Source: Diabrotica undecimpunctata (lineage: Eukaryota > Arthropoda > Insecta > Coleoptera > Chrysomelidae). From it: a DNA stretch of 64,000 nucleotides. Location: positions 76,896,935 to 76,960,934 of the forward strand of contig NC_092809.1 of the NCBI RefSeq assembly GCF_040954645.1, in the 5' to 3' direction. How positions within the stretch are numbered: the stretch's first letter is position 1; each line of letters starts with the position of its first letter. The notes below the pieces were generated by a model, which was not told the origin of the DNA, searched no databases, and saw nothing but the letters and a program-made list of their open reading frames with translations. The translations under genes were made by a program, and so were the position numbers. This document shows, one piece after another, positions 1-64,000 of the stretch.

Positions 1-409
1 CTGCAAAAAAAATAAATAATTAATACATAAATTTTCGAATATTTTTCATCACTATCTTTTTATCATTTTAACAACTGTAGCTCTCAAGTAATGTTAAAGT
101 TCGAACAGCGTCGTTACAAAGACCGTCACAAAAAACCGGTACTTCAATTGAAGTTATATTTCGTGCCACCAATAATTGTCTTGGTTATACAGCAATAATA
201 AAAAAAAATTGAAAATAGATTTTTGGCTTCCCCTTACATTTTCCACTGGTCCCCGTCAGGTGCATTTGTCATCCATCTTGTTTAAGCAACCTTATCAAAT
301 TTTCAGCATTTCCTGCTTTCCACTATTTCACGGTTTACTTTTATATAAACTCTATCCGTCCACTCTAGCTAGATGGACAAAATTGACCAGAATTGGAGAT
401 AAAGATGAC

Positions 410-890
410 ACAATCGGGGTTCCAAATATTATATCTCCAATTCTGGTTAATTTTGTACTTGACGATTTGATCTCTAATAGACTTGAACTATTGGATTTTT
501 ATATCCATTGTCAAGAGATATGTAGACGACATATATGTTTGGCTTTGCCATCTGATAAAGTCCAAACTACCTTAGCAATTTTCAATTCCTATGATCCACA
601 CTTACAGTTCACATATGAACTAGAAATAAACAATAGTATTCCCTTCCTGGACATACGTGTCCATCGAGATTGTGATCAGGCATTAAGGACTTCCTGGTAT
701 AGAAAATATATGCCAGTAATTGTTTTTTGAATTACTAATGTCATCCCACGAGATTCAAATACAACCTACTCCAGTGTCTTAGTTTTAGAGTGCACAGGCC
801 GACACATGCTCTTTACAGAATGGATTTATAACTCTATGTTAAAAACTTCCTTTAACACAGAGAAAAACAAAGATTCTCAAAAACTATGAA
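410..890 (+). pseudogene. Penelope-like element reverse transcriptase remnant
   Basis: Decayed part of a Penelope-like element (PLE) reverse transcriptase, which would copy element RNA at broken or nicked chromosome ends. The frame from about 414 reads IISPILVNFVLDDL, the PLE version of the RT segment before the catalytic box. The catalytic YVDD is encoded at 519-530, but in a different frame from the next block (LPSDKVQTTLAIFNSYDPH and NNSIPFLDIRVHR, about 547-665), so a frameshift lies just after the active site. Homology continues weakly past the stop near 730 (an HP.. RFKYNLLQCLS-like stretch) to about 890. N-terminal RT and the GIY-YIG endonuclease are absent here. PLE assignment is confident because the SYDPHLQFT and IPFLD blocks are typical of the family. 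The sequence from 1 to 410 holds nothing I recognise. Confidence 0.8.
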
Positions 891-1983
891 CCCGTGTAGA
901 ATCTATAGTAAACCTTACGTTTTTATATTTCTTGTTGCAACATCATCGCCGCCTTTAATTAACAGTCCATTAACATAATTAGTCCCTGATTAACTGGAAC
1001 TTCCCCAGTTAATCTTTGTCTACACAGTTACCTATTTTGGATCATTATTGGTTATGGTTATTTTATACTGATTTTTGGACTACATAAACATAAGATCATA
1101 GATGATGGGTTTATAGAAAACTATTGGGATGATATTGAATATTTCTTTACAAGCGTGTGTTTTAAAAGTTGAAATTTAATTAAAATATATTTCAATTATT
1201 AAAGGGATTTTACGTGTATAGATTTCTAAAGCAAATATTTACCATGTTTGCAAACTTCTGCATATGTACAATCTCATTTTGTACACTTTACATTTCTTAA
1301 ACCACTCTCAAGGAAGTGGTATTCACCGCATCCTTTTCACCAACCTACGGACTACTTTTTAAACTTATTTTACGAAATATCAGAATCTCCATACTTCATT
1401 ATTCCTTTTTTATTTCCCTGGTATGCTCAGAGAGAGTTACATACATATTTTATAATTCGATTTATTACGATTTCGGATTCAGTACTTCACTTCTTTTTAA
1501 ACTCCAGATACGAAATGAGTGTTGCGAGTTTTGTTACAATGATAATGGGAATCTTTTATTCAGAAAGACGTATGTTTGGTTCCTGCCGAGAATTTCCCCT
1601 CAAAGATGATTACTTAGAATTTATGAAACAGGAGTGAGAAAATTAAAATAAAAGTTTACAGGTGGCAATTTTCCTGGTCATTACAATTTTATTAGGTTCT
1701 GCAAAAAGTGAGTATATGTATATGATAAGTTTATAGATTTATTGGTTATAAGTTTTTGTTTAGATAAAGAATAGTGAGTTATTGATAAATGGATTTATCA
1801 TTGTTTTAGGCTTTTAAGGCCTCTTCAAGAAATTGAACTACCCTTTTCAGTAAGTACGTGGATAGTAACTGTGGCGATTGCATCACCTAGGACATGTGTG
1901 GTTGTACGATTGTACGATAATAATTATTGAATTATACGCTACCTATAAGGAATATTTTTACAACACTAACTTTATTTCAGGGA
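891..1983. other. AT-rich interval, no supported gene
   Basis: No recognisable domain. A plus-strand frame of about 129 codons (1248-1637) is open, but its composition is what AT-rich sequence gives by chance, with runs of F, Y, I and S. I do not call it a gene. The interval ends in a pyrimidine-rich TTTATTTCAG just before LINE A, which may simply be target sequence. Confidence 0.5.
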
Positions 1984-4900
1984 GCTCGGTGCCGACAAGT
2001 CAGCAAGAGTGAGGTAGGAGGAAAGTTAGTTTGCGTTTGAGACCCCTGAAGAGTAGATATCCTCTATCATGGTGAGACATTTTAAGCACGTTTTTCGTTC
2101 TTGTGTTCGGGCCTGGTATGTCTTGCTGAGCGATCTCCCACTTGCTGACCAACGGCTTCGGGCGGATGAGTTGGTAAGTGGTAGGGATCAAACTAGCACG
2201 CAGCGTCTGACCCAGAGTGGGCGGCTGCAAATAGCGTCTGTGTCCAGAGGATCGGCTAAAATACAAACCAGAGAAGGCAACGGGAAACCACTCTGGTATA
2301 TATTTCCCAAGAAAACTACAATGAAAGCACAAACAGAAATGGCCCCTAGTCCCCGGCAGATCTTAGATGATCAAGGGGTGCGAAGAATCCCCGGGAGGAA
2401 TAGCCTAAATATTTTAAATACAAACTTTAAGATTGCAACATGGAACGTTAGAAGTCTGTTCGAATCAGGAAAACTAGCAAATGCATGCCACGAAATGAAA
2501 CGTTTAGGGTTGCAAATATTGGGTTTGAGTGAAGTTAGATGGCCAGGTTCAGGTAAAGTTAAAACCATGAACAAAACTTTCTATTACTCGGGTAATAATG
2601 ATCCGGTTCATCGTAACGGGGTTGGAATAATTTTAGAAGACAAATATAACAATGCCGTCACAAACTTTGTGCCATTTTCGGACCGATGTCTTCTTATTCA
2701 ACTATCCGGAAAGCCAGTAAATATTAACATCATTCAAACTTATGCCCCTACGGCCGATAAACCCATAGAAGAGCTAGAAGCGTGGTATGCTGACGTAGAA
2801 AAACTTATAAAGATGACCAAAAAACGAGACCTAACATTTATCTTAGGTGACTTTAATGCTAAGTTAGGTAGAGGAAAAGTTTCTGGATTGATTGGAGACT
2901 TCGGACTTGGAACAAGGAACGACAGGGGAGAGAGAATGACAGAATTCTGCCAACAACACAACATGGTAGCGACAAATACATGGTTTAAATTACACCCTCG
3001 CAGATTGTACACTTGGACTTCACCACAACACAATGAAAACAGAGTAATCCGTAACCAAATAGATTACATATTGGTCAACAAAAGATATCACAATGCAATC
3101 ATCAGTGCAAAAACATATCCTGGAACTGACATCAATTCCGATCATAATCCTGTTGTTGCAAAAGTTCGCGCAAGATGGAAACTAATAAAGAAACAAAAAC
3201 CTCAACACCAACTATTAGACATCCAATTATTGAAAAACGACACCATATATCAGACAGTAAATAAAGAATTAAACAAAAATTTAGGAAATATCGACCACAA
3301 TAGAATTAGCGAGTACGATGACATAAACGTTCTGTGGAAAACTATTAAAGAACAAATGAACAATGTAACGGAAAAACATCTACAAGTAACACCTAGAAAT
3401 AACAAACAGGAATGGATGACAGAAGAGATTTTACAATTAATGAACAAACGAAGAGAATCCAAAGGAAAAAATGACAAGGACGGAGAATACAAAAGACTAA
3501 ATAGAATAATTCGAAAAAAAATAACCGAAGCAAAAGAGAAATGGCTGGAAACAAAATGCGTGGAAATAGAAGAACTACAACAAAGGCACGATTTTTTTAA
3601 TTTACATAAAAAGGTAAAAGAGTTTACATCGACTACCAAGAGAACGACTTTTCACACCATGCTGAACACGGATGGCAAACTGCTAGAATCAACGGAAGAC
3701 AAACTGAAAGAATGGGAAAACTATATTAAAATTCTTTTTCACGACATACGAGAAGAACCAAGATTGGAAAATAACAACGAAGGGCCAACAATTCTGAAAT
3801 CTGAAATCATAAATGCAATTAATCATCTTAAAACAAATAAAAGCCCAGGTCCAGACGGAATATACCCAGAAACGTTAAAATTAATCAGCGAAGAAAATAT
3901 CGAAATATTTGTCCTTTTATTCAATCGCATTTATGATACAGGTAAAATACCCCAAGATTGGCTGGAGTCAATATTCATCCCACTACCAAAAAAGCCAAAC
4001 CCACAACACTGCAATGAGTTCCGTCTGATAAGCCTTATGAGTCATGCAGTAAAAGTCCTACTAAAAATCGTACATAATCGTATCTATAGAAAGTGCGAAA
4101 CAATCATCGAAGACGATCAGTTTGGATTCAGAGCCGGCATGGGAACGAGAGAAGCCCTGTTCAGTTTACTAGTTCTCGCCCAAAAATGCTACGACCAACA
4201 GAAAGATATATTTATATGCTTTATAGACTTCGAAAAAGCATTTGATAGAGTAAGACACGACCTACTATTAGAACGTTTGCAAGAAGTCGGTTTAGATGGA
4301 AAAGACATCAAATTCTTAAAAAACTTGTACTGGAACCAAAACGCCAGAGTTAGGATCGAAGGTTCCACATCCGCAGAAGTAGAAATTAGGAGGGGAGTTA
4401 GACAAGGATGTGTTCTGTCGCCTCTGCTGTTTAATCTTTACTCCGAGTTTCTATTTAAAGAAGCATTGGAGGATTCCAAGGATGGAGTCAAGGTGAATGG
4501 CGTAAATATCAACAGTATCAGATACGCCGATGATACAGTGTTAATTGCGGATTCCGACGTAGGTCTACAACGACTCATCGACAAGACCAACTCGACCTGT
4601 GAGCAATTTGGTATGAAAATAAACATTAAAAAAACCAAAGTGATGTCAATCCGAAAAAATCAAAACGTACCTCAACCTTGCACAATAAATGGGCACATTT
4701 TAGAACAGGTCAATAGATTTAAGTACCTGGGATGTTGGATCGATAGCAGCCTAAATCCTGATCTAGAAATAAGATCGAGAATAGAACAGGCCAGAAAATC
4801 TTTCGAAAAAATAAAAAAAACTGCTTTGTGATTCTCGAATAAAACTCGAAATTCGACTACGTTTATCAAAATGCTACGTCTGGTCGACTCTTCTATATGC

Positions 4901-5312
4901 AGTTGAAACGTGGACCCTAAAAACATCAACCGTAAATAAATTGGAGGCCTTTGAAATGTGGATCTACCGGAGAATGCTCAAAATTTCATGGACATCGCAT
5001 ACCTCAAACGAAGAAGTGCTGCATAGAATAGGCAAGGAAAGAGAACTTTTTAACACAGTAAAAGTTAGAAAAACATCATACCTAGGCCACATACTGAGAA
5101 ATAATAAGTACCAATATGCCCAACTTATAGTGAAAGGAAAAATCGAGGGAAAGAGAGGCCTAGGAAGGAAAAGACTATCGTGGCTCAGAAACATCCGACA
5201 ATGGACAGGGCTAAATTTTGAACAGCTAATAAGAACAGCTGAAGATAGAGAAGATTTTAAAATTGTAGTAGCCAACCTCCATTGAGGAGAGGGCACTTTA
5301 AGAAGAAGAATG
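1984..5312 (+). mobile_element. LINE A: RTE/BovB-like non-LTR retrotransposon, near full length
   Basis: A roughly 3.3 kb non-LTR retrotransposon with one long pol frame, a very short 3' UTR and a tail of GAA repeats (about 5300-5312). The C-terminal block after RT (EAFEMWIYRRMLKISW ... GKIEGKRGLGRKRLSW) is the arrangement seen in RTE/BovB-type LINEs. Such insect proteins are often annotated as 'craniofacial development protein 2-like'. The 5' end at about 1984 is a guess from the start of more GC-rich sequence; I see no clear target-site duplication. It is the best copy of a family with five truncated relatives here (14214-14531, 20030-20266, 21877-21941, 30471-30715, 62617-62945). Confidence 0.85.
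2069..5285 (+). pseudogene. pol: LINE A pol: APE endonuclease + reverse transcriptase, one frameshift
   Basis: Encodes the protein that nicks target DNA and primes reverse transcription of its own RNA. The ATG at 2069 opens a 920-codon frame. Residues about 120-370 form the exonuclease-endonuclease-phosphatase fold: ATWNVRSL, the catalytic Glu in LSEVRW, GDFNAKLG and the terminal SDHNPV are all present. RT motifs follow: KSPGPDGIYPETL near residue 584, DQFGFRAGMGTREAL, FIDFEKAFDRVRH, GVRQGCVLSPLLFNLY and catalytic RYADDTVL near residue 816. The frame breaks at 4808-4831 in an A-rich run (a stretch of 8 A) and the real C-terminus continues one frame over to the stop at about 5285. That piece has the TWTL, RRMLKISW and LGHILRN blocks. 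A single indel in a homopolymer is the only visible lesion, so the copy is young or the break is an assembly error. Confidence 0.88.
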
Positions 5313-5767
5313 TCTTGCTGAGGGATTGGATACGGGAGATAAAGCTTAATTCAGCGATGTATATATAAGCTGAGCGATAAAAATTTACTTTCCTACAGAG
5401 TCTACGAAAAATTTATCTCCCCGTGGTCAGGACCCTGTTACTTTGTCTTCGCTTAGATAGCTAGTATAAGGTAGCATGGTTTTCAAGGGTAGATTTTATG
5501 GAAGTTTTGTAGGGGTCGAGAGTTTTTTTGCTTGGTGTGGACAGTTTTTTTGCTTGGTGTGGAGAGGTTTTTTGTTTGTGACTCCAAATTTACCACTTAA
5601 CAGTATCAACAGCCTTGCTAGGATCTATTTTGCAGTTAACAGTCCCTGTTAAATAAATTCCCAAGTAGAGTACTGATGATTAAAACTTGAGACTTGGAGA
5701 TCATTATTAAAGTGCCGCTGAATATTATCATGTGTATTTTGTTTGAATTGAGCTAAATTCTCCATCT
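5313..5767. other. Non-coding interval with short direct duplication
   Basis: No gene seen. A stretch around 5521-5575 carries two adjacent near-identical units containing TTTTTTTGCTTGGTGTGGA, a small tandem duplication followed by a degraded third start. Confidence 0.5.
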
Positions 5768-5781
5768 AGAGCACCATCTTT

Positions 5782-6134
5782 AAGCAACGAGACTATTAGG
5801 AGAATGTCAAACCAGGAACCGATAATGAACAAAATAGCAAAGAGACAAATGAACTGGTATGGGCATATGATGAGGATGCAATCCAATAGAATAACAAGAA
5901 AAATTTATGAAGCAAAAAACATCGGAAAAAGAAAAAGAGGCAGACCAAGAAAAAAATGGACACAGCAAGTAGTAGAGGCGGGAAAACCTAAACAAAAATC
6001 ACTCGAGGAACTGAAAATAATGGCAGGAAACAGAAAAGAATGGAAGAGGTGGGTAAATGGAAATTAAAATAGCTAGCCCAAATCCGACACCCTATTAGGG
6101 TAAAAGGAAGGGGAGAAAGAAAGAAAGAAAGAAA
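5782..6134 (+). mobile_element. 5'-truncated LINE B copy with target-site duplication
   Basis: A 350-bp 3' fragment nearly identical at protein level to the end of LINE B (51179-52216, minus). The frame from about 5790 to 6066 reads NETIRRM, NQEPIMNKIAKRQMNWYGH, GKRKRGRPRKKW and MAGNRKEWKRWVNGN, then stops. A short 3' UTR follows and a GAAA tetranucleotide tail (about 6115-6136). The 14-bp direct repeat AGAGCACCATCTTT flanks it at 5768-5781 and 6135-6148. This is the signature of target-primed reverse transcription with 5' truncation. The few differences from the long copy suggest a recent insertion. Confidence 0.9.
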
Positions 6135-6529
6135 GAGCACCATCTTTTAACTAAATTGATTTGACGTTGAGCGTGATTAAATACCATTGGATCTGTTCCC
6201 ACGGCGAGTATTGTAGTATCTTCTGAATATAGGTGTGTTCTAAGGGCTTATAGGTGAGGTCGTGGGAAGTCACTAGTGTAGACTGTGTCGAGAATTGGAA
6301 ACAAGAATTCAGAATTTATAGGTGATACATAGTAATTGTGGGTGACAAACCCAAACACAACTGACATCTGTTATAATAAAGCCAACCTGGCCAATAAGGA
6401 TGGGATGATCCCATCAATTGTTTAAGGACCCCAACAACTATGAAAATATGGTACGGAAAAAGCACCACCAACTCTATCAAATTCTCAAAAACAGCAGATA
6501 CAGTTATTGATTATGTAAAATAAAAAAAT

Positions 6530-7174
6530 AATAAATATCACTAAGAATGTCAATGTCATTATGCCTGTTCATAGTTGCAGGTGGTTTAAGAATGTGACAC
6601 ATCTAAAGAAAGGTTCTTTTAAAATAATTATTTTCAGTGGCTAAAATTTCTGTATTCTCAAAAGCAGCCTATTCGTTTGTTGATAAAACGTGTGGATAGA
6701 GCACACGTGTGTTTAAAGCAATTGATATGACTTAAATGTGAAATTAGGAGTCCTTTCAAGGAACGACCACTTTGTCCAATATAAGACAATTCACAGTTCC
6801 AGCAAGGGGCCTGTAGATTATATTGGTTTTTCTTGTTTAGACAAGTGACTTTTAGTGTTGGAGAATAATTTTTTATTGACCTAACATTATTTATCCCAAT
6901 CTTGACAGGCACAATCCGGAGGAGTCTCGAAATGTTGTAAGTAAATTGTGGAAAAAATTGGTAAAGGCCAATAAATTCTAGAAGTTGTGGGAGAATTCTG
7001 AGAGATAGCTCCTGGTGGACTATTTGAATTTAATATTAAAGCATCTGACTCTCCAACTTCAGCCAAAATTGGTAAATTTTTCAGGTATGAAACAGTAAAC
7101 AAATATTTATTTATAAGACGTAAAGTATATAAGTTACGTAACAGAATATCTTTTGGTATTAATAGGGAATCCAT
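6530..7174 (-). pseudogene. Penelope-like element C-terminus with GIY-YIG endonuclease remnant
   Basis: Minus-strand C-terminal part of a PLE polyprotein. Reading from high to low coordinate there is a linker (FSTIYLQHFETPPDCACQD), then VTCLNKKNQYNLQAPCWNC followed by ELSYIGQSGRSLKG, the GIY-YIG nuclease core. The first motif has decayed (YNLQAPC where families have a YxI/YxL core) while SYIGQSGRS is clear. HTCALSTRFINKRIGCF continues into ENTEILATENNYFKR, then a frameshift near 6590 before the final MCHILK/DIDILS-like block. GIY-YIG fused to RT is diagnostic of canonical PLEs. At least two frame breaks make it non-functional. Confidence 0.8.
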
Positions 7175-8640
7175 TCTTTAAAGAGCACATGTCAGCCTGT
7201 GCAGTCTAAAACTAAGATATGGAGAGGAAATTTTGAAAAAAATAAGAAGCAGAGGAACGGCAAGAGAAGAGTATATTATTTGGATGCGACTTGAGTTAAT
7301 GCAGGTCATACTCGATCAAAAGTATGGTGTGGCTCTTCAGTAACTTTATCACGACAAGCGTTTTTAAATGGACTGTCTGTGACTTTTCTTTAGAATTGAA
7401 AGTTAACGGGTTTTTTTTGAGAACAATATTGCGGAGACATTTAAACCCATCTTATGTATGTAAGATTAGAACAAGGATCCTCACACATTATATTTAGTTG
7501 TATTTTGAACAAATTTGAATTTTATTTATTTCCTTCTACTCCTATTGATTATTAAACACTAGCCAAAGACAAAGGTACCTATTTCTGAACTCAAATAAGA
7601 ACGCTGAGATGTAATAAAAATCTAATTTAATCTGTAATGAAAATTATCCAGTTATTTAAAAAAATATGTATTTTTTATGTGTTTTTAATTCTATTGAAAT
7701 TTATACAGAAGTAAGAAACTTCAAACTTGTATCTTGGTATAAAAACATTTAATTTAAAACTTGTTAAAAGTGCCGTCCAAAATTTATGGTACATAACGTT
7801 TTCCATCTAGCTCGGATCATGCTCAGTGCTTTCTTTTGGTACTTGTAGCTAACACTAAAATTGCAGTGGAGATATCAATATATAGTTTTACATATTTAAA
7901 TTTAAATTCTAATGCGACCGACCCTAGGTCGATGACAATGGATAACGATTTTAATACTTAAAGAGCAACATGTTTCTTTGCTCGACTTGAACACGTGGTT
8001 CTTGTCAGTTAAAACGACACAGACCGACTCATTTGGACTAGATACTAATTTGAAGATTTTTACTTCTGTATAAGTTTTTTAACTATGGTATACAGCCAAC
8101 TACTGGGATTTTTCCATTAATTTTTCTATTGAAATTAATTAAAACAGGAATTTTATTTCATTTTTGAATATATTTCAAAGTCATAATAATTATATCCCAT
8201 TTGGTCTACAAATAAATATTTTTACTTTATTTTGTTGTAAAATCTAGCAGAAACTTTATTTTGTCCCGTCACTTCACAATATAACGGGTAATCCCAGTTC
8301 CAATCCTGTCTTGTCTCTACGGATATACAGAGAAATCATTTGTTCACGACTTGTTATTATTTCTAGAGTAATAACAATACTGAAGCTTATTCTTTCCAAA
8401 AACGCTGTTTTAGAGACTTGACTTCTCAATTTTTATTTTCGATCTTTACGTTAAATTTTTGACTTCTCCAATCTGAACTTTTATTATCTAGCAGTCGCAG
8501 TGTAGCTCGACGTCAGTTCTAAGGTTGCGTCAAAAACTTAAAAATAAACGTCTTGTTACGTTGGTTAGAACGGGGTTCAGCAGAGGGCAACAATTTTTAA
8601 AGAATTAAGCTGTAAAATACATAAGTGCTATCAACAGCGA
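7175..8640. other. AT-rich interval, nothing recognised
   Basis: About 1.4 kb with no long open frame, no obvious inverted repeats and no retrotransposon motif that I can identify on either strand. Probably decayed repeat sequence. Confidence 0.4.
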
Positions 8641-8689
8641 TATAAGGAATAAATTGGAAGAATCAGGGTGTTGAGTATTGGTGGCCACT

Positions 8690-9349
8690 GTGTGCGGAAA
8701 TTTGTACAGCCTGAGGTTCAAATATCGCAGGCTTGATACGAAACCAAAACTAACACCAAAAATGCTTAAGAAACTCTTAGCTTCCGCCGATTTGTCTAAA
8801 GACTGGACTATTAATGATTGGCAGAAAGAAATATTTTATTACAAATCATTTTGTTTTCATACTTTATAATTTTTATTCACATTTGGAAGTTTGCTTTGGT
8901 GATGAAGCAATATTGCAAATTATGCAAGATAAGGCTTAATCTGTCCGAAGAAGTTCAGGGAAAATTATGAGAAGGGATGTGTCATAAAAACCATTAAATA
9001 TCCCACCTCACTAATAATCTGGTCTTTAATGAGTGGCAAAGGAATGGGACGTTTATATTGGTAGAAGAAACCATGTAACAAGAAATATAAAAGAGCTTTA
9101 CAGGCAAGATTGGTTCCACCAATGAACGCATGGCTTGGTAATGGTTGCAAGATTTTTATGCAGAATGGGACACCTTAGCATACGGCTAGAATCATTAAAA
9201 ATTTTTTTGGTAGTTCTAGAAATTCCTCTATTTCTCTATTCCTTTAAAGAATTCATGGGAATCATAATGGCTATTTAAAAGAAATAGCAGCAAGATGCAT
9301 AAATAGCGTGCCTAGGAGAGTAGCTGCATTTCTTAAAACAAGAGTAATT
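8690..9349 (+). pseudogene. Tc1-like transposase, heavily decayed
   Basis: Remnant of a Tc1/mariner-superfamily DDE transposase that would cut and paste its transposon at TA sites. KPKLTPKMLKKLL followed by KDWTINDWQKEIFY (about 8742-8850) matches the region before the first catalytic Asp. Further on, shifting between frames, GKGMGRLYI, the MQNGTP block (about 9159-9176) and PRRVAAFLKTRV near the C-terminus (9310-9349) are all typical. In MQNGTP the second catalytic Asp (normally MQDGAP) is Asn. Multiple frameshifts and stops separate these blocks. No terminal inverted repeats were found. It differs in sequence from the better-preserved Tc1 at 57645-59178. Confidence 0.8.
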
Positions 9350-10249
9350 TAACAAAATAATAATATTGTATTTAAATTTTGTTATAATTTCATTTTTTTT
9401 GTTTAATAAATATACAAAAAAGTTAGTACTGTAATTTATGTCATCCTCGTATATATAGCTAATATATTTATAATTCTAGTTTTTACAGTATACAGCACAG
9501 TACCATAGACAGTATAGTATATGAAACAAAGAGAATTTGCTAATTTGATAATTTGCAGAAGTCTAATAATATGAGCAGAGATTGTAGAATAAAAGACAAA
9601 ATACAGTTAAAAATTTAGTAAATGTATCGAAATTTATTCAAATATTTTACACTCTTCTATTTTGAATCAAAACTAATGGGAATAAATAAATAACAAATAA
9701 CTTTTATTCACAATCAATAATTTAATAAATTTATATTTTATAGAGTTATTTCGGTAACAAAGTATTTTACTATGTATCAGTTCAAAAACCAACTCTTATT
9801 GCATGTCAATATAACTGGTTCCTATCGCTAATTTGTCTCTTTATATTATTTCAGAGACTCGTCGTCTTTTTATTTCAACTGGAGACAACTTATGCTCCCT
9901 GAGAGACGTCAGTGATAAGTTTTTTTTTAACTCTTTATCCATTTTTTTCACTTCTTGCGGTCCCTAATCAATTATTTCATTTCCCTCATAGTTTTTCCTC
10001 TTTTCCTGCTGATTTCGAGTATTTTTTGGAACCCTGTTTTCCTTGGTCTACCTTTTTTTCTGCTTCTTGTTTCGTATACCCTTTTAACCACTCTACTATA
10101 TTCCATTCTGAAAATTTGTCTCTTCCAACTGTTTTTATTTCCTCATTTTTAATTCAAATTTTGTTATCTCTGCTATTCTTTTGAGGTATTTCATCTGAGG
10201 TTGTCTTGTTCATGTTTCACTTCGTATAGTATTACTGATTTTATTATTC

Positions 10250-10306
<57 letters not shown>

Positions 10307-10404
10307 CTTCGTATAGTATTACTATTTTATATAAATGAAATTTAGTAGTTCTTCCTATTCCGTTTTTCGTTAGTACAGAATATATTTTATTTTACTTTAT
10401 AAAT
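9350..10404. other. AT-rich interval with a microsatellite
   Basis: No gene supported. The open plus frames around 9912-10184 are pyrimidine-rich low-complexity translations. The (TA)n array is described separately. Confidence 0.4.
10218..10323. repeat. (TA)n microsatellite bracketed by an 18-bp direct repeat
   Basis: A pure (TA)n run at about 10251-10302 lies between two copies of ACTTCGTATAGTATTACT (about 10219-10236 and 10306-10323). The flanking duplication is unlike the other arrays here. It could be a local duplication or the footprint of an insertion that left only TA repeats. Confidence 0.75.
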
Positions 10405-11100
10405 TAATATATGGAGCTCTATCAAAAATCTTTAAGAGCAACATACCATATTATTTAAAAGAGGAGACGTTCGATCAATGTGTGCTTCCAGTTATGACTT
10501 TCCTTGACCCAGGTCATAGCTACCATCATGGACAATGGAGAGAAACAGAATGTATAGTAAAAAAAAAGAAGAGAAACACCAGCCGGACCAACGACAGAGG
10601 TAAGATATAGATAAGAGAAGGTAGTGCTCCGAAAGTGTCGTCAGCCTTACAGCGGCCATCCCACTTTCGGAGTACAGTACGTGCGACAGTCAACTGCGCA
10701 CAAGTAGGAGAGGGTGGTTTTAGTTGGTAGGCAGGATAACAGGAAGGCATCTGTTTGTGCAGGACCTTCTTCTTCTAAGGGGAAATGCCTATATTATATA
10801 ACTATAGACACCAAACTTAGAGTGACTTAAAAAATAATGGAACGGTTGTTACTTGGACTGACTCTCAGAGACATGATTATAAATGAAGAAATAAGAAAAA
10901 GGGCAGGCGTCATAGATATCATAGAGCACACAGCATGGCTGAAGTGGGCAATCCATATAGCCAGAATGAATGACGGTTGGCGAACCCAAAAAAATACAGT
11001 GTGGAGACCACGAGCAGACAGAAGAATCAGAGGTAGATAGCAATTAGGAAAGCCATATGGTTAACCTTGGATGCAGAAAGCTGAATAACGATGATTATGA
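10405..11100 (+). pseudogene. LINE E C-terminal fragment, interrupted
   Basis: C-terminal pieces of a non-LTR retrotransposon. 10407-10490 reads ALSKIFKSNIPYYLKEETF then DQCVLPVMT, the palm/thumb end of RT. About 345 bp later 10837-11040 reads MERLLLGLTLRDMIINEEI, LKWAIHIARMNDGW and WRPRADRRIRGR, the block that normally follows within some 25 codons. The intervening 10491-10836 is therefore extra sequence (see the hairpin feature). The family also appears at 13842-14005, 37545-37800 and 47960-48583. I name it LINE E only for this window. Confidence 0.75.
10624..10675. repeat. Perfect 11-bp hairpin inside sequence interrupting LINE E
   Basis: CTCCGAAAGTG (10627-10637) and its exact reverse complement CACTTTCGGAG (10662-10672) are separated by 24 bp; pairing extends three bases outward with one mismatch. 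It sits within the roughly 345-bp segment that splits LINE E. The same segment contains a CTTCTTCTTCT run at about 10767 that resembles a LINE A tail on the minus strand. Confidence 0.6.
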
Positions 11101-11392
11101 TAATATTTTATTCGCTTTCTTTGTTGTATTCGCTATTTTAACATCCATGTTTCCATAATTTGTTATCATAAGAGTCATATGCCAAATTTATTAAATTCTT
11201 CTACAACTCCCCCCCCCCCCTAGTTATAAACCATCAATTTTTCTATCTTTTATAATTTTCGCTAAATTAATTTTTCGGACATATAGACAGACGGATCTTC
11301 AACTCTTCACGCTAAAAAGCTTGAGCCCAAGATTCTGAAATTATTACCTTTCACGGCTTCATCAGTTCAATTTTCGGTAAGTGAGCTATTAA

Positions 11393-11666
11393 ACGAGCGC
11401 TAATGCCGTCGCGTTGATGACGCGAGAAACAAGGTGCATAATGAGTTATACGTGACTAATTGCGCGGCATTGATATCACATTGTCGGCATTGTTAGCGCT
11501 ACATATAACTTGATGCGCGCTCTGTGCAACGTGTGAACTGCGCGATACCAACGCGATAGGCTGTACTAGCAATACTTGATAACACGCACTCGCCGACGGC
11601 AATGGGCATCATCTGGATGGGCCGACGCTAACGCGGCGCTGGTAACCCGACGACATTAGCGCTCGT
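11393..11666. mobile_element. 274-bp MITE with TTAA target duplication (piggyBac-type)
   Basis: Terminal inverted repeats ACGAGCGCTAATGCCGTCG (11393-11411) and its complement at 11648-11666 (18 of 19 positions match), flanked on both sides by TTAA (11389-11392, 11667-11670). TTAA duplication with short inverted ends is the signature of piggyBac-superfamily elements. The interior is non-coding and strikingly rich in CpG (GCGCG, CGCGTTGATGACGCG) compared with the AT-rich surroundings. No transposase is encoded, so mobility would depend on a partner. Confidence 0.85.
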
Positions 11667-11689
11667 TTAACTGAGCTCTAAGGGAGTTG

Positions 11690-11860
11690 TTATACGAACA
11701 CTAATGTTGTCGCGTTGATGACGCGGAAAACATCACGCATAATTTCCAATTACGTATAACTTAATATCCGCCATATGCAACGCGTAAACTGCGCGTATCC
11801 GCGCTAACAACGCTTGCCGTCGGGATAACGCAGATTCGCCGTAAGTTAAAATGGTAGTTC
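11690..11860. repeat. Diverged partial copy of the adjacent CpG-rich MITE
   Basis: Starting ACGAACACTAATGTTGTCG at about 11694, then CGCGTTGATGACGCGGAAAA and a sequence collinear with the left half of the MITE at 11393-11666. It begins about 24 bp beyond the end of that element and lacks a convincing right terminus. Many differences are of the CpG-to-TpG/CpA kind, as expected for an older, decaying copy next to a younger one. Confidence 0.7.
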
Positions 11861-13110
11861 ACTATAGAGTTATTGTTAAAAACGTTTTAACTACTCTTTC
11901 ACTAAAATAGTCAACTCGACTTTTTATTTATGGAAACTTTTAAGTTCTGAGAAAGCTTTCAAATGTAAGAGGTAAATAATTGACGCGAATAAAGTTCCGT
12001 CATTAGCAATATCGTTAAACATTCTAATTTTTACGGTCATTCGCTGTAGACCTTCAGCAAACTCAAGTTTTAGCTTGGACTATAATAAAATAAGTAAAGT
12101 ACGTCAAGGTATTCTTAGATACATTTACGATATCAAAAAACATATAGTGGTCTAAATAAATATAAAAGTCATAGGTTACACCAGGTTATGATAAATATAG
12201 TGTAGATAACATTCCCGTTTGATAAATAATCTAAGATCTATTTAAAAAACCTACAATATAATATTTCATAACCTGTTTGACCCCTGGTGGTGGCAATTAA
12301 ATGTATACCCAGAACACTATCACCGCTATTTATTTTAATTTAATTGTCTTTTATATATAATAAATTTTATATAATAGGATCGTAACGGACCTAACAAAAT
12401 AATTACTGAACAAATATATGAATTTGTTCGTTTAGTCGGAGTCTGTATTGGTCGTCAATCGCTTGGTTATATTATTTGTATACCTTTTATTGTTTCATAT
12501 CGTCTAATTTTATTACTTTTTTAATTTTTCGACATCAGCAAAAAATTAAAACAATAATTGGTTGGCCGAAGTCTACACAGATAATAAAGGTAATTAAACG
12601 CTAGTAACAGAAGTTAGGTGGTAACCTATAAATATCATGAGACAGTCTCATGTAATAATCATGAGACAATATCAAAGTATTACAAATTTTTGATACAATT
12701 GGCTATGAGTAAATGCAGGAGAATAAAACTTTCAGGGTGCATTAAAAACCGCCAGGCAAGCATCGAAGACCTTATTGCAGCATAATGGTAAACCACAAAA
12801 TAAGAAAGCTGAAAAATCAAGGTTTAAAGTTTTAAAAAATTTTTAAAAATATTGATTGAACGTTAGAAAACTATAACTCTTGTTAGTTGATTGTGTTAAG
12901 CATTAAAATTCATAAACGTTTATTATTTTACAGAAAAACCACACATTTATAAGAAAAATGGGGTTAATTTAAAAAAAAATGTGGCTTAACATGTTCTTTA
13001 ATTTAAAAATCGTAACACAACATTGAAAAAAAAATTATAAAATTAAATATTTATATAACAATCAAACAATGAAAACTTTGTTTTCAACACTTCCACAAAA
13101 TTTATTATAA
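11861..13110. other. AT-rich interval, nothing coding
   Basis: No gene or domain recognised. A short palindrome CATGAGACAGTCTCATG lies near 12638-12655 with a further CATGAGAC just downstream; otherwise unstructured AT-rich sequence. Confidence 0.4.
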
Positions 13111-13116
13111 TATCTT

Positions 13117-13165
13117 ATCACTACAGCTGTTTCGGCAGAGTGTCTTTCTCAAGTAATCTATCTTT
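13117..13165 (-). ncRNA. Hammerhead-like motif downstream of a PLE (degenerate)
   Basis: On the minus strand, ACTTGAGAAAG ... CTGCCGAAACAGCTG resembles a hammerhead ribozyme core: a CUGANGA-like segment, a short helix, then GAAAC. It lies about 30 nt beyond the stop codon of the PLE frame at 13191. Hammerhead motifs are known in PLE non-coding ends, so the position supports the call. The first core segment has an extra base compared with CUGANGA, so activity is doubtful. Confidence 0.4.
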
Positions 13166-13190
13166 GGTATGTGTTTACACTTTATAGTCT

Positions 13191-13780
13191 TTAACTGAAT
13201 AAGTTGAGTAGGGGAGAACTGTTTCTCTTAAGTTGGTCATTCAGAATTATGTCTGTATTTTGTAATTTGTCAATTTCCATAGATTCTAATAAAGATAGCT
13301 GAAGGCCTTTATTTTGGATGTGAAGAATTTCAAATTCGTCATTAAAAGAATGATTATGATTTAGTAGGTGAAGTGCGTGTGTAGAATCTGTTTTTCTATT
13401 ATTGATAACCCTTTTATGTTCTTTATACGTTCGTTAAAAGTTCTACCAGTTTGCCCGATGTAAGTTTTTGGGCAGTGGCCACATTTAAGTTTGTATATAC
13501 CACTGTGTAATTGCTTTTTATTTTGGCTCTTGTTGTTTTTAATATATTTGCCTTAGTTGTTGTTTGTTCTAAAAGCTTTTATTCCTTTCTTTGTTATGTG
13601 TTTGGCTATGTTTGTTAATATTTTGCCGGTATATGTAATCGAGCAGAAGGTACTGAGTTTTTTCTCCTGTGGTGGAAATACTAATTTCAGAGATTTCTTG
13701 TAGTTTTTGATTTAAAATTGTATTAATTGTTAGTTCGTTGTACCAATTGTTTACTGCTATTTGCTAAATCACAGGTCTGA
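13191..13780 (-). pseudogene. Penelope-like element C-terminus with clear GIY-YIG nuclease
   Basis: Minus-strand C-terminal domain of a PLE. From high coordinate: ILTNIAKHITKKGIKAF (linker), an in-frame stop, then QLHSGIYKLKCGHCPKTYIG (about 13450-13510), an intact GIY-YIG core with the Cys pair of PLE nucleases, followed by QTGRTFNERI. A one-base loss near 13420 shifts the frame; the new frame reads HKRVINNRKTDSTHAL, HNHSFNDEFEIL and SLLESMEIDKLQ. It ends at a stop codon at 13191-13193. The RT half is missing, so this is the 3' part of a truncated copy. It represents a different PLE lineage from the one at 6530-7174, judged by the CGHCPKTYIG block. Confidence 0.88.
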
Positions 13781-13841
13781 TTTTTCACAGGTCAGACATG
13801 TGAATTTCAACGAAAAATAACACTTGCTTGAGCGGCGTCTG

Positions 13842-14005
13842 ATTCACTAAGAGACATCTTTAAGAGCAACATCCCGATAGCTATGAAACGGAAAACATTT
13901 GACCAATGCGTTCTTCCTATTATGACAAACGGAGCAGAAACTCTCACTCTCAAAAAAACGTTAGCACTAAAAATGCGAGTGGTACAAAGGTGCATGGAAA
14001 GACAA
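13842..14005 (+). pseudogene. LINE E RT C-terminal fragment
   Basis: Reads DIFKSNIPIAMKRKTF, DQCVLPIMTNGAETLTL and MRVVQRCMER in one plus frame, collinear with the LINE E fragment at 10405-10490 and with the block missing there between the two halves. Both ends are truncated and it joins unrelated sequence; no tail or target duplication is visible. Confidence 0.7.
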
Positions 14006-14213
14006 AAATACGTTTTGTCTTTTTTTGTTACGTTCTCCACCAATATAAAAACTGTTTGAATACGGCATGTTTTGAAATAGTTGTCTCTAGATGATCCATG
14101 AAAGTATCTGATAGCAATGGGCTTAGAGAATTATCCAAGTCCTGTTTAATATATCCCCTATTTGTATATATTTAATTATTAAATTCAAAGTAGTCTTGAT
14201 TTATGCAAATTTT

Positions 14214-14531
14214 CTTCTTCTTCAGGTGCCATCTCCGCTACGGAGGTTGGCATCATCATAGCTATTTTAATTTTTGAGGTAGTAGCTCTAAACAGTTGTT
14301 TTGAGCTACATTAAAACCATTCTCTCAGGTTCTTAAGCCATGAAATTCGTCTTCTTCCTATGCTTCTTCTGCCATCTATCTTTCCTTGCATTGTGAGTCG
14401 CAGAATGCCATACTTCTCGCCCCGCATCACATGTCCGAGATACTGTAGCTTTCTTTCTTTAATTGTAAGTGCAACTTCCTTCTCTTTACCTATTCTTCTC
14501 AGTACTTCATTGTTCGTAACTCTATCTACCC
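14214..14531 (-). mobile_element. 5'-truncated LINE A copy (318 bp) with 11-bp target duplication
   Basis: Minus-strand 3' end of LINE A. The frame reads TNNEVLRRIGKEKEVAL, LQYLGHVMRGEKYG, GKIDGRRSIGRRRISWLKNL, then a diverged end with a stop and the shared terminal sequence (ATGCCAACCTCCGTAGC-like) followed by a GAA-repeat tail at 14214-14220. The 11-bp repeat ATGCAAATTTT is present at 14203-14213 and 14532-14542, just outside the insert. The protein block resembles LINE A residues near 4975-5200 with many substitutions, so this is a subfamily or an old copy. Confidence 0.85.
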
Positions 14532-14734
14532 ATGCAAATTTTAAGATCTTAAATGACACGCTGAATAAACGTCAAAATATTTTAAACCAATTCAGTACAT
14601 CAGACTACTACATGAGTAACATAAAATTATGTTAATGAGTAATGAGTAATATAAAATTATATTAAAATAATATGTAGTGACTACAAAAAAAATTGGAAAA
14701 TTCCAAATATTCCATATTTTTGTGCATGAGTTTA

Positions 14735-15275
14735 TAATAATTAAATTTACTTAAAAATTAAATCAAATGGTATTTATTTATATTTTATTATAATTTAATA
14801 TTTGTTTGAATTTGACAGAAAGTCAGAAGTAAACAACGTATTCTTTGTTAATAGGTCAACAGGTGGCGTTAGGAGCAAACATAATAATTCATTGAATTAT
14901 TTGAATAAACTTAAACTAATTTGTTTAAAATATAAATAATAAATAAAAAAAAGATGTTACAGCAGGCGATACAGTAGACTAGCGCGAAGCTTTATACTAT
15001 GATTTCTATATTTGTAAAATTTAAATATTTTTAAAATTGAATAAAGTAATTGTATTATTTATTTATCATTTATAATTTAAACAAATTATAATAAATTTAA
15101 ATAATTAAATGAATTATTATGTTTGCTCCCAACGCCACCTGTTGACGTATTAATAGAGTATACGTTGTTTACTTCTGGCGTTCTGACAGACCTGTTTAAT
15201 GCAAACGAAATATTAAATTATAATTGTTAAAATATAAATTTATATTTGATAGTAAATTTAATAATTATATAAACT
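14735..15275. repeat. Large foldback element with long AT-rich inverted arms
   Basis: Left arm (about 14735-14930) and right arm (about 15085-15275) are inverted copies, clearest at CAACAGGTGGCGTTAGGAGC (14859-14878) against GCTCCCAACGCCACCTGTTG (15126-15145). Also matched are AGAAGTAAACAACGTAT on the left and ATACGTTGTTTACTTCT on the right. The loop holds no coding sequence. Arms of more than 150 bp with a central spacer fit a foldback/MITE-like DNA element. Confidence 0.75.
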
Positions 15276-15450
15276 AAATAAGATGTTTAAAAGTAACATC
15301 TAATATAATAATAATTGTAATTATATGAAATTATTTTAAAACACGAAGTATGTTAAAAATTTACACAGCCGTAATAAACAACTTAAAATATAGAAAACCT
15401 AGTATTAAGCTTCGCGCCAGTCTACTGTGCCGCCTACTGTAATATGTTTC
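14945..15450. repeat. Second inverted pair interleaved with the foldback
   Basis: CAGTAGACTAGCGCGAAGCTT at about 14970 in the foldback loop has an inverted counterpart (AAGCTTCGCGCCAGTCTACTG, about 15409-15429) outside the right arm. Flanking sequence also matches in part (GTTACAGCAGGCG / CGCCTACTGTAAT). Arm order is therefore A B A' B', not the nested A B B' A' of a simple foldback. Confidence 0.65.
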
Positions 15451-16480
15451 TTTTGTTTTTGATTTATGGTAACTATTTTTTGGATCCCAGATGCAAGGCT
15501 GCATCTGGTATAAATCCAGAAATCGCATTACCTTTTCATTTTTCCACTCCATTTCACTGTAGGTACACCACAAATCAAAGCGTAATAGGTACGATAATTC
15601 TATTTAAACACACAAAGTCGAATTAATTGTTCAAGAATAACGAGAATTACAATAAAGTTAGGTTAAGATAAACAGCGAGACAACCACCGGAGCGAGCTAA
15701 GTGTGGGCAGTCGATACATACATTCGGCTTATTCATGTCAAAAAACGACAAGTGGACGAATAGGCGTAATTGCTATTCGGTTATGCGTGCGAATAAAGCA
15801 AATAATTGACGAATATACCCTTCACACTTCGTCTTATGCGGCCGAATATGGCGCATAATGAATAACACAGCCAAGTGTGGTGTCGACAGAAAGTAAGTCT
15901 AGATTTTCGCATTTATTGTACCAAAAATCATGTTTTATAAATTTTTGAAATTTCGATTCGATTCGGTATCTATTTTTGTACTAATTATTCGTTATACGTA
16001 TTCGTAACGTAACTGTCTATTATGCAAGATTAATTTTATGTCACAGGCTCGGAGCCGATATAATGGACTCATTATTTATTTAAACAAACATGTTACTTTG
16101 TCACCTGAATCAGATTCATTGGTGAGGGTCGACTACTTTTTATTAGCATTGTATATAAAAAATTAAATATATTTTCTACAGCAAGTCATTAAGATAATAA
16201 TTGTTGTTCTAAAAAGAAATATTGATTTATTAAAAACAACACAAAGTAATTCATTAAAATACTTTTTTTGTATTTCCAGGAACTTTATGCATGCTTATGT
16301 TTGTATAATTTAATGAAAATCTTACCATATTTTGTTACATTGTTTTAGGTTTGCTTTCGGTAATTTGCTAATGAATTTTGAAATAATCAGTGTTAGTCTT
16401 CTTCTTCTCTTTTTTTTATAAAGAGTGGAAAGACAAATAGAATAAGCTCGATAATAAATAATTGGGGCGTGATAAAAAAC
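15451..16480. other. Interval without recognised gene
   Basis: No supported coding sequence. 15690-15895 is more CpG-rich, with GTGTGGGCAGTCGA-like and AGTGTGGTGTCGACA segments near its two ends that suggest a small decayed element, but boundaries are not resolvable by eye. A TCTTCTTCTTCTC run at about 16397 resembles a LINE A tail without a body. Confidence 0.35.
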
Positions 16481-16554
16481 GCTGACACGTCGATTGATAT
16501 TTTGATAAACATAGACCTGCTGTGCTTGCCGCAAGACATAGACCTCCAGCAAAT

Positions 16555-16680
16555 GTACAAACGTATGAAGTATGACATTTATGTGACATTCGACGTACGA
16601 CATTTTATGCGTCATTCGACGTTTTTAACTACGTTTTATGCATTGTTCGACGTTTGTTATGACGTTTTATGCGTCGTCAT
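16555..16680. repeat. Degenerate minisatellite (CGACGTTTTATGCGTC-like)
   Basis: Four or so imperfect units built on TTCGACGT and ATTTTATGCGTCATTCGAC alternate across this stretch with a period of about 25-35 bp. Confidence 0.6.
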
Positions 16681-16734
16681 CTAAACGGCAATCAGTATGC
16701 CGATTCTGGACCACGAACCACGATGGGGCCAACG

Positions 16735-16935
16735 AATTATGACAAATCCAGACCACGTTGGTCTAGAGCCCTCTGACAGTTCCAGACCACGTTGGCCTAG
16801 AAGCCTCAGACAGTCACAGGAGCCTGCGATAAGGATGTGTCCGGGATTTCTTTGACAATTCCAGGCCACGTTGGTCGGGATCTCTCCTTATACATGTGGT
16901 CGGGAACTCTCGAACTATGGTAAGGATGTGGTCGG
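16735..16935. repeat. Degenerate minisatellite (CCAGACCACGTTGGTC-like)
   Basis: CCAGACCACGTTGGTCTAGA (about 16750), CCAGACCACGTTGGCCTAGA (about 16783) and CCAGGCCACGTTGGTCGGGA (about 16861) are spaced copies. Related TGGTCGGGATCTCTC units follow near 16895-16945. The units are GC-richer than the surroundings and none is coding. Confidence 0.65.
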
Positions 16936-16984
16936 GATCTCTCTTTATATATCTAATTAACAAGCTAAATTTTGATAAGTATGT

Positions 16985-18995
16985 CACTTTTTTGAGACTT
17001 CAAAAAATATGCAAAAAAGTTTTCCACTGCTACCCGCCGGATAAATACTCCCTCGTAGGGGGCAAACGGGGAGATCGATTAACCAAAAATCTGTGCACCG
17101 TAGTAAAAAATGTTTCAAATCAAATAAAAAATCTAGCTGAGATAATTTTGAATAAAAATATTTACTAGCACTTTTTGTAAAGAATGAACAGATTTCTCAG
17201 AAACAACGCTTAAAGCAAACGGCGATGTTAAATTTTAAAAAATTTGTACCAACTTTATGGTAAAAATTCGATATCTTTTGACCAGAGTGTCCTGTCAACA
17301 AGGATCAAAACGCATTTTAAAGGTGAAAACTGCAGATTGTGTCTGCAATTTTTGTATTTTGCACCAAATATAGTCAACTTCTATAAATCTCGTCAATAAA
17401 TAAATGTTGCGATTTACAATGATATCAATAATATTTATTACTTCCATTGACCAGTCTTAGTGTAATTTCCATTATTAGAGCTTAATCTTTAAAACCTATA
17501 ACATTAAATTTCGATTTTAAGTTTTGTTAACAAATATGAGGCATTTGAAATATGCCTTAGAACGCAGATTTTAAGCTTTCACACTACAAACGAATTTGTA
17601 GATAAAGTTGTGTAGTTTTAAAAAACGTACTTGTGTAATCGAAAAGAAACAGTTTCAAAGGCTTTAGATCGTTTGTAATGTAAAAGGTAAAATTCAACTT
17701 TTTTTAAGCATATTTTAAATGCCTCACATTGGTGCCAAAACCCAAAACCAAAACTTCATGCTGCAGGTTTTGAAAACTAGACTCTAGCAATAAAAATTCC
17801 CTAGTGACCGGTTAATGAAAGTGATAAATTTTACTGGTCTCATGAGAATCGTAAAAAACAGAAAAATCGCGCAACGTTTATATACTTAAAATACTTTGTT
17901 ATGTTAAAACACTATGTTAAAAAAAAATTGTTAAAATCTGACTGTATTTTCGGCAAAATACAAAAATTGCATAGGAAAACTGCAGTCTCGACAGACTGCG
18001 CTTATATTTTGTCGACAGAACACTCTTATCAGTAGTAATATCCCTAGGACATTGATAACAGACGAGATAATTTCATGACAATCGAAAGCTCGTTCCTTGG
18101 TAACAGCACGAAGCCGAAGGCTGAGTGCTGTTACCAAGCAACGAGCTTGAGAAATTTGTCATGAAATTATGAGGCATTCATCAATGTCCGAGGGATATTC
18201 GGCGGATAATTTTTCGAAAAAAAAATCATAACTCAACAGAACGAAACATTTATTTATTAAAAGTACAGTTAGTGAAAGTACAATTATTAAAATTTAAGTT
18301 AACATTAGATTCGTTGCTGTTCTCTACTATAGAAGATCTATTACCACGCATAATATTTATAATCTTGTTGTGGTGTTCTTGATCGAGATTCAAGTATGGT
18401 TTTAATTTATAACGAAAATTCCATGAATATTCCCCAAATATATTTGTGACTGTAGGTTGTATTTCTGGGAATTTGTTCTTTGATTAGCGCATTTATACTT
18501 TGAACCTTCTCATTGCCAAAACGTGACATTTTGAAATTTATTTGGATGAAGTTGTCAAACTCGATCGTGTTGTCACAGGGATTGAAAATTGCACTGAATG
18601 CAATTATCAGTCTAATGTTGACATGATTGGGTGAAATTGTTCCACATGACACAAAATGACGAAATTTGAATGGTTGTTAGAACAGTCGAAAAATTATCAA
18701 GATATCAAATTTTTACCATCGAGTTAATACAAATTTTATGTAAAATTTATTTTGCGCGCGTATCTGACATTCAACGTCGTCGCTGTTCGTCAAACTTCAA
18801 GTGCTCTTTCTGAGAGAACAACTTACTCTACAATATATAAAAAATGAAAATTTTTGTTCAAAATTATCTCAGCTACAATATTTATTTAAAATATTTTCTT
18901 CTTCCACGTACAGATTCTAGGCAAATCTATTTCCCCCTACAAGGAGGGTTTTAGGGGGAAGCCTGGAGGTAGGAGTGGTAAACTTTTTGCATCGA
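16985..18995. repeat. About 2-kb segment bounded by long imperfect inverted repeats
   Basis: The left end (16985-17165) and right end (18840-18995) are inverted relatives. Left TAGCTGAGATAATTTTGAA (about 17133) mirrors right TTCAAAATTATCTCAGCTA (about 18857). The G/C-run blocks (left CTCGTAGGGGGCAAACGGGG, right CCCCCTACAAGGAGGG) and TGCAAAAAAGTTT / AAACTTTTTGCA also mirror. The interior has no long frame. It looks like a decayed non-autonomous DNA transposon with a second foldback inside (18027-18210). Confidence 0.6.
18027..18210. repeat. Compact foldback (about 83-bp arms, 15-bp loop)
   Basis: Arms run about 18027-18109 and 18125-18210: TTGGTAACAGCAC opposes GTGCTGTTACCAA, TTTCATGACAA opposes TTGTCATGAAA, and AATATCCCTAGGACATTGAT opposes ATCAATGTCCGAGGGATATT. 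Only about 15 bp separate the arms, so transcript or single-stranded DNA would form one long hairpin. Such near-palindromes are typical of MITE-like foldback elements. Confidence 0.75.
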
Positions 18996-20029
18996 TTTTA
19001 GGATCCACAATTGACATTCTGATCAAAATTCAGTTTGTTCGTATGATTTTTAGAGATTCAGTGGCATTTTCGTCTCTGACGAGTGGAGTTTTTTCATTAA
19101 AAACTTTTCATTTGGTGTGTCACATAACAATGACCAACACAAACTTTCTTATTTCAAATACAACAATATGTACATTATTAAATTTTTTAATTCCTCAGAA
19201 TATTCTAGACATATCTTATGTATAATGTCCTATACACATCTTTAACTGTTTCGGAAATATTAAGTTTTTTCAAATTTATTGCAAAATTTGCTACAACAGA
19301 CTCAATGCTTATTTCCCACGTAGGTACTTGAGAAAGTAATCAAAAACTGTTTCAGCGTTGTTTTTTACTCATATGAAATTTAAAATATTATTTTTTATAA
19401 CAGTGTTGTTTACTTTAGTCTGCTGACCTTAGCCAATTCTTGTCTGTCTACATGACCTTAGTTGTTAGTTTTATCGTCGTTTGAATTTCGGTAACTGCAT
19501 ATCAGAACAATAGTTCATTTGACAGAAATGCACAAAATAACAATTCTACAGATGATTGGTTATAGGAGAACACACGAACAGTACTGAATGTTAGCCGCTT
19601 ATTTCATGTAACATTTTCTTTTCCACCTATATATCAAGGGACAATTAATAAAATAAAAAAGCAGTTTTGCAAGCTTGAAAATGTATGGAAAATAAAAAAA
19701 GCAGCTGCTAATGCAATAAGTGGTAATGCCAAATTGGATATTAGGAAGTTTGAGGAAAACCCACATACTTCTATTGATCCACGACGGATCCACTGAGGGA
19801 TGTATAATTAGTTAGATAGATCCTACAAGAAAGTTGAAGTTCCATGAAAGTTACCTTTTTTCAACTTCCTCATTGTCTAATTTGCTCTGGTGACATATAA
19901 ACCAGTAACTTTTGTTCTTGTTCCAAACGTTTATTTTTTGCAAGCCCTTTACATGCATCTAGGACAACAAAAACAAATTGGAAGTGAATAAAAAAGGGAA
20001 TTATACCAAGATAATCAAACAGCTAAAAT
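18996..20029. other. Interval without supported gene; weak transposase-like scrap
   Basis: Mostly unstructured AT-rich sequence. Around 19640-19795 a plus frame reads IKKQFCKLENVWK, KKAAANAISGNAKLDIRKFE and ENPHTSIDPRRIH, loosely reminiscent of the N-terminal helix-turn-helix part of mariner-like transposases. It is too short and broken to call. Confidence 0.3.
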
Positions 20030-20266
20030 TGAATATCTCGGGAACATCGAAAGATATGGGTTGCTGCAATTAATTCAACAAGGAAAAGTAGAAGGAAAAC
20101 GGGGACCAGGAAGGCGAAGGATTTCCTGGCTGAAAAATCTGCGTACGCGGTTCAACACAAGAACCACAAATCTTTTCAGGGCAGCAATTTGCAAAATACA
20201 GATTGCCATGATGGTCGCCAACATCCGAAAAGAATAGGCACTACAAGAAGAAGAAGAATCAATTTG
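20030..20266 (+). mobile_element. 5'-truncated LINE A copy
   Basis: Reads IEYLGNIERYGLLQLIQQG, KVEGKRGPGRRRISWLKNLR and LFRAAICKIQIAMMVANIRK, then a stop at about 20236. The short 3' end and a tail of four GAA repeats (to about 20264) follow. It is close in sequence to the copy at 30471-30715. No convincing target-site duplication was found. Confidence 0.85.
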
Positions 20267-21696
20267 CTGGCAACACCTTATTGGATATTTAAACCTCTAA
20301 AACTCAAGGTAGTTCAGTCTATTGCATAAATAGATACTAACAATAGGCATTGTCGTTTTGCCCTGTAACGACTGGAACTACCTGAAATTGTACTTCAGCC
20401 GAAAAGAATTTAACAAAATTATTAAAATTTGTTTTTACTAAAAATGCTAAATTATTAGCAAAAAATGCAAAATGCGAACTATAGTTTTGAGTTTCCAAAA
20501 GTTTATCTAACATCATCTTCGTTATTCCTTCGATAATTTGAGATCCTTCGTAAGAATAACAAATGTCCGAAACGATCTACAATAACGTAGTGTGTACAAT
20601 AATCAGACTTCTATTACAGGACAATTAATCGTGGCTTTTAAATACTCCAAACAATCGTCTTGCTGACAGAAAAATTAGGTTCTTCAATATGTACCCGTGT
20701 TGCCGTTCGGCAACACAGGTAATTGAGTTCGATTAATTCTTGCTCTTTTTTTCGTTACCTTTATAAACATCAGCTTTTAAATTAATAAAAAATGGTCGAT
20801 CTAAAAAGGGAATCAGTCTGATTGTTTATTCATGATTAATGCCTTGGGCGTCAACCTTTGACCCGAAACGTTTTCCATCAACTTTTCACTTCATTCCATT
20901 CGGATAAAACAACAGTTCAGCGCCTACCCGTACAAAAAAATTCTCAGAACAAAAAACAATGAAACGCTGCTCTTGCTCAATTTAAAAACAAACCCCCAAA
21001 GTCTTTGTCATCGGGGAAAGTTCCTAAGTGACAGTTTACCCTTAAGTTTCGTTATACACTATTGTTTCTAGTGCAAGGGCGTGCCTCTACAGGATCTCTG
21101 TACTTGTAGTGGATACTTTTATATTTAGAGATGTTTTAATTCGTATAAAATTGTATACTGTAATACTGTTCTTCCACATATAGTCATTACCACTATTAAA
21201 AGATTAAAGTTTTATGTAGACATAATTTGTTAAAATCGTTCGTATCACAGAAAAAATATAAACTTGTAAAGGTAAGCTCGTTACATACTTGTGAAGTTAA
21301 GCTCATTTCCTATTGTGAATATACATACCTGGCCACTCCGTAGCGTCTCTTGTGTTTCCAATATTTCATTAATATCCTTAATTCATTCAATCATTCCCGG
21401 GATTCGTTGTTCCGTCTTTGTTTTTTTGTTGCTAAGTTCAGTAGATGGTGCTGGGGATATTACTTACAGAAATATTATTTTTAAGTATCCACAGGTATGT
21501 CATACACAGTAAGTGAGCGGCTGACTGACTCAGAGTCAAGGCCAAAAAATTACAATACACTTTTCTTTCTCCTTCTTATTTATATAAGCTATCCAGATTT
21601 AGCCATACGGCTCACACTCCCTCTAAGGGGAAAATTCACTCATCCCAGATACCTACGGTATCAAAAGGATTGAGCTCTGGTGGGACTCTTTCCATG
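20267..21696. other. Interval without recognised gene
   Basis: No domain recognised. A perfect small hairpin GTGTTGCCGTTCGGCAACAC lies at about 20698-20717. The remainder is AT-rich and unstructured to the eye. Confidence 0.4.
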
Positions 21697-22052
21697 TTAT
21701 CGAGACCTAGGTGACTTGGATTGCTGGAGTATCTCCCAAAAATTTTTGTACACAAAGGATGTGGACGTCGCGAGGAGTACAGCTTTCTGCATGGCCTTAT
21801 AAAGATGTTCATTTAGACCCAGCTGTTTGATGTTCGCTAGGAGGTTGTTGGGAATAACACCAGTAGTAGATAGAATCTAAGATCAGAATAGCCATGATGA
21901 TTGCCAACCTCCGTCGCGGAGATGGCACGTGAAGAAGAAGAAGTAGATAGAATAATAGGTACTGTCTGGGTACTTTCCATTCTCCATTGTCTCCTGATTT
22001 GTATTTCTAGATCTCTATACTTGGCGATCTTTTCGTTGTATTTAACACGCAT
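21697..22052 (-). pseudogene. C-terminal tail of another LINE, split by a LINE A insertion
   Basis: Minus-strand 3' end of a LINE reading frame: VKYNEKIAKYRDLEIQIRRQ, WRMESTQTVPII, interruption, then STTGVIPNNLLANIKQLGL, NEHLYKAMQKAVLLATST and a stop at 21697-21699. This C-terminal block follows the RT in a common group of insect LINEs; I recognise the block but not the clade with confidence. The reading frame is broken only by the 65-bp LINE A tail plus its duplicated target (21865-21953), so the host LINE was otherwise open here when hit. Confidence 0.7.
21877..21941 (+). mobile_element. Minimal 65-bp LINE A insertion with 12-bp target duplication
   Basis: The shortest family member: 65 bp with the terminal coding sequence (ATAGCCATGATGATTGCCAA), the GGAGATGGCAC 3' end and a GAAGAAGAAGA tail. 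AGTAGATAGAAT is duplicated at 21865-21876 and 21942-21953. It interrupts a minus-strand LINE frame. This delimits how little 3' sequence is needed to be captured for insertion. Confidence 0.88.
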
Positions 22053-22119
22053 AACATATAAGCTATTATTGTTATCTAATTATTCTTATATTATGTACAT
22101 AAGGTCCTAATACATAAAA

Positions 22120-22380
22120 GGATTTTGCCTCGTTAGCTCGTAGACGCCACATTTTTAGTAAAGTTTGTATTTCATTTAGGTTAGCCTGTACTCTATGTTA
22201 TGCTACGGCTGGGTCTTCATGAGAAGAGATTACTGCTGTGTCATCTGCTTAAGTTGCTTTTGTATTTTTTGGTGATGTAGGTAAGTCCATATTGAATATC
22301 AGGTACAACACTGGTCCGAGACCACTGCCTTGATCACAAGAAACTTGATTTCAAATTTTGTTAAACTTGACTTTAAATTG
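22120..22380 (-). pseudogene. Jockey-clade LINE RT fragment
   Basis: Minus strand reads GSGLGPVLYLIFNMDLPTSP, then LADDTAVISSHEDPAVA and a LNEIQTLLKMWRLRANEAKS-like stretch in neighbouring frames. The order QGS.LGPVLY, PTSP, F/LADDTA and the WR..NE.KS block is characteristic of Jockey-type RTs. The first residue of the catalytic box is Leu (usually Phe or Tyr). Several stops and shifts are present. Confidence 0.75.
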
Positions 22381-24000
22381 GTTTTCTAACATCTTCGTGT
22401 CTTCTGGTATGGATCAGTGAATGAACATGTGCTAGTCGCAAGAACGTAATCTACCGTACTACTTATTAATCGACCGACTGGATTTACTCGCGAATTTTAG
22501 TTCAAAGCCACAGATTTATTTTGAATTTTATGCTCTGTTTAAAAAATTTGTTACTGGAGAGTCATACTGTAGCTCAAATCATTAAACTTAGTTCACATCG
22601 AAGAGGTTCGTAAATCGCAGTATCATCTAGCCGGTATAATCTTTTTATACAAATTAATACGTTGTAATCACAGCAGATTGGCAGCTCATAGAAGGAGCTA
22701 CACTCTGAGTTAAATTAAATAAAGACTGTTACGAATTTATAACAAATAAAACGTGGCTGAATAGTCATGTATAGAAATCTATTAATAAGAATAATATAAA
22801 GTATGAATAATAATAATAAGAAGAAGAAATTTAATAATAATTTACTAGTTTTTGAACGAAGGATCTAAAGAGGAATACTTAGTGGTATTTGTAAATATGG
22901 TAACTGAAGAAGAAGATACAGCTATGAAATATATAAGTAATATAAATACAAGAAATGTAAACACATAATCAGAAATCAAAATAGAGCAATCATATCATAC
23001 GAATTCTTATTTGATAGAGCGGAGAAGATAGACGTAGATGTAAACCAAAACTGGAAAGGATGGAAGCAATGACGTAGATGGCGATACTTAGAAGATCAAG
23101 AAAAGACTTGAGAAGATCAAGGATTAACTCTATGGCTCCAGTAACAATGATGCAATTAGCCACAAAGACAACCAATGTTAAAGATTTATTTTTTTTTAAG
23201 TTATGTTGAACAAGTTTATTAGGGAGTATCATTAATTTATATCATTTAAATAAAACGCAAAATCGCTGTTTCCGTTAATATGAAAATATATAAAATACAT
23301 AAAACATAAAAAAAATCTGAGTATGTTAACCCCATTTTTAGGTGATTGGCACCCCCCTGAACACCAATTGTCTTTTCTCAACCGTATATAAGAACCAGTA
23401 CAATACAGATATAATTGAAAATATTTTCCAACAATGGACAAATCTTCCGACCTAGTTACTCCTTTTTTCTCTGTAATTTTCGTGAAAGAAAAATTCCTCC
23501 TCGGTTGCCAGTCGAGAAACGAGAAACGTTGAATTAAAGCCAGGCAGGTCTTTACAAAAGTTTTTAATATCGCTGGCTTGTCGGTCAGAATGTTGGATAG
23601 ATGTGTGTATTGTGCTGCAAGATAATTTTGGTTAAGGAAAGGAAACTAATTTGCCGAGATTTATTTGTTTGCTGAGATACGGTCATGTAGAGGAATGATG
23701 ATCGTCCTTTGATAACCTGTATGTCTGATAAGATCATACAGGGTGGTTCATTGAAAATATTCTAGATAAACAGATCAATAATTTTATATAAGGTATGTTT
23801 AAGAGATTTAATACAACAGCGTAAAAAATAAATCTTATAAAAGAATAAGTAATATTTTACTTTAATTAGTAAATTTTAATATTTGGCAACACGGTAACCA
23901 AAACGTAAACAAATATTTTATTTGTCGTCTGCAATAAACTCAATTTCTGAGAGTTGTAACGGGAAATAAATTATTGAAAATATCCAGTGAACAATATAAG
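22381..24000. other. Interval without recognised gene
   Basis: No gene seen. ACAGGGTGGTTCATTGAAAA at about 23739 resembles the outer end of mariner-type elements, but no partner end was found. 23900-24250 may be the 5' UTR of LINE C; its true start is not visible. Confidence 0.4.
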
Positions 24001-24284
24001 ACATTAAGTGAAGGAGAGTGCTAAGAAAAAACTTTAAAATCGGTGAAATTACATCCGAAAACACCAAGGCCCTATAAAAAGTAAGATCGCTGTAATTGAT
24101 AAGCCTAATTAACATCAAAGCATAGAAACGAAACTCTGACCTTTGAAATTGCGACGTTGCCGTTGTGAGTAGACTTTCGGGGTAGACACAGAAAAATAAC
24201 AACGGTTAATAAACATAAAATAAATACGGTAAACGCTGTCTTCTCTGAACTGTTGAGGTGGAAGACAGTGTTTGGCGCCGGAAA

Positions 24285-25085
24285 ATGGAAAAATATATAA
24301 AAAATTTAGACAGTGATGATACACTTTCAGAAGGAGGGGCAAAAAGGAAGGACAGATATAAAGACAGCGAGGAAGAAGATAACATTTTCAGAAAGAGCAA
24401 GAAGTTTTCGAGAACACCAACAAAAACTCCAGAGAAAAAAAATGAGGCAACAAAAATTGATCAATTACTAATAATGGTGAGCCACCTCACCGATGATATT
24501 AAGGAAATAAAAAGAAATCAACAAGAATGCAAGGAAACGATAGAAAAGCTCATAATGGAAAACAGAGAGCTGAGAAAAGAAAATTCAGAACTAAAACAAG
24601 AAAATATAGAGATCAAGGAGGAACTCAGAGAAATAACAAAAAACATGGAAGTTATGGAAAAACACCGACGAATAAATAACATAGTTATGTACGGCCTAAA
24701 GATAGACACATATGAGCAAGCAGGGTTAAAAGGAACAATCAATAATTTCATCAAACAACATATAGGAGTAGAGGTTCAAATAAGGAATGCTCACAAGTTA
24801 GGCGAAAAAACATGCCTAATTGAATTGGAAAACCAGGAAGAAAAAAGAAAAATAATGGAAAAAAAGCACAAGTTAAAAGAAATTAAAGAGTACAAAATAT
24901 ATATCAACGAAGATGCAACCACAAAAGAACGAGAAATACAGAAAACAATTAGAGCTCAAGAACACATTGCTCAAGAAGAAAGAAATAAAGGAAATGAAGT
25001 CAAGATTGGAGTAAAAAAAATATGGGTAAATAACAGCGAATGGAAGTGGAATGACAAAGAAGGCGCAATATGTAAAAAAACATAA
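24285..25085 (+). CDS. LINE C ORF1 protein (coiled coil + RRM-like)
   Basis: A 266-codon open frame from the first ATG (24285); an upstream GTG at 24258 is in frame. This is the nucleic-acid chaperone/RNA-packaging ORF1 protein of LINEs. The N-terminal 60 residues are charged and basic (KRKDRYKDSEEEDNIF). A long heptad-type coiled coil spans about residues 65-140 (IKEIKRNQQECKETIEKLI and neighbours). Then RRINNIVMYGLK and CLIELENQEEKRKIMEKK look like the RRM-type and C-terminal segments of L1-like ORF1 proteins. No CCHC knuckle is present. The frame is intact, unlike ORF2, and stops 36 nt before the ORF2 frame. Assignment rests on context and architecture. Confidence 0.75.
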   Translation: MEKYIKNLDSDDTLSEGGAKRKDRYKDSEEEDNIFRKSKKFSRTPTKTPEKKNEATKIDQLLIMVSHLTDDIKEIKRNQQECKETIEKLIMENRELRKENSELKQENIEIKEELREITKNMEVMEKHRRINNIVMYGLKIDTYEQAGLKGTINNFIKQHIGVEVQIRNAHKLGEKTCLIELENQEEKRKIMEKKHKLKEIKEYKIYINEDATTKEREIQKTIRAQEHIAQEERNKGNEVKIGVKKIWVNNSEWKWNDKEGAICKKT

Positions 25086-25120
25086 AAAAACTAGCAACTA
25101 AATGTACTACTGGAATAAAG

Positions 25121-27608
25121 TTGACGAAACAAGCACAGAACAAGGTTAGCGATAATACGAAAAAAGGAAAAAAGAGGAAAAAAATGATAACGAGACCAAA
25201 ACACAAGAAAACATTACGAAAAGAACACTCACTTTTGGGAACATGGAATGTAAGAGGCACATATGGAGAAGGCAAACTTAAACACTTAGCGAGAGAAACT
25301 AAAAACCAAATAGACCACGTGCTCATCGAAAAAGAAGAACAGCAATGTATAAAGAAGATAAGAACATACAGAGGACCAGACGCCGACTCAGATCATTACA
25401 TGGTGGGCATCAAAATTAAGCAACTGATACCAGAAAACAAAAACAAAATAAAAAAAAAGAAATGTATACATAACCCAATTCGATTAGCAACAAAGAAAGA
25501 GCAAGAAATATACGAGGAAACAATGGAAAGAGATCTAAAAAAGATACAAATAGAAGAGCAAACTGAGAACAAATGGGAAAACATAAAGCAAATAATGAAC
25601 AAAGCAGCAAAAGAATGTAACAAACAAGAGAATAAAAAGAGGAAAGACTGGTTCGACATAGAGTGCCAAAAAGAAATAGAAATAAGAAAATCATTAAGGA
25701 TTGAAATGATCACGAAAGAAACAACAGAGACAAAGAATAGATATAGGGAGCAAAGACAAAAAGTAAAGAGAGTGCTGAGAGAAAAGAAGAGAAAACACAT
25801 AGAAAATAAGCTAAAAGAAATAGAAGAGAATTACAGAAATAAAAAAAATAAAAAACCTATATCAAGGTGCTAGAAATGAAAAAAAAGGTTTCCAACAAAA
25901 ACCCATATTCGTCAAAAACAAAGCAGGAGATAATATAAGCGGGGAAACAGAAATTGCCGAAAGATGGAAAGAGTATTTTGATGAATTACTAAATGGCAAT
26001 AATAAGTCAAACCAAAGAGAATGCGTGGAAACAGAAGCAAGAATCGAACACTTAGAAGACATAGAAGATAATTCACCCAGCAAAGAGCAAATCGAGGAAA
26101 TCATAAAAAATCTGAAAAACAACAAATCCCCTGGAAGCGATAACATAACAGCAGAGATGATGAAATATGGTGGAAAACTGCTAAATAATTGGATATACAA
26201 GATCATAAAGGAGATATGGATAAAAGAACGAATACCCGAAGATTGGAAGGAAGCCATTATTTGCCCATTACACAAAAAAGGAGACAAAACAGAATGCAGT
26301 AATTACAGAGGAGTAGCGTTACTAAATACCGTATATAAAATCCTATCAAAATCCATAAAAGATAAGCTAGAAAAAGAAGCTGAAAATATAATAGGCGAAT
26401 ACCAGTGCGGATTTAGACGAGGGAGAAGCACAACGAACCAAGTATTCATAATCAGAGAATTACAAGCAGAAAGCTATGAACACAACTTACCAACGATAGC
26501 GCTATTCATCGACTTCCAGCAAGCATACGATAGAATAAAAAGGTAGGAATTAAAAGAGACCCTTGAGGAACTGGGAGTTAGCAGAAAGTTGCGTAACATG
26601 ATACATCTTACTTTAGAGAATACAGAAAACAGAGTCAAAGTAAACAATCATGTATCGGACAAATTTATAGTAAACGAAGGATTAAGGCAGGGCGATCCTT
26701 TGTCATCATTACTCTTCAATTTATGCCTAGAAAAAATAATGCGAGAAGCGAAAATCAATAGAGAAGGACTCCTATATCATAAAAGACACCAAGTTTTGGC
26801 ATTTGCGGATGATATAGTGTTGCTGGCAAGAGGAAAAAAAGAGCTACAGGAGATAGTACAGAGAATAGTAAAAGCAGCAAAGAAAATGGGACTTTACATA
26901 AATGAAACTAAAACAAAATGTATGCAGTGGACAGATGATCAGTTCAGGGATGGACAAAAGTTTAAAGTAGAAGTAGAAGAAAGATTATCATACGAATTCG
27001 AAATGGTAGAAAGATTTACATACCTAGGTACAATAATATCACGCAAACCTAACATTAAAGAAGAAATACAAGCTAGAATAATGGCAGGCAATAGAAGTGT
27101 ACATGCTCTTAGTGGAATGTTGAAAAGCAAGTTTTTATCAAGAAAGGCAAAAATACAGTTATACAAAACAACTATACAACCAATAGTAACGTACTGCAGT
27201 GAGACATGGACAATGACAAAAAATGAACAAAATTTACTGGAGATATGGGAAAGGAAAATCCTGAGGAAGATATATGGAGGAATAATAAGGGACGGTTTAT
27301 GGATAAGAAGATCAAATGATGAGTTAGAGAAATTATATAATCAACCTAACATAATAGGAGTCATAAAGGCACAGAGACTAAGATGGCGAGGTCACCTAGA
27401 AAGGATGCCGAACACGAGGACTTCAAAAAGGGTAATGAACTACACTATAACTTTAAAAAAGAGAAAAGGAAGACCAAAAAATAGATGGAATCAGGAGGTA
27501 GAAAAAGATATGGAAGAAATTGGACTACGAGGCCAGAAAAGAAAGATGAATAACAAGAAGGAATGGAGAAAAATCACATATCGAGCCAGAGAAGATCTCA
27601 GTACATAA
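25121..27608 (+). pseudogene. pol: LINE C ORF2: endonuclease core deleted, RT nearly intact
   Basis: The endonuclease starts normally (LLGTWNVRGTYGEGKLKHLA, about 25234) but at about 25302 jumps to NQIDHVLIEKEEQQCIKK and then DADSDHYMVGIK. The family's catalytic Glu and the GD.N segment are missing, implying a deletion of roughly 500 bp. A frameshift at about 25845 in an A-rich run precedes the RT: NNKSPGSDNITAEMM, EYQCGFRRGRSTTNQ, FIDFQQAYDRI, then an in-frame TAG (26544-26546), LRQGDPLSSLLFNLCLE and catalytic LAFADDIVLLARG (FADD at 26802-26813). The C-terminus has TWTMTKNEQNLLEIWERKI, RLRWRGHLERMP and KKRKGRPKNRWNQEVEKD. Three lesions in total. Confidence 0.88.
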
Positions 27609-27672
27609 AGAAAAGCGAAAATGAAGAAAGAACAAACTTTTTAAGCCATGGGCCTCTAAGGCCTTTAGTGCT

Positions 27673-27711
<39 letters not shown>

Positions 27712-27824
27712 TTAACCAGCAGGGTATGTATGGACAGAACCCGTAGACAATCTAGTTGGATGTTTCGGTATTGGTCAAGGTAAAAGTTCTTTAAATCAAC
27801 TCAAACAAAATTTTGTTTAAAAAA

Positions 27825-28035
27825 GACGGTTGTCTTTCACATAATGCACAGGCTGTCAGAGACTATTTAGATTTAATTTTTCGTGTGATTTTAGTACACA
27901 AGGTACAATAAAATAGCCACATCGGTCACCAGACTTAACCCCCTTAGATTTCTATTTTTAAGAGATGCTACAGACCAATTTATACAGGCATAAATTCGAG
28001 CAAGCCACCAACTTGAAACAATTAAGACAAAATAT
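27825..28035 (+). pseudogene. mariner-family transposase fragment, 5' part (interrupted by gypsy A)
   Basis: Reads DGCLSHNAQAVRDYLDLIF, where families have a D-G-A-P-A-H block around the second catalytic Asp. It then runs through changing frames to HRSPDLTPLDFYF and ATNLKQLRQNI, the end of the catalytic core of a mariner-like transposase common in insects. It stops where gypsy A inserts (28035/28036) and continues at 31187. Stops and a frameshift precede the gypsy insertion, so the mariner was probably already dead. Confidence 0.75.
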
Positions 28036-28486
28036 TGTTACGATAGATAATGACGCATCATATGACTCAAAACTGTAAACATATTTATTACTAATATCTT
28101 TTCTATTCAAGTATTTTCTAGATCATACACCAGCCGGCAGAAACCCCAGGTAATAACCGATGGGTCCCCTCCGATAAAAAACCTGCTTTTGATGGAGTTC
28201 CTTCGATGAAAGGTCATCGATTCTTCGCCGTAATTCCAGAACTAACGGTTATTTATATATATGAGACATTTTAGTTAAAGGAACAGTTAGTTTTTGAACA
28301 TCGCGTCGAGTTTCTAAAATGTAACGCACGTATTGTAATAAATGTAAATAAATTATATAATTATTAGTGTGAAATAAATTAGTTATATTGTACAAATAAA
28401 GACTTTAAATAAACTTGTAAGTGTTATAAGTGTAGAACCTTTGATAATAAATAAAGACAATAAATTAGATTAATAAAAATATAACA
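28036..28486 (+). repeat. gypsy A 5' LTR (451 bp)
   Basis: Begins TGTTACGATA and ends AAATATAACA, with TSD ATAT just outside. The last roughly 110 bp are repeated at 31077-31186 with about two substitutions, which fixes the LTR end. The small difference indicates a fairly recent insertion. Confidence 0.88.
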
Positions 28487-28488
28487 AA

Positions 28489-28505
28489 TGGTGTCAGAAG
28501 TGGGA
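28489..28505 (+). promoter_or_regulatory. gypsy A tRNA primer-binding site
   Basis: TGGTGTCAGAAGTGGGA starts two bases after the 5' LTR. TGG at this place is the complement of a tRNA 3' CCA end; I cannot name the tRNA from memory with confidence. Confidence 0.8.
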
Positions 28506-28524
28506 TATAAAATAAATTGTGAAA

Positions 28525-29793
28525 ATGACTACGATTTATGAACTCACAGTTACGAATTTATTAAGACATCTCGAGGACAGAGAATTAGCTTCTACCGGAA
28601 AAAAGACTGATTTAGTCCAACGACTAAAGAACGCTTTGGAGGAAGATGGTTTAGATCCAGAAACTTATATATTTGAAGTCAAACATGCTACTGTTATCTC
28701 GTCAATTTCGAAAGTTTCCGGCGACATCACATCATTAGAGAACAAAGTTTCTGACGATATTTCGAAAGTTTCTTCTAATGTAGCCAAAGTTTCTGGTGAT
28801 GTGGCCAAAGTTTCTGGTGACATCGCATCATTAGAGAACAAGGTTTCCGGCGACATCGCTTCTTTAGAAGACAAAGTTTCTAACGAGATTTCTTCTCTAG
28901 AAAGCAAAGTTTCTGCTAACATCTCTTTGGAAATCTCTAAAGTCACTTCGGAGATGTCTGCCCTCGACGATATAATGTCTTCGTTAAAAAACCAAGTTGC
29001 TGCCGATATGTTGGCCTTCGAAGAAAAGATGAAAAAGATGGAAAGGAAGATGGAGGAAACAGGGACAGCAGAGAGAGGTAACAATCCGATTATAGTAGAG
29101 ACAAAAGAAGACGAGACGAAATGTAAGTTGGAAATACGGCCGAAATTTGAAGGAAGTGGAGGTTCTGTTCATGTGAAAGTCCCAACTTTCGACGGAAAAT
29201 CGTCATGGAACAACTACATGAAACAGTTCGAATCAGCTGCAAGAGCGAATGGATGGTCTGAAAAAGAAAAGGAAGTAAACCTGACTATCCCTCTTCGAGG
29301 AGATGCCTTAGATGTGCCTCAGACCATAGCCGTAGAGGAGACGGATGATTTCGAACAACTGAAGAAGAGGTTAAATATGCGATATGGCCACGAACATTTG
29401 GAGCATGTATATCAGTCGCAGCCTAAAAATCGAAGACAGAAGAAAGATGAGGCTCTTCAAGAATATGAGGTAGATATTGCCAGATTAGTACGATATGCTT
29501 ATCCAACAGCTCCCGAAGACATGATGGAAAAATTGGCCTTTCAAACGTTTATTGATGGTATTCGTGATCATGAAATGCAGAGAACACTGCGACTAGCTTG
29601 TCACAAGACGCTGATTGATGTATTATTCGCCGCCCTCGAATACGAGTCAGCTACACAGGCCTCTGGCGGTTACAGTAAAGTTAGGACTGTAAAAGAGGAA
29701 GGAGATGAAGATAAACTTGACCAACTCGTTAATATGATGAAAAGTATTACATGCAAGAAAATGAAGACCATAAAATCAAGAAACTCACCATAA
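28525..29793 (+). CDS. gag: gypsy A Gag with N-terminal SAP domain and coiled-coil repeats
   Basis: Capsid protein of the retrotransposon, 422 codons from ATG 28525 (a GTG six bases upstream is in frame). Residues about 6-40 match the SAP DNA-binding fold (LTVTNLLRHLEDRELASTGK then KTDLVQRLKNAL). Residues about 56-165 are repeats of a KVSGDIASLEN-type unit predicting a coiled coil. A typical Ty3/gypsy capsid region follows: VPTFDGKSSWNNYMKQFE, LRGDALDVP, YGHEHLEHVYQSQ, DMMEKLAFQTFIDGIRDHEM. The frame ends at 29793 without a zinc knuckle, which appears deleted together with protease. A SAP domain in gag is unusual and could tether the particle or complex to chromatin (inference). Confidence 0.88.
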   Translation: MTTIYELTVTNLLRHLEDRELASTGKKTDLVQRLKNALEEDGLDPETYIFEVKHATVISSISKVSGDITSLENKVSDDISKVSSNVAKVSGDVAKVSGDIASLENKVSGDIASLEDKVSNEISSLESKVSANISLEISKVTSEMSALDDIMSSLKNQVAADMLAFEEKMKKMERKMEETGTAERGNNPIIVETKEDETKCKLEIRPKFEGSGGSVHVKVPTFDGKSSWNNYMKQFESAARANGWSEKEKEVNLTIPLRGDALDVPQTIAVEETDDFEQLKKRLNMRYGHEHLEHVYQSQPKNRRQKKDEALQEYEVDIARLVRYAYPTAPEDMMEKLAFQTFIDGIRDHEMQRTLRLACHKTLIDVLFAALEYESATQASGGYSKVRTVKEEGDEDKLDQLVNMMKSITCKKMKTIKSRNSP

Positions 29794-29799
29794 GGAAAA

Positions 29800-31082
29800 C
29801 TAGAACGAGTCGGCCTTAGGGGGGCAGCTTCGACCCGGAACTTTTCCAAAGACCCTCTCATACTAATAGCTTCTTTGAAATGTGAAGATACTGTAAATGT
29901 AGATAGAGAAACAAATGGTAGAAGGCATACGTACGATATTTTCGTACCGAAAGGCGGAAAGACGGGAACAACAGTTGTTAAGCATAAAATTGATACTGGT
30001 AATGCTAAGCCAATTCGTCAAACAGCTCGACGATTACCACAGGCGAAAAGAGAGGAAACTGAAACGATTGTTCAGGAAATGAAGAAAGACGGGGTGATAG
30101 AACCTTCTACGAGCCCATGGGTCTCTCCGGTGGTCCTGGGTAAGAAGAAAGACGGAACGACGAGGTTCTGTGTGGATTATCGTTTGCTGAACAACGTTAC
30201 CAAGAAAGATAGTTATCCTCTGCCTCAGATCGACGATACATTGGACACATTGGCTGGAAGTAAATTGTTTTCTACTTTGGATTTAAAGTCTAGATACTGG
30301 CAGGTAGAAATGGACACAGTAGATAAAGAGAAGACAGCCTTCACCACAGGATCTGGATTGTGGCATTTCAACGTTATGCCATTTGGACTCTGTAATGCTC
30401 CTGCGACATTTGAGAGGCTTATGGAAAATGTATTGAGAGGATTATCTTGGAAAACATGCCTGGTTTATCTTCTTCTTCTTCTTCTGGTTCCTATCCGTTT
30501 CGGATGTTGGAAATCATATTGGCAATCATGACCTTGCTCGCTGCGGCTCGAAACAGCTCCGTTGAGGTTTTCTTAAACCATGTTCTTAAATTCCGCAGCC
30601 ATGATATTCTCCTTCTACCGGGTCCTCGCTTACCTTTGACTTTACCTTGCAATATAGACTGCAGCAGGGAGTAACGGTGCTGATTTCTCATAACGTGTCC
30701 CAGGTTATCCAGTCCCCTGGTTTATCTAGATGACATAATCGTCTTGGGGGAGACATTTGAAGATCATCTGAAGAATTTAGAAAACGTTTTTAATCGACTT
30801 AAAGCTGCCCAGTCGATGTTAAACCCCAAGAAGTGCCAGCTATTTCAAGGTAAAGTCAATTATCTGGGTCATATAGTTAGTAAAGGAGTGGCTGTGAATA
30901 AGGGAAAAATCGATTCCATTAAGGAATGGCCAGTACCAACGGACAAACATCAAGTGAGAAGTTTTCTTCGACTATGTACTTACTACCGGAGGTTTATTAA
31001 GAAGTTTGCAGATATCGCTAAGCCATTAACGCGACTTACAGAGGAAGCAAGAGACTACCGCTGGGATACACAGTACAATTAA
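29800..31082 (+). pseudogene. pol: gypsy A Pol: RT split by a LINE inside the YxDD motif
   Basis: After a short GLRGAASTRNFSKDPL-like linker, the frame from 29875 encodes RT: RRLPQAKREETETIV, GVIEPSTSPWVSPVVL, KDGTTRFCVDYRLLN, DSYPLPQIDDTLDTL, LDLKSRYWQVEM, HFNVMPFGLCNAPATF. At 30471 the frame enters a 245-bp minus-strand LINE A tail, with its first catalytic-motif residues duplicated by the 12-bp target repeat. After 30727 the RT resumes with DDIIVLGE, NPKKCQLFQGKVNYLGH and VRSFLRLCTYYRRFIKKFAD. At about 31077 it runs directly into LTR sequence. Insert plus one target copy is 257 bp, exactly the frame offset between the two RT halves, so the RT was open before the insertion. Protease, RNase H and integrase are absent. 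Confidence 0.9.
30471..30715 (-). mobile_element. LINE A tail inserted in gypsy A RT, 12-bp target duplication
   Basis: Minus-strand 245-bp copy: LGHVMRNQHRYSLLQSILQ, GKVKGKRGPGRRRISWLRNL, RAAASKVMIANMI, SNIRNG and stop, short 3' end and (GAA)n tail at 30471-30484. Flanked by CCTGGTTTATCT at 30459-30470 and 30716-30727. Closely related to the copy at 20030-20266. Confidence 0.93.
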
Positions 31083-31186
31083 TTATATTGTACAAATAAA
31101 GACTTTAAATAAACTTGTAAGTGTTATAAGTGTAAAACCTTTGATAATAAATAAAGACAATAAATTAGATTAATAAAAATATAACA
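31077..31186 (+). repeat. gypsy A 3' LTR remnant (about 110 bp)
   Basis: Matches 28377-28486 almost base for base and ends with the same TATAACA terminus. The start coincides with an AATTA microhomology at the pol/LTR junction, suggesting deletion between pol and the LTR by microhomology-mediated joining. Confidence 0.85.
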
Positions 31187-31300
31187 ATATAGTCGAACTT
31201 AGTAAAAACATATTAACAAATGAACTCAACGTCATGAAAAAGGCGTGATACACCAAATGATAGATTTGGTTTCTCTTTGGAACAAGCTGGTGATTTGTTT
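31187..31300 (+). pseudogene. mariner-family transposase fragment, 3' part
   Basis: Directly after the ATAT target duplication the interrupted frame resumes as VELSKNILTNELNVMKKA, then in a shifted frame a GFSLEQAGDLFKY-like end. Bridging the gypsy insertion gives a continuous frame across QNI/VEL, which confirms that the two pieces were one gene. Confidence 0.65.
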
Positions 31301-33680
31301 AAATATTAATTTTAGGTAGTAGTTTGAATATAAATTTTTATTTTATTTCATTTTAATTTAACTAATTTGGCAACAATGTTATCCTCTCCTCTCCGATTCC
31401 TCCATTCCACCTATTAAATTTTGGTGGGAAGGAGGGTTCTGGAATTAGTTAAAAATCGAAAAACAGCTGAAAAATGTCCTGAATGACAAAAGCCAGCAGT
31501 TATTTACAACATTTTTAAAATCTGCAATATTGACCAGATAGTCTAAGACTGCTAATTCCTAGTGAGTCAAGTCCTCCCATAAAATGTTTCTCAAATGCAG
31601 ACCGACGCGAATATATAATAAACGGAGAGAAAAAAATAGCCAATGTGTGCTTCTAAGAAGTGATTTGAGAACGTAAAAAGTTCTATTCGCAATTCGTGAT
31701 TTAAAAAAGTAGAAAATATCAGGTAAACTATTAAGGGAAACAACATTGCGACATAATAAACGTCACCTTTTTGTTATTTTTCTTTAAATAATTATTTTAT
31801 TCCAATTTCTTTTAATTTTATTCATTTGTTAACTTTTTCCATGGTTTTACTCTTTTTCTTCTAAAAATAGTTAGCGCTCCACTTTTCTATCAACTAATAT
31901 TCTCATTATCATTATCCTTCAATTTAAATCATTATCCTTCAATTTAAATTTGCATTTATTGTAGTTCAATTCTCATTTGCCCCGTAGTATAGACCCCATA
32001 TACGAACTCTCTCCTACTTGCAAATGTTATAAAATAATTCGTCTGTTGGTAATTCCGATTTCCGATTGTCTGTTATCACTTTAAACTAATCAAAGTAGGG
32101 ATCTGTCTTCTGTATTTAAAGTGGAATTTTAGTTCATAAATCCATTTTATTAGTTCAATCTTCTCTTAGCGTGAGTCGTTACAAATAGAAATTGTTCTAT
32201 ATTGGCAGTTGATAATTTTCTTATAATTTTTTAAATTGTTATTTATAAAATACCTAACCTCTATATGCCATGCCTTCGTTCAAACTTTGATAAAGTTATA
32301 TGTAGATAAAATCTTTTACTTAATTTATTTCTAACTCTAATTATGTGTTTTAATAATTAAATTCATATATTTGTAAATCATATTGTCTTTGCCAGTGCTA
32401 ATTTTTTTATAATTATTAATTTTCTGGAACCTCACGACAAGTCAAGACATTTCTTTATACTGTCCGCTAACACAAGATGTCTTGATGTTGTTTTTTTTGT
32501 GATATTGGGTTCATTTTGTGGTCATTATTGGTTTGGCTACCCGCATGGCCAAAACTTAATTTTTAATAAATGAATGTATCGAGCCTGCAACCCTTGCTAC
32601 ATACCAGGATGAATCAACATCTTAATGCGAAGCCTATATAAAGTACCATACAAGCAAACAAGCATACACGATTTGCTTTTTGTTTGCAATTTGTTTCTTT
32701 ACATTTAATAAATATGAGTAATTAGTATAATATTTATTTGTCCCTGCCAAATTTCTCATTGTACAATTTGCATTTAGATAAGACGTCCTATAATCGAGAA
32801 TCAAAATTGTAGGCAGTAAATTCTTCGAAGTAATAGTGACGTTTCAGGTCTTTTTCATGTCATGGCAAAACTACTTGCATTGAAGAAATACCTATTTATA
32901 ATATGTATCACTTTAATGTAGGCCTATGATTATTATTGACATTTGGTTTAATTACAATAAATACTATTAGGCTATTAGGTAATAGTTAAACCCTCCGTAA
33001 AACCGCGATCGTCGTTGACACCCGCTGACTCAGAGATTCATTTATTTTGCTATCGAAGTAAACAGGACATGACTAACATACACACATTTTAAATATTTTA
33101 CATTTTTTACAAAGTAGTTTTTTTCGACAGCGAAGACAGGAAGTCTTACGTACATCTTTCGGTGTAAGATAAAATTCTAAAATCGTTCTATTTATTTCAT
33201 TAGAATATCAAAGCAGTTAACACGTATTTTAGTTTGGTGAGCAATATGGAAGGCGAGAGCAGTCAAAGTAAACGATCCCCAAAACTATTACATATATACA
33301 ACGTGTATTATGGACTCCGTCAAAGGAATAAAAGTATGTTGGTCACCTATGTAGTTACTTTGTGTAGAGATTTGACCAAAGTGTCGACGAGAACATATAC
33401 AGAGTTCAAAAATTCAACAAAGTGAAGGCAAATCGGACAATGTATCTCTTGAAAATATTGAAGGTAGAAAACGCATCCAGCTTGAAGATGACAGCAAATA
33501 TGCTATTCGGAGGAAATTTCACCCTTTTTTTTTCGGAACGAAATCTCAACCTTAAAAAAAGTAGAAGTCGAAATAAATTCCGATGATTTAAACCATGAAT
33601 GTGTTGCTTGTGTGAGTCCATTTTACAAAAGAGGTAAAAGAAATAAATTAGACTTACTCACAATCAGTTTAATTTTACTA
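31301..33680. other. AT-rich interval, no recognised gene
   Basis: About 2.4 kb without identifiable domain. A plus-strand frame near 33234-33425 (MEGESSQSKRSPKLLHIYN...) is open for about 60 codons and not recognised; it starts inside a slightly more GC-rich patch (32995-33450). I do not support a gene here. Confidence 0.35.
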
Positions 33681-33687
33681 CCCAAAA

Positions 33688-33736
33688 CGACCGATTTCGC
33701 TTTCTAAAATTTGCAAAGCATCATCAGGTCAGTGGT
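33688..33736 (-). ncRNA. Hammerhead ribozyme-like core (minus strand)
   Basis: On the minus strand: CCTGATGA (complement of 33721-33728), then T, GCTTT, a 9-10 nt loop, AAAGC and GAAAT (complement of 33694-33698). The CUGAUGA box, a helix II and GAAA appear in the right order and spacing for a hammerhead core. The unpaired T between CUGAUGA and the helix and the U after GAAA are deviations. Such motifs occur in PLE and retrozyme ends; no PLE coding sequence is adjacent here. Confidence 0.5.
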
Positions 33737-35721
33737 ACAAAGTAAATTAAATGCTGAAATTATAAAAAGAACATATTAGGGTGCTGTCTTATAAAGATAT
33801 AGATCAAAAAAGTTATAGTAATTATGCCAATATTACATGTCTGTGTTTATTAATATGCATAAAATTGCTTTACCAGCAAAGTAACAACCCACAAATTGGT
33901 AAAAGATAATCTGCTGAATTGTAATAAATTAGAAATAAACAAAATACTACTTTCATTCCGGTACAAGAGTTTTTTATATAATTATTGGTGATACATAGTT
34001 CAAACTATCCCGTATTGCTGATAATATCTTCTGTCAATGTTGTAACTGTCTGACAATTAAGGAGGAAGTTTCTTGAGGGGAGTGATGTTAACAGATGATA
34101 TAGGAGTAAGGTATATGTATATTTAAATTATTAAAGTTATTTACATTTATTAAAGAGATATATTTTTGAAATGTGTGTTAAATTATTGAAATTTTTATAC
34201 AGAAAGAGGACAGTTATATGACAATGAATGAAAGTAGTTGTACTATTTTGTGGGTGTGCAATTTCTTTTGACTCGTAATTATCAACTTTTGGATAAAAGC
34301 ATTTAATTTCTGTTAGGCAAAGAATTGTGATGTCAAATGTTAAAATTATAAAACTAAAACACAATTAGGCACAAACAGAACACAAATAAAAGGACAAAAC
34401 AGACACAAAACTTTAAAAAAGGGGGCTTATTGGCACTACATTGCTTGGTAGGAGAGAAATTGAGTTTTTTTGTTGTCTACTAGTATTTTAAGAGGTAAAT
34501 TTGACAAGCTAATGTAGGTTAAACCTTAACTTAACCTTAACTTAAACCTAAACTTATGCTAGAATATCTACCATCGCAAACTGGCACCGATTTCGCCGCT
34601 TCATCAAATTCGCATTTCTGAGAATCTACTGCCTACGAATTTGATTTTCAACTATACACCTGACAAAGTGCTAGTCGAAGCCCTAACAATAAAATTGGCA
34701 TCTCAAGTGTGGTTTTATAGTTATGCGACTAAAGTGTCACTTTATTGTTAAACAATTGGCATCAAATGACTTAGGTGATAGCTTTATTGATATTTGTTGC
34801 TATTTTGTTATAACACTAGATAAGCAGATAATACGCCATTAATAGTTCATAATCTACAAGAACTACGAATACTTATTACAATTAGATAGTTTCTTGATGA
34901 TCCAATGAAAAATAGTATTTGTCCTAAACAGTTAAAACTAAGACATAAAACTTATTTTATTTCGTACATGTCAATTTACTTCCTGCATATCGCATGATTG
35001 ATGCAGTAACAAAAATATACCTCATATCATTACTAGCAATGAAGTACTTGCCAAGAAAACCATTTATCAGTTTGTCATTGTATATCTTAAATCACTGAAC
35101 AGAGTAGAATAATTAAGTAAAATCTGTCGAATAAAAAAATAAACGTAAAAGTCTTCGGTCGACGTAAAGTTTTCGGTTTTATGGCTATGAATTATTCATG
35201 AAAAAGTCAATTTCCAAAAATCATAATCTCCTCTCCTGTCATTTCTCTATGTTATTCTAGTAATTTTACATTTTTATGAATTGTAATGTGCGACATCAAG
35301 ATGTGTTAAGTTGTCATGTTACTTTTCTAAAAAGATGTTTTTAAACGTTATGGTGTTTATACGTTGTAAATTTCATGTTTTTACATACAAGATTCAAAGT
35401 TGTGATTCAGTACTTCCATATAAATACTTTCTTAGTTTATTAAAGTGTTTATTGGCCTGCAAATGAGTATGACACAACAAATGATACTATCTAAGGCATT
35501 AATATGTGAAGTTGATGGTTATGTTAATTTAAGTTTTCATCCACAGCCAAATAAAACATTACTACTATACGAGCAATAGGTGAGGTCCCAAGTGTTTTGT
35601 ATATTTGCTTCCTAAAATTTGGCTTCATTGAATGGTTCTGAAACTAATTTCTTGTGCCATTTTTAAATCAATTTTTTTACATTTTATATTAACAAAAATA
35701 TATTAGTTTTCCGTTTATTTA

Positions 35722-35729
<8 letters not shown>
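33737..35729. other. AT-rich interval, no recognised gene
   Basis: Nothing coding recognised. 34517-34552 has a degenerate AACCTTAACTTAACCTTAAC run, superficially similar to telomeric simple repeats but too short and irregular to interpret. Confidence 0.4.

Positions 35730-35804
<75 letters not shown>
35730..35804. repeat. (TA)n microsatellite
   Basis: About 75 bp of pure AT dinucleotides, immediately followed by the hammerhead-bearing segment 35805-35965. Confidence 0.95.
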
Positions 35805-35807
<3 letters not shown>

Positions 35808-35860
35808 GAAGTGTCGAACTTCCACTCGAACATCGACAAGAAGCAGACCATCCAGAGAGA

Positions 35861-35895
35861 CTTGAAAATGGCAAGTGAGATCTTGCCGAAACGTC
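35861..35895 (+). ncRNA. Hammerhead ribozyme-like motif between two (TA)n arrays
   Basis: CTTGAAAAT, then helix GGCAAG (35870-35875), loop TGAGAT, CTTGCC (35882-35887), then GAAAC (35888-35892) and GTC (35893-35895). The helix is a perfect 6-bp stem, and GAAAC-GUC is the second half of the hammerhead core plus cleavage triplet. The first half is damaged (CTTGAAA in place of CUGANGA). The whole 160-bp segment sits between two TA arrays, as would a PLE or retrozyme remnant. Confidence 0.5.
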
Positions 35896-35962
35896 GTCAA
35901 AATGGTTTTAATCAAAACCAACAACATTTAACGCGGGGTCAAACCCGGAATACCATTGATAT

Positions 35963-35965
<3 letters not shown>

Positions 35966-36018
<53 letters not shown>
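35966..36018. repeat. (TA)n microsatellite, 3' tail of LINE G
   Basis: About 53 bp of TA repeats that begin right at the 3' boundary of minus-strand LINE G, as at the end of LINE C (27676). Confidence 0.9.
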
Positions 36019-36019
<1 letters not shown>

Positions 36020-37540
36020 CCTTGTACGCCCCTTCGCTTCTAAAAACTTGGTTATTTCACTTCATTTTTTTCGGTCTCCAATTTCTCACGCGCCTATTTC
36101 TGACAAGTTTTGCTTTAATGCTTCCAACCATTTTTTCTTTGGACGTCCTCTTCTTTTTTCCCCATTTATCCCTCCTTCAGTATTGTTTTAACATTTCGAT
36201 TCTCTGACATTCGTATAATGTGGCCAAGCCATCTAGCTCTTTGGGCTCGTAATTGTTTACCGTAATTGCTGGTTTTCCATATTTCAAATATTTTCTGTCG
36301 TCTTTTTATTATTTGTCTATTTTTATAAATAGACAAATAAGAGCGATATTCCATTGTTTCTGCATTTATTCATTTTGCCAAATTATAAGTGTCAAGTGAA
36401 ATATCCTTTCCTTCAATTTTTCGCCACCTTCCTTAAAAATCTCAGCTGGGATATTACTTTCTCCTGCACTTTTGTTATTTTTTAGGTCTCTTATTATTTC
36501 TTTGACTTCATTCAAAGTTGGTTCCTCGCACGCCCCTTCTTCATCTCCTTGCCAATTCTCATGTCCCTCAAGTTCCTCTTGTTGGTCTGTATTTAATAGA
36601 TCTTCGGAATAGTATCACCTAGAAGTAAGCCTTCTTTGTTTCTGCAATACTGTGGATTATTCTTTGTAGCTTTTTTTCTTAACTTCTTTGTAGAAATTCT
36701 TTACCTCTTTTTTATGTAGGCTTCTTTTATGTTTTTTAATTGCTTTTCTACTTGTTCTCTTTTCTGTTTTCAGCAAATTCTTTTCACTTCCCTTCTTCTT
36801 GCCAGATAGTTTTCGATCGCATTTTGGGCATTTTCTTTATCTCTTTGTAGTTTTGCCCTGTTTCTTCTTGCCAAAACATTCCTACATTCTTCATCGAACC
36901 AGTCTTGCCATCTTTTTATATGCCCTATAAACTGTTCCGCTGCTTCCGACATGGCTGTCTGTATGGTCTGCCACTCATTATCCATATCCTGTTTGACTGG
37001 ATACTCTAGTGTTTTTATTTATTTCTTCCTCTAGTCTGTTTACAACCTGCTTCTCTTGACAGTGCTCTAATTGGTAATTGAATCTATCTCTAACAAGTTT
37101 TGGTATTATTGGTAGTTCTTGTTTTAGTTTTGCTATTATTAGTGTACGGTCACTGTTGGTATCTGCCCCTCTGTAACTCCTGCAATCGATTATTGCCTTA
37201 TCATGTTTGCTTTCAATTAGGGCATGATCTACCTGATTTTTATTTTTCTATCGGGAGAAGTAAATGTTACCTTATGAACGTATTTGTGATCAAACTTTGT
37301 GCTATCTATCTTTATTTTGTTCTCTGTGGCAAATTCCATTAAATTTTTTCCGTTTTCATTTGATTCCTTATGTAAATTTCGTCCCCCTGTTATTCTTCTA
37401 TATATTTCCTCTTTTCCGACTTTCGTATTCATGTCACCAATGATTATCTTTATATCGTATGTCTGTATATTCCCTATTAGGGTGCTTAGCTTTTCGTAGA
37501 ACTCAGTTTTAGTTTCTAAGTTCTCATCTCCGTCACTCTC
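36019..37540 (-). pseudogene. LINE G: decayed APE-type LINE missing its RT core
   Basis: Minus-strand order, from high coordinate: endonuclease fragment (MNTKVGKEEIYRRITGGRN, then about 37240-37170 NQVDHALIESKHDKA, CRSYRGADTNSD), the inter-domain stretch WQTIQTAMSEAAEQF and RWQDWFDEECRNVLARRNRA (36985-36775), the start of RT (DLKNNKSAGESNIPAEIF, about 36500), then directly the C-terminus QLRAQRARWLGHIIRMSE and GKKRRGRPKKKW (36250-36130). The catalytic RT region, normally some 300 codons, is deleted near 36360. Many stops are present. The inter-domain and C-terminal blocks place it near LINE C. Confidence 0.8.
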
Positions 37541-37544
37541 ATCC

Positions 37545-37800
37545 AGTTTTTATTTTGTCTTCTTAAATCGTCTGCCCATCGTATAGGTGGTCGACCGACG
37601 CTTCTCTTCTCTTCTCTTGGTCTCTATTCCAATAACCTCCTTGTCCATCATCCATCCGTCATTCTAGCTATGTGTCTTGCCCATCTCCATTTTAGTCCGG
37701 CTATCCTTTCGATGACGTCAGTCACCTTCGATTTTTTATTTTGTCTCGCAGAGTTGTTCCTAAAATGGATCGCTCCATTCTTCTCTGTGTGACTCTTAGT
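37545..37800 (-). pseudogene. LINE E C-terminal fragment
   Basis: In shifting minus-strand frames: a MERSILGTTLRDKI-like start, KMEMGKTHS/WARHIARMTDGW-like block, LLEWRPR and SVGRPPIRWADDL. It matches LINE E at 10837-11040 and is nearly the same sequence as 48000-48230. It abuts a Jockey-type remnant at about 37805. Confidence 0.7.
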
Positions 37801-37804
37801 TTGG

Positions 37805-38300
37805 TAGCCGGGGTCTCACATCGGTGAGTTTGCGATTTGCGCACCTAGTTCTCTGTGTAGGTCGCTACTTCTTATGTACTAGGGAGCATTAACAATATCC
37901 CTCAGTACTTTATTCTCAAAACTTTGAATCATTTTCGCCATTTTGATGTTATTCACACTGGCACATCCCTAGAGTTGTCATACCAGCTTGAGTTCTTGTT
38001 TTTACATCATGAGCTTATTATGCATTGACAGCTCCGATTTTTTTCCAAGGAGCCACTACAGTTTTTCTATTTGCTGTTCAATTCTACCTTTTTATATTCT
38101 TTCCATTTTAGCCTGGCATCTAGATTAATTCCCAGATATTTTGCTGTATTAGCACATGATATAGTAGTGTCATTTAATACTATTGGTGTTTTATTTATTT
38201 TTTGTTGTTGAAATCTACACGTATTGATTTAGTCTCGTTGAGTTTTATACGCCATTTCTTGGTCCATGCATTAACCTCATTGCAATCTCCATCACTTATT
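37805..38300 (-). pseudogene. Jockey-clade LINE C-terminal fragment
   Basis: Minus strand: NEVNAWTKKWRIKLNETKSI (about 38290), a NTAKYLGINLDARLKWKE-like block (about 38120), then FENKVLRDIVNAP, YIRSSDLHRELGAQIAN near 37830. WRIKLNETKS and KYLG..LD..L.WK.H are hallmarks of Jockey RT C-termini. Multiple stops and frameshifts. The adjoining LINE E fragment is a different family. Confidence 0.75.
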
Positions 38301-38999
38301 GTTCTCAAGTTAGAACAGCAGTCTTCATATTTTATTCTAAACAATGTTTCACTAATACATGATTTTAGTAATTGACTATGTTCTTTAGGTTAAAGTAAAT
38401 CTAGTTTGTATTCTAGCCCATCGTGTCAGACTTTATCAATATCCTGGGAATATCCAGAAAAACTGCCGAACAAACTTTTTTTTCCTTTAGAACTTTATGA
38501 TATATGGAAAGTCTGCTTGTAGAAAGGCCAGATGACGCAAATATCAAAAGAGTAGCACACCTCTTACTGAAAATATAACTCAACAAACGGATAAGAAACA
38601 GAAAAAAAACGGTTTTTTATTTTTAACTACCTTGTGCCACTTTAAAAATTCTGGAACATAGTTTTGGTGATCATACTTCATATATATTTTTTTCGAGCTA
38701 TCCATATTTTTTGTTATTTGTTTACAGGCATTTAAAATTTTCTAATGCTCAAATCAATTTCAATTTCCTGCCAACTCTCATTTTTGTTCAAAAATTGTTG
38801 TAGAGCACAAAAAATCTTTACTTAAAAAAAATGTATTTTGGTAAAAAATTAAGCGAATCATGACCAAAAACGGAAGTTTTATGGAATTTTGAGGTTATGT
38901 GTCACTATTTTGGGCTAAAATTTGGTGAATCTTCATCTTTTGTGATGCCGAACAATACCCCAAATTTTAGGACGTTTCCCTTGGGGCACTTTTGACACT
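38301..38999. other. AT-rich interval, no recognised gene
   Basis: Nothing coding recognised; the 38590-38960 stretch of AT-rich sequence resembles MITE interiors seen elsewhere in the window, but no inverted ends were found. Confidence 0.35.
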
Positions 39000-39465
39000 C
39001 TTATCCAGCTATGCCCTCTCCTGGATTATTTGGCGTTTAGAACTAGCTCTTTCCACAGGCCCTTCAGTACGGTTGCATTTCTCACATTATACACATAGGG
39101 GATTTTGAGTATGCGCAAAACCAAATCTCTATGGATGCGTCTATAGGATTGCATGTTCCGTAAGACTCCATGCCTCCGCCTCATACAGTAGCATTGAACA
39201 AAAGTAGCAGTGAAAGATTCAAATTCTGATTAGGATGAAGTTGCCAGCTTCACAACACGATTGAATACATTTTTTAGGTCGTCTTTATTCCTCAATATAC
39301 CTTTTGCGAATGGTTTCAATTATGTGTTAAGTTACACCAGGAGGACCGTTCTGGGTGATGGTATTTTGAGTTCTTTGATAGGATCACATCATTAACATAG
39401 TACTATGGATGTTATTCGTGTCGTCTGCATATCGTAGTATATTGATGATCTCCGTAGAAGACGAT
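39000..39465 (-). pseudogene. RTE-like LINE RT fragment
   Basis: Minus strand in shifting frames: LRYADDTNNI (about 39440), ..LLYEAEAWSLTEHAI.. (about 39180), then RILKIPYVYNVRNATVLKG (about 39100). YADDT and the E(A)WSLT / RILKIPYV..N..VL.. order parallel LINE A. The sequence is much more decayed and the segments between are only partly readable. Confidence 0.55.
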
Positions 39466-39510
39466 GTCATCTTGTACTTCTTTAAGTTTTACCTATATAA
39501 GGAAAATATG

Positions 39511-39760
39511 ACCGGTTAGCTCAAATGGTTAGAGTATCTGATTATGTTGCACAATTCCCGGGTACGATACCTTCGCCGGCGAAAACATCAAAAGGTGTCA
39601 GGTTGACTCTAAATAAAATTAGTATCTCGTGTTAAGCCAGGAGTAATAATGGCTGAAGCATATCACTCGTTAGCTGTATACTCGTTAGCTGTAATCCTCG
39701 TTAGCTCTATACTGTTGCTCAAGAAATAGCAGACTACCCTACTACACTCCTTAACTGGAC
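39511..39760 (+). mobile_element. tRNA-derived SINE (candidate)
   Basis: A tRNA-like head: box A-like TAGCTCAAATGG (39517-39528) followed 33 nt later by box B-like GGTACGATACC (39561-39571), with CCGG at 39512-39515 able to pair with CCGG at 39576-39579. These are internal RNA polymerase III promoter elements. A tRNA-unrelated body follows, with three near-tandem CTCGTTAGCTGTA units (39667-39710). The anticodon stem is not convincing, so this is a SINE head or tRNA pseudogene, not a functional tRNA. Confidence 0.65.
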
Positions 39761-40826
39761 TAGACATCACACAACTGATGCTTGACCACTTGGTGTTATA
39801 GGTAATATACCCAAGTGATGTAATATGTTTATTTAATTTAGACGGAATTTACAAAGGTGTCATTTTGTCAATAGTTCTTCCGCTTAATTAAACTTTCCAG
39901 CAGTCGCTCGAAAGCATGAATAATGGCCCGACTCTCATTTCGCGATTATTTTAATAAACTTCTATTTCTAGTTTGCCTTTGTCGGCTTGCACATTTTATT
40001 TGCAAATAGAAATCATTAAACGGGAAATGAAGGGAGGCTGTTCGTAATTCTAAAACGTTTTTCTGAAACCTAATTAACTGCGTATTGTCTATTTTAATTT
40101 ACCTCCTACCGTGGACGACAGAAAATATAAATTTAAATGAAAAATTATGCTGGAACATTGTACTCCTCTGAAGTCTTCAAATATTACGAGAAATATTACA
40201 AGCTTCTAGTGTTATCTTTGTACCTCATTATTTTGCCGACAATTTCGCAAATATTACTGTTTTTAATGATTTTAATTTCGTTATTCAGGGATTTACATAT
40301 TTTTGAAATATACTCTGCGAATTATAGACCTGAGAAAAATCTGCAAAATTAATTTATCTACTAAAAGTATTACCAATAGTCGTATAAAAAACACATCAAC
40401 ACCGTATAGGGATAATTTAAAAGCTCCTGATGGCTCCTTTGTTTTATTATTTGGCTATAATATTATTATTTGATTAAATTAAACATAAAAATGTGATAAA
40501 GAATTAATTAAAAATAAAAATAGTAAAAGGTATGAATAAAACTATGGATAAATCACCAAAGTAGAGATGCGAAGATTTCTTTGGTAAAATAAAAATTCAG
40601 ATGTTTGCTTTAATCTGTGCCTTCTATAAATTGCAAGGCAAAACAGACGATAGAAAAGGTGTAAGGAAGACATGGTTAATCCAAAAGTTGCATTCCACAA
40701 CATATCTCCTCATCTAAGCAAAAATCCTCGACGAACTGGTTTCTTGTCCTCATAAAGAATAAACCGAAATAAATGAAAAGACAGTTAAGATTTGATATCA
40801 CGTATAGTGCCTCTGTATATTCACTT
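39761..40826. other. Interval without recognised gene
   Basis: No gene recognised. A 71-codon AT-rich open frame (40137-40352) is hydrophobic and looks like chance. Confidence 0.4.
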
Positions 40827-40860
40827 ATACGTATTTCATCCTACCGGGATTCATCAGAGC
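40827..40860 (-). ncRNA. Hammerhead ribozyme-like core with intact CUGAUGA and GAAA
   Basis: Minus strand: CTGATGA (complement of 40851-40857), helix ATCC (40847-40850), 5-nt loop, GGAT (40838-40841), GAAA (40834-40837), then TACGTA. The order CUGAUGA / helix II / GAAA is complete and the 4-bp helix is perfectly paired. It is the best core in this window. Cleavage would also need flanking helices I and III, which I cannot confirm by eye. The Harbinger element starts 110 bp downstream on the map. Confidence 0.6.
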
Positions 40861-40969
40861 GACTGGTACAGAAGCTTTAAAAATGGAATCAAATCTTTTC
40901 TGTCAAAAGAAGCAACAATAAAATAACTTCAATATGGACGCTACAGCGACAATATATGTTACTATCTTA

Positions 40970-41642
40970 AGATATGTTTTTACTGGAGCAACTCTTGCGA
41001 TCATCGCTGAGCGATTGTCCCAAAGCGATGATCGCGGTATACCGCTTGTGTGGTCTGTTACGGCGCCGTTTTAATTGAAACGTCTGCCGCTGGAGCCGCT
41101 AGTGTCGATCGTTAACGACTGGTCCTGTGTCACGCTGAGAGACTATAGTGGCTTGTGTATGTAATTTTGAGAGCTTTTTATTTGAACGATTCCTTCTGGA
41201 GATATTGGATATGGAATACAGTTTGAAGATGACTTTTTCATATCCTTTTTTACTAAACTTAACACAAAATCAAACTGAAGTTCATTTAAACGGAAGAACT
41301 GTGGTAACTTAACATCATGTCCTAATAAATGGTGGTTTATCAAAATTTTGAAGTATCCTTATTCTTGTCTTCTTTTAAATATTGCATGTTTTTCTAATCT
41401 CGGAACATTTAAAATTTCTTCGTCCTCTATTTCTTCTGCTAGCAGGTATTTTAACAATAATTGCTTCTTTTACATACGCTCATCACTCCACAAAACCACT
41501 TGTTCACTAGACAACGGACAACTCCCTAATCAAATCATCGCTTCAGTAAAAACACTCCGCCTGCGATCATCATTTAGCTATCTTTGCTTAGCGATAATCG
41601 CTCAACGATGATCCCAACAAACACCCCAGTAAAAACGTACCT
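40970..41642 (-). mobile_element. PIF/Harbinger-type element with TTA target duplication
   Basis: 673-bp element with inverted ends of about 50 bp: left GTTTTTACTGGAGC ... GCGATCATCGCTGAGCGATT, right CAACGATGATC ... CCCAGTAAAAAC. TTA is duplicated at 40967-40969 and 41643-41645, the 3-bp TWA-type duplication of PIF/Harbinger. Coding remnant on the minus strand (41143-41343 and upstream) supports the class. The interior is too short for a full transposase plus Myb-like protein. Confidence 0.82.
41143..41580 (-). pseudogene. Harbinger transposase N-terminal remnant
   Basis: Minus strand: LLLKYLLAEEIEDEEI (about 41440, shifted frames), INHHLLGHDVKLPQFFRLNE (41340-41280), FDFVLSLVKKDMKKSS, IPYPISPEG. 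The order FxRL....FD..L.LV and ISPEE is the N-terminal region of PIF/Harbinger transposases. The DDE catalytic domain is missing, so this is a deletion derivative. Confidence 0.65.
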
Positions 41643-42028
41643 TTAACTGTCTTTTCTTTTAAAATCATGGATATCTACAGAAAAATGTTTGAAATAAAAA
41701 GCAACACAAACACATTTTTTGGAAATTAACCTGTAGCCCGGCACTTATCTGATGTAAAAGCGATTTCAGTTAAATTGACTGAAACTTTGCTGAGAGGTAG
41801 GTACATTGGTCATGTTTATTAAAATTTCTCAATGCCCCAGGACTCAAAAATCAATTTTTTGAAGTTACAGATCTTCATACTATTTGTTTTTAGTCTATTT
41901 TTCAGAATCGCGAATTTCGAAGCGTCCCGTCCCACACGGCATCTGAATTTCATTAAAGATGAATATGGGATCTGAATGACATTTCTTAATGTTGCCCTGT
42001 CAAAAAAATAAGTTAGATATAATACTAA

Positions 42029-42300
42029 TGTTACGAACATGCTTTCTGCATGGCCCATGTAACGGTTGCATCTCGAAAAAGGCATCAAGAACATTCGCGA
42101 TGTATCTAGTGCGAGAGAGAACAACACGTCACGTAGGCGAATTAGAGGTGGGACTACCCCAGAAGATTAGAGAATATTACTTTTTGGTATATATATAAAT
42201 ATATATGTAACGATGTTATGAGTGAGTTTAGTTGTTAAGATATTACCGAACTGTAAACTTATAAATAAATATACTTATATAAATTCGAACTCTGCCTGAA
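42029..42300 (+). repeat. gypsy B 5' LTR
   Basis: Starts TGTTACGAACATGCTTTC; shares CATGGCCCATGTAACGGTTG and the following 60 bp with the downstream LTR, and later GTGAGTTTAGTTGTTAAG. It includes an insertion (ACACGTCACGTAGGCGAATT) absent from the 3' copy. The right limit is approximate; TGGTGTTGGG near 42302 may be the primer-binding site. Confidence 0.8.
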
Positions 42301-42336
42301 TTGGTGTTGGGTGAATTGAGTAGCTCTATATCCGAC

Positions 42337-44985
42337 GCAGCCGGTCCCAAGCCCGGATAAAAGAGGAGGGATAGAGGAGTAACACTCTAAAAAAAAAACA
42401 GGGTTCAGCTGACCCGGCTGATAGCACCTGTGAGGGTCCCTGCCTGGGGTACAGGTGAAAACAGGTCAACGGTCTCGAGAGCAGAGGATGGCTGGAAAAG
42501 TCACAATGGTCAAGAGGTCGGAAGAACTAACAGCGTTTGATCCAGAATGGGCGGCTGAAGAAAAGGTCCTCCAAACGGGGGTTGTGGCGTTAGGAATTAG
42601 CAACCTAACACACAAGAAAAACATAAGGGTAAGAAGAACGAAAATCGCAAGATGAAAAAGCCAAATACGGAAACACACCCCCGGGTGGAAATCCACACCT
42701 CCCCATCGGACACGGGAAGTTCGGAAGACCCAAGTCTTATCAAAGCTCAACCAAAAATCGAAATGAAGAAAAGATAGAACATTCATATGAGCAACATGGA
42801 ATATACAAGGATGGAACAAAAACGCGACAGAAGTGATCAAAGAGTTTAAAGAAAGCAACATCGACATACTAGTAACAACAGAAACCAAAAAGAAAGGAAA
42901 TGGAACGGAAACAATAGAAGACCATATCCACTGCTGGAGCGGAGTTAATAAAGAATGTAGAGCAAAGGCAGGAGTGGGAATACTAATCAAAAATAAGTGG
43001 AAGAACAGGGTTAGAACATGGGAACCAATCAACGAGAGAATAATTAAAATGCATATAGACATATACGGTAAAGAGACAGTGATACTCGGAGTATATGCAC
43101 CAACAGACGATTCTCCGAGAGTAGAAAAAGAACATTTCACGGAACAACTCCAAAATCAAATAGAGCTAATTAAAAAGAACGTGGAGATGATTATAACAGG
43201 AGACCTTAACGGCAGAACCGGAAGGAAAGAAAACGATAGAAGTAGTGGGGAGATTTGGAGAGGATGAACAAAACGATAACGGAGAACGTCTGATTGAATT
43301 ATGCGAACTAAACAACCTAAAAATCACCAACGGATTCTTCAGACATAAAAATATTCATAAATATACATGGACGCAAGAAACACGAAAGCTGAAATCGATA
43401 ATAGACTACATAATAATCAAACAAGATACCATAATAAAGATCAAAGATGTGCGAGTCAAAAGAGGAGCAGAATGTGGAACGGACCATAGACTACTGACAT
43501 CAAAAATGGGCATTAATTGGAAACATAACAAGACCCCCTCCACAGAAGAACCGTTGAACACTATAAGAGAAAAACAATACAATATAGAACTACTCCAAAA
43601 ACAATCTATAAGAGAACTATACCAACAACGTCTAGACCAAAAATTAATAGAATTTAGATACGGCAAGCAGCATTCGAAGCCCTTGGGGAAAAAGAACATA
43701 TAACAAATAAACAGCACTATTATGAAATAAATGAACCAACAAAAAGAATAATTGAAGAAAAAAAGCAACTATACAGAAAATGGCTGACTACAAACAACGA
43801 TGAAGTTTATAAAGAATATAGAGAAAAAGATAGAGAAGTGAAAAAACAAATAACACAGCAAAAGAATGAAGAATGGGAAAGAATCTGCTTGAATATTGAA
43901 ACATATATAGGAGGTACAAGAACTTCGGAGTCATGGAAAGTACTGAGAGGATTGAAACAAAACTCAAGAGAAAAAATTAAATTGGGAAATATCCAGGACA
44001 AAGAATGGAAGGACTACTACAAGGAACTATTAACAGAACAAAGACCACAATTCATTGGAAAAGAAAACAGGCGAAGACGAAGCAGATTCCCACAACAAGA
44101 AATAGAAATAACAGATAGGGAAATGAGAACGGCCATAAAAGCAATCAAAAATAAGAAAACACCGGGACCTGGAGGCATCTCACCTGAGCTTATAAAATAC
44201 GGATCAAAAAAATTACACCGGATGATACAATGGATATTTCAGAAAGCCATAAATGGAGAACAGCTCCCAAAGGAATGGACGGCGGCATATATGACACCTA
44301 TATTTAAGAAAGGAGATAGAAAACGATGCGAAAACTACAGAGGAATAAGCGTAATATCATCAATAGGAAGATTATATGGGAAGATACTGCTAGAAAAGAT
44401 AGAGCAAGCGATAAAAGGCAAAATCGGGGAGGATCAGGCAGGCTTCACGGCAGGAAGATAATGCATAGACCACATATACACACTGGAGCAACTGTTGGAA
44501 AAGAAAAAAGCAAAAAATAGAGATATACACTTGGCATCTGTGGACCTGAGAAAGGCGTATGACTCTGTACCAAGGTCAGAACTATGGGAGGCAATGTACA
44601 AATTAGAAATACAGACGGAACTCATAGAAGCTACAAAAGCTCTGTATAAAGAAAATAAAGTGTCCATTAAAATGGGAACAAGAATCATAGGAGACTTCAC
44701 CACAACAAAAGGGCTCCTGCAGGCTTGTTCCACATCTCCAACCCTATTCAAAATATACTTAGAGAAAGCCTTGACTACATGGAAAAGAAAATGCGAAGGC
44801 ATGTGAGTACCGGTACGGAACGAATACCTATATACGTTAAGTTTTTCAGACGATCAAGTAGTGATTGCACAAGACCAAGACGACCTCAGCTACATGATGA
44901 AGAAACTACAAGAAGAATATACCAAGGCTGGCCTAGATATTAACCTCGCGAAAACAGAGTACCTATCTACAAGGCACAGACAACA
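42337..44985 (+). mobile_element. LINE D: APE-type LINE lying inside gypsy B, 3' end lost
   Basis: The 5' part begins with a GC-rich non-coding leader (GCCGGTCCCAAGCCCGGATA at about 42340, then CCCGGCTGATAGCACC) of the kind that starts certain insect LINEs. Endonuclease and RT follow. It stops abruptly at about 44985 in the RT thumb and is joined to gypsy gag. With the start of gag also missing, the simplest history is insertion into gypsy B followed by a deletion across the 3' junction. Confidence 0.75.
42791..44980 (+). pseudogene. pol: LINE D pol: endonuclease + RT, broken
   Basis: Endonuclease: ATWNIQGWNKNATEVIKE (42791), ILVTTETKKKG, AGVGILIKNKWKNR, VILGVYAPTDDS, IITGDLNGRTG, then a frameshift near 43245, GERLIELCELNNLKI and GTDHRLL (Ser of the usual SDH is Thr). 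RT after further breaks: KNKKTPGPGGISPELI (family PDG is PGG), FKKGDRKRCENYRGISV, GEDQAGFTAGR, an in-frame TAA (44460-44462), HLASVDLRKAYDSVPRSELW, GLLQACSTSPTLFKIYL, a stop, then SFSDDQVVIAQDQDDLSYMM (FSDD near 44850). At least five lesions. The C-terminus is missing at the junction with gypsy gag. Confidence 0.82.
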
Positions 44986-45330
44986 CATTGGAAGAAATTG
45001 ATGTAGATACCTTCATCAATGGGTTGAGAGACAGTGAACTACAGAACGCTTTACGACTAGCAAGACCGAAAGTTTTAGATGAAGCGCTCGCCATTGCCTT
45101 GGAAGACGAGACAGCTAGTCGAGCTTCACGGAGCTATCGAGTAAGAACCTCTGAAGAGAGCGACGTACAAAACGATAAACGTCTGGAGGAAATCGTACGG
45201 AAAGTAGTTCGTAACATGATGCCGAAGAGACGTGAACCCAGATGTTGGAATGTTAACGACGTAGGTCACATTCGTCGTAAATTGTATGAAAATAATACAA
45301 CAGTCAGAAAGCTAGAACAGAGATCGAACA
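44986..45330 (+). pseudogene. gag: gypsy B Gag C-terminus with degenerate zinc knuckle
   Basis: Reads VDTFINGLRDSELQNALRLA, EALAIALEDETASRASRSY, KVVRNMMPKRREPRCW, collinear with gypsy A gag residues near 350-415 and extending further. The CCHC knuckle at about 45240-45290 has kept its first Cys and the His, but the second and fourth ligands are Val and Leu (CWNV.. GHIRRKL). N-terminal gag is missing at the junction with LINE D. Confidence 0.8.
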
Positions 45331-46540
45331 CTGGGCTGGAAAAAGTCATTCAAATGCTGAGGCTCAGTCAAGACGGCCATACAGTGCAAATCGTAATTAT
45401 TGTCTTGAATTAGAAGAACGACTTTGCCCCGTGAGACGAACCACCGTCATTAATGATCAATGGCAGCCTCAACAGCTACAAGACGCTCAAGCAGATGATC
45501 CATGTATAAAAAGAGTATTGGATTGGATGCGTCGAAGTGAAAGACCTTCTTGGCAAGACATTAGTGCATGTAGTCCAGAAGTCACGTGTTACTGGAGCCA
45601 ATGGAATTGCCTAGTGCTGAAAGATGATCTTCTGTATAGAACCTTTCAGAACGATGATGGTACAGAAACTAAGCTTCAGTTGATTGTACCTAAAAATAAA
45701 GTGTCAGAAGTATTGCGTCAGTTGCATGACGGTGTATCAGGTGGACACTTTGGTATTACGAAGACTTTGCAAAAGGTTCGATAACGGTTCTATTGGGTGA
45801 ACTGTAAAGATGATGTAATAAGATGGTGCCGGAAATGTGAACTGTGTGCAACCAGTAATGGTCCAGTTGGTAAAAAGAGGGCACCCATGAAACAGTACAA
45901 TGTTGGTAGTCCTATGGAAAGAGTAGCAATCGACATTGCAGGTCCACTTCCAGAGACGAATGATGGAAATAAATATATCCTGGTATGGCTATACCAAATG
46001 GGGGGCCTATGCGATACCAAATCAAGAAGCTGCTACCGTTGCAGAGGTACTGGTTAAAGAATTCTTTAGCCGATTTGGTGTTCCCTTGGAGATCCACTTC
46101 GACCAAGGGCGAAACTTCGAATCAAACCTTTTCCAAAACGTATGTAAATTGATTGGTGTCAATAAGACCAGAACGACACCCCTGCATCCTCAATCAGATG
46201 GAATGGTCGAGAGGATGAACCGAACGATGGGTAAACACCTGTCCAAAGTTGTATCAAAACATCAAAAAGATTGGGACCAGCACATTCATTTATTCTTAAT
46301 GGTATACTGCTCGGCCGTGAATGAAACTACAGGCCAGACTCCAACCTGCCTGATGTTAGGTCGTGAAGTTCATTTGCCCTGCGACCTAGAGTTTGCCTGC
46401 AGACCTTCCGAAGAAAATGTTGCAAGCGAAGATTATGTCGACCGCCTGAAGTTAAGAATGAGCAACATTCATGAACTTGCTCGACAACACATCCAGTTAG
46501 TCAGTGACAGAATGAAAGATCAATAAGATTCTCGATGCAA
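45331..46540 (+). pseudogene. pol: gypsy B integrase (after deletion of PR-RT-RNase H)
   Basis: A KSHSNAEAQSRRPYSA block (about 45345-45395) is the end of RNase H, fused directly to the gag side by a deletion. Then comes QWQPQQLQDAQADDPCIKRV and the integrase zinc-binding HHCC segment (GGHFGITKTLQKVR, stop TAA 45782-45784, DVIRWCRKCELC). The catalytic core has VAIDIAGPLPET (first Asp), a frameshift at about 45980, EIHFDQGRNFES (second Asp) and DGMVERMNRTMGKH (Glu), so the D-D-E triad is all present. It ends QHIQLVSDRMKDQ with TAA at 46524-46526. The same frame continues into the next feature. Confidence 0.87.
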
Positions 46541-47414
46541 GAATGAAAGCTATAAAGTAGGTGATCTTGTTTGACTTTATAATCCACAACGTCGTCGTGG
46601 CTTGTCTCCTAAACTGCAAAGACAATGGGAGGGTCCGTATGAAATTAAAAAGAGAATAAATGACGTAATATACCGAATTAAGAAGTTGTCGAAAGGTAAA
46701 CCAAAAGTAGTTCACATAAATCGTCTTGCACCTTATGCTAGCTCAAATGAAATAGAAGAAGCCCGAACCCTTCAACATGAGATCAAAGATGACCGGCGAC
46801 CAAGCTTTAATGAGTTTATGTCAAATCACGCAGAGAGAAAGAGTGCTAGATTCGGCGTGACGACAGAAGTTCAGCAGGATCTTTTTAGTGTTCCGCATAA
46901 CGTCTCTCTAGCCCACTGTGTTGCCCAAGATCTCGAGATGACTAAAGGAATCTCATCTGTATTTTATAAGAAGTTCGGTCGTTTAGACGAGTTAAAAAAT
47001 CAGCAGCATAAAGTTGGAAGAGTACTGAGATTAGAAGATGGTCCTCGATCTTTGCTGTATATGGTGACCAGGAAGTCGTTTACAGACAGGGCAAGCTACG
47101 AGGATATATGGCGTGCTCTAACTAATTTGAAGAAAATCATATGCAATTATGACATCAAGAATTTGTACTCACCTAAGATAGTTCATCCACTAGATAATCT
47201 GGATTGGAAGATTGTCAGAAGCATGCTTGAAGTGATCTTCCGAGAAACCGGCGTAAGAATTACTGTGTGTTGCATTAATCCGAAGAGATCGTGTCCTTCA
47301 AAGACAGTGGACTGTTATTTCTTTCTGAGGGGTTCATGCAGAGCTGGAGAGTCCTGTAGATTCCGCCATCCTGGGCCTGCATATAGAGTTGCTGATCGGG
47401 ACGCTCAGATTTAA
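46527..47414 (+). CDS. pol: gypsy B Pol C-terminus: integrase tail + TARG1-like macro domain + CCCH zinc finger
   Basis: Same frame as integrase, read through TAA (46524) and TGA (46572-46574), then open for 270 codons from about 46602. Numbering from 46602: residues 2-46 are the standard Ty3/gypsy integrase tail (LQRQWEGPYEIKKRINDVIY, KPKVVHINRLAPY). Residues 85-225 match the macro domain of TARG1/OARD1, which removes ADP-ribose from proteins: QQDLFSVPHNVSLAHCV, FYKKFGRLDEL, YMVTRKSFTDRASYEDIWRA, PKIVHPLDNLDW, ITVCCI. The catalytic Asp of TARG1 (D125) aligns with D198. The catalytic Lys (K84) aligns with R157, with Lys next to it, and the glycine-rich GCG loop is VHP. Residues 238-256 form a CX7CX5CX3H zinc finger. 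TAA at 47412-47414 is 11 nt before the LTR. Enzyme activity is uncertain; ADP-ribose binding is plausible. Confidence 0.85.
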
Positions 47415-47425
47415 GAGGGGAGCAG
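47415..47425 (+). promoter_or_regulatory. gypsy B polypurine tract
   Basis: GAGGGGAGCAG directly before the 3' LTR TG, the expected position and composition of the plus-strand primer. Confidence 0.7.
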
Positions 47426-47640
47426 TGTTACGAACATGCTTTTGGCATGGCCCATGTAACGGTTGCATCTCGAAAAAGGCATCAAGAACATTCGCGATGT
47501 ATCGAGTGCGAGAGAAGAGTAGAAGAGTAGAAGATTCGAGAATAATACTTTTTGGTATATATATGTAACGAAGTTTGAGTGAGTTTAGTTGTTAAGTGTT
47601 GTTTATTTATTCTCGCTACACTACTATATACTTAATATAA
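47426..47640 (+). repeat. gypsy B 3' LTR
   Basis: Starts TGTTACGAACATGCTTTT and is collinear with 42029 onward through GTGAGTTTAGTTGTTAAG, with indels (it lacks the block near 42125-42165). Beyond about 47600 the two copies cannot be aligned by eye, so the right end is approximate. Confidence 0.8.
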
Positions 47641-47959
47641 AATAAGATAATAAGATCAGCTTAAGATTTCAAAATCGTTCCAAAAATCGTTTCCAAAATC
47701 GTTCGCAGTGCATTTATCAGTATGGTACGAATATATTCGTACAAAAAGTAAACTGATTTCGTACAACTACCACTCAATTTTCCACTCTGTGCACGTAAGC
47801 ATAATACTTAGAGCCAATAGAATAGATTCATTTATCAATTAAGAAAAGGGGCTTTAGATAGGCTCCGGTTTTCTTAAGTTAAAGACCTACAGTTACTTTA
47901 AAGAAGTCAGATAACATGTATTATTCTATGTCTCTTTCATCGTCATCCAGCCTTAAGAG

Positions 47960-48583
47960 TCCACTGCTACATCTCTTCCCCATGTTTCCAACTCCGTCTA
48001 TATTGCGCCACACTCATTCAGTTTTTACTTTGTCTTTTTAAAAAGTCAGCTCATTGTGTAAGTGGTCGACCGACGCTTGTCTTGTCTTCCCTTGGTCTTC
48101 ATTCCAATAACCTCTTTGTCCATCGCCCATCCGTCAATCTAGCTATGTGTCCTGTCGATCTCCATTTTAGTCTGGCTATCCCTTCGATGACGTCAGTCAC
48201 CTTGGTTCTTCTCTGTGTGACTCTTAATTTGGTAGCCGAGGCTTTTGTTAAAGTAATTTTGTGCTCCGTATGTCTTTAATTAAATACTTTTCTTGATTCG
48301 TCAAGCATGTACGCAGCTCAATTTTAAAAGATTCTCTCAGTTTTCCATATGCTGCCCACCCAACACCGATTCTTCTCTTCAGTTTATGGGTTTGATTATT
48401 CCTGCCAATCATAATTTCATGTCCTAGATATTTATATTTATCTACGAGTTTTACTTCTTGCCCACTAATACTGATGTACTGGTTGAGTACAACATTTGTC
48501 ATTCTTTTCGTTTTCGAGATGTTTATATTTAAACCCACATTTTCTGTAGCAACAACGAGTTCCTGTACCATCTCTCTTGCCAT
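47960..48583 (-). pseudogene. LINE E RT thumb and C-terminal fragment
   Basis: 48583-48250 is open on the minus strand: EMVQELVVATENVGLNINIS, KTKRMTNVV, KYKYLGHEIM, KLKRRIGVGWAAYGKL and a SFKIELRTCLTN end, the segment after the RT catalytic box. 48245-47965 contains the decayed C-terminus (TKVTDVIEGI-like, ARHIARL-like, GRPLTQ-like segments) nearly identical in sequence to 37545-37800. The two parts are adjacent although about 25 codons are missing between them. Confidence 0.72.
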
Positions 48584-48795
48584 TCCTAGATCCTCCCCTA
48601 TTATGACTACGAAGTTGTCCTTTTTTCGAGTGGGGAAAATTTATGTTCCCTTAAAATGATATTCTATAACATCGACCTTGTGTCATCACAACTTATATAA
48701 TATTAACAACAACAAAATATAATATTATTTTCATGTAATCTAAAGGTTTTTACACCTAGATTGGTAGCTAGTCCCAACTGTATCAAGATATTTCG

Positions 48796-48830
48796 CTGAT
48801 GATGATCAGACTGGGTCAAAAACGTTTTGA
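48796..48830 (+). ncRNA. Hammerhead-like core with altered G12 position
   Basis: CTGATGA (48796-48802), helix TGATC / GGTCA (48803-48807, 48814-48818, one G-T pair) with loop AGACTG, then AAAAC (48819-48823). Everything fits a hammerhead core except that GAAA is AAAA. The missing G corresponds to G12, the general base of the hammerhead, so cleavage would be lost. This looks like an inactive relic of a PLE-associated motif. Confidence 0.5.
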
Positions 48831-48969
48831 AGATATTTGTAATCCTTTCGGATATATTTTAAAAATTTTAATAAAAAAATACTCCATCATGCATCAGAAG
48901 TCTTTACTACTTTGTTAGTTTTCTTAAACTAAGTGGGATGTGTCTGAAATTTTATTAATTTTTTTATTA

Positions 48970-49602
48970 ACAAAATAAAATGTTATTAATAGATTTGAAC
49001 ATCGAGGAATTACCGTCTTTTAAATTACGACTTCGACGAGCTACCACAGATTAAATATAAAGGGTCTTCTAGCTGCAATGGAAGCCGAGATAATGTAAAT
49101 TTTTCCTTCAAAATTTCAAAATTCAAAATTTGTGCAAATTTTACTGCTTAATGTTTATAAACAATGGTGATATGATTTTTAATAAATTGTCCCTAACTTC
49201 GTTCCTATTGGCTATAGAAAGTTTTTTTTAATGTGAGTTTTTTTACCAGTTATCCAATGGTTCTACGTACAAGTCTGTAGCTTGAAAAATATAGAAGTTA
49301 TTACAATTGTTCATAAGTAAAAAACATATCCCTCTTCAAACGTTTATTTTGTAAATAATTTCGATGAAAACGCAATATGCATTTAACTTCTGAGATAGTT
49401 TAAGTCTTAAAGAATCCTATGAAATTTGCTAAATGTGTCTAGCATCATTAATAGAGCAAGTTCAATAGTTTAAATATTTAGCCTCAGGAATAAATTAATT
49501 AAATAACTTTTAAACTGTTTGACCGATCGGGGGGAAATTCCGTACAAATTTAAAAGACGGTAATTCCTCAATGTTTAAATGTATTAATAACATTTTATTT
49601 TG
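48970..49602. repeat. Foldback element with about 57-bp inverted arms
   Basis: Left arm 48970-49027 (ACAAAATAAAATGTTATTAA ... GAGGAATTACCGTC) is inverted at 49546-49602 (AAAAGACGGTAATTCCTC ... TTAATAACATTTTATTTTGT). The interior has no coding frame. A MITE-like element of about 630 bp; target duplication not identified. Confidence 0.8.
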
Positions 49603-50565
49603 TAAAATTTATAAATTAGCACAAAAAACCGCATTTTTGCAAATATTTCCGTAAATTATTTATCAATATTTTAATTTAAAAAATGGGAAAATAAAGATAT
49701 TCTTGATATAAAAAAAATGATATAAATATTGTTTATGTAAAATATAAGGGGAAAAAACTTAGACAAAAAATCAAATTGTGACCATAAATTATTGTTTAAA
49801 CAAAACGCAAGGTAAAAATACGAGTACTTTTTCATCTATTCGTCATCTATTAACCCCCACCTATGTCTTAAAAACTTCAGATATCTGCGAAAAATTTTGC
49901 CGTGAAATCGATGATTTTTGCATAACCAAACTGGGCTATAAGGATCATTGGATAATCCACAGGGGCATCCACGTGGATATCCCACTTATTTTTTTGACAG
50001 GGGAATATCAAAATCATGTCGTTCAGTTCCATATTCGTGTTTAATTTGATTCAGATATTGATTGATTGATATTGAGAATTAAAAATTCATTATTTAAAAA
50101 AAATGCCTAGGAACCGACACTTTAAAGCGTTGTAACTAAGAGAAAATTGATGCAAAAAGTCTTGGTACAATGAGAACTTTAGATCAGCAAGATCAAAGCT
50201 ACCTATGAATTTAAAATTTGAACTCCCACATTAAAATACAGGAATAATATCTTCCGCAAAGATATATCACACACTAACCAGTGAACAACTAAGTAAAATA
50301 ATAAACGTCTCAAAAAAGTCTACAATTTAAAAAAAAAATGTGATAATTGAAAGCTTCTTTTCTAATAAAACTCATCTGGCCCTACAATGACACGTTGAGC
50401 AATGAAAATTCTAAAACTAAGCAAAACAAAAAAAAAACATAATCAACTCGCGAATATCAAAAATGTAGCAAAGTAACTAGACCTCTACAAAGGCAACTAC
50501 AAGATGTCCAGAAGGAGGCATAAAATATTGACTCTGAATCAATGACATTCGAAGCATCCTTAGGA
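49603..50565. other. Interval without recognised gene
   Basis: A plus-strand frame of about 88 codons (49778-50044) is open but not recognised. No other structure was seen. Confidence 0.35.
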
Positions 50566-50894
50566 GTATGGTTATGGTTATGGTAGATCGGCGCAGGACC
50601 CATTTATGAGCCCTTCAGACACCTAGACCTTCCAAGACGGATCCATTGTATCACCACTATCATACGGAATAGGCCCATAATGACCAATTCTTCAGCATTT
50701 CTAGGGCTTAGGCTGTTCTGGGCTCCCATATTTGCAGTAATCAGTAGGGGCTTTATGTCTAAGCACTTCCTGCCGTTCTGAACGTCTAATCCTTAATTTG
50801 TGAGAACAGAAACACAAGTCTCTTTAAGGATAACTCCCTCATTTGTTTCGGTTGCATTAAGATCGAACCCAGGATCTGCCACCTCTGGTAGGCT

Positions 50895-50898
<4 letters not shown>
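50566..50898 (-). mobile_element. Candidate tRNA-derived SINE
   Basis: On the minus strand a box B-like GGGTTCGATCTT (complement of 50859-50870) lies about 30 nt from the 5' end and the other end finishes in ACCATAACCATAACCATA repeats (50567-50584). Short-repeat tails and an internal pol III box near one end are SINE features. The box A half is replaced by the (TA)n array at 50899-50959. Confidence 0.5.

Positions 50899-50959
<61 letters not shown>
50899..50959. repeat. (TA)n microsatellite
   Basis: About 61 bp of pure TA repeats adjoining the SINE candidate. Confidence 0.95.
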
Positions 50960-50962
<3 letters not shown>

Positions 50963-51116
50963 GAAAACATAGAAACTTTACAATACCTTCTTCTAAGTAT
51001 TTGTATATTTAATATCTCTTTAAACTCTTTATTTATATTCCATACTCTTTATAAATTGTAGTTTATTTAAGACGGTACAGACTATTTAGTCCATCTGCAC
51101 GACTGCCTTTAAAACT

Positions 51117-54110
51117 TTCTTTCTTTCTTTCTCCCCTTCCTTTTACCCTAACAGGGTGTCGGATTTGGGCTAGCTATTTTAATTTCCATTTACCCACCTC
51201 TTCCATTCTTTTCTGTTTCCTGCCATTATATTCAATTCCTCGAGTGATTTTTGTTTAAGTTTTCCCGCCTCTACTACTTGCTGTATCCATTTTTTTCTTG
51301 GTCTGCCTCTTTTTCTTTTTCCGATGTTTTTTGCTTCATAAATTTTTCTTGTTATTCTATTGGATTGCATCCTCATCAGATGCCCATACCAGTTCATTTG
51401 TCTCTTTGCTATTTTGTTCATTATCGGTTCCTGGTTGGCCATTCTCCTAATAGTCTCGTTGCTTAATCTATCCCATTTTGTCTTTCCAACTATCCTTATT
51501 AGATGTCTCATCTCCATTGCGTTTATCCTGCTCTTATGTTTTTCCAGAATTGTCCAGTTTTCACTTGCATAGAGCACAGTCGGTATCACTATTGTGTTAT
51601 ATATTTTTATTCTTGTTTGTCGTGCAAGTTCTCTTTTTCCCATTATTGGGGCTAATGCATAATATAACTTGTTTGATTTCTTTGCTCTATTTGTTATTTC
51701 CCAGTCTATTTTTCCATCATTAGTTATTATACTTCCCAGGTATTCGTAAGTTGTTACTATTTCCAATTCTGAGTTTTTACATTTTATCTTTATTTGATTA
51801 TCTTCCTTATCTCCTTTGCCGCTGATTATCATTATCTTACTTTTTTCCTCGTTTATCTCCATTTTAAGGTCTTCTATTTGTTCTACCCATATATCCATTA
51901 GTTTCTGCATTTTATTCTCGGAATCTGCTATTAGTACTATGTCGTCTGCATACATTAAGGACTCTATTGTTACCGGTTGTAATCTGCGATAACCTATTAT
52001 TGTCTGTAGTTGATTAGTTCTGACTCTAGTGTTTCTTATCAATTCGTTCATTACTATTATGAATAGCAAAGGGCTGAGACTATCTCCTTCTTTAATACCT
52101 CTCTTCCAATTAAATGCTTCCGATCTTTCCCCTTTTATTTGTACCCTTCCTTTTACCTCTTTGTAAGTACTTTCTATAATTTTTATCAATGCATTAGGTA
52201 CGTTAATTTTCCTCAAGCATTTCCCTATAATATGTCTTTCTATCGTGTCAAATGCTGCTCTTAGGTCTATGAATGCTAATACTAGTTTTTCCCCGTATCT
52301 ATGCTTCTTTCTATTAGGTTTCTAATGATATATATGTTGTCATTTGTCTGTCTTCCCGGTCTAAATGCCATTTGTTCTTCTCACAATACCATTTCTACTT
52401 CTTGTCTCAGTCTCTTCTCTCTTATTTTCGTATATATTTTAAAGCACACCGATGACAGACATATTGCCCTATAGTTGTCGCAGTTTACATGTTCTCCTTT
52501 TTTGTATATTGGCACGATGATATTGTTCTGCCAGTCTTTAGGGATTGTTTGTTTTTCCCTCGCCTCTTTATATATTTTCCATAGCCAGTTTATTCCTTCT
52601 TCTCCCATGTATTTTACCATTTCCGGTTCAATTTCATCATCTCCACCTGCCTTGCCTATTTTTATATTTGATAATCCTTCTATTACTTCTTCTCTACTTA
52701 TTTGCTCTGGCTCTGTGTTTTCTTCGCCTTCGTTGATTATATTGTCTTCCTTTATCACTTCGGTATCAAATTTTTTCTCATAATATTCTTTCCATACCCT
52801 AGCTATTTGTTCTGGGCTTATTTGTATTTGGTTTGAAGTATCTCTTACTGCGTTTATTTCCTTTCGTTTTCCCTGCCCTATGTGTCGTATTGTCGTCCAA
52901 AAGTTTCTATTATTTGTTATATATTCTTCCTGAAGTTCTTCTCCAAATTATTTCCATGTTTTTGTTTTTGCTTGTGTGACTGTCTTTTTTACCAATCGTC
53001 TCTGCCTATAGTATTTTTCTTTATCTTCTTCTAATCCCGTTTCGAGGTATTTTTTCCATGCTATTTTCTTCTTTTTTATGTCTGTCTTCACTTCTTTATT
53101 CCACCACCTTGTCCTTTTTAACTGTTTATTATATTTTTTGATTCCACACACTTCAGTTGCTGTTGTCTTTAATACTTCACTGTATGTATTCCATCTTTCT
53201 TCCATTGTCCATGTTTCTTTTTGGCGCTCTATTTGTCTCAGTCTTTTGTTAGTTTCCTCCGTGTAAAATTCTCGCACACTTTTTATCTTTAGTTTGTTTA
53301 CATTTACTTTCTTGTACTCTTTTCTTTCCACTTCCTCCATTTTTTCATCCTCCAGTTTTGCAGTGACCATCCTGTGTTATGTAGACAGTTTGGGTTCTTT
53401 TTCCGTTAAGATGTTTTTTATATTTTGTTCTAGATTTCTCGTATAGACTATATAGTCGATTAAGCTTTTCGCATTTCTCTCTTCAGCCACAAATGTATAG
53501 TTGTCGTTAATGGTTTGTTCACTGAATGTATTTCCTATTATCAGGTCATTGATTTGGCAGAATTCCAGCATTTTAATTCCATTTCTATTTAATGTTTCTT
53601 CCCCATATTGTCCAATGCATCCTAATCCCCTGTTAATATCCTTACCTACTCTTGAATTCCAATCGCTTAAGATTACTATTTTTTCTCTTGTCTCTCTTAA
53701 TTTGTCTAATGCGTTTTGGAGTTCGTTGTAGAAATCTATCATTAGCTCTTCTTCATTACCTTCTGTTGGTCCGTATATTTGTATTATTCCTATCTTGTCT
53801 TTTAGCTCTATTTGGGCTGTGATTATTCTAGATGATACTGCTTCGTAGTTTGTTATTCTTGATTCTATTCTTTTATTAACTATTATACCGACTCCTTCTT
53901 TTGCTCTGTGACCCTGTGGTACTCCGGAATAATATAGACTATATTTCTCATTGATATTGATGTGTCCTTTCCCTATCTTTTTTGTCTCGCTTATTCCCAT
54001 TATTTGTACGTTCATTTTTTCCATTTCTTCCGTAGCTTCTATTTCCTTGCCGGTCAGAGATGTCACATTCCATGTCGCTATTCCTATATGATTTGTCTTG
54101 TTAAGATGTA
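51117..54110 (-). mobile_element. LINE B: APE-type LINE, nearly full length, minus strand
   Basis: About 3 kb, with pol reading from about 54090 to 51179 and a (GAAA)n tail (seen as TTTCTTTC at 51117-51133). A young truncated copy at 5782-6134 shares its end and tail. The 5' boundary is uncertain: an open minus frame continues to 54510, but residues before about 54110 are hydrophobic and unlike LINE protein. Confidence 0.82.
51179..54090 (-). pseudogene. pol: LINE B pol: endonuclease + RT, three stops and a frameshift
   Basis: Endonuclease from about 54084: IGIATWNVTSLTGKEIEA, IMGISETKKIGKG, EGVGIIVNKRI, IIQIYGPTEGNE, VILSDWNSRVGKD. An in-frame TAA at 53377-53379 sits where the catalytic Asp of the SDH motif belongs (LST-stop-HRMV). 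Another TAA at 52948-52950 and a TGA at 52381 interrupt the same frame. RT: KIGKAGGDDEIEPEMV, PIYKKGEHVNCDNYRAICL, MAFRPGRQTNDNIY, frameshift near 52300, LVLAFIDLRAAFDTIE, GIKEGDSLSPLLFIIVMNEL and SLMYADDIVLIADSENKMQ. The C-terminus carries ENWTILEKHKSRINAMEMRH, NWYGHLMRMQSNRITRK, GRPRKKW and ends KRWVNGN. The 345-codon 3' part is intact. Confidence 0.88.
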
Positions 54111-54519
54111 TTTCCTTATTACTGTATTCTTCTTCTACATTATTGGTGTTAACGTTGATTTCATGCTCCCTGGTTTTTGTATTAACATTATTTAAAACCT
54201 TTAAAACAAGAATGCAAATATTTATATCGAAGTTAAAACAGCTTTTTAGATTGCGTATGTAATCCTTATTGCCGAGGGTTTGGGAGTAAATTTTCTTGGA
54301 ACATGAGTTTTTTGTGAATATTGCAGAAATTAAAAACACTAAGAGATCAAATAAGAAGTAAACACAATAGAACGAAATTATTGACCAATGGTAAAACAAA
54401 CAGCTTTCTTTTAAAATACTATGAATAAAAAGTAGTATATCTTTGATAATTCCTTTGGGCCGCACGCAAATATAATTAATGAAACAAAGTGCAAAGTGAG
54501 CCTGTGGCAACGTTGCTAA

Positions 54520-55050
54520 ACCAGTTATGTTCGTGTAATTTTAAAAAAGCGAAGGAGTCCAGCTGAGAAAATTTATGTGATTTCGTTATTGTTCCAGATT
54601 TCGATACATGGTTTATTAAATTGATAAACAATTGCGAGTGTAACCTGTTTTTACGTAAGACTGTTTTATTTCATGTAGTATTATAGAGTTTTATGAGTCC
54701 AGCTGAGTTTTAATGACCAATTCTACATTTTTTTCAATATGTAAGTATGTACGTGCGTCATACAACTATTACGTAATATGTTATTTAATTTTAATTGCGT
54801 GAGTATCAAAGTAATCGGAAAAGTATTTGAAAACTATGCAAGTTCATTAAAGTATTTATAAAACACTTTAGAGTTTCTCAATAATTCAAATATTAGTGGT
54901 AAGGCAATAAATATTAATGATACGTGTGCTGTCTCTTTATTTCAGATATATGACTTAAGAATCAAACGAATATTTATAATAATAATTATAAACCAAAATT
55001 ATTATGTTTTATTAACTTATTATTTATGTATTGAAAGATGATATAAATCT
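54520..55050. other. AT-rich interval, no recognised gene
   Basis: No coding sequence or structured repeat recognised. Confidence 0.4.
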
Positions 55051-55062
55051 CTCATCATTATC

Positions 55063-55835
55063 ATTTGGCTCTACAACTCTATGTGAGTCTTGGCCACGTT
55101 TACTATTTCCTCCATTGTTGTCGGTCCTGAGCAGCTATTTCCCATTGCTGTATTCCCATTTTGCGTAGATCACTGACTACTGCGTCCTTCCATCTCTTTC
55201 TTGGGCGACCAACTGATCTTCTGCCATCGGGCCTTTCCCAGAATGTGGCGTTCAGGACTCTTTCGTCACTCGATCTTAGTACGTGGCCCGCCCATCTTAT
55301 TCGGTTTGCTTTAATGTAGCGTACTATGTTTTCATCTCCATATACTGTCTGGAGTTCATCATTGTGTCTTCTTCTCTATTCTCCTGTTTTCTCTTCTCTG
55401 CAAGGCCCATAGATAGTCCGTAGTATCTTTTTTTCCAGTACCAGTAATTTTGTCGTTTCCCGCTGGTTCAGAGTCCATGCCTCGCTTCCATACCTTATTG
55501 TGGGACGAATTATTGTCTTGTACACTCTTATTTTTGCTGGTATTGACAGTACGGTCATTAATGAGTAATATGCCCTGTTTCCTGCAATGATCCTGGCTGC
55601 CACGTCCTTTTCATATTTATTTTCAGATAGGGTGAAAACTTTTTTTGCATCTCTGGTGGATTGTGCAATTGTGTCCACGTCATCCGCAAACGTCAATAGT
55701 ATTTTTGATTTTTGGGCGGCAAATCCGTTTGTCAGTTGTGGTTGAGCTTTCCTTACCGCATGTTCCAGTGCAAAATTAAATAGCAGGGGGGCGAGATGAT
55801 CTCCTTGTCTACGACGTGGTGGAATATAAATCTCT
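55063..55835 (-). pseudogene. LINE F RT/C-terminal fragment
   Basis: Minus strand from about 55830: RRRQGDHLAPLLFNFALE, LTFADDVDTIAQSTRDAKKV (FADD catalytic box, about 55680), IAGNRAYYSLMTVL, TIIRPTIRYGSEAWTLNQRE, LVLEKKILRTIYGP, an in-frame TAG at 55376-55378, NRIRWAGHVLRSSDERVL, ERPDGRRSVGRPRKRWKD, then a frameshift and VAKTHIEL-stop. It ends in a short ATGATG-type run (about 55050-55066). The 5' two thirds are missing. Architecture resembles LINE C, but it is a separate family. Confidence 0.8.
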
Positions 55836-56121
55836 AGAATAAAAAAATGATAAATGACCTGATTAATATCGTAGAAAATATATACAGAACAGTAAATCGA
55901 AGCAAGGAAAAGATCTGTCACGGAAACAGACACATTATGTAGCCATATCTAAATGCGCGATCTGTCCAAAAATGAAGATATTGCGTTAACCGTTCTTCTA
56001 GATATAATATAGAAGGTGCATGTAATAATGTACTACCAAATTCTCTTTATGGTGCATCTGGATCAGTCCCGTATGCAACTGGATCAAATCAGTGCTGGAA
56101 AATAGGCTGATTGCTAACAGG

Positions 56122-56123
<2 letters not shown>

Positions 56124-56200
<77 letters not shown>
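56124..56200. repeat. (TA)n microsatellite
   Basis: About 76 bp of pure TA repeats, left neighbour of a possible solo LTR. Confidence 0.95.
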
Positions 56201-56202
<2 letters not shown>

Positions 56203-56205
<3 letters not shown>

Positions 56206-57554
56206 GATATTTAAAGTCTTGGTGCGCCAAGCAATAATTAGCTAATTAATTTTTTTTGATTAATTAAAATTATTTAAATGATATGATTATGACTCTATCA
56301 CAATTTTTAATTCTTTTATCTCAGGGTTAAATTCGTGCTTCAATATCTATGCTATTACATGTGAAAGGTAAGGTCCAGAGAATACCGGAATAATAAAAAA
56401 CACATATGATCTAACACTATATATTGAAATAAAAATAATGAAATAATTCACACTCAAAAGTTTTCAATAAACCAATCTCATATAAGGATTCTCAAAATTT
56501 TGTTCTCCGTACGTGAACAATCAAAATTAATGGTACAAACAATATTAATTGAAAACTCAAAATCCCAAACTATTCTAACTCTCCTAATCAAAATATTTAT
56601 ATCCTTTCTAAATTACGTGTAAAAATTGTGTTATCAATAAAAGAAAAAAACTGCAGAAAACAAAAATATCTCTCTCTGATGATGAGTGGTCCAAATCCTT
56701 GTTCCTTGTAGACTGTATTATCTCCTCTCAACCGCTCCCTATGTAATCAGCAATCTTACAACAGATTGTTGCAAGTATATCGTCCTTAATGATCTCCTTC
56801 AAAAGCAACAATCATTCAAATTATGATAGCCTTTCTCCTCTCGATAAACTGAATCTCTCGTTGGCACGAGTGAAAAATTGACTCTTGGAATATCTTCTCT
56901 TTACGATAAACTGAATCTCTCGTTGGCCTGAACAGTGACTCTTGGAATATAAGTAGGAAAATATGACTTACAATATTTTGCTGCTTCAGCTTCTGTCAGA
57001 TACACTAACTCCACAAAAACTCACTAACATTCAACACTACTGCTTGCTACATCTCGGGAACAGCCAGAGAACAATCACTGTTCGTCTTACAGACTTGGAA
57101 ACCAACTGATTATCTTTTCTCTCTCCTAAATCTAGCTAAACTTTCATTTTTACATACCTAACCCTTTCGATAACAAACAAATTTTTACCTATAATTATAA
57201 ATTTCCTAAAACTTATTTACAAATAATATTTTTCTATAACTTAAAAACTAACAAAAACCTCTTTCTATAATCCCTTCTATTGTCTTTAATCACTGCATTA
57301 ATGTATTTTGAAAAACCCTGTTCAATTGTCTTTGGCTTTCACTTAAACTTATGCGGGTCACTCAAGTATAACAAAGAAATAATTCATGTATAGCTTACAT
57401 TTTGTTTAGTACAGGTAATCCAAGAATTTAATAACTTTCCTTCTTCGAAATGTTTGTTGGTTATTATCCTACTTATCTGAATTATTTTAATGTTTTTGAA
57501 CTTTGAAATATTTTAATCAACCCAATATTTTTCTCGATTTTACATATCATAACA
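56203..57554. other. Possible solo LTR between two (TA)n arrays
   Basis: The 1.35-kb segment between TA arrays begins TGTGATAT and ends ATATCATAACA, giving TG...CA ends with a short imperfect inversion. It has no open frame. Inside is a tandem duplication: CGATAAACTGAATCTCTCGT ... GACTCTTGGAATAT at 56842-56894 and again at 56903-56950. No internal element portion or second LTR is present, so this is tentative. Confidence 0.35.

Positions 57555-57562
<8 letters not shown>

Positions 57563-57644
<82 letters not shown>
57563..57644. repeat. (TA)n microsatellite, left flank of Tc1
   Basis: TA repeats running directly up to the left end of the Tc1 element; the last TA (57643-57644) serves as its target duplication. 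Confidence 0.95.
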
Positions 57645-57647
<3 letters not shown>

Positions 57648-59178
57648 TTCTCCAAGAAATTAACGCACCACTTTAATAAATCAATTTTATTTGTAAACAG
57701 GCAAAGAATAAAAAATAAAACTTCACCAGATGTATTCTACATTTTATTAGTAATTATAACAATTTCTCTAATCATCAGAAAATGTTGAAGTACAGGGAAA
57801 AAAAAATAAAACGGAAAATTCTAAAAAAATAATGATAAGAAAAGTAAACTAAAATATGAAAAAAGTCTTAATGCCAAGTGTTTTCACCTCTACTACGTAT
57901 AACAGCCTCACATCGTTGGCCCATACTTAAAATTAATTGCCGTATTTCATTTTAGTCTAGTTCTCTCCAAATCTGGATCAGCCTCTTTCCCACTTCCTGT
58001 AAGTTGTTTGGTTGGATCGGTGTCGCTATTAATCGCCTACCAAGAATATCCCAGAGATTTTTAATCGGATTTAAATCCGGACTATGTGCTGGCCATTCCA
58101 TAGTGGTAATTTCTACCTCTTCTAGATAATTTCTGACGATCTGTGCAGCGTGAGGTCTGGCATTATCTTGCATTAGTAAGAAATTTTCACCGATATAAGG
58201 AGCGAATGGTACTACATGTTGCTCCAGGATCTCCAATATGTACCTTTCAGCTGTAACAGTTCCATTTTGTATGACCACTAGGTCCGTACGTGCGGTCAAA
58301 GAATTACCACCCCACACCATAACGGTCCTCCACCAAAAAATGTGGTGTGTGAGAAGTTACACTGACCATATTGTTCGTTGGGTCGTCGCAACAAACGAAC
58401 ACGTCTGTCGTTATTGTACAAACAAAATCGGGATTCATCAGTAAATAACACTCGTCCCCAGTCAGCCTCTAACCAATTAACGTGTTCTCTGGCAAAATGT
58501 AGTCTCCCCCTTCGATGCTCTGCAGTTAATAGAGGACCTCGGGCGGCAATCTTAGGAGTTAAGTTGTATTCCCTAAGTCACTGACGAACAGTTTCAGTAC
58601 TAATTTGTATAGCATACACGTCTCGAAGCTGAATTTGTAGACTTAGATGTGTTACAAAACGTTGTCGAAGAGCAGAAATTCTTAAAAATCGATCTTGAAT
58701 AGGGGTAGACCCGGTTTAGTCTTTGCCCTGGTCTGCGAGTATGATCCCCTGTTTCGAGGAATCTTTCTAACACCCGTGAGACGGATGTGTGGGACACATT
58801 AAACCGACGACCGATTCTTCGGTAACTCCAACCTTCTTCTAATAGTATCACTGCTTGGGCACATTCATCTCGGGTTAAATTACGTGATTGACGCTCCATA
58901 ATAAACACAATTAACAATAATCAACAATTAAACAGTAGCCGAATAAAATTCGTGAACACTTGGAAATTAGTATATTTATAGAATTAATACATTTTTTGCT
59001 TCTTTTTGTTTTGTTGCAAAAAAAAAACTATAGCGATAAAACACAGTCAATAAATATGGAGTGTACGAATAGCATATACAAAGGGCTTGCAAAATATAAC
59101 ATTACAATGAAAATTTTTATTAACACTAATAAAATATTTTAATATTTCAAAGTGGTGCGTTAATTTCTTGGAGAAGTG
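57645..59178 (-). mobile_element. Complete Tc1-type element inserted in a (TA)n array
   Basis: 1534 bp with perfect 30-bp terminal inverted repeats at 57645-57674 (CACTTCTCCAAGAAATTAAC...) and 59149-59178. TA lies on both sides (57643-57644, 59179-59180) within long TA repeats. It contains one transposase pseudogene on the minus strand. Identical ends imply recent movement or recent loss of function. Confidence 0.95.
57952..58896 (-). pseudogene. Tc1 transposase with catalytic Glu changed to Lys
   Basis: DDE transposase that would bind the inverted repeats and cut at TA. The ATG is at 58896-58898 (MERQSRNLTRDECAQAV). The N-terminal helix-turn-helix is clear (GWSYRRIGRRFNVSHTSVSR), with RRPGQ as the AT-hook-like linker. 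A frameshift at about 58710 is followed, in the new frame, by a TGA near 58575 in place of a Trp codon, then AREHVNWLEADWGRVLFTDE with the first catalytic Asp. A second frameshift at about 58325 leads to MQDNARPHAAQ (second Asp) and SPDLNPIKNLW. In this last motif the Glu of the usual NPIENLW, the third catalytic residue 34 residues after the second Asp, is Lys (AAA). The copy is inactive. Confidence 0.9.
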
Positions 59179-59289
<111 letters not shown>

Positions 59290-59418
59290 AAAAAGGTTAA
59301 TGCGAGTTGATAGTAAAATAACGGTAAAAGATATCGGCATTGCTCGCAACAAAGGAAAAAAAATATAATAAAATATGTGTATAAGATGGAAGGCAACCGT
59401 ATATACGTATTTCGCAAT

Positions 59419-59419
59419 G

Positions 59420-59476
<57 letters not shown>

Positions 59477-59491
59477 ATAGAGAGAGAGAGA
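59419..59491. repeat. Compound (TA)n-(GA)n microsatellite
   Basis: (TA)12 followed by (GA)14 or so, then AATATATA and a second GA run. Confidence 0.95.
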
Positions 59492-59589
59492 ATAGGAGTA
59501 CGACCGTCGATCCAAAATAAGCTAAGGTACACTCGAAGAGTGGTGGGTTTTTCGGTCAAAGTGGAGAAATAAAAGACAAAGAAGGTGGC

Positions 59590-59650
59590 TACTTCATCTA
59601 TTTATTGAAGACGTTTCGCTTTCTGTTTAGAATGCAATGCTCATTTACTT
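59590..59650 (-). ncRNA. Degenerate hammerhead-like element
   Basis: On the minus strand, AAATGAGCATTGC ... AGAAAGCGAAACGTC contains GAAAC-GTC preceded by AAAGC that could pair with an upstream GCATT. The CUGAUGA box is degraded to AAATGA. Similar in layout to the motif at 33688-33736. Confidence 0.3.
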
Positions 59651-59717
59651 GCCGCATTCAGTAAGCTAAAGACTGGTAACTTCATTATATAGTAACTTCA
59701 AATGTCTTCAGCATTCA

Positions 59718-60130
59718 GGAACACTTAAAAAAGATGTGATTAAGATCTCCTTGTTCTTGACAAGTTTAGCAAAAGTCTGAATTGTATATTTTGATTTGTG
59801 CAAGATGAGCAGAATATCAAGCGTGGCCAAATCTTAATCTTATTAAAGTTGTTGTATATTTATGGGCGGTATTGAAATTCTTAAACCATCTGGAACTAGG
59901 GATGTGTGGTTGTATATACACGTATTGTGTAGTTGAGTGGTCGCTAAAAGTTTGCCAGGAAGTATTCCAATGACCTATTTGATTTCTTTTAGAGATGAGA
60001 AAAGCGTCAGGAACCGAATTCTCTCATCTGATAAAATTTCAGCTGTAGAGGTTATTGCAGCTTTAGCAATGGAATTAACATGCTCATTATGTTTTATACC
60101 AACATAAGCTTTTACCCAAATAAAATTCGT
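59718..60130 (-). pseudogene. I-clade-like LINE C-terminus (RNase H tail and Cys-rich end)
   Basis: Minus strand: WVKAYVGIKHNEHVNSIAKA (about 60125-60066) is an RNase H C-terminal block (W.KAH.G..GNE..D..AK). A variable stretch follows, then LIRLRFGHA, YSAHLAQIKIYNSDFC, TCQEQGDLNHIFFKCS, the Cys-containing end typical of I and R1 type LINEs. Stops and frame changes between the blocks; RT is not present here. Confidence 0.7.
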
Positions 60131-61360
60131 AGTTTTATTTTTATTTTTAAGGTTGACAAGTTCTTAATTTGGTTCATGAAAGGATTAGAAATTATAATTG
60201 GGTAACTTTGTATTTTTGAGAGATAATAAGATGACAATACGACGGTGTCGACAGCTCAAGAAAATTATACTTTCATCTTGCAGCTAAGTTTCCAAGAATA
60301 GTACCATGTCAGTGGTACAAACTATGAGCTGATTTAGGCGCAGAACTTGTCACTTGTCAGGCATGAAAATTATAACTACTGACAGTGACATTTACATTTC
60401 ATAAAATAAACAAAAGATTAAAGGTTAGAATAGCTTTAGCTGTGAATGTGTTGATATTTATTATTTTCTATTCTTTTAGAAACTTATAAGGAAAAGTATA
60501 GCTCCATATAAATTATTTATCTCTATAGTAGTGTGACACCATTACAAATGTTAAAAAATGGTAGATTTTGCAAGTATTTATGATATGCCAGTCTCCTTAC
60601 AACGAAATTTTGTTATTATAATTCTCATATAGAAATTATTAGTTGCATCAGTTGCGCTAGTTTAAAATATTATGATGCACTCAAGTTAGGAAACAAGGCC
60701 TTGAGAAAATATTGGTCGTTTGCCACTAACAATATTCTTATATATAACTTTACCACCTGAGTACGAAAATAAGAGAAAAACCAATTCGGCCGCGTTAACC
60801 CGGAAATTGGCAACACCGCCAGTCTCGTCTTGGCTGGCTATCTACCGAAATAAACGGCAATAAATGAGAAGAACAACTTTGAGCTCGCGCGAATGCCGCC
60901 GCCGCCACACATAAAAACCGGTCCGGTGGAACTTTTGCACTTTTCGACATTTTTTTGCCTTTTTTGGACACTCGAACTATTCGGTATATAAGTACACGGG
61001 CACGCTGCAGAAGTAATCCGTGAGAAAATGCGAATATGCTGGTAACACATGGTTGTTTCGAATGCGGAGGCAGACGAGATCTAATAAATACCTTCTGGAT
61101 CACATCCACTTTTAAAGCAACTCGTATTGCTAAATGCAATGTTAAATACTGTTCGAATAGGTTAAATCAAAAACAATTTTGTAAAAACAAACGTTCCGAG
61201 TGATCTATCTGTAACATTTAATGACATTAAAACAACCCAACGACTGCTGACTTATCCTAACCTAACAAATTCATTCCACTGCTTTGGAGTTTGTACTATA
61301 CATTTCAATTACGAGTACTTGTATTCATTCGTAAAGTTAATGTAAACACAAAGTCATTAC
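60131..61360. other. Interval with a CpG-rich promoter-like patch, no gene
   Basis: Mostly AT-rich without recognised coding sequence, apart from the 60780-61050 patch listed next. Confidence 0.4.
60780..61050 (+). promoter_or_regulatory. CpG-rich patch with TATA box (candidate promoter)
   Basis: An isolated GC-rich segment with GAGCTCGCGCG, ATGCCGCCGCCGCCAC and ACCGGTCCGGT, then GGTATATAAGT (TATA box about 60982-60991) followed at promoter spacing by ACGGGCACGCTGCAG. Composition and a canonical TATA box contrast strongly with the surroundings. No downstream coding sequence is recognised, so it could be a host gene 5' end, a retroelement LTR promoter or a relic. Confidence 0.35.
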
Positions 61361-61365
61361 AATTC

Positions 61366-61505
61366 ACGGCATATGCAGATGATATAGCTATTATTAGAGA
61401 AAACAACCAAGACCTAGAGCAAGAAGTGTCAGACAAATTGAACTTGATGTACAAAAAGGGGGACTAAAAAATCAACGAAGCAAAACCTAAGAATAAAATG
61501 GTAAT
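61366..61505 (+). pseudogene. LINE RT catalytic-box fragment
   Basis: TAYADDIAIIRENNQDLEQE then VSDKLNLMYKKGD, stop, KINEAKPKNKMVMG. The YADD box and the following 'LKVNE.KTK'-type segment are collinear with LINE RTs; both ends are truncated within a few dozen bases. Confidence 0.6.
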
Positions 61506-61814
61506 GGGAATATGTAATATTCAATATTAAATTAATTTAATATTAAAATATTACAATTAAATATTAAATATTAACACGTTAACAGCCAGATAAACAAAAA
61601 AAATTAACCCCAGGCCACCTCGCTATTTTTTGAAATTTTTCATCAATATTTAGTTGCCTGAATATATTTCAGAAAAGCTGCAGTATTATTTTATCACTAA
61701 AACATTTCTTTATTGCTTTTTTGTTGCGGCACAGCTTAAGTGTCACAGAACCTAAAGAAATATTTTTGTTGACTGTAGCTATGCGGCATGCAACATGCCG
61801 CACTTTCCTCGTCG

Positions 61815-62530
61815 TACAATTTACACCGACAATTTTAACACAAGTGTTTCTTTGGCTATAAGCTTTTGGAACATAAAACTTACTTAGTTGGAACAGTAAG
61901 ACAAAATCGAAAACTTAATTGTAAAGAAGTTGCAAAAGCAACATTACAGAAAGCTGAAATATGTAGCAGAAAAAGTGATACGGCAGTGGTGATGCTAAAA
62001 TGAATGCTAAAGAAATAATGTAGAAAACCTTAAACTCATAGTCGAGTACAATAACTCAAAAGCGTTCATAGACCTTTCAGATTAGATAAAATCTTACAAT
62101 CATTCACTCATCAAAGGGATTAAGTGGTATAGAAAACTGGCATTTGAGCTAATTTTAGGAACTACGTTTGTGAATACCTATATTCTACATAAACAAGTAA
62201 CAAAGGCCAAAATGTCAATTACCGAGTTCAAAGAACATATTCTGGAAGCTATGTTCTCTTCATCCAGAGCCCCACAAGCCTCAAAAAAATCATAACCTTG
62301 AGAATGTGGAAACAAGAAATCCTTGTGTGGTATTTCACTACCGAATAGAACAAGAATACTATAGAAAAACTGCCTCAAATGAGAAACATTACTGTGGTTT
62401 CTGATTCTTTGGAGCCCGTTCTGCCAACAAAATAAATTAAGTATGCCAGGCCATATATTTATTACTCCCATACAAATGTATAGCAACCGCGGAAAGGTAT
62501 AGAAAGGCCACGCAAAAAAAAACATACATT
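61815..62530 (+). pseudogene. piggyBac-like (PGBD) transposase C-terminal half, decayed
   Basis: Blocks in shifting plus frames: YTDNFNTSVSLA (about 61827, including the catalytic Asp), LLEHKTYLVGTVRQNRKLNC, KEVAKATLQKAEICSRKSD, IVEYNNSKAFIDLSD, IKGIKWYRKLAFELILGTTF, VNTYILHKQV and MSITEFKEHILEAM. A worn Cys-rich end follows near 62340-62400 (RKTASNEKHYCGF). The order YTDN.Y.S, KTY..GT.R.NRK, VEYN..., IKWYRK, VN.YIL is that of piggyBac-family transposases. Many stops. No ends or TTAA sites were identified. Confidence 0.78.
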
Positions 62531-62616
62531 GGAACAGCTTGCGACATAACTGCTGTACCGCAGAACTTAAACTAATTTTTTAGCGCGTTACCACTCACCT
62601 AAAAAATCATATGTAT

Positions 62617-62945
62617 CACTCTTCTTCTCAGTGTGCCTAAGTAACTCATTTTACTCTGACTGCAGCAATTCTGAAGAGTTCTAGTGTTGTTTTTCACTCC
62701 ACTGCTTTAAATTTTTCAAGCAGGACGTACGTTGTTTCCCAGTCCCCTTTTTCCTTTTACCTTTCCTTGTATAACCAATCGCACCGACTGATATTTTTCA
62801 TTTTTTAGTGTGTGACCAAAGTAGCCCATTTTTTCTTCCTTCATAGTGTTGAGTTTGTCTTTTTCTTGTTTGATCCTTCTTAAGGTTTTCCTTGTTTGCT
62901 ATCCTTCTTAAGTTTTCCGTGTTTGTTACGTGTTGTGTCCATGAT
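62617..62945 (-). mobile_element. 5'-truncated LINE A copy
   Basis: Minus strand: ENLRRI.. KDKLNTMKEEKMGYFGHTLK, NEKYQSVRLVIQGKVKGKRG, then a degraded end and the terminal AGAAGAAGA tail (seen as TCTTCTTCTC at 62619). Same family and same end as 30471-30715, but more diverged. No target-site duplication was spotted. Confidence 0.75.
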
Positions 62946-64000
62946 ACTTTTCACATTATTTAATATCACCACATATAAAAGCTAGCAAGTATTTTTTAGT
63001 TACTTCTAGTTACTATCTAGTTCTAATTTCTATTCCCAGTTTTCCATTCCATAATACTGCTTTCGTCTTCTGGAAGCGCTTTTGACAAATACAATACGTC
63101 GTTTTAAACTGTCTGTCTGTTGAGTTGTATCGTCTTTTGTTTTTGACATATTTATGAATAAATGCTTTTGAAATCTCTCATGTTTTTCTAGAGTTTTTCA
63201 TGGTATCTTCAAATGTTGTTTTGTGCTCATTTTTTATACGATTACTTCTGTGTCAAGATTCTATTCTGGTACTACTTACTTATTCTGTGTTTTTCTGCCC
63301 TTCACTTTTTCTTTGATAGGTTATTATTTAATTTGAACTGATAGAGAGCTAATATTTGTGTAGTTGATTGAATGGAAAAGATTCTGTAAGATCGTAAATA
63401 ATCGTTTTACTGTCTGACGTCAATTGGTTTCTAGTACTTGATATTCTCCATAATTTAATTAACATAAATATTGCATACATCTTACGACTACCTAGGATAG
63501 CTTAAAGAGTACGAATTGAAGTAAAAATAACTACTGGACCAGTGGTGTACTATTCATAATTCTATTATACGATCTTGCTACTATTTATTTTCCTAATATA
63601 TTGCTCTTGGTAAAAATATTACGTAAATTTTCCTCTTCAACTTTTGTTTTAAGTGATATCTGATATATTAATGTAAATTTCTGTTTTCTGTCTAGTATTT
63701 CAAACAAACACTATAGAGCTTTTCCGTCCTGCTACTACCAATTTAGTAAGAATAACTATGATGGTTACCAATATTCGGTAACGAACCAGCAGTCACAGAA
63801 GACGCAAGACTCCTTCTATCGAACCATAAGCGTTCTGCCGTATCATTGAAAGTCGCATCGTGGAAAATGTTCGATAATGAGAAAAATTCAAGTAAAGAGG
63901 TTATTATAAACATCTGTTTATTACGCAAAAAGGCCACAATAACTTGAACTCAGAATAATCACAGATGTTCTTACTGAACACTGCTCACTTCACTGCTAAA
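62946..64000. other. AT-rich interval, no recognised gene
   Basis: No coding sequence or repeat recognised to the end of the window. Confidence 0.4.

What the first reader, a model, noticed from the sequence alone, without database searches (positions are those of the whole stretch)
46602..47414. Gypsy retrotransposon Pol with a C-terminal TARG1-like macro domain and CCCH zinc finger
The pol frame of gypsy B continues without a break from the integrase tail (GPYEIKKRIND, KPKVVHINRLAPY) into about 140 residues collinear with the ADP-ribose glycohydrolase TARG1/OARD1 (DLFSVPHNVSLAHCV, FYKKFGRLDEL, DRASYEDIWRA, PLDNLDW). A CX7CX5CX3H zinc finger follows. The stop codon is 11 nt before the 3' LTR, so this is retroelement cargo, not a neighbouring gene. 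A retroelement able to read or erase ADP-ribosylation could counter PARP-based antiviral or DNA-damage responses at integration sites (inference). I know of no described case.
Basis: partly seen in the sequence, partly recalled or inferred. Interest (0 to 1): 0.95.

Follow-up and report, generated by a model that had tools for sequence, protein, structure and literature searches.

The report
Jumping gene carrying TARG1 macro domain
A recently active family of LTR retrotransposons in a leaf beetle, with relatives in other beetles and probably in sap-sucking bugs, has a host-type ADP-ribose-processing domain (TARG1) and a zinc finger fused to the end of its integrase, a combination I found in none of the papers searched.

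Summary
Confirmed and extended. ORF 46602-47414 runs from a Ty3/gypsy integrase tail into a TARG1-type macro domain and a CCCH finger, stopping 11 purine-rich nt before the 3' LTR. The macro is certain by sequence (PDB TARG1, E 1e-25) and predicted fold (rmsd 1.0 over 139 columns). The window copy is broken, but the family is not: 142 tail copies were scored in this genome (probably Diabrotica undecimpunctata; capped list), many in open frames of 1414 or 1857 codons. Of 20 hand-picked loci, 15 have identical LTR pairs; 17 of 18 tested have exact 4-bp target duplications. The macro is under purifying selection (dN/dS 0.08-0.24), as are RT and IN. Related tails occur in other beetles and probably hemipterans; they form one clade (99/96) apart from fly OARD1. 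Element rows outside Diabrotica keep the catalytic Lys and Asp (17 of 17); Diabrotica copies have Arg for the Lys, so 'eraser' is doubtful there and 'reader' likelier. Best reading: an integrase-borne ADP-ribose module in the slot where chromoviruses carry a chromodomain. Function is inferred; six literature searches found no description.

The parts
42029..42290 (+). 5' LTR remnant of the element
   Evidence: first 90 nt 97% identical to the 3' LTR at 47426; 79% to the LTR of one family copy over 266 columns
44977..45318 (+). 3' part of gag, 93% identical to a family copy; the protease-RT part that should follow is missing here
   Evidence: blastn against one family copy
45320..47425 (+). RNase H end, integrase, macro, zinc finger, up to the 3' LTR
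   Evidence: blastn match 45320-47515 to one family copy at 93.5%
45686..45784 (+). integrase H2C2 zinc-binding domain, partial
   Evidence: Pfam PF17921 E 3e-8
46005..46190 (+). integrase core, partial
   Evidence: Pfam PF00665 E 1.2e-7, just under the curated cut-off
46632..46733 (+). integrase C-terminal GPY/F-type module
   Evidence: Pfam PF22938 E 2.3e-12
46734..46859 (+). linker with a conserved F..FM stretch shared by most relatives
   Evidence: alignment; helix aa 69-77 in the model, block pLDDT 78-90
46860..47270 (+). TARG1-type macro domain; Lys-84 position is Arg, GCG is VHP, Asp-125 kept in this copy
   Evidence: PDB 2eee/4j5r E 1e-25; Foldseek 4j5s TM 0.96 by target length; residues
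47301..47372 (+). CCCH zinc finger (CX7CX5CX3H)
   Evidence: Pfam PF00642 E 5.2e-6; PDB CPSF4 finger E 6e-6
47412..47425 (+). stop codon and 11-nt purine-rich tract before the 3' LTR
   Evidence: sequence; the same 11-nt gap in 19 of 20 fetched loci
47426..47515 (+). start of the 3' LTR; beyond 47515 no match to the family LTR was found

Best explanation
SHOWN: a Ty3/gypsy LTR retrotransposon lineage of insects carries, in frame behind its integrase, a TARG1-type macro domain and, in nearly all relatives with enough sequence (not P0009), a CCCH-type finger. The tail is conserved between species, intact in young copies, and its macro is under purifying selection. INFERRED: the macro was captured from an insect TARG1-domain gene, once for this clade. 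INFERRED: it works as an integrase-borne ADP-ribose module, in the slot behind the GPY/F module where chromoviruses carry a chromodomain. It would bind, and in most lineages remove, ADP-ribose placed on target chromatin or on the DNA or RNA of the integration complex by PARP-type enzymes, helping the element to integrate, be repaired, or escape restriction. In Diabrotica the nucleophilic Lys is replaced, so there the module probably acts mainly as a binder (reader). The CCCH finger probably binds the element's RNA or single-stranded cDNA.
For: Domain order on six pieces of one family copy: SAP, gag, protease, RT, RNase H, H2C2, integrase core, p58_C, zf-CCCH. 142 tail copies scored, 134 without a stop (the ranking favours intact copies). 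15 of 20 hand-picked loci with identical LTR pairs, 19 of 20 with the 11-nt stop-to-LTR gap. 17 of 18 elements with exact 4-bp TSD, all NTAN. dN/dS of macro 0.08-0.09 against RT 0.12, RNase H/H2C2 0.06, IN 0.03-0.08 in the same loci; 0.09-0.24 in the larger set. IN-macro and/or macro-CCCH proteins in Exocentrus, Molorchus, Leptinotarsa, Acanthoscelides, D. virgifera. One clade 99/96 apart from fly OARD1. Lys-84 and Asp-125 in 17 of 17 non-Diabrotica element rows. TARG1 chemistry at K84/D125 (passages and one section of PMC6397177; passages of PMC9967889). Chromodomain at the integrase C-terminus as hallmark of chromoviruses (start of the abstract of PMC3605345 in the listing).
Against: No binding or enzymatic test. 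Arg at Lys-84 in all Diabrotica tails seen, GCG to GHA, Ser-35 to Ala, Tyr-150 to Cys could weaken even ADP-ribose binding. The published TARG1 pattern is met by only 9 of 26 element rows against 86 of 96 others. The finger and tail end are weakly constrained (ratio 0.28-1.25). It is unknown whether protease frees the macro from integrase, in which case 'integrase-borne' is wrong. The NTAN target preference shows choice by DNA sequence, which needs no ADP-ribose reading.
Confidence: 0.5

Rival explanations
1. Free anti-restriction factor: protease cuts the tail off, and the macro-CCCH protein acts alone against ADP-ribosylating restriction (host mono-ART or PARP activity on RNA, DNA or Gag), not at the integration site.
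For: Linker of about 40 aa between p58_C and macro. CCCH plus macro mirrors host CCCH-PARP antiviral proteins such as ZAP/PARP12 (recalled). SIRT6 mono-ADP-ribosylation of KAP1 silences L1 (passages of PMC4695847). TARG1 reverses DNA ADP-ribosylation (passages of PMC9967889).
Against: No cleavage site shown; loss of the Lys in Diabrotica fits an eraser badly.
Confidence: 0.25
2. The macro is now a folded spacer or nucleic-acid-binding platform kept for integrase assembly, with ADP-ribose chemistry lost or irrelevant.
For: Pocket changes in Diabrotica with dN/dS still low; Mac3/SUD-M macrodomains bind G-quadruplexes (section read in PMC6397177).
Against: Catalytic Lys and Asp retained in 17 of 17 rows from other insects, hard to explain for a spacer.
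Confidence: 0.2
3. Passenger: a host exon picked up by chance and copied without function.
For: Retrotransposons do transduce host sequence (recalled).
Against: Purifying selection of the order seen in RT and IN (open pieces only), presence across beetles and probably hemipterans, one clade.
Confidence: 0.04
4. Artefact: a neighbouring host OARD1 gene joined to the element by chance or by gene prediction.
For: NCBI names two Diabrotica pieces 'OARD1-like' (P0001, P0004).
Against: The tail recurs at 142 scored places, 11 nt before the LTR in 19 of 20 fetched loci; a TARG1-domain gene without recognised retroelement sequence lies at a different locus, L077.
Confidence: 0.01

Closest known systems
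Chromovirus (Ty3/gypsy) integrase with C-terminal chromodomain
   Same: Ty3/gypsy order of pol domains; an extra domain of a chromatin-signal kind fused behind the GPY/F module of integrase
   Different: the extra domain is a TARG1 macro plus CCCH finger; no chromodomain found (E up to 0.01)
TARG1/OARD1/C6orf130 (ALC1-type macrodomain hydrolase)
   Same: sequence (E 1e-25 single, 1e-44 by profile) and fold (TM 0.96); Lys-84/Asp-125 in 17 of 17 non-Diabrotica element rows
   Different: fused to a retroelement integrase; Lys-84 to Arg in Diabrotica; Gly-41 to Ser/Thr in 22 of 23 element rows (Gly in 25 of 33 others) and Arg at 42 in 14 of 17 non-Diabrotica rows (2 of 33 others)
DarG antitoxin and TARG1-like macros on viral contigs
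   Same: same branch of macro domains; DarG is the next fold match; 36 IMG/VR loci encode such macros
   Different: not retroelements; NCBIfam DarG score 17.8 against a cut-off of 250
Viral macrodomains of alphaviruses and coronaviruses
   Same: a virus using a macro domain, there to counter host ADP-ribosylation (recalled)
   Different: another macro class in an RNA-virus replicase; alphavirus ones are only weaker fold matches

Membership tests
Ty3/gypsy LTR retrotransposon | pol order protease-RT-RNase H-integrase | tested here: met
   Pfam on six separate pieces of one family copy
Ty3/gypsy LTR retrotransposon | LTRs starting TG and ending CA, short target duplication | tested here: met
   TGT...ACA LTRs of about 280 bp in most of 20 loci; 17 of 18 exact 4-bp duplications, L037 and L039 not tested
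Ty3/gypsy LTR retrotransposon | clade within Ty3/gypsy by RT tree | not tested
   no reference RT set used; the PBS region looked tRNA-Leu-like from recall only
TARG1-type macrodomain | sequence and fold of TARG1 | tested here: met
TARG1-type macrodomain | published pattern TKx(30,35)Px[IL]GxGxD | tested here: not met
   window copy and all 6 Diabrotica rows fail; 9 of 26 element rows pass, 86 of 96 other rows pass; so the window copy is filed as TARG1-derived, not as canonical TARG1
TARG1-type macrodomain | catalytic Lys-84 and Asp-125 | tested here: not met
   D. undecimpunctata: Arg-84 in 40 of 40 tails, Asp-125 in 32 and Glu in 8; outside Diabrotica both kept in 17 of 17 rows
TARG1-type macrodomain | ADP-ribose hydrolase activity | not testable with these tools
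   needs an assay
Chromovirus | chromodomain at the integrase C-terminus | tested here: not met
   none in the Pfam scan
CCCH zinc finger | CX7-8CX5CX3H and Pfam zf-CCCH above cut-off | tested here: met
   26.7 bits against 20.5
DarG antitoxin | NCBIfam equivalog cut-off | tested here: not met
   17.8 of 250 bits

The most novel reading that the evidence does not exclude
Integrase-borne ADP-ribose sensing: an insect retrotransposon lineage captured a host TARG1-domain gene and uses it, in the chromodomain slot, to read or erase ADP-ribose marks at its integration sites. Diabrotica elements would have turned the eraser into a reader. Fragments with a macro between RNase H-like sequence and integrase (P0064, P0037) would mean that retroelements recruited such macros at more than one place in pol.
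Probability: 0.35. Interest if true: 0.93.

Novelty: new variant of a known kind. Interest (0 to 1): 0.86.

Why it matters
It would be the first retrotransposon that I know of to carry an ADP-ribosylation eraser or reader. That would suggest that PARP/ART signalling is a real obstacle or guide for retroelement integration in animals, and it offers a natural fusion with which to test this. It also shows that some 'OARD1-like' gene models in insect genomes are retrotransposon tails, and it adds a second kind of chromatin-signal domain to the integrase C-terminus.

Tried and rejected
Chance similarity: rejected. Local chimera: rejected. Neighbouring host gene: rejected; a TARG1-domain gene lies elsewhere. 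Neutral passenger: rejected by dN/dS.

Led nowhere: viral contigs gave 36 loci with TARG1-like macros, none examined beyond the table. One protein search with a longer RNase H-to-end piece found only D. virgifera P0127 among 187 candidates, so full polyproteins of other species were not recovered. A common origin with the RNase H/IN-placed macros P0064 and P0037 was not rejected (AU p 0.355 and 0.392). Whether the closest integrases in this genome lack the macro could not be tested. Papers listed (7; 8 of 16) were seen as listings only.

Rows dropped or doubled: the 20 loci were hand-picked from the 142, mostly for long frames. The tree has 120 of 127 database proteins plus two family copies; those with too short a macro match (P0007, P0060, P0070, P0094, P0107, P0117 among them) were left out. 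The trees use 54 and 55 of those 122 rows, picked by hand after one search was seen; one search adds L077. Three short rows of the 26-row clade (P0026, P0038, P0066) were dropped there and. Of the 23 element rows, 13 show the IN tail and/or CCCH motif directly; 10 are shorter gene models placed by the tree. L004/L040 and L006/L038 are the same two loci, so the 40 tails are 38 loci and group A is 6 loci, not 8. dN/dS used open pieces only (37 of 40 tails), and one search also dropped pairs with very many amino-acid changes; its A-B comparison for RT had no usable pair. The TSD script allowed the LTR end to move to a nearby TACA, and left out L037 and L039.

Full report
What is there. Window 46602-47414 is an ORF of 270 codons. 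Residues 11-44 are the C-terminal module of a Ty3/gypsy integrase (Integrase_p58_C, E 2.3e-12). Residues 87-223 match human TARG1/C6orf130 in the PDB at E 1e-25. Residues 234-257 are a CCCH zinc finger (26.7 bits, cut-off 20.5). The general Pfam Macro model does not reach the window copy, yet it matches 5 of 6 macro rows tested, and a profile of those six rows finds TARG1 at E 1e-44. AlphaFold2 on the window protein with 72 relatives gives block pLDDT of 87-98 over most of the macro. The best fold match is TARG1 with ADP-ribose, 4j5s, rmsd 1.0 over 139 columns, TM 0.96 by target length; DarG follows.

It belongs to a retroelement. The stop codon lies 11 nt, mostly purine, before a 3' LTR whose first 90 nt repeat at 42029. 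This copy is broken: two in-frame stops lie before the ORF, the protease-RT part is missing, and a stretch with endonuclease/RT-like ORFs (by eye) lies between the 5' LTR and the gag remnant. The window lies in a genome of 1.74 Gb. A protein named from Diabrotica undecimpunctata lies on a contig of exactly the length of G000:C8, so I take the genome as that species.

The family. A search of this genome with the tail scored 142 places, every one covering the whole tail or all but one residue, 134 without a stop. The scorer keeps only the best of 7,458 first-look candidates, so this is a lower bound biased to intact copies. Open frames of 1414 and 1857 codons recur. In 20 loci picked from that list, mostly for long frames, the stop-to-LTR gap is 11 nt in 19 and LTR pairs are identical in 15, one of these a partial pair. 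17 of 18 tested elements have an exact 4-bp target duplication, always NTAN. Pfam on six separate pieces of one copy gives SAP, gag, aspartyl protease, RT (E 3e-40), RNase H, H2C2, integrase core, p58_C, then zf-CCCH. So the tail is part of a young, recently mobile element.

Selection. In the fetched loci, dN/dS is 0.08-0.09 for the macro, against 0.12 for RT (within one subfamily only), 0.06 for RNase H/H2C2 and 0.03-0.08 for integrase. In 37 open tails it is 0.09 between subfamilies and 0.14-0.24 in other comparisons, the higher ones with the broken window copy. The finger and tail end are weakly constrained (0.28-1.25). Only open pieces entered, and two loci are counted twice. The macro is thus held about as tightly as the catalytic core; the finger is not.

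Relatives. Macro pieces tied to integrase and/or CCCH occur in Exocentrus, Molorchus, Leptinotarsa, Acanthoscelides and Diabrotica virgifera (beetles, recalled) and in several records without an organism name. Models in Brassicogethes, Aromia and Callosobruchus have most of the finger. Macrosteles and Nilaparvata (hemipterans, recalled) proteins named OARD1-like fall in the same clade; the Macrosteles ones share the linker behind the integrase tail by eye, so a hemipteran presence is probable, not proved. P0009 has the integrase tail and macro but no finger. In a tree of 56 hand-picked rows the 23 element rows are one side of a branch at 99/96, apart from fly OARD1; in the wider tree of 122 rows the 26-row clade has SH-aLRT 93. 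The rows beside the clade include L077, a Diabrotica open frame of 683 codons with a canonical TARG1 domain and no retroelement domain in Pfam; the branch that joins them has 87/93, under the starred level. This fits one capture from an insect TARG1-domain gene, but the deeper branching is weak.

Active site. PMC6397177 (section read) lists the TARG1 pocket and gives K84 as nucleophile and D125 as the residue that resolves the intermediate. PMC9967889 (passages) says the same, notes that the K80A mutant of DarG is inactive, and that SCO6735 has Gln at the Lys position. In one search, element rows from outside Diabrotica keep K84 17 of 17 and D125 17 of 17; GxG is G-x-G in 9 and A-x-G in 8; Ser-35 is Ala in 12 of 13 with a letter there. 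Gly-41 is Ser or Thr in 22 of 23 element rows. Diabrotica rows have Arg at 84 (6 of 6; 40 of 40 tails), His for C122 (6 of 6) and Ala for G123 in 4 of 6; in the genome tails D125 is Asp in 32 and Glu in 8. The published TARG1 pattern is met by 9 of 26 element rows against 86 of 96 others; Lys and Asp alone by 19 of 26 against 93 of 96. I therefore predict hydrolase activity in most insect carriers and weak or no hydrolysis, perhaps binding only, in Diabrotica.

How it may work. Chromoviruses carry a chromodomain at the integrase C-terminus (start of abstract of PMC3605345; passages of PMC5408687). The macro sits in the same slot. Integration leaves gaps and nicks that activate PARP-type enzymes (recalled). 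Overexpressed TARG1 goes to DNA damage sites and removes ADP-ribose from protein (passages of PMC4695847); TARG1 also counters DNA ADP-ribosylation (passages). An integrase-borne ADP-ribose module could steer the complex to such sites or clear marks that block repair or silence the insert; SIRT6 silences L1 by mono-ADP-ribosylation. Nothing here tests this. The main rival is a tail freed by protease that acts as a separate anti-restriction factor.

Another placement. P0064 (Rhamnusium bicolor) has an NADALSR stretch, typical of the end of RNase H (recalled), before a TARG1 macro. These suggest a macro between RNase H and integrase in other elements. The trees put them outside the clade above, but tests do not reject a common origin.

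Novelty. Searches for macro domain + retrotransposon + ADP-ribose + gypsy (0 papers), OARD1 + transposable element (11, 3), macrodomain + LTR retrotransposon (21, 3), macro domain + Ty3 + integrase (22, 0), retrotransposon + macrodomain + domestication (53, 1) and TARG1 + retrotransposon listed no paper whose title or abstract start describes it. Passages of one of these papers were read (PMC4695847); the rest were seen as listings. The library holds only open-licence papers, so a report elsewhere is possible.

Noticed in passing
L034:2220-3560 (family copy), gag part: Gag begins with a SAP domain (Pfam E 4e-6) and a stretch with weak coiled-coil-type matches; unusual for a gag to my knowledge and not pursued.
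   Followed up: no
P0064 and P0037 (database proteins): TARG1 macro apparently between RNase H-like sequence and integrase H2C2, a second placement in pol.
   Followed up: partly
L077:2233-4284 (-): Diabrotica open frame of 683 codons with a long N-terminus without Pfam match, a canonical TARG1 domain (PDB E 1e-36) and a C-terminal stretch of unknown kind; possible donor lineage.
   Followed up: partly
window 42466-44806: ORFs that look like a non-LTR retrotransposon endonuclease and RT lie inside the broken element (by eye only).
   Followed up: no
17 insertion sites in L021-L040: All 17 exact 4-bp target duplications are NTAN (ATAT, ATAA, ATAC, GTAT, TTAC, CTAC), a target preference of the kind PMC5408687 (passages) describes for errantiviruses only, although this element has a GPY/F-type integrase tail.
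   Followed up: partly
L041-L076: 36 IMG/VR loci encode TARG1-like macro domains.
   Followed up: no
P0001, P0004, P0013, P0014, P0016: Insect gene models named ADP-ribose glycohydrolase OARD1-like fall in the retroelement-tail clade; annotation pitfall.
   Followed up: partly
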